Of a stretch of 64,000 nt of DNA, positions 1 through 64,000 are shown one piece after another (position 1 is the first letter of the stretch; the number at the start of each line of letters is the position of its first letter). Source of the stretch: Pseudobdellovibrionaceae bacterium (GTDB taxonomy: Bacteria > Bdellovibrionota > Bdellovibrionia > Bdellovibrionales > Bdellovibrionaceae); assembly GCA_947449255.1 (NCBI GenBank), contig CANFQX010000002.1, positions 186,001 through 250,000 on the forward strand, read 5' to 3'. The position numbers and the translations under genes are program-made. Below the pieces are notes generated by a model. That model ran no database searches and was not told the DNA's origin. It saw only the letters and a list, made by a program, of their open reading frames with translations.

Positions 1-689
1 ACTATAGTAGAATGTGGATCGGATTTCATACTCCCGGTGCCGGGAAAGTGCTTCGCTGTAGGAATAACATGTGCACGCAATAAACCAGTTGAATAGGAAA
101 CACCGATATCCCTTACAGTTGCAGGGTCAGAGCCAAATGAGCGAGCTCCTATGAAGCTTGGGATAAGAGGGTCGGAGACATCTAAAACGGGTGCTAGGTT
201 CATGTTGAACCCAACCTCTCTTAGAAACACTCCAGTCTGATAGCCCATTTCCTCCGCCAATAGTGGTGATTTTGTCTTGCCCAAGGCCAGAGCGTTAGGT
301 TGAGCTGGGTAAATGGGGAGTCTAGATACGGACCCGCCTTCTTGATCAATAGCAATCAAAGGCGGTAGTTTTGAGTATTTGTAAGAGGCTTGATAAAGCA
401 TTGAGGTTAAGGTTTCAACTTGCTCAATGGATTTAATGTTTCTCTTAAAAACAATAAATGATCCTGGTTTGTACATTGACAAGAAAGATAAAAATTCTGA
501 GTCCATGCTCCGATTTGGAAATCCAAGAATAAACAGTTGGCCGGCCTTTTCCTCAAGAGTCATGCTAGATATCTTGGCTTCAATAATTGAGTCTAATGAA
601 TTCAGCTGAGCTGGAACAAGGACGGGAATTATGCAAATTAAAATACTAATACTCAATTTTATGTGAAATTCCCTGATATAGTTAAACAT
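1..689 (-). CDS. Secreted family-3 glycoside hydrolase (NagZ-like), cut by window edge
   Basis: This is the N-terminal 229 residues of a beta-N-acetylhexosaminidase-like enzyme. The gene runs off the left edge, so the catalytic nucleophile region is not visible. The start ATG (687-689) is followed by a hydrophobic signal peptide ending near PVLVPA-Q. The mature part shows the early GH3 landmarks: MTLEEKAGQLF, an IDQEGGSVSRLP loop, then GARSFGSDP and AKHFPGTGSMKSDPHS, the family's conserved substrate-binding stretch. NagZ family enzymes remove N-acetylglucosamine from muropeptides. The cytoplasmic NagZ of E. coli has no signal peptide, so export suggests a periplasmic or extracellular wall-processing role (inference). 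The gene is divergent from the barrel protein at 732, with only 42 bp between starts. Confidence 0.87.
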   Translation of the reverse strand, partial: MFNYIREFHIKLSISILICIIPVLVPAQLNSLDSIIEAKISSMTLEEKAGQLFILGFPNRSMDSEFLSFLSMYKPGSFIVFKRNIKSIEQVETLTSMLYQASYKYSKLPPLIAIDQEGGSVSRLPIYPAQPNALALGKTKSPLLAEEMGYQTGVFLREVGFNMNLAPVLDVSDPLIPSFIGARSFGSDPATVRDIGVSYSTGLLRAHVIPTAKHFPGTGSMKSDPHSTI

Positions 690-731
690 AGATTAATAAT
701 ATCATTCGCTATTTGTGATAATAGATGAGAT

Positions 732-1460
732 TTGAGAAATGACGTGAATTTACACCAAAGTCTTATAGCTATTTTGTTTTTGGCCACACAACTGCTTCAA
801 AATTCAGCCTATTCAGCTGAAATGGGGTCGCCTTTGGTCGAAGTGCAGATCGCTGAGGACGTCTTAGCGCCCTATCTTGAGCGGCGTGATTCCTATGGCA
901 TTATGGCAGGAATAGACTATGAATCTCTAGTTTTTAAGAATTTTTATTCATCTGAGGATGGCGCTAGCTACGGGACCATATTTGGTACTGATCCGGTTCC
1001 CTTAGTTCGACTTGCTTTGGATTATAAACAAAATCTAGGCATCGGCTCATTGTCGGTTGGTGTTCACTATGGTGTTGGTAGTGTTTCATCAGTATTAGAT
1101 CGGGCATTGGAAATTAAAAAATATGGAGGCGGCATCAAATTCATTGCGGATGCTTTGATGAAGGAGCCTTATATTGCACCCTACATTGGAGTTGAAGCCT
1201 GGAAAATTCAAACTGTTGAGACGGCAACAAATACGATGGTTACCAAAACAACGGGAATCGGTATGAGTTATTCAGCTGGTGTTTTATTGCAGCTGAATTG
1301 GATAGACCTTCGCACTGCGAATTTAACTGCGCTTAACTATGGGCTTGAAAATACATTTATAAATTTATATGCAACTCAATACTCGAAGACGCAAAATGCA
1401 GTGGATTTTGATACCACGACCGACCTTCTATGGGGTGCAGGAATTAAGCTAGAGTTTTAG
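732..1460 (+). CDS. Putative outer-membrane beta-barrel protein
   Basis: A 242-residue exported protein of unknown function. Residues 1-30 form a signal peptide with a likely cut after AYSA. The rest has alternating polar and hydrophobic strands, glycine-rich turns (YGGGIKFIAD, GAGIKLEF) and a terminal phenylalanine, the usual end of a Gram-negative outer-membrane barrel. The start is uncertain: TTG at 732 gives the longest frame, and GTG at 744 keeps the whole signal peptide. The only nearby ATG (725) runs into a stop after five codons. No clear Shine-Dalgarno sequence supports either choice. It lies tail-to-tail with mfd, 51 bp apart. No specific family is recognised. Confidence 0.7.
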   Translation: MRNDVNLHQSLIAILFLATQLLQNSAYSAEMGSPLVEVQIAEDVLAPYLERRDSYGIMAGIDYESLVFKNFYSSEDGASYGTIFGTDPVPLVRLALDYKQNLGIGSLSVGVHYGVGSVSSVLDRALEIKKYGGGIKFIADALMKEPYIAPYIGVEAWKIQTVETATNTMVTKTTGIGMSYSAGVLLQLNWIDLRTANLTALNYGLENTFINLYATQYSKTQNAVDFDTTTDLLWGAGIKLEF

Positions 1461-1511
1461 ATCCAAGGTCTTATGTACTAAATTAGAAATACAAAACTTA
1501 TTTACTATCAT

Positions 1512-4500
1512 TTATAGAAGCTTTAAAAGATGTTCCAATTCCTCAAAGACAGCAGACCAACTCAAATTGCTCAATTTGATATTTAATCTGTTGTCTGGAG
1601 TGATAGAATATTTCTTCGACTCACGGACTGCCAACTGAATGACAGTTTCAGGTTTAATTTTGGTCTTCTCAGTAAAAATAAGCGAGATGGATTTAAGGCC
1701 AGCGCTGATGTCTCGAACACCAAGTTCTTTACACTGTCTGCGAATAAGCATGAGGCCCATTAAATTAATTGTCTGATCCGGTATTGGTCCAAATTGATCT
1801 CTAAGCTCTTCTTCAATTCTATCAAGGTCCTCTTGTGAAGTGATATCTGCCAGTGCTTTGTAATAGCCCAATCGTATGCGAATATCCTTAATATAGGATT
1901 CAGGAATTAAAGATGGAATTTTAAGATTAATTTCTGGATCCAACTCTATATCTTCAATCTCCTCGCCTCTTGCTTCTGCAAGAGCCTCATTCAAGAGATC
2001 CATATAGAGCTCATAACCAACAGTATTGATGTGGCCGGATTGCTCTTCGCCTAATATGTTTCCAGAGCCGCGAAGCTCTAGGTCATACTGTGCAATTTTA
2101 ATTCCGCTGCCAAGGGCTGTGTTTTCTTGAATAATCTTTAGACGCTCCTGCTGTTCTTTATCCAATTTTCGATTTCTTGGCATAATGAGGTAGCAGTAAG
2201 CTCTTGTCTTACTTCGTCCAACCCGACCTCGGAGTTGATATAATTGCGACAATCCAAACATATGGGCTGAATCAATAAACATGGTGTTAGCTCTTGGAAC
2301 ATCCATACCGGACTCAACAATTGCCGTGCACAAGAGGACATCAATTTCATGATGGAAAAATGCCAGCATGGCTTTTTCTAATTCGTGTTCTTCCATCTGT
2401 CCATGAGCCACTTTAATGCGTGCTTCAGGGACAATTTGGCGAATTTCATCAGCCAATCCGTATATGGACTCAATACGGTTATGAATAAAGTAGACCTGTC
2501 CGCCTCGTGAAATTTCAGCGGTGATTGCTTTTCGAATTGTTTCAGCATCAAATTTTGTTACAAAAGTACGCGTAGGCAGTCGATCGACGGGAGCTGTGTT
2601 GATCAAACTAAGGTCTCTGATTCCTAGGAGCGCCATATTTAAGGTTCTGGGGATTGGCGTTGCTGAGAGGGTCAGGGTGTCGACGCCAGTTTTTATTTTT
2701 TTAATTTTTTCTTTATGAGTAACGCCAAATTTTTGTTCTTCATCAATGATCAACAATCCAAGATCTTTGAACACCAAATTAGAGCTGAGCAATTTATGAG
2801 TTCCCACAACAAGATCGACCTTGCCTTCTTTAATATCTTGGATAGTCTTTTTCGTTTCAGCGGGGGTCACAAAGCGGTTTAGGACACGAATGTCTACTGG
2901 CCACCCATCAAATCGCTTCTTAAAAGTTTCGAAATGTTGAAAAGTTAAAACGGTAGTGGGTGCCAATACTGCGACTTGCTTCCTTGCTTGTATTGCAAAA
3001 AATGCGGCACGCATGGCAACTTCAGTTTTTCCAAATCCCACATCACCGCAGATCAGACGATCCATTGGTTTAGTTGAGCGCAGGTCTTTTTGTATGTCAT
3101 TAATGGCCCGCATTTGATCATCAGTTTCCTCATAGGGAAAACTGTTTTCAAAAAGAAAAATTTCTTGATCCTTAAAAACAAATGGCGGTCTGTGCATCTC
3201 TGACCGCTTGGCATAAAGGGCCAATAATTCTGCCGCAATATCACGAACATGTGATTTCACTTTAGCTTTTGTTTTATCCCAAGAAGTTCCACCTAGTTTG
3301 TCTAGGATGCTAGTGCCTACGGAACCGGAAAATTTTTGCAACTGACTTACGCGGTAGACGGGAAGGTAGAGCTTGTCTTTTTCCTTATATCCGACCTGGA
3401 TGTATTCTGAATCGATACCTCCGATATTCATAATCTTCAGACCTTCGTATTGGCCGATGCCATGCTTTACGTGCACAACGAGGTCGCCGGGTTTAAGGTC
3501 CCCAAAGGCCAGTCGTTTAGCTTGCTTTTGGAAGTCCTCAGAGCCCGTATGTTCACGGGTTCGCTGCTTTTTGCCATAAAAATCTTCATCTCTGAGGAAG
3601 ACAATTCTTTCTTCTTCAAGACGTAAACTTTCAATTAGATTTCTTGGAATGATATGGACTTTTTGGCTGTCCTGAGTTTGCTCTTCAAGCCATGAATTCC
3701 ATTTATACTCATCAGAAGCACAATGAATAGCCTTGAGATCGAGTTTTTTAAAAATTAAAGAAAGCCGGTCAATGTGGGATTGGTTTTTAGTACCAACGAA
3801 TATTCTATAACCATCATCGCGCCATTTATGAAGTTTATTAGCAGCGCTTTGCAACCATAAATCAGAACCAATGGGATTGGCTAAGCTGAGATTTGTAAAA
3901 TCTTGAATACTTTGGGTGCGATACTCGACAATTGAACCAGATGTGCTTTCGCTATTTAAATACTCTAGAGATGAGAAATAGATTTGCCCGGATTTTTCGG
4001 GATAAGTGAGAGTCTCAAAAACGCTATAGAGTTCATCTATCAGCGGTTTTATGGGCTGGCTTAGGCTGGTGTCATAGTCATTTTTAAGGTCTGCCCAAAA
4101 CTCATCAGCCCATCTTGAGATTTCGACGGGATCAAGAAAAAAAACATTGAGTGCGCCATTGAAATGTTCAAGTGGCGTGGAAAGGCCTCCATAAAAATAA
4201 GGAATTAAAAACTCAATTCCAGGAAAATAATTTTTCAAAACAAGTGAACGCAGGAGCTCTTCAGTTTCCGACCTATCAACAGTTCGACCTTCAAGGTTTT
4301 TTCGCACTCGCTCTAGCAATTTTTCATGAATCTCGTCACGGAAAAAGACTTCTTTGGCGGGACATAAAGTGAAGGACTGGATTTCTTCTGAACTGCGCTG
4401 GTCCGATATGTTGAAATATCTTATAGATTCAATTTGATCGCCAAACAGGTCAATACGAACGGGATGGGGTTGAGTAGGAGGAAAGATATCGACAATTCCT

Positions 4501-5045
4501 CCTCTGAAGGCGTACTGCCCCTTGTCTTCAACCATCGGTGCAGGATTATAACCTAAGGAGTTTAAGAATTGAGCAATATCTTCCGGGAGCTCATCGCCTT
4601 GGTTTATAATTCTTGAATATTTTTTTAAAATTCCCGGAGGAAGGGTCTTTTGAATTAACGCATCACATGATGCAATAAAAATTTGTCCAGGCTTTGCTGA
4701 TTGAGCCTTTACTAAAAAGTTCAATCTATCAGCTGAGCTTTGATTGTTTGGGTAGAGTCCCGAATAAGCTGAAACATCAAAGGCAGGCAGTATCGTTATT
4801 TGCTGAAACGGGTCAAAAAACAGAATGAGTTGCTGTAATTTAAGTGCCTCAGCATGACTGCAAACTACAGCTAGATGCGGCAAGTGGTTGATTTTTTTAG
4901 ATGAAGTTTGAGACAAGAAATACGCCAAGGCAAGCGGCGAGGACGCCCCTGTGATTTGAATTTTACCCTGATTTTTTTCAAAGGCCTTGTCAAAGACTCG
5001 TTCGAGAATTGATTCAAGCCTGGTGTGAGTCATTTCTGTTTTCAT
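1512..5045 (-). CDS. mfd: Transcription-repair coupling factor Mfd
   Basis: Mfd removes RNA polymerase stalled at DNA damage and recruits UvrA. The 1177-residue product has the normal family length and order. The N-terminal UvrB-like region is at residues 1-350. A CarD-like RNA polymerase interaction domain starts near 515 (KPGDLVVHVKHGIGQYEG). A superfamily 2 translocase follows, with Walker A GDVGFGKTE near 665, the DEEQ box (IIDEEQKFG) near 767, and the C-terminal helicase lobe with QLRGRVGRS. The TRCF C-terminal domain ends the protein. The ATG at 5043-5045 is followed closely by a second ATG (residue 5), and either could be used. It is divergent from nuoA and does not appear to be co-transcribed with anything downstream. 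Confidence 0.98.
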   Translation of the reverse strand: MKTEMTHTRLESILERVFDKAFEKNQGKIQITGASSPLALAYFLSQTSSKKINHLPHLAVVCSHAEALKLQQLILFFDPFQQITILPAFDVSAYSGLYPNNQSSADRLNFLVKAQSAKPGQIFIASCDALIQKTLPPGILKKYSRIINQGDELPEDIAQFLNSLGYNPAPMVEDKGQYAFRGGIVDIFPPTQPHPVRIDLFGDQIESIRYFNISDQRSSEEIQSFTLCPAKEVFFRDEIHEKLLERVRKNLEGRTVDRSETEELLRSLVLKNYFPGIEFLIPYFYGGLSTPLEHFNGALNVFFLDPVEISRWADEFWADLKNDYDTSLSQPIKPLIDELYSVFETLTYPEKSGQIYFSSLEYLNSESTSGSIVEYRTQSIQDFTNLSLANPIGSDLWLQSAANKLHKWRDDGYRIFVGTKNQSHIDRLSLIFKKLDLKAIHCASDEYKWNSWLEEQTQDSQKVHIIPRNLIESLRLEEERIVFLRDEDFYGKKQRTREHTGSEDFQKQAKRLAFGDLKPGDLVVHVKHGIGQYEGLKIMNIGGIDSEYIQVGYKEKDKLYLPVYRVSQLQKFSGSVGTSILDKLGGTSWDKTKAKVKSHVRDIAAELLALYAKRSEMHRPPFVFKDQEIFLFENSFPYEETDDQMRAINDIQKDLRSTKPMDRLICGDVGFGKTEVAMRAAFFAIQARKQVAVLAPTTVLTFQHFETFKKRFDGWPVDIRVLNRFVTPAETKKTIQDIKEGKVDLVVGTHKLLSSNLVFKDLGLLIIDEEQKFGVTHKEKIKKIKTGVDTLTLSATPIPRTLNMALLGIRDLSLINTAPVDRLPTRTFVTKFDAETIRKAITAEISRGGQVYFIHNRIESIYGLADEIRQIVPEARIKVAHGQMEEHELEKAMLAFFHHEIDVLLCTAIVESGMDVPRANTMFIDSAHMFGLSQLYQLRGRVGRSKTRAYCYLIMPRNRKLDKEQQERLKIIQENTALGSGIKIAQYDLELRGSGNILGEEQSGHINTVGYELYMDLLNEALAEARGEEIEDIELDPEINLKIPSLIPESYIKDIRIRLGYYKALADITSQEDLDRIEEELRDQFGPIPDQTINLMGLMLIRRQCKELGVRDISAGLKSISLIFTEKTKIKPETVIQLAVRESKKYSITPDNRLNIKLSNLSWSAVFEELEHLLKLL

Positions 5046-5095
5046 TCTAGGGACTTATATTGCCATGCTTATTGTTTTGTTACTATTCTAATTTC

Positions 5096-5124
5096 TTGGA
5101 TTTCAACCTCGACACATATATAAC
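5096..5124 (+). promoter_or_regulatory. Predicted sigma-70-type promoter of the nuo operon
   Basis: A -35-like TTGGAT (5096-5101) and a -10-like TATAAC (5119-5124) are separated by 17 bp. They sit in the mfd-nuoA divergent gap and point toward nuoA. Transcription would start near 5131, giving a leader of about 35 nt with a GGAGG ribosome-binding site at 5157-5161. The call rests on sequence match only. Confidence 0.5.
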
Positions 5125-5165
5125 AAATTGAAATCCAAAATAATAACGACAGCTTTGGAGGGTTT

Positions 5166-5534
5166 GTGCCACTTGGTGGAGTCATTTTTATCGTCATTTT
5201 TATAGCAATATTCGGAGCATTTCTTGTCTGGTTATCGATCAAGACAGGCGGGAAAGTTCATTATCATCCAGTCAAATATGAGCCCTACGAGTGCGGACTG
5301 CCCGCTATGGAGAAAAAGGACACAAAGGTTTCAGTTAAGTTTTACCTGACTGCAATTCTTTTTATCCTCTTTGATATTGAGATCATATTTATGTACCCGT
5401 GGGCGACTACGTTTCGGGACTTCATAAGTTCTGGACAGGGTGGATTGGTTTTTGGATCAATGATGTTTTTCTTGATCGTGTTTATTTTCGGACTTTTCTG
5501 GGAAGTAAAATCAAAAGCATTGGAATGGGACTAA
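5166..5534 (+). CDS. nuoA: NADH-quinone oxidoreductase subunit A
   Basis: NuoA is a small three-helix subunit of the complex I membrane arm, near the quinone site. The 122-residue product has the usual length. It carries the NuoA signatures YECGLPAMEKKD and VKFYLTAILFILFDIEIIFM. It begins with GTG at 5166, just after a GGAGG Shine-Dalgarno with a short 4-nt spacing. No other start with a better site is in frame. It opens a tight seven-gene operon, with nuoH starting 3 nt after its stop. The operon goes directly from nuoA to nuoH and lacks the nuoB-C-D-E-F-G block usually found between them. Confidence 0.97.
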   Translation: MPLGGVIFIVIFIAIFGAFLVWLSIKTGGKVHYHPVKYEPYECGLPAMEKKDTKVSVKFYLTAILFILFDIEIIFMYPWATTFRDFISSGQGGLVFGSMMFFLIVFIFGLFWEVKSKALEWD

Positions 5535-5537
5535 TCA

Positions 5538-6695
5538 ATGAACATGGGTAAAGACGCCTTCGAGATTATTGTTAACGGGTTGAAGCTCGTTATTATCTTT
5601 TTAATGATTGTGCAGCTCGTGCCAATTCTTGTATGGGTTGAGCGTCGTGGATCTGCATTTATTCAAAATCGACTTGGGCCCAATCGAGTCGGACCACTTG
5701 GTCTGATGCAATTGTTGGCTGATGCGGTTAAGTTTTTAACTAAAGAATCTTTTGTTCCCGACACTGCAAAGCCTGTCTTGTATTATGCAGCTCCAATATT
5801 TGCATTGATTCCTGGTGCTGTGGCATTCGCTGCAATTCCTCTTTCAACTGCATTTACAGTGGGAACCTTTGAGTTGTTCGGCAGCTCATGGGGGCCGTAT
5901 ACATTCCTGGTCCAAGGTTATGACATCGGGATTGGGATTGTATTTATCCTGGGAGTTTCTTCTTTAGCTGCCTATACATTACTAATGGCAGGCTGGGGGT
6001 CAGGGAATAAATATTCACTGATGGGCGCTCTGCGGGCTAGTGCACAGACTATATCCTACGAACTAGCACTGGGGCTTTCGATTGTTGGCGTTATCATTAT
6101 GTATAACACTTTCAATTTGACTGACATGACGATGGCTCAGCAGGGACCATTGCACTTTAGCTTTATGGGTTATACCGTCGCCGCAAGTTGGCTGCCAAAC
6201 TGGGGAATTTTTTATCAACCATTGGGTGCATTGCTCTTTTTTACAGCGACTTTTGCTGAGTCAAACAGATTGCCTTTCGATTTAGCTGAAGGCGAAGCTG
6301 AGTTGGTTGCTGGTTTCCATACTGAATATGGTGGTTTTAAGTTTAATATGTTTTTTATCGGAGAGTACGGTCACATGATGGTGGCGGCATCTTTGATGTC
6401 CATTTTCTTTTTTGGTGGCTTCGGAATACCATTTGTGACTGTGGATCAGGTCCACCAATGGGCAGTTACAGTGACATCTACTCCAAATTGGGCTAGCGCC
6501 TTGGTTGCACTAATCCATTTCTTAGTTTTCAATGTTAAGTTTTTTGCCTTCTTATGGATATTCATTTGGGTTCGCTGGACATTGCCGCGCTTCCGTTACG
6601 ATCAATTGATGGACTTAGGTTGGAAAACAATGCTTCCTTGGGCTTTGGTAAATACTATTCTTACGGCTACGGTCGTTTACATAGCATCTTTGTAA
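5538..6695 (+). CDS. nuoH: NADH-quinone oxidoreductase subunit H
   Basis: NuoH (ND1 homologue) joins the membrane arm to the quinone-reducing peripheral arm and forms much of the quinone channel. The 385-residue sequence has eight or more hydrophobic segments. It shows the conserved blocks WVERRGSAFIQNRLGPNRVG, ADAVKFLTKE and LPFDLAEGEAELVAGFHTEY, all diagnostic of the family. It is slightly longer than E. coli NuoH (about 325 residues), mostly through longer loops between helices. It follows nuoA by 3 nt, and nuoJ begins 10 nt after its stop. Normally nuoI (the 8Fe ferredoxin subunit) follows nuoH; here it is absent. Confidence 0.98.
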   Translation: MNMGKDAFEIIVNGLKLVIIFLMIVQLVPILVWVERRGSAFIQNRLGPNRVGPLGLMQLLADAVKFLTKESFVPDTAKPVLYYAAPIFALIPGAVAFAAIPLSTAFTVGTFELFGSSWGPYTFLVQGYDIGIGIVFILGVSSLAAYTLLMAGWGSGNKYSLMGALRASAQTISYELALGLSIVGVIIMYNTFNLTDMTMAQQGPLHFSFMGYTVAASWLPNWGIFYQPLGALLFFTATFAESNRLPFDLAEGEAELVAGFHTEYGGFKFNMFFIGEYGHMMVAASLMSIFFFGGFGIPFVTVDQVHQWAVTVTSTPNWASALVALIHFLVFNVKFFAFLWIFIWVRWTLPRFRYDQLMDLGWKTMLPWALVNTILTATVVYIASL

Positions 6696-6705
6696 GGAGA
6701 CTAGA

Positions 6706-7242
6706 GTGACAGCAGATTCTTTTTTATTTTGGTTTTTAGCAATTGTTACCGTGACTTCGGGTTTAAGCGTAATCCTGATGAATAACCCGATTTACTCAGC
6801 CTTATCATTAGCGATGACAATGGTTGGAATTTCAGCCCTTTTTATAACTTTGAATGCATTCTTTATTGCAGGCGTGCAGCTGATTGTTTACGCCGGCGCA
6901 GTCATGGTTCTTTTTACGATGGTCTTGATGCTTTTTGATCTGAAGCACGAAATGCAAGCTTTTGTAAAAGGGAAGTTCACTGGATTTATCAAGGTTGCTT
7001 CGGTTGGACTTTTAGCGGGATTGCTTGTTGGAGCTATTTTAATGTCAGTTGGCCTATTCACTGAAAAGACGACTGACAACCCAGTGACCTTTGGAACGGG
7101 GATGGAGGCTACGAAAGCCCTTGGTCGTATTTTGTATACAAAGTATTTATTGGGATTTGAAGCACTGGGAGTTTTACTTCTTGTAATCGCTATTGGTGCG
7201 GTTGCTCTTTCGCGTAGTAAAGGTGGAACACATGAACATTAG
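6706..7242 (+). CDS. nuoJ: NADH-quinone oxidoreductase subunit J
   Basis: NuoJ (ND6 homologue) is a five-helix subunit of the complex I membrane arm, next to the E channel. The 178-residue product has five hydrophobic segments. It contains [17 protein letters not shown] and the pi-bulge region [23 protein letters not shown], both typical of NuoJ. The GTG start at 6706 is preceded by AAGGAG. The stop codon lies inside the nuoK start region, so the two genes overlap by 11 nt and are probably translationally coupled. Confidence 0.97.
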
Positions 7243-7555
7243 TATTATAACTGATATTACCTTAGCCCATTATTTGATTTTGGCAGCAGTTCTGTTTGTC
7301 ATTGGGATGGCGGGAGTTTTACTCCGACGAAATGTCATTGTTTTACTGATGTCCATCGAGCTTATGTTGAATTCAGTAAATTTGACATTCATTGCATTCA
7401 GTAAATATTTGGGTCTTTTGGATGGACATATCATGGTGTTTTTTGTGATGACTATTGCTGCTGCAGAAGCGGCTGTAGGACTTGCACTGGCAGTATCAAT
7501 CTTTAAACGATTCAAAGAAGTCAATATTCGCTTCTTTGAACATTTGAAAGGGTAA
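7232..7555 (+). CDS. nuoK: NADH-quinone oxidoreductase subunit K
   Basis: NuoK (ND4L homologue) is a three-helix membrane subunit with glutamates on the proton path. The start chosen is ATG at 7232, which gives 107 residues (the family is about 100) and has AGGTGG seven nt upstream. A longer upstream reading would only add sequence encoded inside nuoJ. The helices carry the conserved glutamate motif [17 protein letters not shown] and the second-helix run [20 protein letters not shown]. It overlaps nuoJ by 11 nt and is followed by nuoL after 6 nt. Confidence 0.96.
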
Positions 7556-7561
7556 ACAGCA

Positions 7562-9493
7562 ATGAATCATTCTGTTTTAATGGCCCTCGTTGTTCTGAGT
7601 CCTTTTGTTGGTTTTCTAATTAACGGGCTAAGATATAAAAAGCATTCTGGCAATGTTGCTGGAGGCATAGCAACTCTTGCGATTGCCATCTCATTTGTCT
7701 CATCAATTTTGTTGGTTATCGACCTTATCGGTATGCCTTCTGAAACAAGACGAATTGCAATTAGTTTTTTTGAATGGATCGCGGTTGATAAACTAAGAGT
7801 CAATGCTGGATTTGTAGTCGATCAAATCAGCGCCATTATGATTTTAATTATTACCGGAGTCGGAACATTAATTCATATTTTCTCTATTGGTTACATGCAC
7901 CACGATAAGGGTGTAGCAAAATATTTTGCTTACCTGAACCTGTTCATCTTTAATATGCTGCTATTAGTTTTAGGCGACAGCTTATTGGTTATGTTTGTAG
8001 GCTGGGAAGGTGTGGGCTTGTGTTCGTATCTTTTAATTGGTTTCTGGTTTACAGATTCTGAAAAAGCAGCTGCTGGAATGAAGGCTTTCATTACCAATCG
8101 CGTAGGTGATGCGGCTTTCCTACTTGGCATGTTCATTCTATTTATGAGCTTTGGGACACTTAATTTTCATGAGTTAAATGCTTTAGCACCAACTGTGGCT
8201 GAAGCGTCATGGATGGGTTCAGTGACTCTTGGCACTTTGATGTTATTCATTGGTGCAACAGGTAAATCGGCACAGATTCCACTTTATGTCTGGCTTCCTG
8301 ATGCCATGGCTGGCCCGACTCCAGTTTCAGCACTTATACATGCTGCGACCATGGTGACTGCCGGTGTCTATATGATTGTGCGATTGAATCCATTATTTTT
8401 AGCAGCACCAAATACTTTGATGGTTATTGCTATCATAGGAGCAGCGACTGCTGTTTTGGCTGCGACTATTGGCATGACCCAATGGGATATCAAGAAAGTA
8501 CTGGCCTATTCTACAGTTTCTCAGTTGGGCTATATGTTTCTTGCATGTGGTGTTGGGGCTTTTGGAGCCGCGATGTTTCACTTGATGACCCATGCATTTT
8601 TTAAAGCCCTGATGTTTTTAGGTTCAGGCTCAGTGATTCATGCAATGCATGAAGAGCAGGACATAAGAAAGATGGGTGCATTGAGGAAATTTTTGCCGAT
8701 CACTCACATCACATTTTTATTGGGTTGGCTAGCAATCATAGGTATTCCTCCTTTTGCTGGATTTTTTTCCAAAGATGAAATTTTAGCCTATGCATTCCAT
8801 TCGCCACTCGGATCAACATGGTTGTGGGCCGCAGGCGCCCTAGGTGCAACTTTGACAGCATTCTATATGACTAGATTAATGGCATTGACCTTTTGGGGAA
8901 AAAGCCGTGTGCCGGCCAAAACTCATCCCCATGAATCACCAGTATCTATGACTCTGCCATTGATCGTGCTAGCTGTTCTTTCTGTCATTGGCGGCTGGAT
9001 CGGTATTCCACACGTCATCGGAGAGCATCTTGGTGACGTCCCAAATATTTGGGAACATTGGTTGCACCCTTTGATTCGAGAAGTACCAAACATGACCCAT
9101 ATGGATCCTTCGACTGAGTGGGCTTTGATGGGGACTTCGGTTGGGCTTGCATCTATATCCGCATTTATCGCTTATAATTTCTATGTGACATCACTTGATT
9201 TACCAAAGAAATTTGCTGAATCCATAAAGCCAATTTATAATGTCATTTATAATAAATATTTTGTTGATGAAGCGTATTTTGCTGGGGTGATTAACCCTTT
9301 GGTTAACGTAAGCAAAAACCTTTGGTTTTATTTTGACGTTAATTTTATAGATAAGTGCACTTATGTTATTGCGGATCTAATTAAGGGCATGGGCAATCTT
9401 TCACGCTCTCTTCAAACTGGGAATTTGCAACAATATGCTATGTACATTGGTATTGGAATTGTTGTTGTTCTTTCATTTGTGATCACGAGGTAA
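7562..9493 (+). CDS. nuoL: NADH-quinone oxidoreductase subunit L
   Basis: NuoL is the distal antiporter-like proton-pumping subunit of complex I. The 643-residue product has the family length and about 16 hydrophobic segments. It carries the antiporter signatures MFVGWEGVGLCSYLLIGFW, QIPLYVWLPDAMAGPTPVSA, IHAATMVTAGVYMIVR and KKVLAYSTVSQLGYMF. The C-terminal region contains the long polar lateral-helix region and a final hydrophobic anchor, as in true NuoL. This separates it from stand-alone Mrp antiporter subunits. It is flanked by nuoK (6 nt) and nuoM (4 nt). Confidence 0.98.
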   Translation: MNHSVLMALVVLSPFVGFLINGLRYKKHSGNVAGGIATLAIAISFVSSILLVIDLIGMPSETRRIAISFFEWIAVDKLRVNAGFVVDQISAIMILIITGVGTLIHIFSIGYMHHDKGVAKYFAYLNLFIFNMLLLVLGDSLLVMFVGWEGVGLCSYLLIGFWFTDSEKAAAGMKAFITNRVGDAAFLLGMFILFMSFGTLNFHELNALAPTVAEASWMGSVTLGTLMLFIGATGKSAQIPLYVWLPDAMAGPTPVSALIHAATMVTAGVYMIVRLNPLFLAAPNTLMVIAIIGAATAVLAATIGMTQWDIKKVLAYSTVSQLGYMFLACGVGAFGAAMFHLMTHAFFKALMFLGSGSVIHAMHEEQDIRKMGALRKFLPITHITFLLGWLAIIGIPPFAGFFSKDEILAYAFHSPLGSTWLWAAGALGATLTAFYMTRLMALTFWGKSRVPAKTHPHESPVSMTLPLIVLAVLSVIGGWIGIPHVIGEHLGDVPNIWEHWLHPLIREVPNMTHMDPSTEWALMGTSVGLASISAFIAYNFYVTSLDLPKKFAESIKPIYNVIYNKYFVDEAYFAGVINPLVNVSKNLWFYFDVNFIDKCTYVIADLIKGMGNLSRSLQTGNLQQYAMYIGIGIVVVLSFVITR

Positions 9494-9497
9494 GTTT

Positions 9498-11114
9498 ATG
9501 ATATTAAGTACTCTGGTTTTTCTACCTCTCTTGTTTGCTTTTATCGTTTTGATCTGGCCGAACCTAAAGACTGTTAGACATCTCGCCCTTGGCTTGTCTA
9601 TAGCGGAGTTTATAGTCAGTCTTGGAATGCTTGAGAATTTTAATCCCCAATCTGCCAGCTTGCAGTTTGTCGAAAAGTTCAATTGGATTGAACGGTTTGG
9701 AATCCAGTATTTTTTTGGTGTTGATGGAATTTCGTTATGGCTAGTTCTTTTAACAACCTTTTTGACCCCGGTTATCATTTTGGCAAGCTGGAGCTCTATC
9801 AGCGAGAAGTTAAAAGGTTTTCATATATGTTTGTTTATTTTGCAAACAGCGATGCTGGGTACTTTTTTAGCCATGGATGCAGTCTTTTTCTATGCATTCT
9901 GGGAGCTCTCTTTAGTTCCAATGTACTTTATGATTGGAATCTGGGGTGGTGCGCGAAGAATTTATGCCACAGTTAAATTTTTCATATTCACTATGGCCGG
10001 ATCGGTCTTAATGTTGGTTGCTATCGTTTACATGATGTATCTGACTCAAGAGGCGACTGGTCACATGAGCGCTAGTCTTCTTGAATTCTACAAGTTGAAA
10101 ATTCCATTTGTGGGTGGGACCTTCTTTAGCGTGCAAACTCTTTTATTCTTTGCCTTTGCTCTAGCCTTTGCAATTAAGGTTCCTGCTTTTCCGGTTCACA
10201 CCTGGTTGCCCGACGCCCACGTTGAAGCACCAACACCTGGTTCTGTGATCCTTGCTGGGGTTATGTTGAAAATGGGCACGTATGGATTTATGCGCTGGGT
10301 GATCCCATTATTTCCGGAGGCCTCAGAATATTGGGCTTGGTTGTTCATGCTGATTGGAACTGTCGGTATCATTTATGGTGCCCTAGTTGCAATGGTCCAG
10401 CCTGATGTTAAAAAATTAGTAGCCTATTCTTCAGTTTCACACATGGGGTATATCTTAGTAGGGCTGTTTGCATTCAATGCCTATGGTTTTAGCGGTGGAT
10501 TATTTCAGATGTTGAGTCATGGAATTTCTACGGGAGCTTTGTTTATTCTGATCGGTATGATCTACGAAAGGACTCATTCAAGAGAAATTTCAAAGTATGG
10601 CGGACTCGCTGGTGTTTTACCAATATTTACCATTTTCTTTTTTATCATCACTTTGTCTTCCATAGCGGTTCCAATGACAAACGGCTTTGTTGGTGAGTTT
10701 TTGATTCTCATTGGGACTTTCAAGGCACAGCCCGCTTTTGCATATTTTGCAGTTTCAGGTGTTGTTCTGGGAGCAGTTTACATGCTGTGGATGTTTAAGC
10801 GAGTGTTTTTTGGAGCCCAAGGTGAACTCGTTCGGGATGAGAAACATCCGTTGAAGGATCTTAATGCAAGAGAAATTGCAGTGTTAGTTCCCATGGTAGC
10901 CATGGTATTTATTATGGGATTGGCTCCCAATTATTTTCTTAATTATTCAAAGGCAAGTATTGATAATTTAGTAAATAGTAAAAATGGCTACAGTCTAACA
11001 TTGACCGAAAATGCTCAGTCTATTTTAGATTTTGTTCCGGGAAACGCTCCGAGTGGTGCATCCGACGGTTCAGCGAATGTTTCAAAGATCACACCCGAAC
11101 AAGGGGATAACTAG
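9498..11114 (+). CDS. nuoM: NADH-quinone oxidoreductase subunit M
   Basis: NuoM is the middle antiporter-like proton pump of complex I. The 538-residue, roughly 14-helix product contains the conserved FFYAFWELSLVPMYFMIGIW, KVPAFPVHTWLPDAHVEAPT and KKLVAYSSVSHMGYILVG blocks. The last 40 or so residues (NAPSGASDGSANVSKITPEQ) are a hydrophilic tail beyond the last helix, with no family equivalent that I know. The ATG at 9498 comes 4 nt after the nuoL stop, and the nuoN ATG follows its own stop directly. Confidence 0.97.
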   Translation: MILSTLVFLPLLFAFIVLIWPNLKTVRHLALGLSIAEFIVSLGMLENFNPQSASLQFVEKFNWIERFGIQYFFGVDGISLWLVLLTTFLTPVIILASWSSISEKLKGFHICLFILQTAMLGTFLAMDAVFFYAFWELSLVPMYFMIGIWGGARRIYATVKFFIFTMAGSVLMLVAIVYMMYLTQEATGHMSASLLEFYKLKIPFVGGTFFSVQTLLFFAFALAFAIKVPAFPVHTWLPDAHVEAPTPGSVILAGVMLKMGTYGFMRWVIPLFPEASEYWAWLFMLIGTVGIIYGALVAMVQPDVKKLVAYSSVSHMGYILVGLFAFNAYGFSGGLFQMLSHGISTGALFILIGMIYERTHSREISKYGGLAGVLPIFTIFFFIITLSSIAVPMTNGFVGEFLILIGTFKAQPAFAYFAVSGVVLGAVYMLWMFKRVFFGAQGELVRDEKHPLKDLNAREIAVLVPMVAMVFIMGLAPNYFLNYSKASIDNLVNSKNGYSLTLTENAQSILDFVPGNAPSGASDGSANVSKITPEQGDN

Positions 11115-12575
11115 ATGAATTTTTCAATTGGATTACGAGATCTATTGTTAGTATCGCCAATGATTGCGATGTTTATTTTAAGCTTAATACCATTGACGGT
11201 AAAAGTTCTTAGAGGAAATCAAGAACAGAACTCCTATGTTACTCTAACTCAAGGTTTATTGGGAATTGTAGCAGCGGTAGTGCTTGTTGCAGTGTTTGGT
11301 GGCGCAGGTAAAACGGCATTTAATAACAGCTTAATTTTTGATGGTATCACTCAGTTAATAAGCATTATCGCTTTGGTTTCAACAGGCGTTGCGATGATCA
11401 TGATGTATGAGAATCCAGCTACGACAGGGAAACAATTTTCTGAATTGATATTTTTGACAATGTCATCAGCGGTAGGAATGTTAATATTGGTGGCAGCTGT
11501 TGATTTATTGATGGTTTTCATTGGTCTGGAGATGATGTCACTGGCACTTTACCTTATGATTGCAATGAGCCATGAGGAAAAATTATCCAAAGAAGCTGCC
11601 CTAAAATACTTCATACTTGGATCTTTTGCCTCGGCAATATTCCTCTATGGTGTGGCATTTATATTTGGATCGACTGGCGGGACTAATATTTTAGGATTTA
11701 TGGAAAAAGCTCCAGAGCTAATTCAAACCAGCCGTATTTTTCTGTTTGGGATTTCTTTCGTTATTCTTGGATTTTGTTTTAAAGTTTCTATTACTCCCTT
11801 TCACGCTTGGACACCTGATGTCTATCAGGGTGCACCCACACCGCATACAGCATTTATGGCAACTGCCGTAAAAGCTGTTTCATTTGCAGCTTTTTTGCGA
11901 GTGATTGCGACGAAGTCTTTAATTGGTTCCGAGCATCTCTTTGATATTTTGCAATGGCTTGCAGTGATCACAATGATTGTTGGAAATACCGCCGCAATTT
12001 TGCAGAATAATCTAAAACGGACGATCGCATATTCATCAGTAGCTCACTCGGGTTACCTTTTGGTGGGTGTTATAACAGCTGGAATCAGCGATTCAGGAGT
12101 CTTTGGGGCATCAAGTGTAATCTTTTACCTTATCGGCTATTCGCTTATGACCTTGGGTGCATTTGCAATTGCAAGTATGCTTGAGCGCTCTGAAGATCAT
12201 ATAGTAAATATCGATGACCTAGCTGGACTTGCAAAGCAACGTCCTATGTTGGCCTTGTGTCTTACAGTGTTCTTGCTTTCACTGGCAGGAATACCTCCTA
12301 CGGTAGGCTTCTTTGGTAAGTTCTATTTATTTAATGCTGCCATTGGAGAGGGACTTTTGTGGCTTGCAATATGGGGCGTACTGAATTCTGTCGTTGCAGT
12401 TTACTATTATTTACGTCCAATTGTTGTGATGTACATGAAGGATGGCGATGCTCAAATATCTAATCGGTCTTTGAATGCAACGACTGCGGTTGTTGTAGTG
12501 ATGGCAGCAGCAATCATACTGATGGGTGTCTTTTCAGGCCCATTCTTTAGCATCGTCGAGAGAAGCCTTTTATAG
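11115..12575 (+). CDS. nuoN: NADH-quinone oxidoreductase subunit N
   Basis: NuoN is the third antiporter-like pump of complex I, closest to the quinone module. The 486-residue product has about 14 hydrophobic segments. It has the family blocks LEMMSLALYLMIAMSHEEK, KVSITPFHAWTPDVYQGAPT and KRTIAYSSVAHSGYLLVG, plus the late SLAGIPPTVGFFGKFYLFNA motif. It starts at the base after the nuoM stop. It is the last gene of the operon, and a hairpin terminator follows 21 nt downstream. Confidence 0.97.
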   Translation: MNFSIGLRDLLLVSPMIAMFILSLIPLTVKVLRGNQEQNSYVTLTQGLLGIVAAVVLVAVFGGAGKTAFNNSLIFDGITQLISIIALVSTGVAMIMMYENPATTGKQFSELIFLTMSSAVGMLILVAAVDLLMVFIGLEMMSLALYLMIAMSHEEKLSKEAALKYFILGSFASAIFLYGVAFIFGSTGGTNILGFMEKAPELIQTSRIFLFGISFVILGFCFKVSITPFHAWTPDVYQGAPTPHTAFMATAVKAVSFAAFLRVIATKSLIGSEHLFDILQWLAVITMIVGNTAAILQNNLKRTIAYSSVAHSGYLLVGVITAGISDSGVFGASSVIFYLIGYSLMTLGAFAIASMLERSEDHIVNIDDLAGLAKQRPMLALCLTVFLLSLAGIPPTVGFFGKFYLFNAAIGEGLLWLAIWGVLNSVVAVYYYLRPIVVMYMKDGDAQISNRSLNATTAVVVVMAAAIILMGVFSGPFFSIVERSLL

Positions 12576-12596
12576 TCTAAATTTTTTTGATTATTT

Positions 12597-12632
12597 TTAA
12601 AAGGCTGCTGGAGGATCTCCACAGCCTTTTAA
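12597..12632. terminator. Bidirectional terminator between nuoN and the patatin gene
   Basis: An 11-bp inverted repeat (12597-12607 against 12622-12632, core AAAAGGCTG/CAGCCTTTT) has a second short stem TGGAG/CTCCA in its loop. It separates two convergent genes and overlaps the patatin stop codon, so it can end transcripts from both sides. T-runs flank it on both strands. Confidence 0.75.
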
Positions 12633-13828
12633 ATTTCATGAAGCCTTAGTGCATTGAGTCCTGATTTAAATCCAACTTTTACAATTCGTCCCAAGATTTC
12701 TGGGTTTAAACTAAAGTGATCAACAAAAAACATTTCGTAATTTTGTGGCCGTGGGGCTATGTAAATATAATCGACTTCAGGTCGGTGATTTACTTTTTCC
12801 CTAATTATTTGCAGTAGTTTTTCTTTATGCGCCTCTGGCAACTTGGCTTGCCGGAAATAGTTGGCCACTGAATCGTATATACCTGAGATGTCATTTTGAT
12901 TTTGTATATGTTTAGCAATTTTTTGCTGAATGACCTGATAGAGAGCTTGATTCAATATCAAAGGAATTCCGTATTTATCTAGAGAACCCATCTCGGGAGT
13001 ATAATGGTAAGGCTGTATTGAATACGAGGAGATGACCAAGTCAGCTCCATTATCGGTGGCCACGTGAGTTGACAACGTGTCGCGGATCTCCCCATCGTAA
13101 TAGAAAATTTCCTTACCATCAGGTCTTGTAATTCCATAAGGTGAAAAAACTGGGGGTAGGGAAGTTGAAGCTGCCACAGATTCGCTGATTGTTGAATAGT
13201 TAATATATTTAGTGCTGCCAGTTTTGTAAGAGTTTGGAAAATTCCCAAAAATAGCTTTTCTAGAATGATTGAGCTGTGTTCCAACAATGTACAGCTCAAC
13301 ACCAAGTCTTGCGAAGTCATTGTCTAAGAAGACTTCCCTACGCAAATAGCTTTCAATTCCTTTTGTTGAAAAGAGACCATTCAATTTAAGTCCATTTTTA
13401 ATCAGAGATTCAATTCCACCGGTGACAATATTTTTTTCCAAAAGTGAGCGGGGTATAAACCGCAATAGACCACTCGAATTTAAGTTAAAAATATCCCTAT
13501 AAGTAATGGATTTGAGATACCGCAAGTCAGTTTTGTCAAAGGTAGGGGTTTTGCCAGAGCCAATTTGAAATGCATTGATGAGGGATTCAATTGGGTATCC
13601 AGCACCCAAAATCGAAGCTACAAAGGCCCCGGCACTTGAGCCCACATAAAGACGAATCGTCATGGGGTCGTCATCATTAAAATTTTGTCTGACCATTTCT
13701 TTGGTGCCGCCAGCGAACTTAAAGCCCTTTTCTTGAAGGGCAAGGCAGACACCTATATGAAATGCCGCAGCTTTAATGCCGCCACCACTTAGAACTAGTG
13801 CAACTTTTTTTTTGTCTTTTATACGCAT
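12629..13828 (-). CDS. Patatin-like phospholipase
   Basis: A 399-residue patatin-fold lipid acyl hydrolase. The N-terminal oxyanion loop is LVLSGGGIKAAAFHIG. The nucleophile elbow GSSAG puts Ser65 in place, and the catalytic aspartate is in YYDGE (Asp245). Together they make the Ser-Asp dyad of the family. There is no signal peptide, so the protein is either cytoplasmic or exported by another route. Patatin-like enzymes act on membrane phospholipids and serve in lipid turnover or as effectors, and the sequence does not decide between these roles. The ATG at 13826-13828 lacks a clear Shine-Dalgarno. The 5' side faces the DnaA-box region shared with the gene at 14252. Confidence 0.9.
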   Translation of the reverse strand: MRIKDKKKVALVLSGGGIKAAAFHIGVCLALQEKGFKFAGGTKEMVRQNFNDDDPMTIRLYVGSSAGAFVASILGAGYPIESLINAFQIGSGKTPTFDKTDLRYLKSITYRDIFNLNSSGLLRFIPRSLLEKNIVTGGIESLIKNGLKLNGLFSTKGIESYLRREVFLDNDFARLGVELYIVGTQLNHSRKAIFGNFPNSYKTGSTKYINYSTISESVAASTSLPPVFSPYGITRPDGKEIFYYDGEIRDTLSTHVATDNGADLVISSYSIQPYHYTPEMGSLDKYGIPLILNQALYQVIQQKIAKHIQNQNDISGIYDSVANYFRQAKLPEAHKEKLLQIIREKVNHRPEVDYIYIAPRPQNYEMFFVDHFSLNPEILGRIVKVGFKSGLNALRLHEI

Positions 13829-13897
13829 ATCAGTGTGAACAGTATGGATAATGAATCCTGAATGAGCAAAGAGAAATTATTTTTGTTAGAGCGATTG

Positions 13898-13909
13898 ATG
13901 AATATTCAT
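13898..13909. repeat. 12-bp perfect palindrome, operator-like
   Basis: ATGAATATTCAT reads the same on both strands. It lies 70 bp upstream of the patatin start and just before the long inverted repeat. A related decamer, TGAATACTCA, occurs at 13974-13983 and 14153-14162, and the second copy overlaps another palindrome (ATTCATGAAT, 14148-14157). The set resembles binding sites for a dimeric regulator. Confidence 0.5.
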
Positions 13910-13912
13910 TTT

Positions 13913-13967
13913 TAGTGACTATCCAAATTGACTACTCAATTTGGATAGTCAATTTGGATAGTCACTA
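13913..13967. repeat. 22-bp perfect inverted repeat with internal tandem copy
   Basis: The left arm 13913-13934 is the exact reverse complement of the right arm 13946-13967, with an 11-bp spacer. The 13-mer AATTTGGATAGTC is also repeated in tandem at 13938-13950 and 13951-13963. There are therefore three copies of the same word, two direct and one inverted. No T-run follows on either strand and both neighbouring genes point away, so a terminator role is unlikely. An operator or a DNA-structure site is more likely. Confidence 0.85.
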
Positions 13968-14016
13968 GCTAGATGAATACTCAGAACAGGCCTAGGTGTT
14001 TAAATAATTAGCATCA

Positions 14017-14091
14017 TGTGGATAACCTTTAAATTTAATGTGGATAAGTTTGGTATATCTTGTAGATAAGTATCTTTTGCAATGTGGATAA
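14017..14091 (+). promoter_or_regulatory. Helically phased array of four DnaA-box-like nonamers
   Basis: TGTGGATAA, the reverse complement of the consensus DnaA box TTATCCACA, occurs perfectly at 14017-14025, 14039-14047 and 14083-14091. A one-mismatch copy (TGTAGATAA) lies at 14061-14069. The starts are exactly 22 bp apart and all boxes face the same way, so they sit on one face of the helix. The sequence between boxes is not conserved and is AT-rich. Known DnaA boxes act in origins, in DnaA-titrating sites and in DnaA-controlled promoters. The usual origin neighbours (dnaA, dnaN, rpmH, parAB) are absent here. Confidence 0.75.
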
Positions 14092-14095
14092 TTAT

Positions 14096-14114
14096 GGGAA
14101 TTTCTTAAATTCCC
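14096..14114. repeat. Perfect 8-bp inverted repeat beside the DnaA boxes
   Basis: GGGAATTT (14096-14103) and AAATTCCC (14107-14114) are separated by three bases. The repeat begins five bases after the last DnaA box. Its small spacer and lack of a following T-run suggest a protein-binding site rather than a terminator. Confidence 0.5.
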
Positions 14115-14251
14115 CGATTAAAGTCTGGTTTTTTAGTGATTTTGGATATTCATGAATACTCATTTTGACTGAGACTGCTGCTATGGTAGGTTCTTATTAC
14201 CGACTGAGTAGGTGACCACCGAAATCGAAAAGTTTGTAAAAAGGGGATTTG

Positions 14252-14815
14252 ATGAATTCAGAGGCTTGCGGTTCATGGTTACCGCTAACGGACTACTCGA
14301 CTAAGTATCGAATTAGTATGAGTACACTCCGCCGTAGAATCAAAGCCGAAGACATTAAATTTCGATTTGATGAAGGAAAATACTTCATCATGGACGAACC
14401 AGTGAGTACCCATCAAAGAGTTAATCGCCCCTCCCTGGACAGTGAAGAGGCTTTGGTGGGTACTCATTATGGAGTATCAAGTGAGAATCAAGAAAATACC
14501 TCTGAGAGTAAATCTGAAGAAATATTAAGCAGAGCTCGTTATGCTCAAGGAATGGGCAATATGAATGAATTGGATTTTAACAATCCCGGCAGATCAAAAA
14601 ATATAAATGGAAATTTAAAAGAGCTCAGCAAAGATGAGTCTATCTTAGTTGCTGCAAATAAGCTTTTAAATGAATTAAAAATGGCCTATTCAAAAATTCT
14701 CCAAGAAAAAGAAGAGCACGTATTGCAGCTTCGAGGTGAAGTTGCAGATCTAAAAACTTTGGTTCGATTATTAGAATCAGATAATCAACGACTCAAAAGC
14801 TCAGGCGAAAGCTAA
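14252..14815 (+). CDS. Helix-turn-helix/coiled-coil protein, possible regulator
   Basis: A 187-residue protein of unknown function. Residues 10-50 (LTDYSTKYRISMSTLRRRIK, followed by FDEGKYFIMD) look like the small winged HTH of excisionases and MerR-type DNA-binding domains. A low-complexity polar middle follows. Residues 130-180 form a heptad-patterned coiled coil (NKLLNELKMAYSKILQEKEE and beyond) that could dimerise the protein. The chosen start is ATG 14252 with AAGGGG a few bases upstream. A TTG directly before it is possible but less likely. Because it lies right behind the repeat-rich control region, it may bind there (inference). The downstream peptidase gene begins 11 nt after its stop. 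Confidence 0.75.
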   Translation: MNSEACGSWLPLTDYSTKYRISMSTLRRRIKAEDIKFRFDEGKYFIMDEPVSTHQRVNRPSLDSEEALVGTHYGVSSENQENTSESKSEEILSRARYAQGMGNMNELDFNNPGRSKNINGNLKELSKDESILVAANKLLNELKMAYSKILQEKEEHVLQLRGEVADLKTLVRLLESDNQRLKSSGES

Positions 14816-14826
14816 AAGCTTTGTCC

Positions 14827-15513
14827 ATGAATTTATTAATATCATTTTTCATTGCACTTCAAGTTGTTCAAGCTGGAGAACTTCAAACCAATTCAACCTT
14901 TTCTTCGAACGCCCCACATTGGATTACGAAGGGCAGAGTTGATAAAACCACTGAACATATTCAAAGTTTTTTAGAATGGGATATTCATCGCATCACGGTG
15001 GAGTGGTATAAAGATCAAATGTCGTTCGAGAGCGCTCACCACTTAGGGCCTCATGTTCTAGCCGTGTCCAAGAAAAATGAAAATAAAGTGCTGATTGGGC
15101 CTAAGGTGACAGCTAATAATTTTGACCGTATTTTTGGTCATGAGCTTGTTCATGTCATTATTTTTCAAAAATACAAGGAATCCGTTCCGCAGTGGCTTGA
15201 AGAAGGTCTTGCAAATTTTATTTCTAAAAGTGGACCGGTCAACTATCAGTGGCTAGGTAAGCAACCTTTTCCAAAAGACATTCGTGACCTAGTCCATCCT
15301 TTTAGTGGCGATCTAGATTTGCTTCGCTATCAATATGAAGGCTCTCAGGCGCTTGCAGAAATGATTGCATCTAAGTGTGATTTAAAGAATTTGCTTCGCT
15401 TGTCTGTCGGTCGAAAGATGGAAAGCTATTTGGATACTTATTGTCGAATAAATGATTTGAATTCTGCTTATCGTAAATGGATTAAAATCAAAACGCCGCA
15501 GCCACAAAAATAA
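14827..15513 (+). CDS. Secreted HExxH zinc metallopeptidase (gluzincin-like)
   Basis: A 228-residue exported protein. The signal peptide ends near VVQA-GE. The motif HELVHVII supplies two zinc histidines and the catalytic glutamate, and WLEEGLANF about 20 residues later gives the third ligand, the arrangement of peptidase clan MA(E). The C-terminal third has two cysteines (SKCDLK, TYCRIN) that could form a disulphide in the periplasm. Substrate is unknown. ATG 14827 is preferred; an in-frame TTG at 14821 is also possible. It probably shares a transcript with the HTH gene in front of it. A hairpin terminator follows at once. Confidence 0.85.
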   Translation: MNLLISFFIALQVVQAGELQTNSTFSSNAPHWITKGRVDKTTEHIQSFLEWDIHRITVEWYKDQMSFESAHHLGPHVLAVSKKNENKVLIGPKVTANNFDRIFGHELVHVIIFQKYKESVPQWLEEGLANFISKSGPVNYQWLGKQPFPKDIRDLVHPFSGDLDLLRYQYEGSQALAEMIASKCDLKNLLRLSVGRKMESYLDTYCRINDLNSAYRKWIKIKTPQPQK

Positions 15514-15543
15514 AAAGAAACTGATTTTCACCAGTTCCTTTTT
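15512..15543. terminator. Bidirectional terminator between the peptidase gene and lon
   Basis: A 12-bp stem with one mismatch (15512-15523 against 15532-15543, core AACTG/CAGTT) has an 8-nt loop. It has an A-rich side and a T-rich side, so it can work on both strands. It overlaps the peptidase stop codon and lies just past the lon stop. Confidence 0.7.
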
Positions 15544-15565
15544 TTATTTTAATTATAATTGGGCT

Positions 15566-17974
15566 CTATGCTGCCAATCCCTTTGTTTTCTTGGGATCTT
15601 TTTTTATGCCTGCTTTTTTCGACGCAGTCACTGCGCTTCGGTCGAAAGCTACAGCGAAGACTTCATCAAGATTTTCAGCAAGGATAAAATTGATTTTATC
15701 TTTGAAAACCTTTGGAATGTCAGCCAGGTCCTTTTTGCAGGCCATCGGAATAATTATGTTCGTAATTCCGAGGTTCAAAGCAGCCAGACATTTTTCCCGA
15801 ACTCCACCAACCGGAAGGACTTTACCCTGGAGGGTGACCTCGCCTGTCATGGCGATATCATGACGTACTGGAGTGTCCGTCATTAAGCTCACCAATGCGG
15901 TAGTCAGTGTTATTCCTGCTGAGGGACCATCTTTTGGTATTGCGCCAGCCGGTAAATGAATGTGGATATCGTATTTATCAAAAAAGTCCTCTGGAATGTT
16001 TAGTTCTTCCATGTGAGCTCTTGCATAAGACATCGCTGCATGAGCAGATTCCTTCATCACGTCGCCAAGCTGACCAGTCAGGGCTAGTTGACCCTTCCCT
16101 TTCATTTTTAGTGCTTCGATGGTTAGAACTTCGCCACCAGCGGAAGTCCAAGCTAATCCTTGTACTACTCCAATTTGGCTATCGGCAAACTTGTCATCAC
16201 GGATAAATCTTGGTGCTCCCAGCAAATCAACAACACTTGTTTCATTGATTTCCATAAAGTTTTTCTCGCCCATCACAACCATTTTTGCAACCTTACGACA
16301 GACTGAACCAACTTCCCGCTCAAGATTTCGAAGCCCAGCTTCGCGAGTGTATCCAGAGATTAAAGTTTTAAGACCGTCATCAGTAAAGGTGATATTTTCC
16401 GGCGTTATTCCATTGGCTTCAATCTGCCTGCGGACTAGATGTTTCTTGGCGATAAAAAGCTTATCATTTTCTGTATAGCCAGGAATATTTAGTATTTCCA
16501 TTCGATCTCGCAATGCTGGAGGTATATTCTCAAGCACATTCGCAGTGGCTATAAAAAGTACGTTCGATAAATCGAAATCGACATTCAAATAATTATCTCT
16601 GAAAGTTGAATTCTGTTCAGGGTCTAAAACCTCAAGCATTGCAGCTGAAGGATCACCTCTAAAATCTGAACCTAACTTATCCACTTCATCTAAGACGATA
16701 ACTGGATTGTTAGTTTTTACTTGGCGTAAAGCTTGGATTATTTTTCCTGGCATCGCTCCGACATAAGTTCTGCGATGGCCGCGAATTTCAGCTTCGTCCT
16801 TCAGACCACCCAATGCGATTCGGTGATATTCTCTGCCCATAGCGCGGGCTATGGATTTTCCAAGTGATGTTTTTCCTACGCCTGGAGGCCCGCCAAAACA
16901 GAGAATAGGTCCCTTTAAGTTTGGTTTTAATTTGCGAACCGCTAAGAACTCCATAATACGTTCTTTTGCTTTTTCTAGTTCATAGTGATCTTCATCAAGA
17001 ATTTCTTTTGCTTTTGCCAAGTCAAAATGATCGTCAGTGTGTTTTTTCCAAGGAAGGTCGGCCATCCAGTCTAAGTAGGTCCTGACCATTGTAGCTTCTG
17101 AAGCGTCGGGATGCATGCGTTCAAGCCGACCAAGCTGTTTCAAAGCCTCAGCTTCTACTTGAGTTGGCATTCCTACGTTGACAAGCTTTTCACGAAGTTC
17201 TTCCATTTCCTCAGATTTTGAATCTTGTTCGCCAAGTTCGTTTTTAATAGCCTTCATCTGCTCGCGCAGAAAATATTCGCGCTGAGATTTTGACATGTCA
17301 TCTCGACCGTTGGTACCTCGAGATTTAATTTGGGCCTGCATTGTTTCAACTTCAGTAGCCAGGATATCAATAACCATTTTAAGCCTGTCACTAGTGTCGA
17401 AAGTTTCCAGAACACCTTGGGACTGCTCAACCTTGACTCCGAGATTAGAGGCTATAAGGTCTGCCACTCGACCAGGATCAGTGACATCATCTAAAACTAA
17501 GAGGATATCAGGAGACAATGGGCGACCAAGAGAAATAATGCGCTCAATGTGTTCTTTTGCAGTTCGTATGAGGGCTTCATTTTCAAGTAAGGTTTTTGTC
17601 GTTGCAAGCTCTTCAATTTTTTCAACTGCAACTTCAAAGGAAGGCGACGTCTTGACGTAGTTTTTAACTCGTCCCTTTGCTACCCCTTGGATCAGGATTT
17701 TAACCCTGCCATCAGAGAGCTTGCGCATTCTCATGATCATCGCAACAGTACCTACTGTGTAGATGGAGTCCGGAGTTGGGCTCTCCTCAGCAATGTCTTT
17801 TTGTGATGCTAAAAAGATAAGCCTATTCTTCGATAGAGCCTCTTCGATTGAGCGGATAGATGAATCACGTCCCACAAAAAGTGGAATGATCATATATGGA
17901 AAGACCACGATGTCTCTCACTGGTAGCATTGGCAAGGTCTGTGGAATTTCTAGTATTTTATCTTCAAAACTCAT
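15566..17974 (-). CDS. lon: ATP-dependent Lon protease
   Basis: Lon degrades misfolded and regulatory proteins in the cytoplasm. The 802-residue product matches the LonA layout. The N-terminal substrate domain is at 1-210 (PMLPVRDIVVFPYMIIPLFV) and a coiled-coil linker follows. The AAA+ module has Walker A GGPPGVGKTS near 366 and Walker B VIVLDEVDKL. The C-terminal serine-lysine peptidase domain has the nucleophile in KDGPSAG (about Ser684) and the lysine in GVREKC (about Lys728). The ATG is preceded by GGAGGAG. A basic tail (KKDPKKTKGLAA) ends the protein. DksA-like genes lie upstream on the same strand but are separated by a terminator. Confidence 0.98.
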   Translation of the reverse strand: MSFEDKILEIPQTLPMLPVRDIVVFPYMIIPLFVGRDSSIRSIEEALSKNRLIFLASQKDIAEESPTPDSIYTVGTVAMIMRMRKLSDGRVKILIQGVAKGRVKNYVKTSPSFEVAVEKIEELATTKTLLENEALIRTAKEHIERIISLGRPLSPDILLVLDDVTDPGRVADLIASNLGVKVEQSQGVLETFDTSDRLKMVIDILATEVETMQAQIKSRGTNGRDDMSKSQREYFLREQMKAIKNELGEQDSKSEEMEELREKLVNVGMPTQVEAEALKQLGRLERMHPDASEATMVRTYLDWMADLPWKKHTDDHFDLAKAKEILDEDHYELEKAKERIMEFLAVRKLKPNLKGPILCFGGPPGVGKTSLGKSIARAMGREYHRIALGGLKDEAEIRGHRRTYVGAMPGKIIQALRQVKTNNPVIVLDEVDKLGSDFRGDPSAAMLEVLDPEQNSTFRDNYLNVDFDLSNVLFIATANVLENIPPALRDRMEILNIPGYTENDKLFIAKKHLVRRQIEANGITPENITFTDDGLKTLISGYTREAGLRNLEREVGSVCRKVAKMVVMGEKNFMEINETSVVDLLGAPRFIRDDKFADSQIGVVQGLAWTSAGGEVLTIEALKMKGKGQLALTGQLGDVMKESAHAAMSYARAHMEELNIPEDFFDKYDIHIHLPAGAIPKDGPSAGITLTTALVSLMTDTPVRHDIAMTGEVTLQGKVLPVGGVREKCLAALNLGITNIIIPMACKKDLADIPKVFKDKINFILAENLDEVFAVAFDRSAVTASKKAGIKKDPKKTKGLAA

Positions 17975-18049
17975 ACCGCTCCTCCGCGTTTTGCGGGTTT
18001 ATTTCAGTCGCTGTTGACCCTTTCGGATTCAGCGGCGCGGAGCTTGAGA

Positions 18050-18084
18050 GAAAAAATAAAAATTAGACTGACATCCATGTCAGT
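18050..18084 (-). terminator. Intrinsic terminator of the DksA-like gene
   Basis: On the minus strand a perfect hairpin (ACTGACA, four-base loop, TGTCAGT; 18067-18084) is followed by a T-rich run (18050-18066). It lies 30 nt past the stop of the gene at 18114-18515 and upstream of lon. Confidence 0.8.
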
Positions 18085-18113
18085 GTGATTAAAAACCACC
18101 TGCAACCAGATTT

Positions 18114-18515
18114 TTACTGGTAGATTGGAGATTTGCTTTCCTGATCTTCCATGCAATCAATACAAAGGCCTGTAAAAGGTCTAGCCTGTAGTCTGCGTGC
18201 AGCAATCATTTCGCCGCAGGCTTCACACTGGCCATAAGTCCCGTCCGAGATCTTTCCAAGAGCTTTCTCAATTGAAAAAAGAGCGTTTCGGTCTCTCTCC
18301 AGAAGATGAATCGAAATGTTATTGCTTGCATCGAGAGAAGCAATTTCTGCCTCATCGCCTTGTGCTAGTGAGCTGGATTGCTCTGCCTTGAACTCATGTG
18401 ACTTATTTAATATAGAAGCCTTCTGAGACAGAAGTGATTCTCTTAAAGTATTTATCAAAAGGTCAACTGATTGACCATTCTGGTTTTGTTCGGAACTTTG
18501 TCCGGTTGTTTTCAT
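18114..18515 (-). CDS. DksA/TraR-family zinc-finger protein
   Basis: DksA-type proteins enter the RNA polymerase secondary channel and alter promoter use with ppGpp. The 133-residue product has a coiled-coil N-terminal half with the acidic tip region (GDEAEIASLD). A complete C4 zinc finger follows: Cys97 and Cys100 in YGQCEACGEMI, Cys118 and Cys121 in GLCIDC. The ATG is preceded by GGGGGG. It could be the cell's DksA or a paralogue, since Bdellovibrio-type genomes usually carry several. A second family member lies 166 bp upstream on the same strand. Confidence 0.92.
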   Translation of the reverse strand: MKTTGQSSEQNQNGQSVDLLINTLRESLLSQKASILNKSHEFKAEQSSSLAQGDEAEIASLDASNNISIHLLERDRNALFSIEKALGKISDGTYGQCEACGEMIAARRLQARPFTGLCIDCMEDQESKSPIYQ

Positions 18516-18681
18516 CTAACCCCCCGATATGATGACTACGGCCGAATATTGCTGTCTTTATTACGACTGAACTCAGTTATGTCACCTAAAAAGCAGTGCG
18601 TGACGAATAAGTAAGCAGATGTTTATCAAGATATTTCAAAATTTTAGAGATAAAAAATAAAAAATATTTTATTATTAAAAT

Positions 18682-19056
18682 TTAAAAACGCGCGAATTTT
18701 CTTTGCACTGCCTCGCGCAATTCTGCACCTTCAATACTTAAACGAGTGGAGGGAATCGCACGCAATCTCTCAATCTCAATGGGCTCAAGGGTCTCTTCAC
18801 AAATGCCATATTCACCGGATTCCAACCTTGCCAGTGCGGATTCAACTTCGAATAAATGCAATCTCATTCGATCCTGAGAGATAAGAAAAGCATGCTCTTC
18901 AATATGTGCAATCGATTGATCAGCTTCATCACCCGATTTTTCTGATTGAGAAAAAAAGATTTTTGAATTTCGAATCCTGTTTAAAAGATCTTGTTTTTGA
19001 ATCAGCAATTTTCTTTTGCACTCACTTAAAGTCTCTTCATTTAAAACATTCTTCAT
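18682..19056 (-). CDS. DksA/TraR-like protein lacking the zinc cysteines
   Basis: This 124-residue product aligns along its length with the neighbour at 18114-18515. It has a helical N-terminal half with the acidic GDEADQSIAHIEE tip and then YGICEETLEPIEIERLRAIP. Only Cys86 of the four zinc ligands remains; the others are Thr89, Ser107 and Gly110. The finger therefore cannot bind zinc in the usual way. Paralogues with fewer cysteines are known in the DksA family and can work without zinc. The start ATG at 19054-19056 has GGGGGA five bases upstream; an ATG 12 bases earlier has no such site. Confidence 0.88.
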   Translation of the reverse strand: MKNVLNEETLSECKRKLLIQKQDLLNRIRNSKIFFSQSEKSGDEADQSIAHIEEHAFLISQDRMRLHLFEVESALARLESGEYGICEETLEPIEIERLRAIPSTRLSIEGAELREAVQRKFARF

Positions 19057-19257
19057 GATGTCCCCCATGGCAATCAGTGCCTATAGGACACTTAGAGTCA
19101 TCAGTCGGGTTAAAAAAAATTTGATTATGACAACATCATCCTCATGGGACTACTTGCCATAAATCTTGTAAAAAGGTTCAACACCCATTTTGGGCACTTT
19201 GTAAAAAACTTAAACACCCTGATTCATTCTCAATTGCATATATCGATGTTTAAGCCT

Positions 19258-19273
19258 TGGCACTGAAATCGCA
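19258..19273 (+). promoter_or_regulatory. Candidate sigma-54 promoter
   Basis: TGGCAC, five bases, then TCGCA places the GG and GC pairs at the -24/-12 spacing required by sigma-54 (consensus TGGCAC-N5-TTGCA, one mismatch). It lies 106 bp upstream of the 943-codon gene and points toward it. The rest of the 322-bp gap (19057-19378) shows no other strong signal. Confidence 0.5.
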
Positions 19274-19378
19274 TTAGGTTTAAAAATGCTGGACCTATTA
19301 TGCTATGAGTGCTTTGGGCTTCAAGCATGCAAATTACCGAAGCCAAACAAAATTTGACCGATTTAGGAATTTGATAGA

Positions 19379-22210
19379 GTGAAAAAATTAAAAATTATTT
19401 ACCAATCTTATTTTAATTTCATAAGTTGTGCGCTGCTATTCAGTGCCTGTACAATATTCTTTACCCCTCATTCCTTTGCAGCAAAAGTTAAGTCAGCTGT
19501 GTGTGATCCTGTGGCTGTCGGCGCATTCACTTTATTAAATGAGTCAAATTTATCTGCGGATCATCGTTTTATATTGAGCTATGATAAGGAGGCGATGCTT
19601 AAAGGAGATGGCATAAATGTTCGCATAACCAACATTGTAACAGGCGTGCGCATCCATTTTGTCGCCAAGGCCCAGCTGGTATTTCAAGGCGCTAGTGATG
19701 ATTTAAATCAGATCATATTGCAAAGCGCTGTGGGCGATCATTCTGAGTTTTATATTTTTAAAAAAGACGGCTCTCAACTGCGAAATTTCAAGCTGTTATG
19801 GTCTAATGGCGAAGAGGAGTTCCTGAACGGTGTGAGCTTTGATTCTAAAACCAACAGATGGCTGATTGCAACGAATCTAAGAATCGTCGCCTACTCAAAC
19901 ACTCAGCAAAACTTAACCACAATCTTTGAAATACCAAACCAGCAGGGATCTGCTATTCAATGGTTCAATCAGTTTAATAAATCAGAGCCTTTTATTTTTG
20001 CAAACAATGGAAAAAATCTGCTGCTTTTTGTTTCAAAAATATCCGACACGGGCGCTAGTAGTAGCACTTTATTGAATTTTGATTCAACGACTTTTGAGAT
20101 GTTAAGGACAATTTCAATCTCAGGTCAAAGCGCACCACTGCTGGTGGACTCAAGTCATCTCGTTTTCCCATTGAGTGAGGATAATTCATATGAGGTCGTA
20201 GATATTGGATCTGGTCTAAAAAGATATTTGCGGAATGAACCAGTTGGGTCCGATGCGACAATAAGTGGTCCAAAAGTTTCTGACCTTTTGATTGGGGCTG
20301 AAGGCACTTTTGGGACTGTTTCAAATCGCGGAAAAATCCGGTACTTCAATGGAAGCCTTGGTCTTGTTTCAGAGATTGCTTTACCAAGATATAGTCAATG
20401 GGCGAAAATAGCTGTTGCAAGTGACCGCAGGAATTTACTTCTGCTTGATAGTGATCGGCTGACCACTTTTATTTATAATCTTGAGAGGAAGGAGTTTATT
20501 AGACTTCCACAGGTTTTAAATTTTCTATTAAATCGCAGTAGCCTTTCAGTTTTTGAGAACCAAATTTTTGCGCCATTATTTAATGAGCGCACCAATAAAA
20601 TATCATTGTTGAACTATCCAATTGAGAGTCAGTGTGAAAGTACTCTTCCAATTTCTAAGCAGCTCAGTGAGGTTTCAACCTTACTAAAAAGTCAAAATAT
20701 GACTTTGCTTTCTGTATTAAATAATTCACTTTCAAGAAGCAAATTTCGTAAATCTTTTGAGTCAGCAAATAATAATAGCAATTCCGATATGAGTGAATTT
20801 AAGAGATCTTTAAAGTCTTTTATTGATTCTTATTTACCAATTGAGTCCGCTTCAGACGCTGAAAATTCTTTTTTCAGAATTGATAATTTTTTCTCTACTT
20901 TCAAATCATTCTACCCAGCCTTTTCAGAGAATGAGAAAGAATTTTTTATTGATTCGGCGGCTGTCAATTTGGCTGAAAAATTTCATAAAAAGGCAGAGTA
21001 TTCAGAAATTTCGATTACGAAGATTGCAAATGTCTTTGTAGCTAATTTGAAACCAATTTTTGGTCTTTCGGCGGATCCTAAAACTGACTTTATGCTAATT
21101 AAAGATTTAGTTAGTGATCCTTCGGGCAAAACCGTACGTCCAGTGGTCATTGGAAGCCAGCCAATAATCGATGAAAATAATAGAATTTCAAAGGCCAAGG
21201 CGGGAGGTATTCAATATCATCAAGGATTTTATGTTAAAAGTGATTTCCCTCCACTGCAACTAACTGAAAATCACCCCCAGAATTTTAGCGTCGATTGGGA
21301 ATTTAACCAACAGAGATGGCAAGCCTCTGGGCAGTCTGAAATTCTGTCTCTAAGGCATTTAATAAATAAAGAAAAATCCCCGCGATATGATCAGTATTGG
21401 GCGGATAATAGCTTGGTGGGAATGGTTCTGATTAGTCCAAACCTGGGCGATCCAAAATGGCTTGTCAGGCAGTACCTGAGCTATTTTAAGGATCAAGGTT
21501 TTTCATTTGGCGACTCTAAAATGGTTTGGTCAAATAATTGGAGTTCTATAAAAGGGTTCATTCAAGGAAGTTATTTTTTTCCCAAGGATGTAACTTCGAT
21601 GAATAATACTAAAGAATGGTTTGGTAAAATGATTTCTGAAGGCTCTTTAGATTATCTAATTAAAGAAGCACATTCCGGCGGAAATAACGAAGTCGTCTTT
21701 ATTGGAAAAGTGAATTCCGTCCTAAAGGGTTTTAGAAAATTGAAAAATGGAAAAGAAGAAGTTATTTACATTGTGTTTCCAGATGCAGATTCTTTTTCTA
21801 GTTCAGTTCAAACTCCTATTACCAATCAAGAGTTCGGAACTTGGATAAGAATGCGCGAGTCGAGCTCCGCAAAGAATCAATTGATGTATATTAATGCAAG
21901 CTGCTGGAGTTCTGCAAAGGCCAGAGATGAAATTATTTCTGTGCGAAGTCCACTTTTGGTGGAAATTGCCACGGTGTATTCGTCATTAACATTTCAGAAT
22001 TCATCGCGAAATCACCTCCAAGTTTTGCTGTCGTCAATCCGCAGGGGGTTACCGTATTTAGAGATTCAAAAGAATCTTGAAGAGGTTAAGACTTTTGACG
22101 GCACCAAGAATCCCTATATTTTGCCTTCCCAGAATCAATATGACGAGAAGATATGGCAAGGACTCAGCTCTGCCTTGGACTATTCTGTTAAAGTTCTGGA
22201 GTATAAGTAG
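19379..22210 (+). CDS. Large secreted protein of unknown function
   Basis: A 943-residue protein that I do not recognise. Residues 1-35 form a long signal peptide ending near SFAA-K. Residues 40-420 are beta-rich with repeating blade-like segments (AVASDRRNLLLLDSDRLTTF), suggesting a beta-propeller. Residues 430-600 are mostly helical. The C-terminal part from about 620 is mixed alpha/beta. It contains KEAHSGGNNEVVF (His765) and LMYINASCWSS (Cys842), spaced and set like a clan CD (caspase/gingipain) His-Cys dyad; this is only a suggestion. The start is GTG at 19379 with AGGAA ten bases upstream. It has no close co-directional gene before it, and a candidate sigma-54 promoter lies upstream. 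Confidence 0.8.
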   Translation: MKKLKIIYQSYFNFISCALLFSACTIFFTPHSFAAKVKSAVCDPVAVGAFTLLNESNLSADHRFILSYDKEAMLKGDGINVRITNIVTGVRIHFVAKAQLVFQGASDDLNQIILQSAVGDHSEFYIFKKDGSQLRNFKLLWSNGEEEFLNGVSFDSKTNRWLIATNLRIVAYSNTQQNLTTIFEIPNQQGSAIQWFNQFNKSEPFIFANNGKNLLLFVSKISDTGASSSTLLNFDSTTFEMLRTISISGQSAPLLVDSSHLVFPLSEDNSYEVVDIGSGLKRYLRNEPVGSDATISGPKVSDLLIGAEGTFGTVSNRGKIRYFNGSLGLVSEIALPRYSQWAKIAVASDRRNLLLLDSDRLTTFIYNLERKEFIRLPQVLNFLLNRSSLSVFENQIFAPLFNERTNKISLLNYPIESQCESTLPISKQLSEVSTLLKSQNMTLLSVLNNSLSRSKFRKSFESANNNSNSDMSEFKRSLKSFIDSYLPIESASDAENSFFRIDNFFSTFKSFYPAFSENEKEFFIDSAAVNLAEKFHKKAEYSEISITKIANVFVANLKPIFGLSADPKTDFMLIKDLVSDPSGKTVRPVVIGSQPIIDENNRISKAKAGGIQYHQGFYVKSDFPPLQLTENHPQNFSVDWEFNQQRWQASGQSEILSLRHLINKEKSPRYDQYWADNSLVGMVLISPNLGDPKWLVRQYLSYFKDQGFSFGDSKMVWSNNWSSIKGFIQGSYFFPKDVTSMNNTKEWFGKMISEGSLDYLIKEAHSGGNNEVVFIGKVNSVLKGFRKLKNGKEEVIYIVFPDADSFSSSVQTPITNQEFGTWIRMRESSSAKNQLMYINASCWSSAKARDEIISVRSPLLVEIATVYSSLTFQNSSRNHLQVLLSSIRRGLPYLEIQKNLEEVKTFDGTKNPYILPSQNQYDEKIWQGLSSALDYSVKVLEYK

Positions 22211-22303
22211 GTTTATTATTTAACAGCAGTAAGGCATAGATACTAAGGTTATATTAGCGCCTTTAATAATCCTGGGTGAGTATGTTTTTCTAATAAATGA
22301 AGT

Positions 22304-22681
22304 TCACAGAAAGTTGACGTTGCCAATTTTTTTTTGAAGATTTTGGGCTAAAAAATTTGCTCGGGTTTCGTTTTCAAATTCTTCGGACTTAGGTAGCACT
22401 AAATCGGGCTCTAAAAGGCAGACTTCTGAGGTAAAAGTTAACTCAAGCCCCTCAACTGATATTTTTGCGATACCAAAATCAACCCTTAAGTCGCGTATAG
22501 TTCGAAAGACGACCTCGTCATTGCCATCTGCAAGGAAGGGCAAGCTGGTGTGTATAAAGATAGAGATTTTTTCTAAGAAACCTCTTAAATAGCCAGCCTG
22601 CACATTTGAAAGCTCATTGATGAAGTTGCGTGCCAACTTGGGCTCAATTTCAGCGAGAGGAAGTTTTTGAATTTTAAACAT
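22304..22681 (-). CDS. C-terminal half of a split CheX-like protein
   Basis: A 125-codon frame whose product resembles the second half of CheX/CheC-type phosphatases. NFINELSNVQAGYLRGFLEK corresponds to the conserved helix of that fold (E-x2-N-x3-G), and IFIHTSLPFLADG fits the following strand and the loop. The frame at 22674-22901 supplies the matching first half and overlaps this one by 8 bp in another frame. It may be translated separately from its own ATG, which lies inside the end of the upstream frame. Alternatively the pair is one gene broken by an indel, or it is joined by frameshifting. Confidence 0.6.
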   Translation of the reverse strand: MFKIQKLPLAEIEPKLARNFINELSNVQAGYLRGFLEKISIFIHTSLPFLADGNDEVVFRTIRDLRVDFGIAKISVEGLELTFTSEVCLLEPDLVLPKSEEFENETRANFLAQNLQKKIGNVNFL

Positions 22682-22901
22682 TAATTAAAAGTCTAGCATC
22701 TTCAAGATTGAAATGTATTTTAAGTGTCATCAGGCCCAGCGTTCCCCAGAACATAATTATACTCATGTCGGTGCCGCAAAAGCGTTCGTCCTTTTCTTGT
22801 AAATCCTGTTCTAAAATAAGAACATTTGTATTGAGGTACCTTTGCAAGCAGGCATTCGCGCTTGAATGTATGAGGTTATTTACTAAAATATTAGCGTTCA
22901 T
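22674..22901 (-). CDS. N-terminal half of a split CheX-like protein
   Basis: About 75 residues. NANILVNNLIHSSANACLQR matches the first helix of CheX-like domains. MSIIMFWGTLGLMTLKIHFN matches the following two strands, ending in the helix EDARLLIN, where the frame stops at a TAA. The rest of the domain continues in the +1 frame at 22681. CheX proteins dephosphorylate CheY-type regulators. The ATG at 22899-22901 has a weak GGGA upstream, and longer in-frame starts (ATG 22913, TTG 22934) are possible. Its neighbour on the other strand (23277) carries a full CheX-like domain, which supports this reading. Confidence 0.55.
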   Translation of the reverse strand: MNANILVNNLIHSSANACLQRYLNTNVLILEQDLQEKDERFCGTDMSIIMFWGTLGLMTLKIHFNLEDARLLINV

Positions 22902-23276
22902 GAAAATTCCCATTTTATTAATTGAATTGACCAAGTTAATTTTGGTTTTCTTAATTCACGCCTTAACAGAATACCTGCAATATAAAACACCGTTTTTTAT
23001 TCCACCAGCTCTCCGCTTGTAGGTCAATCGATGATATTTCTGGTTTGAGTATGGTAATAAACAAGATATATTATGAGACCCAGACTATATGATTCAAATA
23101 GTTTCATATTTATCAATCTGGAGTATAATCTAGAAATAGAAATGCACCTTTTTAATAAAATTCTAGAATTGACGGGCCTTTGCTTTTTTAGTTAGATTTA
23201 TTGTGTTGATTTCATTGAAGCGAACAGGGATTCATCAATAGATCTGAATGGGTTTAAGACGGACAAGGAGTCTTCA
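22902..23276. other. Intergenic region between the split CheX and STAS-CheX genes
   Basis: An AT-rich divergent gap of about 375 bp. It should contain promoters for both sides. A weak TTGACG at about 23168 has no good -10 partner. An AAGGAG ribosome-binding site at 23265-23270 serves the gene at 23277. No repeats or hairpins stand out. Confidence 0.4.
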
Positions 23277-24098
23277 ATGTCACATTTCACTATTAATAAT
23301 TTGGATGGGTATGTCATTATTGAATTCCCCAAGTTGATTTATAAAGAAGAAATCAATGAATTCGATCAGACTATGATGGCTATACCCAGTCTAGGAATTC
23401 ACACTGTGGTCTTTGATTTACGAAACTGTGAAATGCTTTACAGTATGGTTTTTCCGATCGTGGCAATGATCAAAATGAATTTAAAAAAACATGATATTAA
23501 CCTTTATTCAATAAATGTATCAAAAGATGTAAGTAAAATCATTCATACCGGTGGAGTTGAAGGGTTTTTCTCAATTTTAGATAATTTTAGACAGGTGCAG
23601 GAAAAAGTGGGCTTTAAGACAGAATCACGACCAGTATTGGAAGCCGAAAATTTGAACTTTATGTTCAGTGGAATCAGCACAACTTTTAAAAATATGTACG
23701 ATGTTGATACTACTCGCTCGAAGGCTCAAGTTAAGACTGGATCTTTTGTCCAAGGTGTTGGGGTCCTGTGTGTGATAAATTTGGTTGAAACAGACATTTT
23801 AGGTGCAATAAAAATTTATTTCCCAGAGTCTGTACTTTTCGGTATTCAAAGGAAAAAATTTCAGATTGATGCCGGTGGAATGTCACAAAAATTGATTTCT
23901 GACATTGAGCTATTTGGTCAGACTTATTTTGATCTTATTCAACCTTTTTTGGCTGAGCAGAATTTCAAGTTAGTTAAAACCTTTCCCACAGTCTTAGTGG
24001 GTTTATTGTCTCAACTGAAGCAGTCCCATGAAGTCTCAATGGTTATGCCATTTAAAACTCAATATGGTGAGTTTTGGGTTGAGGTTTCGAAGGCCTAG
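23277..24098 (+). CDS. STAS-CheX-like fusion protein
   Basis: A 273-residue cytoplasmic protein. Residues 1-105 look like a STAS domain (IHTVVFDLRNCEMLYSMVFP in the place of the phosphorylatable loop, then HDINLYSINVSKDVSKIIHT), as in anti-sigma-factor antagonists. Residues 120-272 look like a CheX-type domain (FMFSGISTTFKNMYDVDTTR, GAIKIYFPESVLFGIQRKK, LFGQTYFDLIQPFLAEQNF, FPTVLVGLL). A serine (Ser76 region) is present but the exact phospho-site is not clear. The ATG has AAGGAG seven bases upstream. It faces the split CheX-like pair. Role unknown; a signalling adaptor is the best guess. Confidence 0.65.
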   Translation: MSHFTINNLDGYVIIEFPKLIYKEEINEFDQTMMAIPSLGIHTVVFDLRNCEMLYSMVFPIVAMIKMNLKKHDINLYSINVSKDVSKIIHTGGVEGFFSILDNFRQVQEKVGFKTESRPVLEAENLNFMFSGISTTFKNMYDVDTTRSKAQVKTGSFVQGVGVLCVINLVETDILGAIKIYFPESVLFGIQRKKFQIDAGGMSQKLISDIELFGQTYFDLIQPFLAEQNFKLVKTFPTVLVGLLSQLKQSHEVSMVMPFKTQYGEFWVEVSKA

Positions 24099-24126
24099 TT
24101 TTGAGCCTCTAAAAGACAGGCAACAA

Positions 24127-24132
24127 TATAAT
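24127..24132 (+). promoter_or_regulatory. Candidate -10 element
   Basis: A perfect TATAAT 102 bp upstream of the gene at 24234. No convincing -35 box lies at the right distance, so the promoter call is weak. Confidence 0.3.
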
Positions 24133-24233
24133 GGCGGTTTATGGCTATGACTTCGATAGACCTTTGGTTGGTTTTGAATTTTGCAACAAATAGGGGCTAA
24201 TTCAAAATCCAACAGCTTCCGAAGTATATCATT

Positions 24234-24833
24234 ATGATTGAAAAATTGAGGTCGTTGAAAAAATCGAAGAATGCACTTAGGTTTATCGGCGCTTCTATCA
24301 TTGTAGCGGCGCTAATTAGAGGAGCCTTAGTCTTTGCGGCTAGTCAGGATTTTAAGCTCACATATTTTCTTCCTAAGTCCGATATACATTGGGTTCAAGA
24401 CCTAGATACAGTCGCTCCGGAAGCGGGTTTTGATCGCTATTTTCTTTCCGAAGACCCTTCGATTGATATCCTGTTGTCATTTTCAGGCGATGATCAATTT
24501 CAAGATTTATTGGACGAAGGACTGGAAGGGTTTATTTCCCATATATCTCGCGGAAAGAATATTGCCCAAAGCTTGGTAAGCGATGAACCGGTCAAGTTAA
24601 GCCACGCGATCCTTAAGGACGAATCACCGCGGAAAAAGATTTCATATGAAACTGAATACACACTGGCAGAAAATATTTATTCAACATTTGAAGTGATCTA
24701 TCTTTATCCCAACTCTGGACTGCATGCGACCCTTCGGTGGAGACAAAATTCATCCAGCGAATTTCTAAAGAAGGCACGGCAGTCTTTTTCCGCACTTCAG
24801 GTTGCGAAAAAAACTGAGAATTTGAATGACTAA
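24234..24833 (+). CDS. Membrane-anchored protein of unknown function
   Basis: A 199-residue protein not recognised. A basic N-terminus (KLRSLKKSKNALRF) is followed by one hydrophobic helix at residues 17-36. It is either a signal anchor or a signal peptide ending near VFAA-S. The remaining 160 residues are soluble and acidic, with a mixed alpha/beta pattern and no cysteines. The last 8 bases overlap the start of the next gene (ATGACTAA), so the two are very likely made together. That makes it a candidate partner or chaperone of the large secreted protein encoded next. Confidence 0.75.
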   Translation: MIEKLRSLKKSKNALRFIGASIIVAALIRGALVFAASQDFKLTYFLPKSDIHWVQDLDTVAPEAGFDRYFLSEDPSIDILLSFSGDDQFQDLLDEGLEGFISHISRGKNIAQSLVSDEPVKLSHAILKDESPRKKISYETEYTLAENIYSTFEVIYLYPNSGLHATLRWRQNSSSEFLKKARQSFSALQVAKKTENLND

Positions 24834-27642
24834 TATTTTGCAGGTTTTTTTACAGGGTCTAATTCTGATGACGATGTCAGGTGTTTTTTTAAAGGCACTT
24901 GCAAGAAATGAAGATTGTCCTAAAAATTTTTCTGAAAACTATCTAAGCTCTAACCAAAAACTCAATGACTTAGGGTTTAAATATAATTTTAATAAAATTG
25001 CGCAAGATATGATTTCTGAAATAGAGGTTAGCCCAGGATCGTCGGATGCTAAATGTCTGTCAGATCTTTATGAGAATGAAATGGCTAAGACAGGGCAAGC
25101 CGTGGGCGAGGCCTATTTAAAATCATCTTGTCAGGCTTCATGCAAGGCGAATATTGAAATTCAAAAAAAACAACTCGATCAGCTCGACCTCGAGTACCGT
25201 AAAGATCTCAAAGCAGTCAGCTCAAGCAAATCTCCAGCTCCTGAAAAATGTGACTCTGGCAGCGGCCCTCTAGAGGCTTTAAAGGAGGCTAAGAACTCTC
25301 TTTGCTGTGGAAATAAGTCGGAGAATGGAACTGGCTCAGTTCGGGGAATCTATCCTGACATCACTTATCAAGGTTGTCTGGCGAAAACGAATCCAACAAA
25401 CAAAGATGCTGCTAGCATTGCAAGCGGAGGGCAATGTCTTGCAAATGTGCTCAAAGAGGGAATCACTGCGGTCTGGAATAATTTGACTAGTATACTCACA
25501 ATTCCCGCGGAGCTTTGGGCGGCCAAAGCACAGATATGGCAGTTGATTACGAATAGTGATGCTAGAGCAGAGTTCGCAAAAAAAATGATGAGCCTGATTG
25601 GAAAATTTGTGACTGATCGAGTGGAATCAGTAAACTCTTGTCTTAACCCCTACGAAAAAACACAATTTATTTGTAAATTGTCAGGTCAGATCCTTGGAGA
25701 GCTGGTGACGCCAGGATCAATTTTGAAACTATTCAAAATGTTAAAGAACGTAAATAAAGCAGGAGGCCTCATTGAAGGTGCCTTATCGGAAAGTGTTAAA
25801 GGAAAGGCAATTTTAGTTAATATTGAAAAAGCAAAGGCGAAATCTGCTGAGTCAGTGAAGAGAATTGGCGATAGTGATAAGGCTGCAAAAAAAGCATCAT
25901 CTGGTGATGGGGCAGAAGTCCAAAGTCAGCTTAAAAAAATGTCAGCGAAAGAAAATGCATTTGATAGGGAATTTAAAAATATTATAACCAAACATACGGA
26001 TCCTAAATCAAAGGCCAAGCCGGAGACCTCAAAAACAGGTTCCGTTTCTGGAGAATCTCCTTCAAGAGTCAGCAATTTCAAATCCGAAAGGTCGCAGAAA
26101 TCCTTCGCTAAAATCATGAGCAATCAAAAAAACCAGGGTAAAACTTTACCCCAAGTTGTTCGTGAGAACGCCTCCTTATCAGATGCCCAAAGAATCGGCG
26201 CTATAAAATCTGACTTTCCAAATCTTTCGGACAAACAGGTCAAAAGCATTGTAAAAGTTGTTCACCGAGTAGGCTCTGAGCGGGCAGGAGCTAGCATATA
26301 TAAATACACAGATCGCGAAATAGCGGCAAAAATGAAACAGCTCAAAGAGCTTGGTGTAGGCTCAGAGGACCGCAGAGCCCTTCTAAGCCTCGGATATGCG
26401 GGCGAGGTGGGTGATGAGGGCAGCGCCCTGTTTAAATCACTTCTGGAGAAGGATTATAAGCCCGACTCAATGAACCAGCCTACCTCAACGGCCGGAACAG
26501 GGTCTCAGGCTAAGTCTACTTCAGTAAATAAAACGCTTTCTGAGAAATTAGCGGATGCGAAAAGTGAATTTGAAGGCAGCTCCCGTGATCCAAAAAAAAG
26601 AGCGGCACTTCGCAAAGAAATCAGCCTGATGGAAAAAGATCTTAACAACAATGAAATTTCTGAATTCCAAAAAAAGGACACTGAAAAATTTGGAGATCTA
26701 ATAGGAAGACTTGATAGAGAAAAACCAACAAAAATTGGAGACTCCACTTTTGTACAAAAAACCATTTCAGTGCCCCAAACCGAAATTGCGATTACCGATA
26801 AAGATTTGCTTCATATAAATAAAAAAGAAATGCAAAGAGCCACTGCTGGAGGCAGCGATTTTTCAAATTTATTGAAGAAGGAAAGCTCCAGCCTATCAAT
26901 AGCTGAAAATGCTAAGGTGGAGGCAAATAAAATCGCAAAACTTTCCATTGATGCCGCCAAAAAAATGCCAGAGATTCACCAAAAAGAACTTCAACTGCAG
27001 CAAATGAAAAATCAACTGGGGCCTCGCTCTGCTTTTGATCCAAAGGTGATGAAGCTGCAGTCAGAGATCGACATTCTGAAATACGCAGCCTCACCCTTAA
27101 GTGAATACGAGCTATCAAGATTTTCCGCCTTGGACGAAATTCCAAAAAATGTAATGGAACTTTCAACTCAAGAAAAAAATCTAATCAGTGACCTTAAAAA
27201 GATTGAAAGCCAAAAAAAATGGGTCTCTGGCTCTGATTTGGAGCGGTTTAAATATATCAAAAAAATTGAAGCTCGACCCTTGGAGAATCGAAAGGCCGCT
27301 ATTTCAAAGTTAGCCAGGGACGCTGAAGAGTTGAATGTTGGTAAAACTAGCTACAGTCATTCTCATTATACCGTCCAGGAAGGCGTTAGAAAATTTTCTA
27401 ATGAAATGGGTGCTAACTTTAGAAAGTATGATGCCCCACTGGAGCGACTTTTTAGATCCTCTCCTCGAGATATTTCGCACGCATCATCCGAGCTCACGCA
27501 GGACTATAAAGTGGCTGAGTCTTTCTATCGGGACTATGCTAAAAAATCTGACAATGGCCCCGGCGTCAAATTCATGCTTGAGCGAGTTAAAATCTATTTT
27601 GAATCTTTTGAAAATGGTCGCTGGATTAGCAGTCATCAATAG
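24826..27642 (+). CDS. Large secreted protein with cysteine-rich head and coiled-coil body
   Basis: A 938-residue protein of unknown function. Residues 1-25 form a signal peptide ending near KALA-R. Residues 26-290 hold a dozen or more cysteines, including LCCGN and SSCQASCKAN, which would form disulphides outside the cytoplasm. Residues 300-480 are charged and low in complexity (KAKAKSAESVKRI, SKTGSVSGESPSR). Residues 480-830 are long helical and coiled-coil segments. The last 100 residues (HSHYTVQEGVRKF to the end) look like a compact domain that I cannot assign. It overlaps the upstream gene by 8 bp, in the manner of translational coupling. It has the layout of a delivered or surface protein, but function is open. 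Confidence 0.8.
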   Translation: MTNILQVFLQGLILMTMSGVFLKALARNEDCPKNFSENYLSSNQKLNDLGFKYNFNKIAQDMISEIEVSPGSSDAKCLSDLYENEMAKTGQAVGEAYLKSSCQASCKANIEIQKKQLDQLDLEYRKDLKAVSSSKSPAPEKCDSGSGPLEALKEAKNSLCCGNKSENGTGSVRGIYPDITYQGCLAKTNPTNKDAASIASGGQCLANVLKEGITAVWNNLTSILTIPAELWAAKAQIWQLITNSDARAEFAKKMMSLIGKFVTDRVESVNSCLNPYEKTQFICKLSGQILGELVTPGSILKLFKMLKNVNKAGGLIEGALSESVKGKAILVNIEKAKAKSAESVKRIGDSDKAAKKASSGDGAEVQSQLKKMSAKENAFDREFKNIITKHTDPKSKAKPETSKTGSVSGESPSRVSNFKSERSQKSFAKIMSNQKNQGKTLPQVVRENASLSDAQRIGAIKSDFPNLSDKQVKSIVKVVHRVGSERAGASIYKYTDREIAAKMKQLKELGVGSEDRRALLSLGYAGEVGDEGSALFKSLLEKDYKPDSMNQPTSTAGTGSQAKSTSVNKTLSEKLADAKSEFEGSSRDPKKRAALRKEISLMEKDLNNNEISEFQKKDTEKFGDLIGRLDREKPTKIGDSTFVQKTISVPQTEIAITDKDLLHINKKEMQRATAGGSDFSNLLKKESSSLSIAENAKVEANKIAKLSIDAAKKMPEIHQKELQLQQMKNQLGPRSAFDPKVMKLQSEIDILKYAASPLSEYELSRFSALDEIPKNVMELSTQEKNLISDLKKIESQKKWVSGSDLERFKYIKKIEARPLENRKAAISKLARDAEELNVGKTSYSHSHYTVQEGVRKFSNEMGANFRKYDAPLERLFRSSPRDISHASSELTQDYKVAESFYRDYAKKSDNGPGVKFMLERVKIYFESFENGRWISSHQ

Positions 27643-27664
27643 GTGCATCAAGCACCCATTGATG
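27634..27664. terminator. Hairpin between two convergent genes
   Basis: CATCAAT-A-GGTGC (27634-27646) pairs with GCACC-C-ATTGATG (27652-27664) with one A-C mismatch and a 5-nt loop. It overlaps the upstream stop codon. No T-run follows on either strand, so a pure intrinsic terminator is uncertain; it may protect or separate the 3' ends. Confidence 0.5.
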
Positions 27665-27691
27665 AGTCTACTAGAGGATAGCCTATTGATA

Positions 27692-29401
27692 TTATTGAAT
27701 TTTAATTCTTAAAGGAACAATTTCGCCTTTTTCAAGCGTGAGTGGAGTGAGAGGGCGATCAATTTCCCGATCGGATGTTACAGAGAGTGAGCCCAAAGCC
27801 CCAGGAAACTTTTCAAGCTCCGCAAGTTTTTTGGTAAGATCTTCGCGAGAGCTAGCACCATCTGAGATCAAATGACGAAGTATTAGCCCAGAATCATAAG
27901 CCTGTATTTCTATCAGAGAAGGTGTTTCGTTGTATAAATTTTTATATTCATCCATAAAGGTTGGGTTGCCTTTAGTGATCGGGGAAATGCTGTCTACAAA
28001 AACAAGATTGTTTATGAAATTCCCAGCTCTTTTAGATAAGCCTGGAGTATTCCAAAGGTTGGTTCCCAATAATTTTACATCGCGCACATCATTAAATGCT
28101 AACATCGCGGCTATTTGCCCTAAGGCTTTTGAGCTGTCTGGGATAAAAATTCCGTCAAAGTCCGTGATTGGTGGGAGAATTGTTTCAAGATTATCATTTC
28201 TTGCAGATTTCTTTTTATCTGATTTCTGAAGCTCCTTGAGTCTAACATTGAACTCGTCTATGCGGGCTTCGCCATAGTAGGTTCCAATAAGTCGCTGTAT
28301 AACAAGCCTGAAGTCTGTTTCTTTGGTCGAATAGGTTTGCACCGCCGTAATCTGCCCGCCTCTAGCAAGCACTTCATCCCAAAAGATATTTGTGAACTCT
28401 ATTCCGTAAGGATCATTCGGATAGAGAATTGCAAATTTCTTCATTCCCAAATCATTAATCGCTGAACGGACCAGATAACGAATCTGCATTTCACTGGTCA
28501 GTGAATTTCTAAAAACCGTCGAGCCAATCTCGGTGATACCAGACCTTTGTGATAAGGCAATTGAGGGAACTCCAAGTTCATCGGATTTTGCAGCCACAGC
28601 GGGGGCCGTTTTGCTTAAAAGACTTCCGACAATAGCAATGGCGCCGTCTTCTTTCACAAGCCTCTCAACGCCTCGTCGTGCTGAATCAGGATTGCCTTCA
28701 CTATCCATCACCGCCAATTTAAATTTTGAACCAGGGAGATGAAGGCCCAGACCCATCTCAAGTCCTCGCAGTGCTCGTTGTCCTACGGGTGCATTTTTTC
28801 CACTCAAGGGCAGGACGGTCCCAATTGTTCTTTTATCAACCCGATGTACGGCCTCGAGTTGAGATATGGCATAGCTCGCCTTATTTGCCAGTTCGGAGTC
28901 AGGAAGCAGATCAATCACATTTGAATAATATTTTTTGGCTTTTTTAATGTCTTTTGCCGCCAAGGATTGTTCTGCCAACCGGTACATAGCATGGGCACGT
29001 AAAAAACCATATTCAGAGCCCTCTGAAACTTCCACAAGAGCGCTCTCGTTCAATTTATTATCAACAATATCAATAGCATACTGCAGATAGGATTCCTTTT
29101 CAGTTTTATCTGTGGCTTCTGTAAATTGAACAACAAGCTTTTTTAGAGTGTCCGTCAAACTGATATTCTGAGCTGATGGATTAGAAGTTCCTTTTTCTGC
29201 TTCAAGCGGATTGATTTTCGCCGGCAATTCTTGGGAGATTGGAGTTCCTATGCCAGCAATCCGCTTTGGACGCTTCCCAGATGTTGGTCCTGTTGTAGCC
29301 CTTGAAGTTGAAGGTCGACTGACAGGCTTTTTAGGTTCAGCGGTTGTACAAGACGCAGCAAAACATGCCGTGGAAAGCAGAAAAAGTTTCTTAAAATCCA
29401 T
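27692..29401 (-). CDS. LpoA-like lipoprotein with periplasmic type I binding fold
   Basis: A 569-residue lipoprotein. The signal ends in a lipobox FAASC with Cys18 as the lipidated residue. A proline/threonine-rich linker follows, then a TPR-like helical part (about 80-185: YGFLRAHAMYRLAEQSLAAK, AKKYYSNVIDLLPDSELANK). The rest is a type I periplasmic binding fold (IGTVLPLSGKNAPVGQRALR, FAILYPNDPYGIEFTNIFWD). This is the layout of LpoA, the outer-membrane activator of penicillin-binding protein 1A; branched-chain amino-acid binding proteins share the second fold but lack the TPR part. Its ATG overlaps the dnaJ stop by one base (TAATG), so it ends the hemW-grpE-dnaJ operon. Confidence 0.8.
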   Translation of the reverse strand: MDFKKLFLLSTACFAASCTTAEPKKPVSRPSTSRATTGPTSGKRPKRIAGIGTPISQELPAKINPLEAEKGTSNPSAQNISLTDTLKKLVVQFTEATDKTEKESYLQYAIDIVDNKLNESALVEVSEGSEYGFLRAHAMYRLAEQSLAAKDIKKAKKYYSNVIDLLPDSELANKASYAISQLEAVHRVDKRTIGTVLPLSGKNAPVGQRALRGLEMGLGLHLPGSKFKLAVMDSEGNPDSARRGVERLVKEDGAIAIVGSLLSKTAPAVAAKSDELGVPSIALSQRSGITEIGSTVFRNSLTSEMQIRYLVRSAINDLGMKKFAILYPNDPYGIEFTNIFWDEVLARGGQITAVQTYSTKETDFRLVIQRLIGTYYGEARIDEFNVRLKELQKSDKKKSARNDNLETILPPITDFDGIFIPDSSKALGQIAAMLAFNDVRDVKLLGTNLWNTPGLSKRAGNFINNLVFVDSISPITKGNPTFMDEYKNLYNETPSLIEIQAYDSGLILRHLISDGASSREDLTKKLAELEKFPGALGSLSVTSDREIDRPLTPLTLEKGEIVPLRIKIQ

Positions 29402-30417
29402 TATTTTCTAGTCCTCATAAGTTGTGAGACTTTTTCTTGAAATGACTTCACCATGGGAGTTTGTTCTGCATTTTTCGCGAGCTCTTCCATAAGTTCTTTT
29501 TGTTTTCCAGAAAGTGAATGAGGGGTGTCTACTAGAATTCGGACCAACATATCCCCGGATCCAAATCCGCCAATTTTGGGAAATCCTTTTCCTTTGAGTC
29601 GGAAAAGTTGCCCAGAGTGTGTCCCCGGCGGAATTCGAATCATTGCTTTTCCAGTGATTGTTGGAACTTCAGAGTTAGTCCCCAGTATGGCATCAAAATA
29701 AGTGACAGGAAGATCGAGAGTGATGTCGTTTTCATTTCTTTTGAAAAGGCTATGCTCTTGAACACTGATAATCACATATAAATCTCCGGCAGGACCTGCT
29801 GCAGCCGAGTCACCTTCACCGGCTAATTTCAAGCGCTGCCCCTCTTTAACTCCAGCAGGGACATTCACAGATAATTTTGCAGGTTCGCTTTTAGCGCCTC
29901 GTTGTCTGACGAAACTGATCACTTTTTCGCAGCCTAATGCTGACTCCTCGAAGGCAACATTCAGGGTGTAGCGAAGATCAGTCCCCTTGGTTGGTCTGCG
30001 CCCTCTTTGACCGCCAGCACCGGCGTTGCCACCAGCCCCACGGCCGCCAAAGATGTCACTAAAAACATCTCCAAAAATATCTTGGAAGGGATCGCCATTG
30101 GCACCCTGGCCTTGGCCAAAACCGCCACCACCGCCGGAAGATCTAAATCCCCCAAAACCTTCCGCTCCACCAAAGGGTCCACCACCGGCACCTTGGGCTC
30201 CGGCGTGTCCAAATTGATCGTACATTTCGCGTTTTTTTGGATCACTGAGAACTTCGTAGGCCTCGCTCATTTCTTTAAATTTATCCTCTGCCTTTTTATC
30301 CCCAGGATTCTTATCGGGATGAAACTGCATCGCTAATTTACGATAAGCCTTCTTGATCTCTTCAGGAGTGGCTGATCTTGAAACATTTAAAATCGAGTAG
30401 AAGTCTTTTTTTGCCAA
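29401..30417 (-). CDS. DnaJ-family co-chaperone without zinc finger (CbpA type)
   Basis: A 338-residue type B J-protein that stimulates DnaK ATPase. The J domain (1-70) has the HPD motif at His33-Asp35. A glycine/phenylalanine-rich linker follows (about 75-135, GGGFGQGQG), then the two beta-rich substrate-binding domains ([40 protein letters not shown]). There are no CxxCxGxG repeats, so this is not canonical DnaJ. It lies between grpE (10 nt upstream) and the LpoA-like gene (1-nt overlap). dnaK is not in this operon. The closest named relatives are CbpA and DjlA-free class B proteins. Confidence 0.93.
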
Positions 30418-30427
30418 ACAGAACCTC

Positions 30428-30976
30428 TTATTCTGGTTTTTTTGCTACGATCACTTGCCCTGGTCGAATAATTTTATCATGCAATTTATAAGCTTTCTTG
30501 AAAACTTTTGACACAAATCCAGGTGCGAATTTGTCAGTTGGTTCGCTGCTTAAGGCTTCATGAATAGCTGGATCAAAGGGAACTCCTTCAGAAGGAATTT
30601 CGATCACTGAGTGGCGATTCAAAAGTGATTTAAGTTCAGTTGCAGTCATTTCAACACCCTGCTTAAAGGTAGAAACATTTTCTGGTGTTACTTGAACCTG
30701 CAATGCACGCTCAAAGTTATCAGCAACCTCAAGAAGATCTCTAATAAATCTTTCGCCGCCATACTTGATTAAATCAGAGCGCTCTTTAATTGCATTTCTT
30801 TTGTAATTTTCGAATTCAGCACGCAAATAAAGAAAATCATTTTTATATTTTTCCGCCTGATCGTGAATTTTTTGAACATCAGATGAAAGGCTTGTTGCTT
30901 CGTCTGCGCCATTATTCATAGATGCGTTAGATTGAGAGTTTTGATTTGAAACGTTTGAATTATTTTCTTCAGACAT
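30428..30976 (-). CDS. grpE: Nucleotide exchange factor GrpE
   Basis: GrpE releases ADP from DnaK. The chosen start ATG at 30974-30976 gives 182 residues (MSEENN...). It has AAAGGA upstream and matches the family length; a longer frame would add 17 unlikely residues. The N-terminus is disordered and asparagine-rich. A long dimerisation coiled coil follows ([20 protein letters not shown]). The beta-domain has [20 protein letters not shown] and the final [20 protein letters not shown]. It is encoded between hemW (57 nt upstream) and the zinc-less dnaJ. Confidence 0.96.
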
Positions 30977-31033
30977 GATGGGTCCTTTCGCAATAATTAA
31001 GATTGTGTATTCATTGGACAAAGTCAATTCGGT

Positions 31034-32227
31034 CTAAACGTCACCCTTCAAAAAAGTGAGCTCTTGAAATACTTTATTGCTAAGCACCAGGCCTTGGTTG
31101 GTCAATTGCCAGTGAGTGCCATCAAATTTAACCCAATTGCTGCTGATGAGCTTGTTCATAATGCTGCCCACCGCATAAGAGACTCCCGCGGGGAATTTTT
31201 CTTGAAGCTGCTTTTCGTTGAGGCCCTGCATAAGACGCATTGAAGTATGACAAAAGTCTGTGAGGGTTTGGTGCATTTCGAGGATTTCGAATTGCTCAGC
31301 CGGCAACTGCAAAGTTGGATCAGCAAACTGCTGACCTTTTTGACTTAAGATCTGATTTTTATATTCGCCGATGGAATTGACATTCCAGTAACGAGTGCCC
31401 CATTTGTTTTTGTCTGAATTTGCTGAAGTCCTAGGCAGATGGGAATGGGCACTTAAACCTAGGCTCCAATAGGGTTGATCCGTCCAATAAAGCAAATTGT
31501 GCCGAGACTCAAAACCTGGCAGAGCAAAATTAGAGATCTCATACTGCTGAAAGCCATGCTGTCCTAACTCTTCAGCAATGAAGTCAAACATGTCGACTTG
31601 CTCTTCTTCTACCGCTCGACCCTTTGACAATGGATGACCATCTGGGACGGTTAAACAATAGGGGCTGATGTGTTTAGAACCAAGCTCTACGGCAATGCGC
31701 ACGTCATTCTTAAGTCCTTCAAGAGCTTGAGTGGGCAGTGCAAATAAAATATCGAAGCTAAAATTCAGATTATATTTTCGCAATAAATCAAGAGTCTCGA
31801 AAGTCTGTTTTGCAGAGTGCTCGCGATGCACCATTTTTAAGAGTCGATCATCAAAACTTTGTGCGCCTACACTGAAGCGATTGATGCCATGATCAAGATA
31901 GATTTTAAGTTTTTCTTCGCTGACAGTGGCCGGATTTATTTCAATTGTCACTTCAGTCTCTGGTCCAGTTGTGAAGCCAACCCTAGCCAGCTCTTTGATA
32001 ATCGCTACAATAAGATGTGCTGGGATCAGGCTTGGAGTGCCTCCACCAAAATAAAGGGTGTCAAGCTGTTGAGGAGGATAATAGTTTTGCTTTTGGCGAA
32101 TCTCCTCAAACAAAAGCTCTATGTACTGGTCCGGGGGCATGATTTTGCTTTGCTCATAGGTAGCGAAGTCACAGTAAGTGCAGCGTTGAATACAATAGGG
32201 TATATGAATATAAATGCCAAAAGCCAT
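31034..32227 (-). CDS. hemW: HemW-like radical SAM protein
   Basis: HemW-type proteins are radical SAM heme chaperones, long annotated as oxygen-independent coproporphyrinogen oxidases. The 397-residue product has the 4Fe-4S motif at Cys12, Cys16 and Cys19 (IPYCIQRCTYC). It also has the glycine-rich SAM loop LDTLYFGGGTPSLI and INRFSVGAQSFDD. The short N-terminus without the HemN extension favours HemW. The start is the ATG at 32225-32227, 16 bp from the divergent M16 gene, with no visible Shine-Dalgarno. It heads the operon hemW-grpE-dnaJ-lpoA-like, so its promoter must lie within the M16 gene. Confidence 0.93.
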   Translation of the reverse strand: MAFGIYIHIPYCIQRCTYCDFATYEQSKIMPPDQYIELLFEEIRQKQNYYPPQQLDTLYFGGGTPSLIPAHLIVAIIKELARVGFTTGPETEVTIEINPATVSEEKLKIYLDHGINRFSVGAQSFDDRLLKMVHREHSAKQTFETLDLLRKYNLNFSFDILFALPTQALEGLKNDVRIAVELGSKHISPYCLTVPDGHPLSKGRAVEEEQVDMFDFIAEELGQHGFQQYEISNFALPGFESRHNLLYWTDQPYWSLGLSAHSHLPRTSANSDKNKWGTRYWNVNSIGEYKNQILSQKGQQFADPTLQLPAEQFEILEMHQTLTDFCHTSMRLMQGLNEKQLQEKFPAGVSYAVGSIMNKLISSNWVKFDGTHWQLTNQGLVLSNKVFQELTFLKGDV

Positions 32228-32243
32228 AGGAGTTATCTAGAGT

Positions 32244-34859
32244 ATGTCCAAGAAATTTCAACTAAAAAACGGTATGAATGTTCTTTTCCTTGAAAGTCAC
32301 AAATCCCCCGTGGTCTCAGTTCAAATGTGGGTCAAAACAGGATCCGCAGATGAAAAACGAGGCGAAGAAGGCTTGTCGCACTTCATTGAACATCTAGTTT
32401 TCAAAGGCACTAAAAAATACGCAGTTGGTGAAATTGCAGCGACCGTAGAAGGTTCAGGCGGCGAGTTGAATGCTTACACGTCTTTTGATCAAACGGTATT
32501 TTATGTCACGATTTCAAAGCAGTTTTCGGACGTGGCAATGAATGTTATTGCTGAAATGATGGGCTATCCACTTTTTGATAAAACTGAAATCGACAATGAG
32601 CGTGAAGTTGTCCTTGAAGAAATTAAGCGCGGGCAAGACAGCCCAGGCCGCCGCTCAAGCCAGCTCCTCTTCACAAATAATTTTAAAAAGCACGAGTACG
32701 GCAGGCCCGTTATTGGTTTTGAGAAAATAGTGAAGAAAGTTTCTGCTAAAAAAATTCGTGAGTACTATCAAAGCCGATATGTTCCTTCGAATATGTTTTT
32801 GGTCATTGCAGGAGATTTCGATTCAAAAGAAATGAAACCCAAAGTGACTAACCTCTTTGGTAAATTCGAAGCCTTTAAGCTTCGCAAAGTCAAAAGAACG
32901 AAAGAGCCTAAGCAAGTTGGAATTCGCATTAAAGTTGAGGAGGCAAAATTTGAATCCACCTCCGGATATATATCTTGGAGAATCCCCTCTGTTAAAAATA
33001 AAGATATTGCAGCCCTCGAAGTTTTGTCAGCAATTTTAGGCCAAGGGGACTCGTCGCGCTTGATGCAAACTTTGCGCATTAAGGAGCCATTAACAAACGC
33101 GGTGGGATCTTTCAGCTATTCAATGCAAGATGATGGCCTCTTTGCTGTTTCATTTAACTTAGAAAAAGAAAATCTTGAAAAAGCCATTCATGCAATCATT
33201 CCAGAATTATCTCGCTTGATTGAAGAGCTGCCAACAGCTGCTGAAATGCAAAAAGCTGTGACAAACTTCGCCAGCCATGAAGTGTATTCTATGGAAACGG
33301 TCGACAATATTGCGCGCAAGGCGGGCGGGGATGAATTTTATTTTGGAGATCATCAGTATTACAAAAAATATATGAAAGATGTCTATGCCTTGAAGCCAGA
33401 AGACATTCAAAAGGCTGCCAAAAAATATTTAAAGCCTGACAATTTTAGTTTGTCACTGCTAACGAATATGCCAAAGAAAAATGCTGATAAAATCGTCAAG
33501 GCCTTTTCATTAGAACTTAAAAAAGCCCTCAAGGAATCCCATCGTAAAGGCTTAGGCAAGACAAAACGGCCAGTTTTTAAAGCGAAAAAATTCAACATCA
33601 ATACCTCCGCAATAAAACACACGCCCAAGACAGAGAAGATCATCTTGGATTCAGGGGCGACTCTTCTTATTCGCAATCAAAAAGACACACCCTATGTCGC
33701 TATGAAGGCGGCCTTTATTGGCGGGGTCAGAGTAGAGGATGACACGCAAAATGGTCTAACAGAAGTCTATTCAAGAAATTGGTTGTCTGGATCTAAAAAT
33801 TTTAGTGAGGATGACATCAATCTGCAAGTCGATGAGCTGGCAGCAGGGATTTCAGCTTTTGGGGGAAGAAATTCTGTTGGTCTTTCAATGGATTACCTTT
33901 CACCTTTTGAAGACAAAATGTTTGAGATTTTCAAAGATTCCATGCTGAACCCTATATTCCCGACTGATATTTTAGAGCGGGAAAAAATTGTTCAGAAAAA
34001 TCAGATAAAATCTAGAAACGACAACCCATCTCAGCTCTGTGTCATGGGCTTTATGAAAGAAATTTTTAAAGGACATCCCTATTCAAGAGACATGCTCGGA
34101 TCGGAAGAGAGCATAGATCAAATTTCTTCCGAGATGTTGAAGGCTTACTATAATAAAATCGCCTTTCCAAAAAATCTCATTTTAAGCGTCGTGGGCGATG
34201 TCAACACTGATAAATGGATTAAACGCCTAGAAGAAACCACGAGTCTGCTGCCAAATAATAAAAAGGCGCGAATTGAAAATAAGTTTGCGGCCCCTAAAGT
34301 GAAAGAGTCGAAGCACATATACCATGAACTTAAAAAAGAGCAGAGCCATATCATTGTTGGCTATCAGGGGCTGACATTAACCAGCCCAGATCGTTATGCA
34401 CTTGAAGTTATTCAGTCCATTTTAAGTGGTCAGGGTGGACGGTTGTTTCTTGAACTTCGCGATAAGAACTCACTAGCCTATTCGGTTTCTCCAATGCATA
34501 TGGAAGGAATTGAATGTGGATATTTCGGTGGATATATCGGGTGTTCGCCTGAAAAGTCGGCCAAGGCCATTGCCATGCTCAAAGAAGAGTTCAATAAATT
34601 AGTGACCACAAAAGTGGCCGACGCCGAACTCGCCAGAGCTCAAAGGTACCTTATTGGTCGCCACGATATTGAGCTTCAGCGCAAAGGGGCCATTTGCAAT
34701 GTCATTCTGTTCGACGAAATGTACGGAATGGATTATCGCGAAAGCCTTGATGTAGCGGATAAATATTTTTCAATCACTGCTGATCATGTCCAAAAGGTGG
34801 CTGAGAAAATATTCACACAACCCAGCATTGTGAGCTTGGTCGGACCCACAGATATTTAA
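32244..34859 (+). CDS. Two-domain M16 zinc metallopeptidase
   Basis: An 871-residue insulinase-family peptidase. The active domain has the inverted zinc motif HFIEH (His46, Glu49, His50) and the third ligand in REVVLEEIKRG near 126, followed by an M16C half. From about 440 a second M16 pair appears, without the zinc motif, which would form the other half of the clam-shell. There is no signal peptide, so it is either cytoplasmic or exported by other means. The ATG has AGGAG 11 bases upstream (32228-32232). It ends at a clear hairpin terminator shared with the convergent lytic transglycosylase gene. Confidence 0.95.
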   Translation: MSKKFQLKNGMNVLFLESHKSPVVSVQMWVKTGSADEKRGEEGLSHFIEHLVFKGTKKYAVGEIAATVEGSGGELNAYTSFDQTVFYVTISKQFSDVAMNVIAEMMGYPLFDKTEIDNEREVVLEEIKRGQDSPGRRSSQLLFTNNFKKHEYGRPVIGFEKIVKKVSAKKIREYYQSRYVPSNMFLVIAGDFDSKEMKPKVTNLFGKFEAFKLRKVKRTKEPKQVGIRIKVEEAKFESTSGYISWRIPSVKNKDIAALEVLSAILGQGDSSRLMQTLRIKEPLTNAVGSFSYSMQDDGLFAVSFNLEKENLEKAIHAIIPELSRLIEELPTAAEMQKAVTNFASHEVYSMETVDNIARKAGGDEFYFGDHQYYKKYMKDVYALKPEDIQKAAKKYLKPDNFSLSLLTNMPKKNADKIVKAFSLELKKALKESHRKGLGKTKRPVFKAKKFNINTSAIKHTPKTEKIILDSGATLLIRNQKDTPYVAMKAAFIGGVRVEDDTQNGLTEVYSRNWLSGSKNFSEDDINLQVDELAAGISAFGGRNSVGLSMDYLSPFEDKMFEIFKDSMLNPIFPTDILEREKIVQKNQIKSRNDNPSQLCVMGFMKEIFKGHPYSRDMLGSEESIDQISSEMLKAYYNKIAFPKNLILSVVGDVNTDKWIKRLEETTSLLPNNKKARIENKFAAPKVKESKHIYHELKKEQSHIIVGYQGLTLTSPDRYALEVIQSILSGQGGRLFLELRDKNSLAYSVSPMHMEGIECGYFGGYIGCSPEKSAKAIAMLKEEFNKLVTTKVADAELARAQRYLIGRHDIELQRKGAICNVILFDEMYGMDYRESLDVADKYFSITADHVQKVAEKIFTQPSIVSLVGPTDI

Positions 34860-34868
34860 ACAAGCAAA

Positions 34869-34898
34869 AGAGCCTAGATGTTCATTTATCTAGGCTCT
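34869..34898. terminator. Bidirectional terminator, M16 peptidase/lytic transglycosylase
   Basis: A perfect 11-bp stem (AGAGCCTAGAT, 34869-34879, against 34888-34898) has an 8-nt loop, between convergent stop codons. The following T-tract is short on both strands but the stem is strong. Confidence 0.75.
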
Positions 34899-34912
34899 AT
34901 TCTTAAGCTGCA

Positions 34913-36352
34913 CTATTGAGTAGATATATTGTCTGAAACATTGATTCTGCCCATTTTTGATTTTGTAACCCGACCTTCTTGGGTGAGAAGACTTTTAAGA
35001 ACTATTCGAGCCGAATCATTCAACATCAGTCTAAATCCAGGTGGGATTGGGGCGTTGCCATCCACGGCCTTTTTAAGATCCGGATTGAACATAATGAATT
35101 GATCTTTACTAAGGCCGCTGACTCTTAAAAGCTCTTTAGCTGAAATACCCCTGGATAATTTCACAACATGAATTTGAATTTGTTTTTCTGGATTTAAATC
35201 TTTAAAAATATGCTCCTTATAGCGTTCTGTATAGAGTGCTGCCAAAAATTCAGAATAAAAATTTGAAGACGCAAAGTCGAACTGTCTTGAGTGATAATTT
35301 TGGATAATTTCAGCTAAGTCCCGCGAGTGGGTCTCTTTCATGGCCTTTCTTATTCCAGTGGGTCCATGGTTCCATGCTGTGATGGCAAGAGGCCAAGACT
35401 TGTGCAAGATCATGTGGTTTTCCTTGAAAAGCTTGGCAGCGGCTTCAGCGGCTTTAAAAGGAGAATGCCTTTCATCAATGTGATTATTAACAATCATGAA
35501 TTTTCTTCCGGTGTAGTCCATAAATTGCCACATCCCCGACGCACCAACTTTGCTGACAGCATTTTTGTTGAAACTGCTTTCGACAAAGGGGATGCGAGTT
35601 AACTCTACGGGGACATTGTTGCGTTTAAATATTTCTTCCATGGCGGGAAGATATTTCGGACTGACTTCAAGGCCATCTTTAAAGAAATTTTTCTGCCCAG
35701 TTTGAACGCGGACATTATTCGATGCTAATTTGATTTTTTCCTTTTTTGATCCTGGCAAACCCTCGAGGGCTTCCATTACTATTTTCTCGTATTCATTCAA
35801 TTTACTATATGAACCGCCAAGTCCTTTTCTTGATAAGGTCAACAGGGCAAGTTTAATATTCGTGGACTCATTCTTTACGAGCTTATCGGCTTTTTCATTG
35901 CGCATCCACCTGTGGCTTGGCGTTTTGGCATTTATAATGGGACTGACATCAATGATTTTATAAATGATCCAAGGATATGTCGCATGATGAATAATGCGAT
36001 GATTGCTGTCGTACTGGCTGTAGACATCAAACCAAAATGAGACACGGTTTTTGAGACCCTTTGAGATTTTAAAATCCTTGGGAATTTTATTGTCGAAATC
36101 ATTAAGTATTTCACTGCGTTTTTCAACGAGACTATTGTTGTCGTCGGAATCCTGGAGGCTGGCCTTTGTGTCATTTATAATTGGTGAGTTAAGACTTGAA
36201 TCCTCGGTTAAGGCTTGCTTATTCGGATTTCTACTAGCGTAACAAACAGAATTGACCAGACATGGGACCGCCAAAAGGGTGAATGTTAGGGCGGCAATTT
36301 TTATAGATGGCTGGTGTTTTTCTGTTTTGGACCATGTTTTTGTTTTTTCCAT
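34913..36352 (-). CDS. MltD-like membrane-bound lytic transglycosylase
   Basis: A peptidoglycan lytic transglycosylase that cleaves glycan strands to 1,6-anhydro products in the periplasm. The chosen ATG at 36350-36352 gives 479 residues and puts the signal peptide at the very N-terminus (AALTFTLLAVPCLVNS). A start 39 codons earlier would bury it. Residues 60-235 are a long basic linker of unknown role. The SLT domain has the catalytic glutamate in PFVESSFNKNAVSK (Glu258), then VGASGMWQFMDYTGR and AITAWNHGPTGIRK. The last 110 residues (HVVKLSRGISAKELLRVSGL, FNPDLKKAV) look like a degenerate LysM domain. Confidence 0.9.
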   Translation of the reverse strand: MEKTKTWSKTEKHQPSIKIAALTFTLLAVPCLVNSVCYASRNPNKQALTEDSSLNSPIINDTKASLQDSDDNNSLVEKRSEILNDFDNKIPKDFKISKGLKNRVSFWFDVYSQYDSNHRIIHHATYPWIIYKIIDVSPIINAKTPSHRWMRNEKADKLVKNESTNIKLALLTLSRKGLGGSYSKLNEYEKIVMEALEGLPGSKKEKIKLASNNVRVQTGQKNFFKDGLEVSPKYLPAMEEIFKRNNVPVELTRIPFVESSFNKNAVSKVGASGMWQFMDYTGRKFMIVNNHIDERHSPFKAAEAAAKLFKENHMILHKSWPLAITAWNHGPTGIRKAMKETHSRDLAEIIQNYHSRQFDFASSNFYSEFLAALYTERYKEHIFKDLNPEKQIQIHVVKLSRGISAKELLRVSGLSKDQFIMFNPDLKKAVDGNAPIPPGFRLMLNDSARIVLKSLLTQEGRVTKSKMGRINVSDNISTQ

Positions 36353-36744
36353 ATCCTGAGCAAGAGCAATGGAGGTGCCAGGTACTAAGGTCCTTAAGGC
36401 GGCTATACAGGGTTGGAGGTGTATAATAACTATCTGGTACTGACAAAAAGGGGCTTCCCCGGGCCACATTGCAGACGGTCTAAGTTATACCTAGCTTTGT
36501 ATTGTGTGACCGTTTTTTCGTCATTTTATTTCTCTGATTTGAGGTTGTTTTCATGTATCCCGAAATCAAATATCTCATTTTGAGAAGCCTCTCATTTTGC
36601 AGGCATCCACCGGCCAAAGGTAGGGCCCACTTGTCTCAAAATAAAAGAAATAACAAAAGAATTCTAAACCTCTGACCAAAATGAGCCGAATATTTGATAG
36701 AATAAAAGCACCAGAGGTTTTGAACTGAATCCATGGGGGACCCA
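36353..36744. other. 392-bp intergenic region
   Basis: The divergent gap between the lytic transglycosylase and the conserved-unknown gene. It contains a 9-bp inverted repeat (AAACCTCTG at 36666-36674 and CAGAGGTTT at 36712-36720) just upstream of the second gene, and the GGGGGA ribosome-binding site at 36735-36740. No RNA gene or mobile element is seen. Confidence 0.4.
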
Positions 36745-37386
36745 GTGACAAAGAAAGAAAATTCATCTTCAAATTCACTTGAACTTTTCTCTTGCCCCAA
36801 AACTTATTTTGGAGAGCTGGTGCAAAAGGGATTCTCGCATCGAAAAATACAATCAGCACCCTTTATTGAATCTTATTTAGTCAATATGTTGAGCCATTAC
36901 CTGGATTCTAGAAATCTTTTCGAGTCTCAGTACGCTAACGAAGCCGGCCAAAAAAATCCGCAAACCTTAGCAGAAATGTATTTGATTGCCCAGAATTCAG
37001 AAAACGGAGTCAAAAAAGAACTCTTAAGAAAACTTGGAGATAGAACACTCTACATCAGTGGATTTTTTGGAGACTCATTGCAACGAAAAATCGTCGATAT
37101 AGATTATTACGCAGAAATTGGCGGAGCAGCCTATGCCTCTCTAGCGCACTGTACAAGAGAAGACACCCTCTCAAAAGTTTACACTACTTTCTCGAAACGG
37201 TTTTTGGATTTTGTTGAAGTGCTGGCCTATATCAGCAACCATTCTTTGGTGAAGAGTGATCAAAGCATCTTAAGGCTCTATGAACGATACATGAGCACCG
37301 GCTCATCTTCAGCCCGCGAAAAGCTCGAAGAAATGGGAGTTTTATCCCTGCCCCATGACCAGGTAAAGCTTGGCAAACAAGGTTGA
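36745..37386 (+). CDS. Conserved protein of unknown function upstream of tatBC
   Basis: About 213 residues, soluble and mostly helical; I do not recognise a named family. KELLRKLGDRTLYISGFFGD is followed by RKIVDIDYYAEIGGAAYASL, a pattern with the feel of a conserved domain rather than a random product. The start is GTG at 36745, with GGGGGA five bases upstream. An ATG at 36733 contains that same site and lacks one of its own. The tatB gene begins 18 nt after its stop, so the three genes may form one transcript. No signal peptide or membrane segment is present. Confidence 0.75.
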   Translation: MTKKENSSSNSLELFSCPKTYFGELVQKGFSHRKIQSAPFIESYLVNMLSHYLDSRNLFESQYANEAGQKNPQTLAEMYLIAQNSENGVKKELLRKLGDRTLYISGFFGDSLQRKIVDIDYYAEIGGAAYASLAHCTREDTLSKVYTTFSKRFLDFVEVLAYISNHSLVKSDQSILRLYERYMSTGSSSAREKLEEMGVLSLPHDQVKLGKQG

Positions 37387-37404
37387 TTCCTCTAGTCTGT
37401 GTCC

Positions 37405-37824
37405 ATGTTTGGATTAAGTTTTTTCGAAATATTATTTTTAGCAATTTTAGCATTGATTGTCATTGGTCCTAAAGAGCTTCCCGTCGTGGCTCGAACTCTA
37501 GGGCGATTCATTAATGACCTCAAGAGGACAACAAATGGTTTAACTGACGAGTTAAAACAGCATGCGCGAATCGATCGAATTGATTTAAACGAGGCACCGC
37601 AAAAGCCAAACAATCCCCAGCCGCAACACACTGAAAAAGAATCTGGCTTTTCAACTTCGACACACGCAGAGCCTCATTCTCCTCATGAGGATCACAGCCC
37701 TATCGAAACTCATAATCCTATTGAAGTTCAAAATACAAATGAGTTTCACCATAATGCTGATGAAGCCACTGCGGCTAATTCTAAAGAAGCAAAACCCACT
37801 AAAAACGAAAATGAAAATATATGA
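37405..37824 (+). CDS. tatB: Twin-arginine translocase TatA/TatB-type subunit
   Basis: A 139-residue Tat subunit. One N-terminal transmembrane helix (FEILFLAILALIVIGPKELP) is followed by the amphipathic helix with VVARTLGRFINDLKR, as in TatB. TatA usually has FG at the hinge, whereas here GPKELP is nearer TatB. Residues 60-139 are a hydrophilic tail rich in His, Pro, Glu and Asn (EDHSPIETHNPIEV), which is longer and more repetitive than usual. The start is ATG 37405; a GTG six bases before is possible. It overlaps tatC by 4 bp (ATGA). Confidence 0.85.
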   Translation: MFGLSFFEILFLAILALIVIGPKELPVVARTLGRFINDLKRTTNGLTDELKQHARIDRIDLNEAPQKPNNPQPQHTEKESGFSTSTHAEPHSPHEDHSPIETHNPIEVQNTNEFHHNADEATAANSKEAKPTKNENENI

Positions 37825-38597
37825 CTGCAGATGAAGTGGAAGCCAAGGGTCAGTCCCTTTTTGAACATTTAGGCGAACTTCGCCAAAGATTAATTTATAG
37901 CGCTTATATTTTAATTATTGGAACAGCAATTTGCTACGCTTTCAGTGAAGATATTTTTAATTTTATCAGAAATCCCATACGGCCTTATCTGCCAGACGGT
38001 GGACTTATTTACACCGGGCCTTTGGATAAATTTATGGCACATATTAAGCTTGCTGTTATCGGCGGTTTCATCATCTCTTGCCCTTTGTGGTTGTATCAGG
38101 TTTGGAAATTTGTAGCTCCAGGATTGTATACAAAAGAAAAAAAATACATGTTTGGCTTCATCGCCTCTGGGACCATTTTATTTTTGATGGGTGCCGCTTT
38201 TTCATATTTTGTCGTTTTGCCAATGGCATTTCATTTTTTAATGAATTTTGGTGGAAATATTGACAAGCCGATGATTTCAATTGAGCAGTATTTGGGTTTC
38301 TTTACTCAAATGTGTTTGATGTTTGGTATTTCTTTTGAATTGCCTTTGATTATCTCAATTCTTGGAATGATGGGGATTGTGAGCCAAAAATTCCTTAAGG
38401 AAAAACGTCGCTATGCTGTAATGACCTTGGCCGTTTTATCCGCAATAATAACACCACCTGATTTGATGAGCATGATTATGATGTTAATCCCCATGTTGGC
38501 ACTCTATGAATTGGGCGTTTTTATGGTCGGCATTTTTGAACGAAAAAGGGAATCCGACGGAGCTCCATTCGACCAAAGGGTCAATGAGAGAGAGTAA
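37821..38597 (+). CDS. tatC: Twin-arginine translocase TatC
   Basis: TatC recognises twin-arginine signal peptides and forms the core of the Tat export channel. The 258-residue product has six hydrophobic segments. The family signature HLGELRQRLIYS is at the N-terminus, and FVAPGLYTKEKKYMFGFIASG and the late LSAIITPPDLMSMIMM are also present. It starts within the end of tatB and is followed by a hairpin at 38619-38648. Confidence 0.97.
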   Translation: MTADEVEAKGQSLFEHLGELRQRLIYSAYILIIGTAICYAFSEDIFNFIRNPIRPYLPDGGLIYTGPLDKFMAHIKLAVIGGFIISCPLWLYQVWKFVAPGLYTKEKKYMFGFIASGTILFLMGAAFSYFVVLPMAFHFLMNFGGNIDKPMISIEQYLGFFTQMCLMFGISFELPLIISILGMMGIVSQKFLKEKRRYAVMTLAVLSAIITPPDLMSMIMMLIPMLALYELGVFMVGIFERKRESDGAPFDQRVNERE

Positions 38598-38618
38598 TCA
38601 ATGCTGGTTATAAATTTG

Positions 38619-38648
38619 GAATTCAACACAGCACCCAGTGCTGAATTC
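38619..38648. terminator. Hairpin downstream of tatC
   Basis: GAATTC (38619-38624) pairs with GAATTC (38643-38648), and AGCAC pairs with GTGCT inside, with a 5-nt bulge on the left. It lies between convergent tatC and the carboxylase operon. A T-run is lacking, so efficiency is uncertain. Confidence 0.45.
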
Positions 38649-38675
38649 TAAATAGAAATGATGGCCTAACCAATA

Positions 38676-39203
38676 CTAGGGCTCTTCAAACTTAATCAAA
38701 AGTGCGCCAGACTCCACAGAGTCACCTTGTTTCACCATGATCTCTTTGATTTTTACATCGCGAGCGGCACGCATTTCGTTTTCCATTTTCATGGCTTCCA
38801 TAATCAAAAGCGGCTTATTGGCCTTAACCACATCGCCCACTTTGACAAAGATTTCAATAATTTTGCCGGGCATGCCAGATTTCAATTCCGCATCTCCGCC
38901 GAAACCACCGCCCTTTTTCAATGATTCATGCAACAGCATTTCGTCATTGAAAATTTTAATCGAACGGAATGAATTTCTTGTGAAGACCGTGTATTCCGTG
39001 GATGAACCAACCACATCAATCAAATAGGACTTTCCATGAAATAAAAAGCTGATATATTCTTCAGCTTTTTTATAGTCATTTTTTGAAACCTCATGATGAA
39101 CCCAGTCTTCACCATCAGCTTGCAAAGAAACTCTCCAAGAATGGCGATTTTCTGATACATCGACCTTATATTTTTTTCCTCTGAGCTCTGCTTCAAAATA
39201 CAT
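38676..39203 (-). CDS. Biotin carboxyl carrier subunit of acyl-CoA carboxylase
   Basis: A 175-residue protein. Its last 75 residues form a biotinyl domain with the canonical EAMKMEN, in which Lys139 would be biotinylated. The first 100 residues form a beta-rich domain like the one that links carrier and carboxylase in propionyl-CoA carboxylase alpha chains. The ATG follows the carboxylase stop by two bases. It works with the biotin carboxylase at 39206 and the carboxyltransferase at 40717, and the three are encoded in that reverse order on the minus strand. Confidence 0.93.
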   Translation of the reverse strand: MYFEAELRGKKYKVDVSENRHSWRVSLQADGEDWVHHEVSKNDYKKAEEYISFLFHGKSYLIDVVGSSTEYTVFTRNSFRSIKIFNDEMLLHESLKKGGGFGGDAELKSGMPGKIIEIFVKVGDVVKANKPLLIMEAMKMENEMRAARDVKIKEIMVKQGDSVESGALLIKFEEP

Positions 39204-39205
39204 GC

Positions 39206-40708
39206 TTACGTCCTTAACTGAAGTTTACGTCCCAATCGTCTCCAATTTGAAGTGACGTTGAGGTGACGGATGTCTTTGGATTTTCTATCGTTAAAGGCCT
39301 CGATGGCTGCAGCGATCAAAAATACGGGATCTTCAATCTGCTTGAACATCTCGGGCTCGATGACTTCAAAATTCTTTTCAATGAATTGAGTCGTGTAAGA
39401 TCCATCCCTAAATGTCGGGTGATCAAGTATCGTCCTGTGAAGGACGATATTAGTCTTAATCCCTGTCAAAACAAATTCACTTAGAGCCCGTTGCATACGA
39501 TTGATCGCTTCTTCTCGGGTTTCACCCCAAGTAATCAGTTTCGCAATCATGGGATCATAATAAATAGGAACATTGTAACCAGGGTAGGCATAAGAATCCA
39601 CGCGCATGAAGGGCCCTTGTGGATGTCGGCAAGCGCGGATAACACCTGGGCTTGGTTTATAAGTCACAGGGTCCTCAGCGCAGATGCGCGTTTCAATAGC
39701 ATGACCTTTTTGTCTTACATCATCTTGTGTGAAACTGAGTGGCTTACCAGCAGCCACCATGATTTGCTCGCGCACAAGATCAAATCCGGTGACAATTTCA
39801 GTCACGGGATGTTCAACCTGCAACCTGGTGTTCATCTCCATAAAGAAAAATTCTTTGGTGGTGTTGTCGAAAATAAATTCGATGGTGCCAGCGCCGACAT
39901 AGTTGATTTGTTTTGCAGCTCGAACTGAAGCCTCACCCATGCGAAACCGAACGTCATCATTCAATGATGGTGAAGGACATTCCTCAATAATTTTTTGATT
40001 TCTTCTTTGAACAGAACATTCACGTTCGAAAAGATGAACGTGATGATTATGCTTGTCACCAAAGACTTGAATTTCAATGTGTTTTGGATCGCTGACAAAT
40101 TTTTCGATATAAACAGTGGGATCTGCAAAATAGTTTTGTCCTTCAGAGCGGCATGCCCTGAAAGCGCTTTCAAACTCATCCATCTTGCGCACGACACGCA
40201 TTCCTTTACCACCGCCCCCAGCAGAGGCCTTGATGATGACTGGCAGACCAATTTTGGTGGCAACTTTGAGTGCCTCTTCAACTGATTCTACACCGCCATC
40301 ACTGCCTGGGACTGTTGGAACTCCAGCAGCTTTCATTAATTTTTTGGCGGAAATTTTATCACCCATAGCCTCGATATTTGCTACGGTTGGACCAATGAAG
40401 GTTATTCCAGCAGCTTCACAGGCTCTGGCAAAGTTGGTGTTTTCAGACAAAAAGCCATATCCAGGATGAATGGCATCAACGCCGGCGCCCTTAGCGACCT
40501 CGATGATTTTTTGAAAATTTAAATAACTTTCTTTAGATGGAGAGGGCCCAATATGGTAGGCCTCATCAGCCAAAAAGACATGCAAGCTATCACGATCTGC
40601 ATCCGAAAAAACGGCCACTGAACCTATTCCAAGTTCACGACAGGCGCGAGTGATTCGTATAGCAATTTCGCCGCGGTTAGCGATGAGAATTTTTTTAAAA
40701 ACAGCCAT
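39206..40708 (-). CDS. Biotin carboxylase subunit of acyl-CoA carboxylase
   Basis: A 500-residue ATP-grasp enzyme that carboxylates biotin with bicarbonate. It carries KILIANRGEIAIRITRACRE at the N-terminus, the glycine-rich loop IIKASAGGGGKGMRVV and the ATP-grasp MEMNTRLQVEHPVTE. It is about 50 residues longer than stand-alone AccC, the extra part lying after NFEVIEP at the C-terminus. That tail probably binds the carrier or the carboxyltransferase. It follows the carboxyltransferase by 8 nt and the carrier gene by 2 nt, so one transcript is expected. Confidence 0.95.
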   Translation of the reverse strand: MAVFKKILIANRGEIAIRITRACRELGIGSVAVFSDADRDSLHVFLADEAYHIGPSPSKESYLNFQKIIEVAKGAGVDAIHPGYGFLSENTNFARACEAAGITFIGPTVANIEAMGDKISAKKLMKAAGVPTVPGSDGGVESVEEALKVATKIGLPVIIKASAGGGGKGMRVVRKMDEFESAFRACRSEGQNYFADPTVYIEKFVSDPKHIEIQVFGDKHNHHVHLFERECSVQRRNQKIIEECPSPSLNDDVRFRMGEASVRAAKQINYVGAGTIEFIFDNTTKEFFFMEMNTRLQVEHPVTEIVTGFDLVREQIMVAAGKPLSFTQDDVRQKGHAIETRICAEDPVTYKPSPGVIRACRHPQGPFMRVDSYAYPGYNVPIYYDPMIAKLITWGETREEAINRMQRALSEFVLTGIKTNIVLHRTILDHPTFRDGSYTTQFIEKNFEVIEPEMFKQIEDPVFLIAAAIEAFNDRKSKDIRHLNVTSNWRRLGRKLQLRT

Positions 40709-40716
40709 CGTTACTC

Positions 40717-42285
40717 CTAAAGGGGGATATTTCCATGCTTTTTAGCTGGAGTGATATCGCGTTTATTTTTAAGCATTTCCAGCGAATCAATAATACGTTT
40801 ACGAGTCAAAGCAGGTTCAATGACTTCATCCGTGTATCCAAGTTCAGCTGAAACATAAGGGTTGCTAAATTTTGCTTCATATTCTGCAGTTAGGCGTGCT
40901 TTCTCAGCAACAGGATCTTTAGCTCTGTTAATTTCTTCCCGACTGATAATGCTTACTGCACCATCGGCACCCATGACGGCAATTTCTGCTGAAGGGTAGG
41001 CCAAATTAACATCAGATCTTAAAAGTTTTGATCCCATCACAATATAGGCGCCACCATAAGCCTTGCGCGTAATAATTGTAATTTTCGGAACTGTGGCCTC
41101 GGCATAGGCATAAAGTAATTTAGCACCATGAGTGATAATTCCATTCCATTCCTGATCTTTACCAGGCAAAAAGCCTGGGACATCCACAAATGAAACCACC
41201 GGAATATTGAAGGCATCACAAAAACGAATAAACCTTGCTGCTTTTCGAGAAGCTTCAATATTCAAACAGCCCGCCATGTTGTTGGGTTGATTGCCAACGA
41301 TTCCAACAGGGCGACCATTAAAACGTGCAAAACCAACCACAATATTTTTTGCAAAATGTTTATGAATTTCTAAAAAATATCCTTCATCAACGCATTCAGT
41401 GATCACTGAAATCATGTCATAAGGTTTTTTAGGATTTTCTGGAATTATGTTTGTAATGGCTTCAGTCAATCGGTCCGGACGATCTGAATTTGGCAAAATA
41501 GGGGCATCATCCAAATTGTTTGAAGGCAGAAAGTTCATCAATTCACGAATCAATAGCAAACAATGCTTATCATCTTCAGCAGCGAAATGAGCCACCCCTG
41601 ATTTTGCAGAATGAGTTGTTGCTCCACCAAGTTCTTCTTTAGTGACTTCTTCATGAGTCACCGTTTTGATAACCTCAGGACCAGTCACAAACATATAGCT
41701 GGTATTTTTAACCATGAAAACAAAGTCTGTGATGGATGGAGAGTAAACTGCTCCACCAGCGCAGGGGCCCATGATGGCTGTGATTTGAGGAATAAGGCCA
41801 GAGGCCATCGTGTTGCGAGTAAAGATATCAGCATAGCCGCCAAGGGATTCAATACCTTCTTGAATTCGTGCTCCGCCGGAATCATTCAGAGCAATAAAAG
41901 GCGCGCCATTTTTAATGGCAAGGTCCATAACTTTACAGATTTTATTAGCTTGTGTCCGTGACATGGATCCACCAATAACGGTGAAATCTTGTGAAGAGAC
42001 ATAGACCAACTTCCCATTGATACGCCCGTATCCAGTTACTACGCCATCACCAGGAACAACATTTTTTTCCATTCCAAAATTTGTACAGCGATGGGATACA
42101 AATCGATCCATCTCAACAAAGCTGCCAGGATCTAACAATACATCCAATCGTTCGCGAGCAGTCAGCCGACCACCTTGCTTATGTTTAGCAATCCGAGCCG
42201 CACCACCGCCAGCCATTGCCGCTTCATTGCGCTTCTCTAGCTCCGCAAGTTTGACTTGAAATCCATTTGAAACTTCTGTGTTCAT
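40717..42285 (-). CDS. pccB: Propionyl-CoA-type carboxyltransferase beta subunit
   Basis: A 522-residue carboxyltransferase that moves CO2 from biotin to an acyl-CoA. It has both CoA-binding crotonase-like halves: [60 protein letters not shown] and [20 protein letters not shown]. It also has an [13 protein letters not shown] site and the terminal KKHGNIPL of the family. The length and the GNIPL end favour propionyl-CoA carboxylase beta over AccD. The ATG is preceded by GAGGG. It is first in the operon, so the products are made together; propionyl-CoA to methylmalonyl-CoA is the likely reaction. Confidence 0.93.
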
Positions 42286-42450
42286 TGAGCCCTCTTCATC
42301 AAAAAAATACGTAAAATATTACTTAGGGATAATTACGACCGTACAAGCCACTGTGCTCGAATTTTTTTTCACAAGACCCTATTTCTATCATGAGCTTCGC
42401 TGGCAACGCTTTAAAAAACGACAAAAAACGCTAAAAAAAGCAAAAAAAAA

Positions 42451-42484
42451 CAGACGCGGAGCATACTATAAGGCTCCGCGTCTG
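42451..42484 (-). terminator. Intrinsic terminator of the subtilisin-like gene
   Basis: A perfect 12-bp GC-rich stem (CAGACGCGGAGC, 42451-42462, against 42473-42484) has a 10-nt loop. On the minus strand it is followed by nine T residues, the classical form. It lies 54 nt beyond the stop of the peptidase gene. Confidence 0.93.
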
Positions 42485-42537
42485 AAGATCATATGCTGTT
42501 TTTAAATTAAATTTTTCCGCATTGGTTTTATAATGAA

Positions 42538-43767
42538 CTAAGGGACTATTTGTTGAAGGTAGATGAGAGCTTTCTGAACGTTGATCCGGCCATGAGTGCT
42601 GACCTTAAATTCATGCCCAGGGAAAATATCCACAGAGTGCAGAATGGCTTGTCTGATTTGTGTTGCCGTCGCCTTGGGCTTAGCGCTCCACAGAAGAGCT
42701 GCAGCTCCACTCACAAAGGGTGCGGCCATACTCGTGCCATCCATGTAGGCTGTTCCGTTGTTTGGGGTCGTACTTAGAATGCTTTCACCGGGGGCTGCTA
42801 CCTGCACCAATTTGAAGCCACTGTTGGACCAAGAAGTCATAAAATCGCTAACACTAGAAGCCGCAACCGTTATCTGATTTGAAAGATTAAATGCAGCGGG
42901 ATACTCCGGAGTGTAATCGATATCTTGGCCATCATTGCCTGCAGCAACAATGACTAGAATTCCTTTTTTCTCAAGCTCTTCAAATTGGTTTTTCAAAGAG
43001 CTCACACAAGGTGCACCACCCCAACTGGCATTAATAATTTTTGCGCCACGGACGGCGGCATATTGCAAGGCCATTATGGCATCTCCCAAGGAGCCGCCAC
43101 CATCATTAGAAATAAATTGAGCGGGAATAATTTCCGCTTGAGGGGCCATCCCAAAAACGGGACCCTTGCTTGAGTCGGCAGCAATGATTCCCGCAACGTG
43201 CGTGCCATGGGCGCTGGGGTTTACTGAAGCACTTGGAGAAGAAACAAAACTTGCCCCATAATAATCATCGATATAGCCATTGCCATCATCGTCGATTCCA
43301 TTGCCTGGAATCTCGCCTTGGTTGATGGCAATCCTTGGAGCAATTTGCGGATGATTTATATCAACAAAGGAATCGACAATAGCCACTTTAATCCCTTGGC
43401 CAAAGAATCCCTGATTCCAAGCTGAGTCGGCATGGGACATCTTTTGTCCCCAATCATCAGCAGCTCCTGACGAAAGGATTTTAGCTGGTTGGTTGAACTG
43501 CATCACTCTGTCGTATTCAACAGTTTTAATTTTTTCTAAATTGGGTTGAATAAAGTTTTCTTTAAATTCAGCAGCAGTCCTTGCCGATTCAACCGTAAAT
43601 CTGCCATCTTCCCATTGAACTATGAATTTGTTTTCTATCGCCTGGCCCGAACAAGCGCTTGCTGCGATATTACCACTGTCTGAAAATACATTCGCAGTTG
43701 TTTTTTTTCCACAAGAGGACAGCAAAAAGAGGCCAAAAAAAGCCGAAAGACATTTTCGAACATCCAT
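42538..43767 (-). CDS. Subtilisin-like (S8) serine protease lipoprotein
   Basis: A 409-residue lipoprotein with lipobox FLLSSC (Cys19). Residues 20-110 look like an inhibitory propeptide (FIVQWEDGRFTVES). The catalytic triad is complete: Asp132 in VAIVDSFVDINHP, His187 in HGTHVAGIIAAD and Ser346 in GTSMAAPFVSGAAALLW. A DDDGNGYIDDYYG stretch in between could bind calcium. The start ATG at 43765-43767 has GAGGAG seven bases upstream. It stands alone between a strong terminator and a 357-bp gap. Such proteases act outside the cytoplasm. Confidence 0.95.
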   Translation of the reverse strand: MDVRKCLSAFFGLFLLSSCGKKTTANVFSDSGNIAASACSGQAIENKFIVQWEDGRFTVESARTAAEFKENFIQPNLEKIKTVEYDRVMQFNQPAKILSSGAADDWGQKMSHADSAWNQGFFGQGIKVAIVDSFVDINHPQIAPRIAINQGEIPGNGIDDDGNGYIDDYYGASFVSSPSASVNPSAHGTHVAGIIAADSSKGPVFGMAPQAEIIPAQFISNDGGGSLGDAIMALQYAAVRGAKIINASWGGAPCVSSLKNQFEELEKKGILVIVAAGNDGQDIDYTPEYPAAFNLSNQITVAASSVSDFMTSWSNSGFKLVQVAAPGESILSTTPNNGTAYMDGTSMAAPFVSGAAALLWSAKPKATATQIRQAILHSVDIFPGHEFKVSTHGRINVQKALIYLQQIVP

Positions 43768-43982
43768 GTTCAAACTCCTCGTACCGATTCAGGGATAATT
43801 CTTTTAACCCATATTGGAAGGACACTGAATCATTTCGGTACGGTTACTCTTCGGCAAAAAAAGTCTAAATTAAAGTCCAGTTCCAACATTGTGAGGCCAA
43901 TGCGTGATTATGAGGGTGCTGCAAATGCATTTGGAAGAGTACTAAAGGTTGGGTATTGAAAAATTGGGTATGGAAAGATAAC

Positions 43983-44011
43983 GGGGCTTAGCTCAGTTTA
44001 ATTGGGAGCAG
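43983..44011 (+). other. tRNA-like fragment (acceptor and D arm only)
   Basis: GGGGCTTA and then a D-arm form GCTC-AGTTTAATTGG-GAGC, as in the 5' half of Ala/Ile-type tRNAs. No anticodon arm, T-arm or 3' acceptor follows; the next bases are A-rich. It looks like a remnant or a chance match and not a working tRNA. Confidence 0.35.
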
Positions 44012-44074
44012 CAGTAAAAAAAAGAAAACACTGGGGGTGGAGTTCTTTACATTTTTTTAGATAAGGCACTGAAT

Positions 44075-44111
44075 CAGTTTACTAGCGAAAAGGAAACTAA
44101 CTAGTAAACTG
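44075..44111. terminator. Hairpin downstream of punA
   Basis: A perfect 11-bp stem (CAGTTTACTAG, 44075-44085, against 44101-44111) has a 15-nt loop, 14 nt beyond the punA stop on the minus strand. No T-run follows. The rest of the 43768-44124 gap holds no recognisable gene. Confidence 0.5.
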
Positions 44112-44124
44112 AAAATGGATGAAT

Positions 44125-44940
44125 TTAAATATTCAAAACGAATTCTTTAAGGAAAGACGAAAATTCGGATTCAACTTGTTTTGCCGTCTCCGTCACTTCG
44201 TTATGGGATAGTTTTTGTGATGTCATTCCCGCCGCAAGATTGGTAATGCAACTCAGGGCAGCCACGCGAAGTCCCAGATGATTAGCAGCAATGGACTCAG
44301 GAACTGTACTCATTCCTACTGCTGTCCCACCAATCAATTTTAGGTAACGAACTTCAGCAGGGGTTTCATAAGTTGGACCACTTACGCCGCAATAAATACC
44401 TTTGTGATGGCGAGTTCCCTGTTTTTTAAAGACGTCTTCCATGATTTGAACTAGGCGCTTATCGTAGGCCTCAGTCATGTCAGGAAAGCGCGGTCCAAGT
44501 TCCTTAATATTGGGTCCCATCAGCGGATTGGTCCCCATCAGATTGATGTGGTCTTCAATGATCATAAAATCGCCAGCAATCATGCCCTCGCCACAGCCGC
44601 CAGCGGAATTTGTTAAGATGAGTGTTTCTACTCCGAGCAAAGCCAAAGTGCGAGTAGGGTGAACAACGCTTTCCATGCTATGGCCTTCATAAAAGTGATT
44701 TCTTCCCTGGAGGATGACGATCGATTGAGAATCCACTTTCCCGAAAATTAAGTTTCCTGAATGGCCTTCAACAGTCGGCGCAGAGAAATGGGGAATATCT
44801 TTATAAGGGAGCGTGATTTCTAATTCAATATCCTTAACGAAAGATCCCAGGCCGGATCCAAGCACAATGCCAATTTTAGGTTTAGATGCACTTTTCGAGC
44901 GAATGTAATTTACTGATTCTTGAATATTATGAAGTACCAA
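44125..44940 (-). CDS. punA: Purine nucleoside phosphorylase
   Basis: PNP splits (deoxy)inosine and (deoxy)guanosine with phosphate to base and ribose-1-phosphate. The 271-residue product is the trimeric PNP type: IGIVLGSGLGSFVKDIE with the phosphate-binding GSGLG, FYEGHSMESVVHPTRTLALL, LTNSAGGCGEGMIAGD, SGPTYETPAEVRYLKLIG and the late SCITNLAAGM (Asn of the purine pocket). It follows deoA by 11 nt in the deoC-deoA-punA operon, so the three enzymes are probably made together. Confidence 0.95.
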   Translation of the reverse strand: MVLHNIQESVNYIRSKSASKPKIGIVLGSGLGSFVKDIELEITLPYKDIPHFSAPTVEGHSGNLIFGKVDSQSIVILQGRNHFYEGHSMESVVHPTRTLALLGVETLILTNSAGGCGEGMIAGDFMIIEDHINLMGTNPLMGPNIKELGPRFPDMTEAYDKRLVQIMEDVFKKQGTRHHKGIYCGVSGPTYETPAEVRYLKLIGGTAVGMSTVPESIAANHLGLRVAALSCITNLAAGMTSQKLSHNEVTETAKQVESEFSSFLKEFVLNI

Positions 44941-44951
44941 AATCTGCTCCT

Positions 44952-46271
44952 CTAATTTAAAACTCTCAGTATCAGACTCGGCTTTGAAATTTTATGCAAG
45001 GAAATATTCACAGCTGATCTTAACTTGGAAACGACTGATTTCAGCAGCTCTAAATCCTCACCATAGATTGTAAAAAGTGGATCTCCAATTTTTATTTCAT
45101 CACCAATTTTCACATGGAATTCAATGCCTGCAGTGGGTTCAATGATATCTGTAGTTTTCGAACGACCCGCTCGAATTAGAATTCCAGCAACTCCAATACT
45201 CTCGGTGTGGAAGCTCTCAATAAAGCCAGTTTGATCAGAAGAAATCATAAGTTTTTGTTTTGGCCTAGGCAGCATCGCAAGATGTCCCCCTTGAATTTGG
45301 CAGAGCTCTTCAAACTTCTTAAGGGCTTTTCCTGAAGTCAGCATTTCTTTGGCAACTCCATAGGATTCATCTTCGTTTTTGCCGACCCCAGCCAAGAGGA
45401 GCATATGCGCTGCCAATCTTAAGCTCAGTTCGCGAGTGTCCTCGTACAGATCATAACCGTTGGACCCAATGAATTTTTCATTTTTCATTATGGCCACGGA
45501 TTCTTCAATTTCTAGGGAGTTGCCAGCAAAGCGACCCAACGGCTGATCCATGTTGGTGATCAAGGAAGTTACTTTTTTTCCATAGCCTTTTGCAATGGCC
45601 ATTAAATTCGTAGCCAATTCCTCAGCCAGTGCCGGAGTCTTCATGAAGGCTCCAGAGCCATACTTAACATCTAAGACCAGGCCATCAATACCCTCAGCTA
45701 ATTTTTTTGACATGATTGATGCGCAGATTAGGGGTAAACTTTCAACAGTGGCCGTGACGTCCCTCAGCGCATAGATCTTTTTATCAGCAGGGCAAATTTC
45801 TTGAGTCTGTCCAATGAAACAAATGTTGTGATGACGGACAAGATTAACAAATTCTTCAAGCGTCTTCTGAATGCTAAAGCCTGGAATAGACTCCAACTTG
45901 TCTAAGGTTCCACCAGTATGGCCCAAGCCACGGCCAGAGATCATAGGGACGGGAATTCCTGCGGCAGCGACAATGGGCCCCAAAATTAAACTTGTTTTGT
46001 CACCTACTCCTCCGGTGGAGTGTTTATCTACCTTAAACTTTGCCAGTGAAGAAAAATCCACAGTTTTTCCCGAATGAAGCATGGCTTTTGTTAGCGATAA
46101 AGTTTCTTCTTCAGTCATTCCTCTAAAGAAAATCGCCATCAGGAGTGCGGCCATTTGGTAATCAGGGACGGTGTCATTAGAATAACCCATGATAAAGGAA
46201 TTGATCTGTTCGAAAGAGAGCTCGCCACCATTGCGCTTTATTTTTATTATCTCAGCGGGAAGCAGATTCAT
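44952..46271 (-). CDS. deoA: Thymidine/pyrimidine-nucleoside phosphorylase
   Basis: It cleaves thymidine or other pyrimidine nucleosides with phosphate. The 439-residue product has the family signatures VDKHSTGGVGDKTSLILGPI and SGRGLGHTGGTLDKLESIPG. The glycosyltransferase helical and alpha/beta domains are complete, and the C-terminal part has VKIGDEIKIGDPLFTIYGED. The ATG overlaps the deoC stop by one base (TAATG). Its length matches the thymidine phosphorylase/PdpA family; substrate range is not settled by sequence. Confidence 0.95.
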   Translation of the reverse strand: MNLLPAEIIKIKRNGGELSFEQINSFIMGYSNDTVPDYQMAALLMAIFFRGMTEEETLSLTKAMLHSGKTVDFSSLAKFKVDKHSTGGVGDKTSLILGPIVAAAGIPVPMISGRGLGHTGGTLDKLESIPGFSIQKTLEEFVNLVRHHNICFIGQTQEICPADKKIYALRDVTATVESLPLICASIMSKKLAEGIDGLVLDVKYGSGAFMKTPALAEELATNLMAIAKGYGKKVTSLITNMDQPLGRFAGNSLEIEESVAIMKNEKFIGSNGYDLYEDTRELSLRLAAHMLLLAGVGKNEDESYGVAKEMLTSGKALKKFEELCQIQGGHLAMLPRPKQKLMISSDQTGFIESFHTESIGVAGILIRAGRSKTTDIIEPTAGIEFHVKIGDEIKIGDPLFTIYGEDLELLKSVVSKLRSAVNISLHKISKPSLILRVLN

Positions 46272-46954
46272 TAATAACCACCCGTAGTATTTAATCCTTT
46301 TACTAGTTCAACACCAGAGCTCGTTCCAAGTCGTGTTGCTCCTGCTTCGATGAGTGCTAAAGCAGAATGAATATCCTTCACTCCTCCAGAAGCTTTTATT
46401 TGCATTCGGTCACCCACAACAGACTTCATTAATGTGACATCTTCAACTGTTGCCCCGCCACCGGCAAATCCAGTTGACGTTTTGACAAAATGCGCGCCTG
46501 CCTCAAGTGCGGCTGTACATGCAAGTGTCTTGTCTTCAGAATTTAGTAGCGAGGTCTCAATAATGACTTTAACTGTGCATCCCTGTGCGGCTTCAACAAC
46601 GCTTTTGATGTCATTCTTTACGTAATCTAGTCGACGATCCTTCAATGCTCCGATGTGGATCACCATGTCGATTTCTTGTGCGCCTTGTGTAACGGCAGTC
46701 TTTGTCTCGAAAGATTTTGATGTTGTATCCATGGCTCCTAAAGGAAAGCCAACAACGCAACAAACTTTAACATTGGAATTCTTTAATAATTCAGAGCAGG
46801 CTTTGACGTAGGAAGTATTTACACAAACACTAAAAAAGCTATTTTCAATAGCCTCAACACAAAGTTTTTCGATTTGAAAAAGTTGTGCATCAGCTTTAAG
46901 CAGAGTGTGGTCAATGTAACGATTCAATTTTTTACTAGTCACAGCACTATTCAT
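46271..46954 (-). CDS. deoC: Deoxyribose-phosphate aldolase
   Basis: It splits 2-deoxyribose-5-phosphate into acetaldehyde and glyceraldehyde-3-phosphate. The 227-residue product has IDHTLLKADA at the start, VVGFPLGAMDTTSKSFE, the Schiff-base lysine Lys158 in FVKTSTGF, and Lys187 (IKASGGVKD) and Asp96 (QEIDMVIHIG) of the relay. It heads an operon with deoA and punA and links nucleoside breakdown to glycolysis. The ATG at 46952-46954 has AGGAGCG-type sequence upstream. About 100 bp separate it from pilT upstream, where its promoter should lie. Confidence 0.96.
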   Translation of the reverse strand: MNSAVTSKKLNRYIDHTLLKADAQLFQIEKLCVEAIENSFFSVCVNTSYVKACSELLKNSNVKVCCVVGFPLGAMDTTSKSFETKTAVTQGAQEIDMVIHIGALKDRRLDYVKNDIKSVVEAAQGCTVKVIIETSLLNSEDKTLACTAALEAGAHFVKTSTGFAGGGATVEDVTLMKSVVGDRMQIKASGGVKDIHSALALIEAGATRLGTSSGVELVKGLNTTGGY

Positions 46955-47055
46955 CTTACGCTCCTGAATTTAGTTTTTTTAAAAAAACTTCTTCAGAAAT
47001 CTTGCGCTGAATGAATTGGCAGGTCAACATGCAGTTCCGCTTTAAGTCGACTCAC

Positions 47056-48156
47056 TTAACCCAATTTAGTGCCGCCTCCACCAATCCCTGAACCTGCTAA
47101 GTTAGCAGAAACGGGTTCATTGACAGAGAGGCCAAGGAATGATCGTGCATCGTTCGGTGAGACCTTCCCTTTTTTAATAAGATCATCAATATATTTTTCA
47201 AATAAAATCATTCCATGTGAAGATCCAGTTTGCATTGCCGATGCAATTTGATGAACTTTTCCTTCGCGAATAAGGTTTGAAATGGCTTTGGTATTGCGAA
47301 GGATCTCATAGGCGGCGACTCGTCCTTGGCCGTCAGCACGGGGAAAAAGTGTTTGAGCTATAACTCCTCGCAGACTTTCCGCAAGCATCGTTCGTATTTG
47401 CTGTTGTTGACCCGCTGGAAACACGTCAATAATACGGTCAATTGTTTTTGCAGCATTGTTGGTGTGTAAGGTGCCAAAGACAAGGTGACCAGTTTCAGCC
47501 GCTGTGAGTGCTAAGGAAATAGTTTCCAAGTCACGCAATTCACCCACCAATAAAATATCTGGATCTTCCCGAAGGGCCGCTTTCAGGGCATTGGCAAAAG
47601 ATTTGGTATGACTGCCAACCTCTCTTTGGTTAACTAAGGACTTGATGTTAGTATGAACAAACTCGATAGGATCTTCGACGGTGATGATGTGTGCCTCTCT
47701 TGTCATGTTTATTTCATTCACCAAGGCAGCAAGGGTAGTCGACTTTCCTGAGCCGGTTGGACCTGTGACCAAAACTAATCCACGATCGCAATCAATAAGA
47801 TCTGTTAATGTTTTCGGTAAATTCAATTCCTGCACGGTTTTAATTTTTTCGGGAATCATCCGAAACACTCCACCAAGACCTTTACGCTGCATAAAGACAT
47901 TGCAGCGGAAACGTCCTAGTCCGGCCAGGGTGTAGGCAAAGTCCAGCTCCCAATGCTCCACAAACATTTTTTTCTGCTTTTCAGACAGGATTTCAAAAAT
48001 GAGGCCCTGTACGTCTTGATTGGTGAGTTCCCTATAGTTAAGAGGGACCATATTCCCATGTAAGCGCAGGAATGGGGAGGCTCCACTTGTTATGTGTAAG
48101 TCGGAGGCACCTTGTTCCACCATAATTTTAAACAGATCATCAATTGTGGCCATCAT
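47056..48156 (-). CDS. pilT: Type IV pilus retraction ATPase PilT
   Basis: PilT powers pilus retraction and twitching. The 366-residue product has Walker A GPTGSGKSTTLAAL and the Asp-box HIITVEDPIEFVH. The Walker B region is DILLVGELRD, where most PilT proteins have GEMRD, and the His-box is GHLVFGTLHTNNAAKTIDRI. The C-terminal AISNLIREGK corresponds to the PilT-specific AIRNLIRE, with Ser replacing Arg. An N-terminal PAS-like part precedes these. The start is either of two adjacent ATGs (48154-48156 or 48151-48153), with GGAG close upstream. It is divergent from rng, 165 bp away. Confidence 0.96.
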   Translation of the reverse strand: MMATIDDLFKIMVEQGASDLHITSGASPFLRLHGNMVPLNYRELTNQDVQGLIFEILSEKQKKMFVEHWELDFAYTLAGLGRFRCNVFMQRKGLGGVFRMIPEKIKTVQELNLPKTLTDLIDCDRGLVLVTGPTGSGKSTTLAALVNEINMTREAHIITVEDPIEFVHTNIKSLVNQREVGSHTKSFANALKAALREDPDILLVGELRDLETISLALTAAETGHLVFGTLHTNNAAKTIDRIIDVFPAGQQQQIRTMLAESLRGVIAQTLFPRADGQGRVAAYEILRNTKAISNLIREGKVHQIASAMQTGSSHGMILFEKYIDDLIKKGKVSPNDARSFLGLSVNEPVSANLAGSGIGGGGTKLG

Positions 48157-48321
48157 TTACTCCGCAAATATGCTAATTCAGTGATCTTCTCGGCAAGTTG
48201 TGTTTCAATATTGAATTGTATCTATGATTCGTTTTGATTCTGGACGATAGACGAGCTATTGGATCGGATGATTTTGCAAATCAAACCCCTGTCTAACACA
48301 CTTCAACAACTAGGAGAAAAT

Positions 48322-49842
48322 GTGTCAGCTGAAATTCTAATTAATGTAAGACCTCAGGAAACCAGGGTCGCGTACGTCGACTCCGGCGTTTTGTCTGATC
48401 TGAAAATAGAGAGAAAAACATCACCGACTTTAGTCGGATCGATTCATCGTGGCACCGTTATTCGAGTGCTGCCAGGGATGCAGGCCGCTTTTGTCGATAT
48501 TGGAATGGAAAAAGCAGCATTTTTATACGTTGGCGATATTCGTGAGGATGTTGATGATAATTTTCTATCGACGGTTGATCGAGATGAGCCACTTGAATTG
48601 GAAGGCGACGAGGAAAAGCCTCATCATCACCATGTAAAGGTTCAAATTCAAGACATCCTTAAAGAAGGCCAATATATATTGGTGCAAGTTGCAAAGGACC
48701 CCCTGGGGACAAAAGGGGCACGGCTTACGACCCATTTATCTTTGCCTGGCCGATTTGTCGTGTTTTTACCAACAGTGAGGCATCTTGGGATTTCTCGCAG
48801 GATTGAAGATGAAACAGAACGAGAGCGCCTCAGAAAGCTTGTTCAAAAAATTAATCCATCAGGCGGCGTTATTGTTAGGACTGCCGCAGAGGGAACCTCC
48901 GAAGAGATGCTAAAGGCAGATATCGAATATCTCGATCGCATGAGCAAAGAGGTTTTTAAAAGCTATGAGAAAAAGAAAACACCAGGGGCACTTCATACTG
49001 AACTAGATGTGGAGTTGCGCGCGCTTCGCGATCTTATGAGTGAAGATGTTAAGAGTGTCTGGGTTGATGACATCGAAGTTCATAAAAAAGTTGTTAAATT
49101 TGTGTCGCAATTTATGCCAAAGTACAAACAGAATATTGTATTGTATGAAGAAAAAAAGCCGCTGTTTGATCTGTATGAAATAGATATTGAAATATCCAGA
49201 TCGATGGAGCGAAAGATTTGGCTTAAGTCGGGTGGATATATAGTCATCGATGAAGCTGAAGCGCTGGTTGTGATTGATGTCAACACCGGTAAGTTCGTGG
49301 GAAAAAAAGATCTCGAAGACACCATTCTGAAAACAAACCTAGAAGCTGTTAGAGAAGCTGCCCACCAGCTGCGAATTCGCAACTGTGGCGGAATAATCAT
49401 CATTGATTTTATCGATATGGAAAAAGAATCCCATCGCGAGAAAGTTATGGAAACTCTTGCCGAAGAATTGGGCAAGGATCGGGCCCGAACGAACGTTGTT
49501 TCGATGTCACAACTAGGCCTGGTTGAAATGACCCGCAAGCGCATTCGGCCTTCTCTAATTAAAACCTTGTGTGAACCCTGTTCATATTGCGATGGCAAAG
49601 GCTACATTAAGCGCAAATCAACAGTCGCAAATGAGATTTTTAGAGAACTAGAGCGAGACGCCGACATGCTGACAAATAAAAAAACAAATGTGGTCATTCA
49701 TTGTCATAGCGAAGTTGTCGATTGGGTCTACGAAGTTGAAGGTGAGAGTCTAGAAGCTATCGAAAAGAAGATAGAACGCTCTGTAGCCTTCAAAATTGAA
49801 CCTAACTATCATATAGAGCAATACGAAATATTTTTCGTTTAG
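48322..49842 (+). CDS. rng: Ribonuclease G
   Basis: RNase G is an endoribonuclease of rRNA and mRNA processing. The chosen start is GTG 48322, with AGGAG five bases upstream; it yields 506 residues beginning SAEILINVRPQETRVAYVDS, which matches the known N-terminus. Longer frames from TTG 48259 or ATG 48268 lack such a site. The S1 domain contains VLPGMQAAFVDIGMEKAAFL. The catalytic DNase I-like part has VIDVNTGKFVGKKDLEDTIL and GGIIIIDFIDME. The zinc-link CEPCSYCDGKGY joins the dimer. It is divergent from pilT and ends before a hairpin terminator. Confidence 0.95.
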   Translation: MSAEILINVRPQETRVAYVDSGVLSDLKIERKTSPTLVGSIHRGTVIRVLPGMQAAFVDIGMEKAAFLYVGDIREDVDDNFLSTVDRDEPLELEGDEEKPHHHHVKVQIQDILKEGQYILVQVAKDPLGTKGARLTTHLSLPGRFVVFLPTVRHLGISRRIEDETERERLRKLVQKINPSGGVIVRTAAEGTSEEMLKADIEYLDRMSKEVFKSYEKKKTPGALHTELDVELRALRDLMSEDVKSVWVDDIEVHKKVVKFVSQFMPKYKQNIVLYEEKKPLFDLYEIDIEISRSMERKIWLKSGGYIVIDEAEALVVIDVNTGKFVGKKDLEDTILKTNLEAVREAAHQLRIRNCGGIIIIDFIDMEKESHREKVMETLAEELGKDRARTNVVSMSQLGLVEMTRKRIRPSLIKTLCEPCSYCDGKGYIKRKSTVANEIFRELERDADMLTNKKTNVVIHCHSEVVDWVYEVEGESLEAIEKKIERSVAFKIEPNYHIEQYEIFFV

Positions 49843-49881
49843 TGATTCAGCAAGTAAGTGAATTCAAAAAATAAATCAGGT

Positions 49882-49911
49882 CCCGAGTGCGCCGTTAAAG
49901 CCAGTCTCGGG
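49882..49911 (+). terminator. Terminator of rng
   Basis: CCCGAG (49882-49887) pairs with CTCGGG (49906-49911) over an 18-nt loop, followed by a T-rich stretch (ATTATTTTAT). Confidence 0.6.
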
Positions 49912-49999
49912 CGATTATTTTATAGGCCGCGTTAATATACTCAGTTCCTAGGGTCACAAGCTGTGCAATATTCTTTTCACCTTTCTGATCCATCACTTT

Positions 50000-50156
50000 C
50001 CAGATTCAGATCTGGTTGTGGCTCAGAGGCACTTTCCAATAACCGGCCGTGGCCGGAATGAATGACTGGCGCAGTTTCTTTTTAGCGCCATACAGTCGTG
50101 TAAGTAGCTGTAAAAATAGCCAAAACAATCATTTGCCGGCTTTAAAATAGCAGCCG
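50000..50156. ncRNA. Cluster of four hairpins, candidate structured RNA
   Basis: Between rng and rplU, four inverted repeats follow one another: CCAGAT/ATCTGG (50000-50015), CCGGCC/GGCCGG (50043-50056), TGGCGC/GCGCCA (50067-50090) and CGGCT/AGCCG (50137-50156). The last is followed by an A/T-rich run. No open frame covers them. They lie upstream of the best rplU promoter, so they would be a separate small RNA, not the rplU leader. The call rests on hairpins alone. Confidence 0.35.
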
Positions 50157-50264
50157 AAAAGTGATTAAATTTTTTAAAAAAACTGCATGAATAGAAACTC
50201 TAAGTGTTTAATTTTTTAAGCAAAAATGATCTAAAAATGAATCTCAACAAAGTGTTCTTTTTTA

Positions 50265-50293
50265 TTGCAAAGGGAATTCCTTGCGACTATTCT
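50265..50293 (+). promoter_or_regulatory. Candidate rplU promoter
   Basis: TTGCAA (50265-50270) and TATTCT (50288-50293) are spaced by 17 bp, giving a leader of about 100 nt before rplU. A TTGACA at 50337-50342 has no good -10 partner. Confidence 0.35.
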
Positions 50294-50401
50294 CTCTCCT
50301 TTCCCATAAAAGCTGAAAAAATTAGCATCTAATAGGTTGACAAAACCTACTGCAAGGTGGCAATTACGTTTGGCTTAATTCGGGTAGCTGGAGGTCAAAT
50401 T

Positions 50402-50977
50402 ATGTACGCGATTATTCGTACAGGCGGTAAGCAATATAAAGTTCAAGCTGGTGATGTAGTTCAAGTTGATAAACTTGATCAGAAACTCGGCGCAGAGTTT
50501 GAAATCAACGATATTTTGATGGTTGGTGGTGAGTCCACTCATGTTGGTCAACCTCTTGTAAAAGGCGCAAAAGTAACTGTAGTGGTTACTAAGCAAGCTA
50601 AAGACAAAAAGAAGATCGTTTTCAAAAAGAAACGTCGTCAAGGTTACAGAAAATTTGCAACTCACAGACAAGAGTTCACTGAACTTTTCGTGAAAGCAAT
50701 TACTTCTCCTGATGGCAAAGTTGAGAAAACAGAAATTACACCAAATGTAGTTGATGTTGATGGAAAACGCGCAGAAGCTAAAGATGCACGTATAGCAGCA
50801 CGCGTAGAGCGCGCAGCTAACAAGTCTAAGTCAAAGGGCGAAGAAGTTGTCACTAAGGTTGTTAAAAAAGTAGCGAAAAAGAAAGTTGCCAAAAAAGCAG
50901 TTAAAAAAACTGTTAAAAAAGTAACTAAAAAAGTCGCTGTGAAAAAAGCAGTTAAAAAGACTTCTAAGAAAGCATAA
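50402..50977 (+). CDS. rplU: 50S ribosomal protein L21 with histone-H1-like lysine tail
   Basis: L21 binds 23S rRNA in the 50S subunit. The start ATG 50402 (YAIIRTGGKQYKVQAGDVVQ) has GGAGG seven bases upstream. Residues 1-103 are complete L21, including KKKRRQGYRKFATHRQEFT. About 88 residues follow that ordinary L21 lacks: a mixed stretch (DVDGKRAEAKDARIAARVER), then a tail of KK-A/V/T repeats (AKKKVAKKAVKKTVKKVTKK) like histone H1 tails. The tail would bind nucleic acid without specificity. rpmA follows 28 nt later and a terminator lies after it. Confidence 0.95.
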   Translation: MYAIIRTGGKQYKVQAGDVVQVDKLDQKLGAEFEINDILMVGGESTHVGQPLVKGAKVTVVVTKQAKDKKKIVFKKKRRQGYRKFATHRQEFTELFVKAITSPDGKVEKTEITPNVVDVDGKRAEAKDARIAARVERAANKSKSKGEEVVTKVVKKVAKKKVAKKAVKKTVKKVTKKVAVKKAVKKTSKKA

Positions 50978-51005
50978 TTTTAATCTTTTTTAAGAGAGGT
51001 ATGTC

Positions 51006-51266
51006 ATGGCAAGTAAAAAGGCCGGTGGTAGTACAAAAAATGGTCGTGATTCACAGAGTAAACGACTAGGTGTAAAACGTTTTGGCGGCGAAAGAGTTCT
51101 TCCTGGAACTATCATCGTTCGTCAACGTGGAACTAAATTCCATCTTGGTAACAATGTAAAAATAGGTCGTGATCACACGATTTATTCAATTATTGAAGGT
51201 CTTGTTAAATTTGAGCGTTTCTCTAAAGAGCGTTTCAAAATTAGTGTTTATCCAAAAGCTGTGTAA
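51006..51266 (+). CDS. rpmA: 50S ribosomal protein L27
   Basis: L27 sits at the peptidyl-transferase centre of the 50S subunit. The 86-residue product begins with [20 protein letters not shown] and contains [20 protein letters not shown], both diagnostic. The N-terminus has no cleavable extension of the kind seen in Firmicutes. GAGAGG lies upstream of the ATG. It is the second gene of the rplU operon. Confidence 0.98.
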
Positions 51267-51334
51267 TTTATTCCCAATTTTAGGGAGGAAAATTAACTTT
51301 TTTGGTAAGCACCAAGATATTTTTTCAAATTCAT

Positions 51335-51363
51335 AAAAAGGAGCCATCCAAGGCTCCTTTTTT
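51335..51363 (+). terminator. Terminator after rplU-rpmA, in front of obgE
   Basis: AAAAAGGAGCC (51335-51345) pairs with GGCTCCTTTTT (51352-51362) over a 6-nt loop and ends in a T-run. The obgE start codon is only 20 nt further on, so obgE depends on read-through or on a promoter inside this small space. Confidence 0.85.
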
Positions 51364-51382
51364 GTTGTATACGGTGCTTCAA

Positions 51383-52414
51383 ATGAAATTTATAGACGAA
51401 GTTAAAATCAAAATTGCTTCTGGTCGCGGCGGTCCTGGCTGCATCAGTTTTAGAAGAGAATCTATGCAGCCACGTGGCGGGCCAGACGGCGGCGACGGCG
51501 GCAAAGGCGGGGATGTCATCATCAAGACATCCAGGCATATTAATTCCCTAGTAGATCTTAGACAAAATAAACGTTATGCCGCCGCGAGTGGGCAGATGGG
51601 TTTTGGAAGGCAGAAGGCTGGTCACGATGGTGCCGATTTTGTTTTGATCGTCCCCAAGGGCACGATTATCCGAAGCCCTGAAGGCGAGATCATTGTCGAT
51701 ATGACTGGTATTGATCAGCATTTGATTCTTAAGGGTGGCCGTGGTGGCAAAGGCAATGAATTCTTTAAAAACAGTGTGAACCAAGCACCAGATTTTGCTC
51801 AACCCGGAGAAGACGGCGAAGAGCTTGAGGTCAAACTCGAACTCAAGCTTATTGCTGACGTAGGCATCATCGGATTTCCAAACGCTGGTAAATCAACTTT
51901 GATTTCACGAATTTCAGCAGCACGTCCGAAAATTGCTGACTATCCATTTACAACACTGACTCCAAACCTTGGCGTCGTCAAAGCAGGGGATTATAGTTCT
52001 TTTGTTGTTGCTGATATTCCTGGCTTGGTAAAAGGTGCGCATGAGGGTGTAGGTCTTGGCATACAGTTTCTAAAGCACGTTGAGCGGACCAGAGTTTTTA
52101 TACATTTGGTAGATGTCTCTGGCATGTCGGGGCGAGATCCAATTCAAGATTACTTGGATATCAATCACGAGTTAAAAATGTATGACGAGAGCAATGTTGA
52201 TAAAGAGGGTTTTTTCCCTCTTTCAAGTCGACCTCAGTTTGTTGTTCTTAATAAAATTGATACTCTTGATTTTGATCAATTGAATAAACTTTCAATCGCA
52301 TTTAAAAAAATAATTGGACATGATGTTATGTCCATTTCTGCAGTTACTGGGAAAAATATCAACGAACTTGTCGTTGAATTAGCCCGTCAAACTATGAAAC
52401 AGGAAGAAGAATAA
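51383..52414 (+). CDS. obgE: GTPase Obg
   Basis: Obg is a ribosome-assembly and stress GTPase. The chosen start ATG 51383 (KFIDEVKIKIASGRGG) gives 343 residues, the family length. Longer frames would run through the terminator hairpin. The Obg fold has GGDGGKGGDVIIKTSRHINS. The G domain has G1 GFPNAGKSTLISRI, G3 VADIPGLVKGAHEGVGLGIQ and G4 NKID. No good Shine-Dalgarno is visible. The stop overlaps the nadD start by one base (TAATG), so translation is coupled. Confidence 0.97.
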   Translation: MKFIDEVKIKIASGRGGPGCISFRRESMQPRGGPDGGDGGKGGDVIIKTSRHINSLVDLRQNKRYAAASGQMGFGRQKAGHDGADFVLIVPKGTIIRSPEGEIIVDMTGIDQHLILKGGRGGKGNEFFKNSVNQAPDFAQPGEDGEELEVKLELKLIADVGIIGFPNAGKSTLISRISAARPKIADYPFTTLTPNLGVVKAGDYSSFVVADIPGLVKGAHEGVGLGIQFLKHVERTRVFIHLVDVSGMSGRDPIQDYLDINHELKMYDESNVDKEGFFPLSSRPQFVVLNKIDTLDFDQLNKLSIAFKKIIGHDVMSISAVTGKNINELVVELARQTMKQEEE

Positions 52415-53445
52415 TGAAAATTGGAATATTTGGTGGAAGTTTTAATCCACCACACATGGGACACATCAATGCCATTCAGACAGTGGCAAAAAAAATGGGC
52501 TTATCCAAAGTTCATGTTATTCCAGCAGCACAAAATCCACTCAAGACTCCTATCGAGGGGCCTACTGCTGAACAACGGTTTGAACTTACAAAACTGGCTT
52601 TTGAACAATATGGCGAATCCTATTTTGTAGACGATCAAGAACTAAAACGTGGCGGCAACAGCTACACCATCGATACAATATTGGAACTACGAAAAACTTA
52701 TGAAGCCTCAGATCTATATTTGATTGTGGGAGCTGATAAATTTGAAGAGTTGAGTCAATGGAAAGACTACCAGAAAATTTTGACTGAAACAAATTTAGTG
52801 GTAACGACTCGTCCAGGCTACGAAGTTCCGGAATCACTGGAAGAAATGCCAGGCTTTTTAAAACCTCTCGTCGAGGACTTTGATTTTAATTTTATTGAGC
52901 TATCAACTGGTCGAAACATCCAGTTCATCACATTGCGTGATATTGAGATTTCTTCAAGTGAAGTAAGAAAATACCTTCGTTCTGGTCGTCCAGTGGAGAA
53001 ATACCTTCCTTTATCAGTTGAAACTTACATTAAGGAAAATGAACTCTACCGCAATCTTGGTGAGCGAATAGGCGATTATAAGGTATTTACAGAGTTTTGT
53101 GCTCGGATCCTTTTTGCAAATAAAGGCATCAATGTAAAAGGATATGATCTGACTGCAATGTCAGCACCTAGTGAGTACACTTTGATTGCATCAGGAACTT
53201 CAACTCGGCATGCAGCTGCAATGGCTGAAAATATTGTTGTGGCTGTGAAGGAAGAATTTAATGTTCATCCTCAAAGTGTTGAAGGCATGGATGAAGGTCG
53301 ATGGGTGCTTGTAGATTATGGATCTTTGATCATTCATGTATTCTATGATTTTGTTCGTCAAGAATACAGTCTTGAGAACTTGTGGAGACAAGGTAAAGAT
53401 CTTGGCTTGAAGGATCCATTCGTAGGCAAGCCAGAAGTACAATAA
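52414..53445 (+). CDS. nadD: NadD-RsfS fusion: NaMN adenylyltransferase plus ribosomal silencing factor
   Basis: Residues 1-212 are nicotinate-mononucleotide adenylyltransferase (KIGIFGGSFNPPHMGHINAI with the GxFNPxHxGH nucleotide site, and ISSSEVRKYLRSGRP). Residues 225-343 are RsfS/Iojap, which binds L14 and blocks subunit joining (SEYTLIASGTSTRHAAAMAE, EGMDEGRWVLVDYGSLIIHV). In most bacteria these are separate neighbouring genes. Here one frame of 343 codons covers both, with no stop or start between them. rlmH starts 1 nt after the stop. Confidence 0.95.
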   Translation: MKIGIFGGSFNPPHMGHINAIQTVAKKMGLSKVHVIPAAQNPLKTPIEGPTAEQRFELTKLAFEQYGESYFVDDQELKRGGNSYTIDTILELRKTYEASDLYLIVGADKFEELSQWKDYQKILTETNLVVTTRPGYEVPESLEEMPGFLKPLVEDFDFNFIELSTGRNIQFITLRDIEISSSEVRKYLRSGRPVEKYLPLSVETYIKENELYRNLGERIGDYKVFTEFCARILFANKGINVKGYDLTAMSAPSEYTLIASGTSTRHAAAMAENIVVAVKEEFNVHPQSVEGMDEGRWVLVDYGSLIIHVFYDFVRQEYSLENLWRQGKDLGLKDPFVGKPEVQ

Positions 53446-53446
53446 A

Positions 53447-53917
53447 ATGAAATTCATCTTGTATAACTTAGCGACTGCAAAAGAGGATTGGGCTATTGCA
53501 GTCAGTGAGCTATACAAGAAAAAGATTTCTTATTTTACGCCTTTAGAAATTCAAACTCTCAAGGCGAAAAAATCAGCAAGAGAAGATTTAGATTATAAAA
53601 GAAATGAAGAGTCTGAACTGCTTTTAAAGAATCTAACTCAAGATGATTTTGTCATTTTATTTGATGAGCGCGGCACCTCTCTTGATTCGATTCAATTTGC
53701 AAAAAAGATTGAGCTGGTTTTATCAAGTTCAAAGAAGCGGGCAGTATTTATTATCGGTGGCGCCTTTGGCGTAAATGATGAGGTCCGGAATAGGGCAAAT
53801 CTTAAAGTTGCCCTATCCCCGATGGTCATGAATCATCTTATGGCGCAAGCCATGTCTTTAGAACAAATCTACCGAGCGTTTACAATTATTAAGAAAATTC
53901 CCTACCACAATATTTAG
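53447..53917 (+). CDS. rlmH: 23S rRNA pseudouridine-1915 methyltransferase RlmH
   Basis: RlmH is a SPOUT methyltransferase that methylates pseudouridine 1915 in 23S rRNA of whole ribosomes. The 156-residue product has VILFDERGTSLDSIQFAKKI and the SAM-knot sequences FIIGGAFGVNDEVRNRANLK and LSPMVMNHLMAQAMSLEQIY. The end is KIPYHNI, where the family typically ends near LPYHH or LPYHK. It completes the obgE-nadD/rsfS-rlmH run. The stop overlaps the convergent deamidase gene by 4 bp. Confidence 0.95.
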   Translation: MKFILYNLATAKEDWAIAVSELYKKKISYFTPLEIQTLKAKKSAREDLDYKRNEESELLLKNLTQDDFVILFDERGTSLDSIQFAKKIELVLSSSKKRAVFIIGGAFGVNDEVRNRANLKVALSPMVMNHLMAQAMSLEQIYRAFTIIKKIPYHNI

Positions 53918-54765
53918 TTCAAAATTTTATTAATATTTTGGAAAAAATGATTCAGCCAAGGGGGGCTGTCACCTAGTTCCAAGATTGGATTTCTGTCCAG
54001 ATCAACTAATCTATCCCATTCTTCATACAAAAAATTTCTCTGTTCAAATTCAGCTTGGTTTCGTCCAATTTGTTTTGGCCGAACACAGTCCGAATCGGTA
54101 TCGAATGTTTTATATGAACATATTGCATACCGAATGTGCGCTTCTTCGCCACCGATGGCCTGATGCCAATCCTTCAATTGCATTGGATGATTAGGATCAA
54201 GAGCAGGATCTAGAACATAAATCAGATCATCAACTCTGTAGGTGACTGCCACATGGTACCACCATTCTACATAACCTTTTTCAGAATTGGGTGTCTCAGC
54301 TTTTAGATCACCGAAAGCAAAAATTTTTTTTGGAGAGGTGTAGCCGTGATCAACAAGCTTCCTTGCTGCAAGCTCCGCCCTGGCATAGCAGCCATCATCT
54401 GGGTAGAGCCATGTTAATCTTCGAGGAAAATCGGGCTCCTCAGTTTTAAGAAATCGACTGTCCCGGACATAGGCGAACTCTTGTTCAAGACCTTTTAAAG
54501 ACGACACACGAGGGATTGTTTGAAGATCAATCGCTTCCAAAATCACCTGGAGGTCTTCTGGAGTCTTTAACCCCTCCATCATGAATCTTTTTGGTCCTGT
54601 CTTACGTACCCGATTATATGCCTGCTGGTAGTTTTCGCCTTCAAGTCGAATTGCTGATGTTCCCATGGCGAGAATTGGAGAAGATAAAGACAGGATGAAT
54701 CCTAATAATGATATTGAGATAAAAATAATTATTGAACGAAGCTGAAATTTTGATTTTTTTTGCAT
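53914..54765 (-). CDS. Secreted protein-glutamine deamidase-like protein
   Basis: A 283-residue exported protein. A hydrophobic signal (SIIIFISISLLGFILSLSSP) ends near PILA. The mature part matches the protein-glutaminase fold: Cys126 in DDGCYARAELAARKL, His171 in WWYHVAVTYRV and Asp186 in YVLDPALDPNHPMQL, in the right order for a Cys-His-Asp triad. Such enzymes turn glutamine side chains in proteins into glutamate. A propeptide may lie at residues 35-110. It stands alone, overlapping the rlmH tail by 4 bp on the other strand. Family assignment is from motifs only. Confidence 0.75.
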   Translation of the reverse strand: MQKKSKFQLRSIIIFISISLLGFILSLSSPILAMGTSAIRLEGENYQQAYNRVRKTGPKRFMMEGLKTPEDLQVILEAIDLQTIPRVSSLKGLEQEFAYVRDSRFLKTEEPDFPRRLTWLYPDDGCYARAELAARKLVDHGYTSPKKIFAFGDLKAETPNSEKGYVEWWYHVAVTYRVDDLIYVLDPALDPNHPMQLKDWHQAIGGEEAHIRYAICSYKTFDTDSDCVRPKQIGRNQAEFEQRNFLYEEWDRLVDLDRNPILELGDSPPWLNHFFQNINKILN

Positions 54766-54881
54766 ATTTGCCTCGCTGACTTATTAAGAAAAAATCACCA
54801 ATGAAATCTAATTTGGGATTGAGATTTATGTCAAAGAATCAATTAATTGTAGTGGCGTCTTTTTTGCTAATGCACTAATTT

Positions 54882-55559
54882 GTGCGAAATTTAATTGAAT
54901 ATATTAAAATACACATAACTCCTTGTCTGCATTGCGGATCATTCGACAACACTGAATTGAAGCTGTGTTCATTTTGTAGGGAGACTCTCAAAAGCCTCGA
55001 AAATAAGGCAATGCCCTCACATGAGGCCTATCCCTATCCCATTGTTTCATTTTATAAATGGCAGCCTGGGGAAAGTGACATTCTTTCGAATCTCTTGGTA
55101 TCCCTGAAGGGCCGCCGAGGTGGAACTGCTTGGACTTATTTGGCTGAAAGATTTGTAACTCAAAGAATGGGCCGGGAAATCTCAGAGTTCCCAATTCAAA
55201 TTATTCCTGCTCCCCCATCAGGTAGCTGCGAAATTGATCATGCCTACCTCTGGGCCAGAGGTCTTGCCGCAGCCTTAGGCGCTGAAGTCGTACCGTGCCT
55301 AGTTAAGTCCAAGAGCACGCGTCAGAGGGGGTCCGCTAGGAGGCAAAGGCAGCGGATAAAAATGGACCTCAATGAAAAATATTCATCGCTGATCAACAGT
55401 CCTTCGAGCCAGAAGCTATGGATTTTTGCTGATGATGTCCTCACTACGGGATCTACAGCAAATGCAGCCTATGAGGCCCTTGGTTGCCCCGAAAACTTTG
55501 AGGTCTGGGTGCTCGGCCACAGAAGCCTCTCTTGCGAGGCTTCAAAGTCTCTGCTATAA
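54882..55559 (+). CDS. ComF-family phosphoribosyltransferase-like protein
   Basis: ComF-type proteins work in DNA uptake in competent bacteria. The 225-residue product has an N-terminal zinc-type cysteine pair set (CLHCGSFD and LCSFCRE) and then a phosphoribosyltransferase domain with the PRPP loop LWIFADDVLTTGSTANA. The start is GTG 54882, with no clear Shine-Dalgarno. It is followed after 7 nt by lolA and then rimO. It is not clear whether DNA uptake is its role here. Confidence 0.85.
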   Translation: MRNLIEYIKIHITPCLHCGSFDNTELKLCSFCRETLKSLENKAMPSHEAYPYPIVSFYKWQPGESDILSNLLVSLKGRRGGTAWTYLAERFVTQRMGREISEFPIQIIPAPPSGSCEIDHAYLWARGLAAALGAEVVPCLVKSKSTRQRGSARRQRQRIKMDLNEKYSSLINSPSSQKLWIFADDVLTTGSTANAAYEALGCPENFEVWVLGHRSLSCEASKSLL

Positions 55560-55566
55560 AGCCCCC

Positions 55567-56217
55567 ATGATAAGAATTTTAGCTGCTTTTACATTTTTAA
55601 CGGGTCTAGCCCATTTCGGATTTTCTGCTCAACCGCGCAATGAAACTCTTCAAAGAATTTCTCAAAAATATCGGTCAGCAAAATTGATTGAAATGAAGGT
55701 TGAAAAAACAGTGAAACTTGAACTTCAGGGGCGAGAGACAAAATACTCTGGAAAAATTTTTCTAGCCAATAAAAAATTTCGCTGGGAAAACAAGAGTCCG
55801 CAGGAAACGCTCCTCATTTTTGATGGCTCGATGATTTGGTCTGTTCAAATTCCACCTAAGGAATTGGGGGGATCCGTACAGATTGCACGCGGGAAAATAG
55901 ACAAAAAAACAAAATCCCAAATATTAGTTTCAACACTTTTGGGTGGTGATTTTGAAAAGAATTTTAAGGTCCTCAAGGAAGTTAAATCTAATGGCATTTC
56001 TAAATTGGATGTATCGCCTTTAGGCAATGGACTTGATGTAAAAGTGTTTACTCTCTCCATTGATTTAGCAAAAAACACTTTAGTTGAAGTTTCTTATTTT
56101 GATGATTTAGGAAATAAAACCACAATGGCTTTTTCTGAAATAAAATTTTTAGATAAATCTGACAATTCGAAATTTAAATATCAACCTCCAAATGGTGCAC
56201 AGGTAACTGAATTATGA
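55567..56217 (+). CDS. lolA: LolA-type outer-membrane lipoprotein carrier
   Basis: LolA moves lipoproteins across the periplasm. The 216-residue product begins at ATG 55567, with a signal peptide ending near FGFSA-Q. The mature beta-rich barrel has the spacing of LolA (FLANKKFRWENKSPQETLLI, FDGSMIWSVQIPPKELGG). A longer frame from 55426 would overlap comF and lacks a signal peptide at its start. It overlaps rimO by 4 bp (ATGA). It is less conserved than other entries, but LolA is the best family match. Confidence 0.85.
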   Translation: MIRILAAFTFLTGLAHFGFSAQPRNETLQRISQKYRSAKLIEMKVEKTVKLELQGRETKYSGKIFLANKKFRWENKSPQETLLIFDGSMIWSVQIPPKELGGSVQIARGKIDKKTKSQILVSTLLGGDFEKNFKVLKEVKSNGISKLDVSPLGNGLDVKVFTLSIDLAKNTLVEVSYFDDLGNKTTMAFSEIKFLDKSDNSKFKYQPPNGAQVTEL

Positions 56218-57587
56218 AAAACGAAGCAGTTGAAAGTAAAAAGGTTCATTTTATTAGCTTGGGATGTCCAAAGAATTTAGTCGACAGTGAAATCATGGCT
56301 GGGACTTTAATGAAAGACGGATATCAGGTCGTTGGGGAAGCCGATCAGGCCGACACCGTCATCGTAAATACATGTGGATTTATTGAGGACTCAAAGAAAG
56401 AGTCTATTCAGCGAATTTTGGACATGAGCGACTTGAAGTCTGAAGGAATCATTAAAAAAGTGGTCGTCGCAGGCTGCCTTACTCAACGCTATAAGGATGA
56501 TTTGGTCGAAGGATTGCCCGAGGCTGATTTATTTGTTGGTTCGGGAGAATTCCAAAATATTGCAAAGATACTAAAAAAATCAGAAGAAGGTGAAAAACAA
56601 AAAACCTTTTTTAATCTTCCCACATATCTTCAGGAAGAAGCCACTCCACGAGTAAACTCACAGCCTACTCACCGAGCTTATTTGAAAATCTCTGAAGGCT
56701 GTATGAAACGTTGTGCATTTTGTGCCATTCCACTTATTCGTGGAAACTTGCAATCACGTTCTATTGATGCCATCGTTGCAGAGGCAAAGCATTTAGTCGC
56801 CGGTGGAGTAAAAGAATTAATTATTATTAGTCATGATTTTACTGATTATGGTTGGGATCTTCGTCGCAAGGATCCAACTCGAATTGATAGCCCAATAGAG
56901 CTTTTAAAAGCACTGGATAAGGTTGAGGGATTAAGGTGGATCCGTTTAATGTATCTCTACCCAGACGGCATCACTCAGGAGATGGTTCAGGTCATTAAGA
57001 ACAGTGATAAAATAGTAAAATATTTCGATATGCCCTTACAACACATCAACGATGATGTTTTGAAAAGTATGAATCGAAAGATGACTCGGGATGAAATAGA
57101 GACTGCCTTAATGAATATTCGGGAGCATTTGCCTGAGGCTGTTATTAGAACGCAATTCATAGTCGGTTTCCCAGGCGAGACACAAGAGCAATTCGAGGAA
57201 CTTTTGCAATTTGTTTCTGACCAGCAATTTGATCGCGTTGGCTGTTTTAAATATTCTCCAGAGGAAAACACGGCTGGCGGTCGTATGGAAAATCAAGTTG
57301 ACGATGAGACCAAACAGTATCGCCATGATGCCATTATGGAGATTCAACAGAATATTTCCAGAGAAAAGCATCGTGATTTTGTCGGAAAAGTTATAGAAGT
57401 CGTTGTTGAGGGTTTCAGCGAAGAAACCGATTTACTTTTGCAGGGTCGGTTTTGGGGACAGGCCCCAGAAATTGATGGCGTTGTTTTGATAAATGATGGA
57501 CATGCCGAAGTTGGAGACATGGTGAAGGTGCATGTCACCGACAGTCTTGATTATGATCTTTTGGGTGCAGTTGTAACTGAAAACTAG
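56214..57587 (+). CDS. rimO: Ribosomal protein S12 methylthiotransferase RimO
   Basis: RimO adds a methylthio group to an aspartate of ribosomal protein S12. The 457-residue product has the N-terminal 4Fe-4S domain (FISLGCPKNLVDSE, VIVNTCGFIEDSK, VVVAGCLTQRY). The radical SAM motif has Cys163, Cys167 and Cys170 (CMKRCAFCAIPLIRG), and the C-terminal TRAM domain follows. The sequence KISEGCMKRCAFC and the S12-type YPDGITQEMV support RimO over MiaB. It starts inside lolA and overlaps the convergent TPR gene by 4 bp. Confidence 0.95.
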   Translation: MKNEAVESKKVHFISLGCPKNLVDSEIMAGTLMKDGYQVVGEADQADTVIVNTCGFIEDSKKESIQRILDMSDLKSEGIIKKVVVAGCLTQRYKDDLVEGLPEADLFVGSGEFQNIAKILKKSEEGEKQKTFFNLPTYLQEEATPRVNSQPTHRAYLKISEGCMKRCAFCAIPLIRGNLQSRSIDAIVAEAKHLVAGGVKELIIISHDFTDYGWDLRRKDPTRIDSPIELLKALDKVEGLRWIRLMYLYPDGITQEMVQVIKNSDKIVKYFDMPLQHINDDVLKSMNRKMTRDEIETALMNIREHLPEAVIRTQFIVGFPGETQEQFEELLQFVSDQQFDRVGCFKYSPEENTAGGRMENQVDDETKQYRHDAIMEIQQNISREKHRDFVGKVIEVVVEGFSEETDLLLQGRFWGQAPEIDGVVLINDGHAEVGDMVKVHVTDSLDYDLLGAVVTEN

Positions 57588-58762
57588 AAGTTACAGCTTT
57601 CAGATCCATTTTCAAATTTTTCGATCCAATTCGCTACCTTGTTAGTTCTTAAAATTGCAGTGGCTCTTCTAAAGGCCACTGCATTTTTTTTGTCAAATCG
57701 ACAAGCTTTCTTATAGGCTTCATAAGCGATTTCATATTTTTTCAATTCAAAAGTTGTTGATGCAAGGCCTAACCAACTTCTTGCAGAGGTTGGATCTGAT
57801 TCAGTGGCCGCTTTATAGTATTTCATTGCATCAACAGAGTTTTTGCTATCTTCCAGTATTTTTCCATAAGTGAATTGAGCGAATTCTGATTTTGGAAAAC
57901 TTAGTGCGGCCTTCTTAATGACAGCTAGACCTTCCTCATTTTTTCCAGAGATTTTGAGGCTGGCACCTAGGTTTACAAAACCATCGGCTGTCGCAGGATC
58001 GCTCATTGTTGCTTGTCGGCAAGTCTCGATAGCGGCTTCAATCGTCCCCTCATCCTTTGCATTGATGTCACAAATTTTTTGCAAGTACCTTGGGTGTGGT
58101 CCAATGCTCACAATCATATCCTGGAAAAGAATCCGAAGCTCTGTCAGGTTGGGTGGGTTTCGTTTTTCAAAGAAATCCGCAAGTCCAAGATAGGCGGGTT
58201 CATATTTTGGGTTCACTTCGATGGCCTTCTTATAGTTTTCAAGAACCGCTTCCTTTTTGTTCTTCATTAAACTGTACTCGCCTCCAAGCAGTGATAAGGC
58301 TTCGAAATCATTTTCATTTTTTCCCACAAGTATTTCCAAGGCCTTGATCGACTCTGCATATTCTTTGCGCTGGTCGTGTGCTTTCGCAAGCATCAATGTC
58401 GCCTTTCGATCCAATTGATCAATCTGGGTCCATAGAATGGTAGTCACCTTTTCAAATTCAGAATTGTCGAAATATGCACTAGCAAGCTCGATAGCCTTAG
58501 AAGAATTTTTTGGGTTTTTTTGGACCTGTTCCTTAAGAATCTCAATTTTCTGATTGAGATTTCTTATATCCATTAGGGGTTTTGCTACTTTTTTCCCATT
58601 TGTGTCTAATTTTCCAGTGGGTTCTGGGGCGGTGATATCCGTTTTTTGGGTGCCATGTGGTTGGACCTTAGTCGAGGTCTCGATTCCAAATATGTTTTTA
58701 ATTGAGACAAAAGACAAGAAGAGCACTAGAAAATTGCGAATGAAATTCAGTCTGTTATTCAT
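57584..58762 (-). CDS. Exported TPR-repeat protein
   Basis: A 392-residue protein of tetratricopeptide repeats. An N-terminal hydrophobic segment (FLVLFLSFVSIKNIFG) works as a signal peptide or anchor, followed by a polar linker to about 75. At least seven TPR-like units then run to the end (NYKKAIEVNPKYEPAYLGLA, YYKAATESDPTSARSWLGLA, AYEAYKKACRFDKKNAVAFR). It should bind other proteins in the periplasm. It is divergent from the pilin-like gene with 19 bp between starts, so both may answer to one regulatory region inside one of the genes. Confidence 0.88.
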   Translation of the reverse strand: MNNRLNFIRNFLVLFLSFVSIKNIFGIETSTKVQPHGTQKTDITAPEPTGKLDTNGKKVAKPLMDIRNLNQKIEILKEQVQKNPKNSSKAIELASAYFDNSEFEKVTTILWTQIDQLDRKATLMLAKAHDQRKEYAESIKALEILVGKNENDFEALSLLGGEYSLMKNKKEAVLENYKKAIEVNPKYEPAYLGLADFFEKRNPPNLTELRILFQDMIVSIGPHPRYLQKICDINAKDEGTIEAAIETCRQATMSDPATADGFVNLGASLKISGKNEEGLAVIKKAALSFPKSEFAQFTYGKILEDSKNSVDAMKYYKAATESDPTSARSWLGLASTTFELKKYEIAYEAYKKACRFDKKNAVAFRRATAILRTNKVANWIEKFENGSESCNF

Positions 58763-58781
58763 ATAGTGTATTATGACTTAA

Positions 58782-59708
58782 ATGCTTACTCGAGTGAACA
58801 AGCCAACCTATCAATCTAGATTTACATCCGGAAATTTACCTGAAATTTGCAAACGAACTGGCATAAATAACAAGGGCCAGGCCATGATTGAGTATGTACT
58901 GATGCTCATTATTACAATCTCATTGATCGTTGCCCTTGCCTCTCAGATTTTTAAACCCTTAGAAAAATTTATGCAGGCCTTTATGGGCGAGTACGTCAAG
59001 TGTTTGCTGGAGACGGGCGCCCTGCCAAGCTTTGGAGGCGAAGGTCTCACAAGCGCTGAAGACATGGGTTGCACCATGGCCAAATTCAATGACGTCGCTG
59101 GGTCAGGGGGCTCAAAGAATGGGAAGGGTGGAGGTGGATCTTCTGCATCTGGCGGAAGTGACAGCCAAAGTGGCTCAGACAAGTCTTCATCCTCTTCAGG
59201 TGGCGATTCTGAAGGTTCAAGCTCTCGCAGCAGTAGCAGCTATGCGGGTTCAGCCTCGCGAGGGGGTAGATCTATAATGAGGCCCTCAAACAGAGGAAGC
59301 ACAGGTGTGGAAAGTGCTGCTTCCAATGGAAAAGTTGTGGAGATTGCCTTTGACGGTCAAGGCGGAGGTGGTTTTTTTAAAACTACCTCTAATGGCAGAT
59401 TCACAGATGCAAGGCCGAAAAAGACTATGGCCGTAGGAATTTCTGGTCTTACTGAGGCTGATAAAAAGAAAATTGAAAAAAAGCGCGAAAAAAGTATCTC
59501 TAGAACAATAGCGACGGGTGAATTTGGAGCTCCTATTAAAAAATTGGGCGTTAAAAAACCGGAAATTAAGTCACAGACTTTAGATGATAGCGAACCGATG
59601 ACCATTGGTAACTTCATTAGATATCTTTTTATCGCTGCTTTAATTATAGCCTTGGTTGTATTTATCGGAGGCCAGGCCCTATCGATATCCAGTGGCGGAG
59701 ATAATTGA
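58782..59708 (+). CDS. Flp/TadE-type pilin-like protein with C-terminal membrane anchor
   Basis: A 308-residue protein. Residues 31-60 read NKGQAMIEYVLMLIITISLI. This is the Flp/Tad pilin pattern of a glycine or glutamine cut site, an E-Y pair at +5/+6 and a hydrophobic stretch. Unlike a small Flp pilin, the chain then continues: about 150 residues rich in Ser and Gly (GGSSASGGSDSQSGSDKSSS), a charged part, and a second membrane helix at the C-terminus (YLFIAALIIALVVFIGGQAL). The start ATG 58782 has no clear ribosome site; GTG 58794 is possible. Only 19 bp separate it from the divergent TPR gene. Confidence 0.65.
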   Translation: MLTRVNKPTYQSRFTSGNLPEICKRTGINNKGQAMIEYVLMLIITISLIVALASQIFKPLEKFMQAFMGEYVKCLLETGALPSFGGEGLTSAEDMGCTMAKFNDVAGSGGSKNGKGGGGSSASGGSDSQSGSDKSSSSSGGDSEGSSSRSSSSYAGSASRGGRSIMRPSNRGSTGVESAASNGKVVEIAFDGQGGGGFFKTTSNGRFTDARPKKTMAVGISGLTEADKKKIEKKREKSISRTIATGEFGAPIKKLGVKKPEIKSQTLDDSEPMTIGNFIRYLFIAALIIALVVFIGGQALSISSGGDN

Positions 59709-59832
59709 GCGCGATGCGTTTAGAAAAATTCCACACAAAATAAAAATATTCCCCTTAAATTTTTAATATCTTGAAAGGCGAGTGGCTTTCAACGATACAG
59801 GTCCCTCGCTTTAAAATAAATCTGGGGGCCTA

Positions 59833-60195
59833 TTGGATTCAGTGATTGAAATTAATCGCAAGAAAAGTTTTTGCTTGGAAGAGGTCCGGTCCTTATTACC
59901 AGTGTTTTATTATGTCACATCAGAGCCTTCTCGTCAGGTAAAGGCCCTTTCCAATCGAGTTCAAGCTTATTCTGATAAGAGTCACCCAGCTGTCGGAGAG
60001 ATCGAAGCACAAATCAGTTCAATTGTTGATGGTTGGCAAACAAAGATAGCCAAACTCGGCGGAAAACCAAAAGGACTCTGGCTAGTTGATTTTGATAATG
60101 GCGAAGGTTATTTTTGCTGGAAATATCCAGAAACAGAAATAAAATACTGGCATGGCTACCAAGATGGGTTTTCTGGTCGTATAATGATTGAATGA
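59833..60195 (+). CDS. DUF2203-like protein
   Basis: A 120-residue cytoplasmic protein matching the DUF2203 family by pattern: CLEEVRSLLPVFYYVTSE, then GLWLVDFDNGEGYFCWKYPE and IKYWHGYQDGFSGRIMI. Function is unknown for the family. The start is TTG at 59833, with GGGGG four bases upstream; a GTG three codons later would lose this spacing. It overlaps nadE by 4 bp. The 124-bp gap before it has AAAGGCGAG pairing with CTCGCTTT, a possible terminator of the pilin-like gene. Confidence 0.75.
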   Translation: MDSVIEINRKKSFCLEEVRSLLPVFYYVTSEPSRQVKALSNRVQAYSDKSHPAVGEIEAQISSIVDGWQTKIAKLGGKPKGLWLVDFDNGEGYFCWKYPETEIKYWHGYQDGFSGRIMIE

Positions 60196-61802
60196 GAATA
60201 GCATTAGCACAAATCAATCCAATATTAGCAGATTTTAAGTTTAATAAAGAAAAAATTCTTCAATTTATTAATCAAGCGCAACAGCGTAAGTGTGAATTAG
60301 TTATTTTCCCAGAGTGCACACTTTTTGGATATCACCCCTTTGATTTGCTTGAACGATCAGAGCTTGTAAAAAAACAAGAAGCAGAATTTAAAGATTTAGT
60401 AAAAAATATACCTAAAGGCATCGGCGTTGTTATTGGTCTTATAACACGCAATCCTGAAAAAAAGGGTCGACCTTATTTTAATTCAGCCGCTTTCTTAGTT
60501 AAAGGACAAAAACCCCAATTTTTTAATAAGCAACTTTTGCCAACGGGTGATGTCTTTGATGAGGCTCGTTTTATTGAGCCAGGCAGTCTTTCAAAAAATT
60601 ATTTTCAGTGGAAAAACAAAAAGTTTTTTCTCACTATTTGTGAGGACATCTGGGCGTGGCCGGATTCTAAAGGTCAGTCTGCTTACAAATTAAATCCCAT
60701 ATTAAAAGTACCAAAAAAGAAAATTGATATGGTGATAAATTTAAGTGCTTCCCCATATTATGTTGGGAAAATGAAGAAGCGTGAATATGTTGCAGCAAAG
60801 ACTGCGGCTTATTTTAATGCCCCTCTAATGTACGCCAATTTAGTTGGAGCCCAGGACGAAATTATTTTTGATGGGGCAAGTTTTGTTATGGATAAAAAAG
60901 GCAAAAAAATTCTATCTTGTTTGCCCTTTGAAGAAGAAATCAACGTCATTGAATTAGATACACTAGAGGTTTGGCATAAACCCGCAAAACTTTCAATTGT
61001 TGATGAACTCAGAAGAGCATTGGTTTTAGGAATTCGCGACTTTTGTGAAAAAACGGGACTGAAGAAGCTTCATTTGGGTCTGAGTGGTGGAATTGATTCA
61101 GCCCTCGTGGCGGCACTGGCTGTTGATGCTTTAGGTCCATCGAATGTTGTTGGTATTGCATTGCCGGGGCCATTTAGTTCTCCAGAGAGTTTAAACCTTG
61201 CTAAGGAATTGGCGCAAAATTTGGGAATTACAATTAAAACCATCGAAATTGAAGGTATGTATCAAGCGGTATTAACGTCTTTGAATAAAGGGATTTCCTT
61301 GGAAGGATTCAGCGTAGTCCATGAGAATATTCAGGCCCGCTTGCGTGGTCTTACCTTGATGGCCTTTTCAAATTTACAAAATAGCATGCTGTTAACAACT
61401 GGAAATAAGAGCGAATACGCAACTGGCTATTCCACGCTGTATGGTGATATGTGTGGAGGTCTCGCTCCCATTGGTGATTTAACAAAAGCCCAGGTCTATG
61501 AGTTGTCTAATTTTTATAATAAACAAGGGGAAGTGATTCCCAAACAGATTATAGAAAGAGCACCAACGGCTGAACTTCGTCCAAATCAGAAAGATCAAGA
61601 TTCACTTCCACCCTATAAGGATCTAGATAAATCAGTGGCATCCATTGTAGAAAAGGCAGCGCCTGCAAAGACGTCCACTGATAAATGGCTTTTGCCAATT
61701 TTAATGAGAACAGAATTTAAACGATGGCAGGCACCACCTATTTTGAAAGTTTCAGGGCATTCTTTTGGGCGAGGACGTCGATATCCTATTGCCCACAAAT
61801 AA
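60192..61802 (+). CDS. nadE: Glutamine-dependent NAD synthetase
   Basis: NadE converts nicotinate adenine dinucleotide to NAD with glutamine as the amide donor. The 536-residue product has a nitrilase-type glutaminase domain (1-260: FPECTLFGYHPFD with its Glu, NKQLLPTGDVFDEARF with its Lys, TICEDIWAW with Cys150). An NAD-synthetase domain follows, with HLGLSGGIDSALVAAL near residue 298 and NKSEYATGYSTLYGDMCGG. The 4-bp overlap with the gene before it suggests coupling. With the nadD fusion 8 kb away it completes de novo and salvage NAD synthesis. Confidence 0.97.
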   Translation: MRIALAQINPILADFKFNKEKILQFINQAQQRKCELVIFPECTLFGYHPFDLLERSELVKKQEAEFKDLVKNIPKGIGVVIGLITRNPEKKGRPYFNSAAFLVKGQKPQFFNKQLLPTGDVFDEARFIEPGSLSKNYFQWKNKKFFLTICEDIWAWPDSKGQSAYKLNPILKVPKKKIDMVINLSASPYYVGKMKKREYVAAKTAAYFNAPLMYANLVGAQDEIIFDGASFVMDKKGKKILSCLPFEEEINVIELDTLEVWHKPAKLSIVDELRRALVLGIRDFCEKTGLKKLHLGLSGGIDSALVAALAVDALGPSNVVGIALPGPFSSPESLNLAKELAQNLGITIKTIEIEGMYQAVLTSLNKGISLEGFSVVHENIQARLRGLTLMAFSNLQNSMLLTTGNKSEYATGYSTLYGDMCGGLAPIGDLTKAQVYELSNFYNKQGEVIPKQIIERAPTAELRPNQKDQDSLPPYKDLDKSVASIVEKAAPAKTSTDKWLLPILMRTEFKRWQAPPILKVSGHSFGRGRRYPIAHK

Positions 61803-61803
61803 T

Positions 61804-62421
61804 TTAAAAGCCGCTGAATAAGTCCATTTGTTTTGGTTGTCTGACTATCTGTGGGAATCGCAATTCTGCTTTCCCTGTTAGGGCAATCAAGTTCAAAACT
61901 TGTGGGGGTTGACCACCAATGGATATTCGTTTGATCATTTGATAGAACATATGACCAAGATAAGTGGCGTCAGCCTCAGCGCGATGAAACTCAGTGGTCG
62001 GGATTTTTAGAAATTGAACTAAAGTTCCCAATTTATAATTTGGTAAGCCGGGAAATACTTTACGAGCGATTGGAAGTGAATCTATCACTAATCCTCGAGG
62101 AGCTTTAGACTCATGCTTCTTTATGTCTGATGTTAAGAATTGAGCATCAAAGGGCGCATTATGAGCCACCATCAATTCATCGCCACAAAATTCTGCGAAA
62201 GAGTCCAGAAGCACATCTATTGTTGGAGCTCCCTTAACCATATAATCATAGATTTTATTAACATTTGATGCCCCCGGTGGAATGGGGCGCAGCGGGTCTA
62301 CGAAAGTTGAATACACCGCCTCTGGTTCCCCGTTAATGAAGCGAACAGCTCCAATTTCAATAATTTGGTCAACACCAGGTACAGTACCAGTCGTTTCGAA
62401 GTCAAAAGCTATGAATCTCAT
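61804..62421 (-). CDS. DnaQ-family 3'-5' exonuclease with clamp-binding tail
   Basis: A 205-residue DEDDh exonuclease. Asp7 and Glu9 (AFDFETTG), the AHNAPFDAQFL aspartate and the HRAEADA His-Asp pair are all present. It lacks the polymerase part. The last residues PKQMDLFSGF contain Gln198-Phe202 as QMDLF, a good match to the beta-clamp-binding pentapeptide QL(S/D)LF. This fits a proofreading or repair nuclease tethered to the replication clamp. It lies tail-to-tail with nadE, and the ferredoxin gene begins 70 bp upstream on the other strand. Confidence 0.9.
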   Translation of the reverse strand: MRFIAFDFETTGTVPGVDQIIEIGAVRFINGEPEAVYSTFVDPLRPIPPGASNVNKIYDYMVKGAPTIDVLLDSFAEFCGDELMVAHNAPFDAQFLTSDIKKHESKAPRGLVIDSLPIARKVFPGLPNYKLGTLVQFLKIPTTEFHRAEADATYLGHMFYQMIKRISIGGQPPQVLNLIALTGKAELRFPQIVRQPKQMDLFSGF

Positions 62422-62490
62422 GGAATCATTGATACAAAATGGAGAGGTTGGTTACAACAAAAGACTGACTTAATTAAGGAGTTCTTCAAG

Positions 62491-62805
62491 ATGAGACCTA
62501 AATCTTCGATATCCATAACTTTTTTGCCCAAGAATGAAATTGTTGTTGTGAGTCAAGAAGGCGTGAACATTTTAGATATAGCTTTGAAGGCTGGTATTGA
62601 GGTTTCAAATTCTTGCGGTGGTAACGGCACCTGTGGAACTTGCCTTGTTCGTGTCCATCAGGGAGGTCAAAATCTGCCACCCAGGAACGAAATTGAAATG
62701 GAAATGGCACTAGAGCGAGGTTTTAGTCCAAATGAACGGCTATGCTGTCAACTGGAACCTGTTGATGGTTTAGTCCTGGAGTTGCCCTTTGAGATGTTGA
62801 AATAA
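62491..62805 (+). CDS. 2Fe-2S ferredoxin
   Basis: A 104-residue adrenodoxin- or plant-type ferredoxin. Cys42, Cys48 and Cys51 (SCGGNGTCGTC) with Cys85 or Cys86 (ERLCCQ) bind the 2Fe-2S cluster. The start ATG 62491 has AAGGAG nine bases upstream; a longer frame from 62365 adds only sequence antisense to the exonuclease gene. It is short and has no signal. Its redox partners are not nearby; no hydroxylase or reductase is encoded next to it. Confidence 0.9.
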   Translation: MRPKSSISITFLPKNEIVVVSQEGVNILDIALKAGIEVSNSCGGNGTCGTCLVRVHQGGQNLPPRNEIEMEMALERGFSPNERLCCQLEPVDGLVLELPFEMLK

Positions 62806-62815
62806 TCAATTTAAA

Positions 62816-64000
62816 TCAATGAGCCAGATATTGATCGCCTACAAAGAAGGCATTCGTGTAGATCCACGTGAACCATTTTTTCGCATCAGGAAGTGGAAGC
62901 ATGGGGCTGACTCGAACTTGGACTCTATAGGCTCCGGGCTGAGTCACGGCATAGTTCGCTTCAGTTGAGTTTGTTTTTGCGACAACCTCACCATTTCTTA
63001 GAATAATAATTTCAAAAAAATCTCTAGGCTTTGAGGGCAACTTCACTTTGAGAGTTAAATTTTTACTTAATTTAACTTGAGCTCCCATTAAATGTGATTT
63101 GTTTTCGTCATCAAGGGTTGCAACAAAACCCTTAGGATCCCCAAGCAGATCTAATGACAAATAGAAGTTTCCATTTTTTAAGGCATTAAATATTTTAACT
63201 CTATCACTATTGAAACTTCCCGTGAGTTCAGACTTTAATAAGACATGATTGGTCATGACTTCAAAAGTCCTTTTATAACTTGGAAATCGAATCAGGTAAT
63301 TCGCAAGTGGTATTGCTCTCGCAGAAGCCTCGGTACCAGCAAAGGCAATAATTTTTCTTTGAGCACTTAGTTTATCTAAAAGCGCGATTTCCTCAGTGGG
63401 TTCTGTGTAAAGTCTTAGTAGTGCTAATTTTGGATTGAATAAATAAATCAATGAACTCCAAATAACAGAAAGCTTAGAATCAATCCATGCTCGGTTTGAG
63501 AGGCTCTTTTGATTCCAAAGTTCAAAGCCGTCAAGTCCGGAAGGAATTTCACCACTCCAATTGAAGCCAGTTTTAAAGGGATGTGAAAGGATTGTAAGGG
63601 TATCCTTTTTGGCGCCAGTTTTTTGAGACAGCAAGTCAGAGAGTCGAACCTGTGCTTCGCCCAAACTACTTCCTATCGTTTCTTGATTCAGCGAATAGTA
63701 AATTAATCTAGAATCTAAATAGCTGTATTTTCCAGATGAAAGCACAAGGAGGTTTCCACGATAGGACTCTGAAGTGGTTTGTTTATTGAATATATTAACA
63801 TCAGTGAACATCAAAAAATCAAGATTTGCCAATTTAGCTGAGGCGATTACAAAATTAGCTGAGGCTGAACCAAAGCTGAGTTCAGTATGAACATTAATAA
63901 CACCTTTATAGTCGTAGTAATGACTTGAATGCGCTGTCGAAATCTGTCGCGGTATTGTACTCACCTCATATTGGTTAATATAAAATCCATAAAGAAAGTA
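62816..64000 (-). CDS. PHP-like phosphoesterase-related protein, cut by window edge
   Basis: At least 394 residues; the frame stays open to the right edge, so the N-terminus lies outside. A GTG at 63962-63964 could be read as a start, but the preceding open codons (YFLYGFYINQYE) look like the end of a membrane helix. Residues near VINVHTELSFGS, LDFLMFTDVN and LSHPFKTGFNW follow the PHP fold. The family's HxH is NVH here and its TDH is TDV, so the metal site is incomplete. The last 100 residues are beta-rich (LTLKVKLPSKPRDFFEIIIL). It may be a non-catalytic relative. It converges on the ferredoxin gene. Confidence 0.75.
   Translation of the reverse strand, partial: YFLYGFYINQYEVSTIPRQISTAHSSHYYDYKGVINVHTELSFGSASANFVIASAKLANLDFLMFTDVNIFNKQTTSESYRGNLLVLSSGKYSYLDSRLIYYSLNQETIGSSLGEAQVRLSDLLSQKTGAKKDTLTILSHPFKTGFNWSGEIPSGLDGFELWNQKSLSNRAWIDSKLSVIWSSLIYLFNPKLALLRLYTEPTEEIALLDKLSAQRKIIAFAGTEASARAIPLANYLIRFPSYKRTFEVMTNHVLLKSELTGSFNSDRVKIFNALKNGNFYLSLDLLGDPKGFVATLDDENKSHLMGAQVKLSKNLTLKVKLPSKPRDFFEIIILRNGEVVAKTNSTEANYAVTQPGAYRVQVRVSPMLPLPDAKKWFTWIYTNAFFVGDQYLAH

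Follow-up and report, generated by a model that had tools for sequence, protein, structure and literature searches.

A phased array of putative DnaA boxes upstream of a conserved, origin-proximal HTH/coiled-coil gene in a Pseudobdellovibrionaceae bacterium

Introduction

In Bacillus subtilis, several DnaA boxes at a time are grouped outside oriC in extra-origin DnaA-box clusters (DBCs), which are presumed to act as a sink for DnaA, and at the sda promoter of the same organism DnaA serves as a transcription factor for a gene with a possible role in coupling replication to development (PMC5295017). In Escherichia coli, boxes are concentrated round oriC, and some of them lie in DnaA-regulated promoters (PMC12371093). 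For Bdellovibrio bacteriovorus, footprinting has given the DnaA consensus NN(A/T)TCCACA (PMC5124646), and a 2023 review states that in this species neither a regulator of replication initiation nor the protein that holds the origin region at the pole has been identified (PMC11318664).

Here we describe four DnaA boxes in a 64,000-nucleotide stretch of the genome of a Pseudobdellovibrionaceae bacterium related to Bdellovibrio (the window, C2:186001-250000; positions below are those of the window unless contig C2 is named). The array is a known kind of element, an extra-origin DnaA-box cluster composed of consensus 9-mers beyond chance and outside oriC, at an unusual and informative place.

Results

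The array lies inside a 423-bp gap between a divergent patatin-like phospholipase gene (12629..13828, minus strand; PF01734, E 1.6e-17) and a plus-strand gene for an HTH/coiled-coil regulator of 187 aa (14252..14815), characterised by a structure model and homologue searches. Its four boxes are all read on the minus strand, and their starts are exactly 22 bp apart. Boxes 1 (14017..14025), 2 (14039..14047) and 4 (14083..14091) are exact matches to the perfect box, which is TTATCCACA on the minus and TGTGGATAA on the plus strand; box 3 (14061..14069) has one mismatch and reads TTATCTACA and TGTAGATAA on the two strands, respectively. The sequence-only reading of this DNA had reported three perfect boxes and one single-mismatch box in one direction, 22 bp apart, and we confirm these sites and this spacing exactly. 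It had also placed the boxes on one helical face, which is roughly right, although 22 bp amounts to 2.1 helical turns and the boxes drift by ~34 degrees from one to the next. Its judgement that such spacing is very unlikely to arise at random holds as well. Using the measured site density, the analytical expectation is ~1.1e-7 per genome for a four-site array of equal spacing (9-60) and ~3.5e-4 per genome for any arrangement of four boxes within 100 bp, and a 12-Mb Markov-3 simulation produced no arrays of three or four sites. A pattern search of the 3.21-Mb genome for the pair TGTGGATAA-N11-15-TGTGGATAA returned a single match, which is the array, and among the genome's 34 perfect copies of TGTGGATAA there is no other cluster. 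The array is thus real, beyond chance and the only one of its kind in this genome.

The gene downstream of the array is present in 134 of 141 genomes of the order, and the patatin gene was recognised upstream of it in 95 of 109 orthologues. Its product is predicted to consist of a MerR-like winged HTH (approximately residues 9-47), a disordered linker and a long C-terminal helix (128-185). This fold comes from a model built on 37 sequences (HTH domain pLDDT ~93-95 over residues 11-50), the single-sequence model being poor. The best Foldseek matches of the HTH domain are BldC and RacA, with probabilities of 0.96-0.97 but E-values of 0.12-0.24. In RacA, too, a winged HTH is combined with a coiled coil. 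Scans of Pfam and NCBIfam assigned the protein to no family, and a sequence search of the PDB gave no match. A regulator of this predicted MerR-like HTH/coiled-coil type has so far been seen only within this order. A Bdellovibrio-type HTH gene of 50% identity was also found in a MAG titled Streptomyces griseus (CALQIT020000001.1), whose organism label is probably wrong. Directly downstream of the HTH gene lies a gene for an HExxH metalloprotease-like protein (14821-15513; Peptidase_MA_2, a weak match below cut-off), and this pair is adjoined by a lon protease gene (15566-17974); two adjacent DksA-like zinc-finger/TraR-type genes follow (18114-18515 and 18682-19068). According to the 2023 review, B. 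bacteriovorus has no identified Lon-like protease that acts on DnaA (PMC11318664).

Palindromes of the form TGRNTANYCA flank the array on both sides. Of the eight copies in the gap, six lie on the patatin side (13899..13983, starting at 13899, 13916, 13929, 13942, 13955 and 13974) and are predicted operators of the HTH protein, and two abutting copies found by pattern search (14143..14162) stand directly upstream of a presumed -35 element. Across 106 orthologous upstream regions, with our own genome and G045 left out, the motif occurs 165 times compared with 2.3 in shuffles, and at least once in 85 regions, a count that is partly circular because these same regions had served to define the motif by eye. 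Despite this partial circularity, the size of the effect and its spread over the order make TGRNTANYCA a likely conserved, order-wide operator, and the HTH protein probably binds it and regulates itself. Two more copies fall within the HTH coding sequence (14403 and 14457). Genome-wide, the motif occurs 219 times compared with 139 for the reversed word. Outside the promoter cluster, it is found about once per 18 kb on the oriC contig and once per 15 kb in the whole genome, densities in which a RacA-like clustering of operators round the origin is not seen.

The putative promoter of the HTH gene is a sigma-70 type sequence, TTGACT-N16-TAGGTT (14165..14192, plus strand), which we infer from comparison with relatives, where TTGACA-N16-TANNNT stands at the aligned place; it is a weak candidate, since the consensus promoter scan did not list it. 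Between the end of the array and the presumed -35 there are 73 bp. Another conserved element, ARGTCYWG (ATCAAGGTCCTGAA in its typical form), was found in 47 of 109 HTH upstream regions against 7.75 in shuffles, for example at about -164 in L013.

The array is not a genus-wide feature, since none of the other genus members examined has it, and its 22-bp phasing is not shared by the clusters of G045 and L191 described below; the check on relatives that the sequence-only reading had proposed therefore went against a shared phased array, and an ancestral array in the genus is likewise unsupported. A CAAGGTCCTG-type element is instead present ~130-180 bp before the start codon in all 16 other distinct upstream regions of the genus. 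It was not found upstream of the gene in the source genome, where, by comparison of these regions, the DnaA array stands in its place.

Same-direction clusters of TGTGGAWNN occur upstream of the HTH orthologue in 3 of 109 cases (our own genome, G045 and L191), a cluster being at least three such sites in 150 bp, a definition chosen after our own array had been seen; these are three lineages only, and the sampled genomes are related. In G045/L205, six boxes extend from -214 to -85 of the orthologue with spacings of 19, 44, 12, 45 and 9; TGTGGAT is the same in all six and the final two bases differ, in agreement with the DnaA consensus. In L191, three boxes (TGTGGATAA, TGTGGAAAA and TGTGGATAA) lie at 0, 12 and 35 (spacings 12 and 23). 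Control sequence amounting to ~0.89 Mb yielded further such clusters only in the origin region of G045. That the clusters recur at this promoter in two further lineages speaks for a function and against chance. From these sequences, it looks as though DnaA has been recruited to this promoter repeatedly and independently, lineage by lineage; common ancestry with repeated loss may be another source of the clusters. A further same-strand DnaA-box cluster lies 1.3 kb from the HTH promoter of G045 (C24 ~74381; L205:1474), and others in that genome are at dnaN/oriC.

The array begins at C2:200017, and dnaA is at C2:168543-169034, 31 kb away. The description of the array as far from any replication gene is correct within the window and is misleading for the chromosome, since dnaA and oriC lie just this distance away outside it. 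In genomes where both genes were located, the HTH gene is ~28-41 kb from dnaA; the orthologue of G005 is at C1:3747453-3747917.

Discussion

We propose, with a probability of roughly 0.55, that the array is an origin-proximal DnaA-box cluster that controls the HTH gene and also adds to the titration of DnaA. DnaA molecules would bind next to one another on the phased boxes and thereby alter transcription of the HTH/coiled-coil gene, whose product would act as an autoregulator by binding the flanking palindromes. Since replication reaches the region shortly after initiation, the boxes would also draw DnaA away from oriC. In this way the HTH/coiled-coil gene would serve as a readout of DnaA activity. 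The array lies well upstream of the presumed -35, a position that points to looping or to competition with the operators on either side more than to simple blocking of the promoter; whether DnaA would activate or repress is not predicted with confidence. Several observations are consistent with control of the promoter. The boxes match the footprinted Bdellovibrio consensus, three of them perfectly, and the DnaA of the source genome, which shares 86% identity with that of G005 in the same genus, is nearly identical to it in the C-terminal 120 residues that include the DNA-binding domain. Same-direction clusters recur at the HTH promoter and are rare in the control sequence, the array replaces the element that the rest of the genus carries, and both the regulator and the operator motif show order-wide conservation. 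Against this, the array is missing from all other genus members examined, its phasing is kept in neither G045 nor L191, and titration near the origin could equally yield recurrence at one locus.

It is also possible, although we consider it rather unlikely, that the array is purely a buffer, in which the boxes bind DnaA, are duplicated early and lower the level of free DnaA, any effect on the HTH gene being incidental. Perfect boxes are indeed concentrated near the origin, on which ground the array may act as a sink too, in line with what is described for boxes near the origin of E. coli (PMC12371093) and presumed for the DBCs of B. subtilis (PMC5295017). Contig C2, which carries oriC and makes up 9.7% of the genome, holds 13 of the 34 perfect boxes, compared with 1 of 24 copies of the reversed control, and still holds 10 of 31 (p 5e-4) when the array, the genome's densest cluster of perfect boxes, is set aside. 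Across four complete relatives (G005, G012, G002 and G004; G011 and G022 were not counted), 29 of 141 boxes are within 160 kb of oriC, compared with 0 of 57 control words, an enrichment that is in part oriC itself. Pure titration leaves unexplained why three lineages have clusters at this one promoter, and with a shared orientation. Across the genus, perfect TGTGGATAA boxes are concentrated in ~160 kb round oriC, much as in E. coli.

More doubtful is that the sites are variant half-operators of the HTH protein or of another regulator, without a role for DnaA. TGGATA, which is contained in TGTGGATAA, also makes up half of the TGRNTANYCA palindrome; among the operators of L006 and L007 there is a variant TGTGGATAGCC; and BldC, to which the HTH domain is similar in fold, recognises direct repeats. 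In the orthologous upstream regions, however, TGGATA is preceded by TG in only 5 of 91 cases (our own and G045 excluded), which is background, whereas TG stands before the TGGATA position in every box of the array. Box 3, moreover, breaks TGGATA while retaining TGT, and the G045 box TGTGGATTA likewise breaks TGGATA. The TG-prefix counts disfavour operator half-sites and, together with the behaviour of box 3, make DnaA boxes the better reading of these sequences.

The sequence-only reading had offered four functions. Two of them, a DnaA-controlled promoter and a titration site, still stand, while the unusual origin and the iterons of another initiator fail. That the array is a replication origin (main or secondary) or the iterons of an integrated plasmid-type replicon is highly improbable: several direct boxes within a stretch of 62-72% AT and a period of 22 bp, typical of iterons, would fit, but the cumulative GC-skew minimum of contig C2 (169,054) is at dnaA and away from the array, which rules out an origin; oriC-type boxes are already located in the dnaA-dnaN gap; the four 22-bp units are alike mainly in the 9-bp box, which speaks against plasmid-type iterons; and the ORF list for 9000-20000 contains no rep gene, with chromosomal synteny conserved.

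A DnaA-box cluster at the promoter of a conserved origin-proximal regulator offers a concrete gene and DNA site for testing. The promoter itself is conserved, and its second element varies by lineage, being CAAGGTCCTG in most of the genus and DnaA boxes here. As a more distant speculation, to which we give little weight, the HTH protein could be an undescribed, order-wide regulator of the origin-proximal region in Bdellovibrio-type predators whose promoter has been rewired to DnaA in some lineages, coupling initiation to predatory growth or to polar anchoring of the origin.

Compared with known systems, the HTH domain has its nearest fold neighbours in the MerR-like winged HTH proteins BldC and RacA (PMC5859096), from which the protein differs in having no sequence-level match in the PDB and in its 10-bp TGRNTANYCA palindromes. 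Origin anchoring of the RacA type uses many sites round the origin, where TGRNTANYCA is not enriched. The concentration of boxes near the origin resembles that in E. coli, whereas the array, in a different phylum, is one tight group and not a set of dispersed sites (PMC12371093). It is alike to the DBCs of B. subtilis in grouping several boxes outside oriC (PMC5295017), and unlike them in that four evenly phased, same-direction boxes stand amid the predicted palindromes of another regulator. As at sda, DnaA may act here as a transcription factor, a role that we propose from the sequence, and its target would in this case be a MerR-like HTH/coiled-coil regulator.
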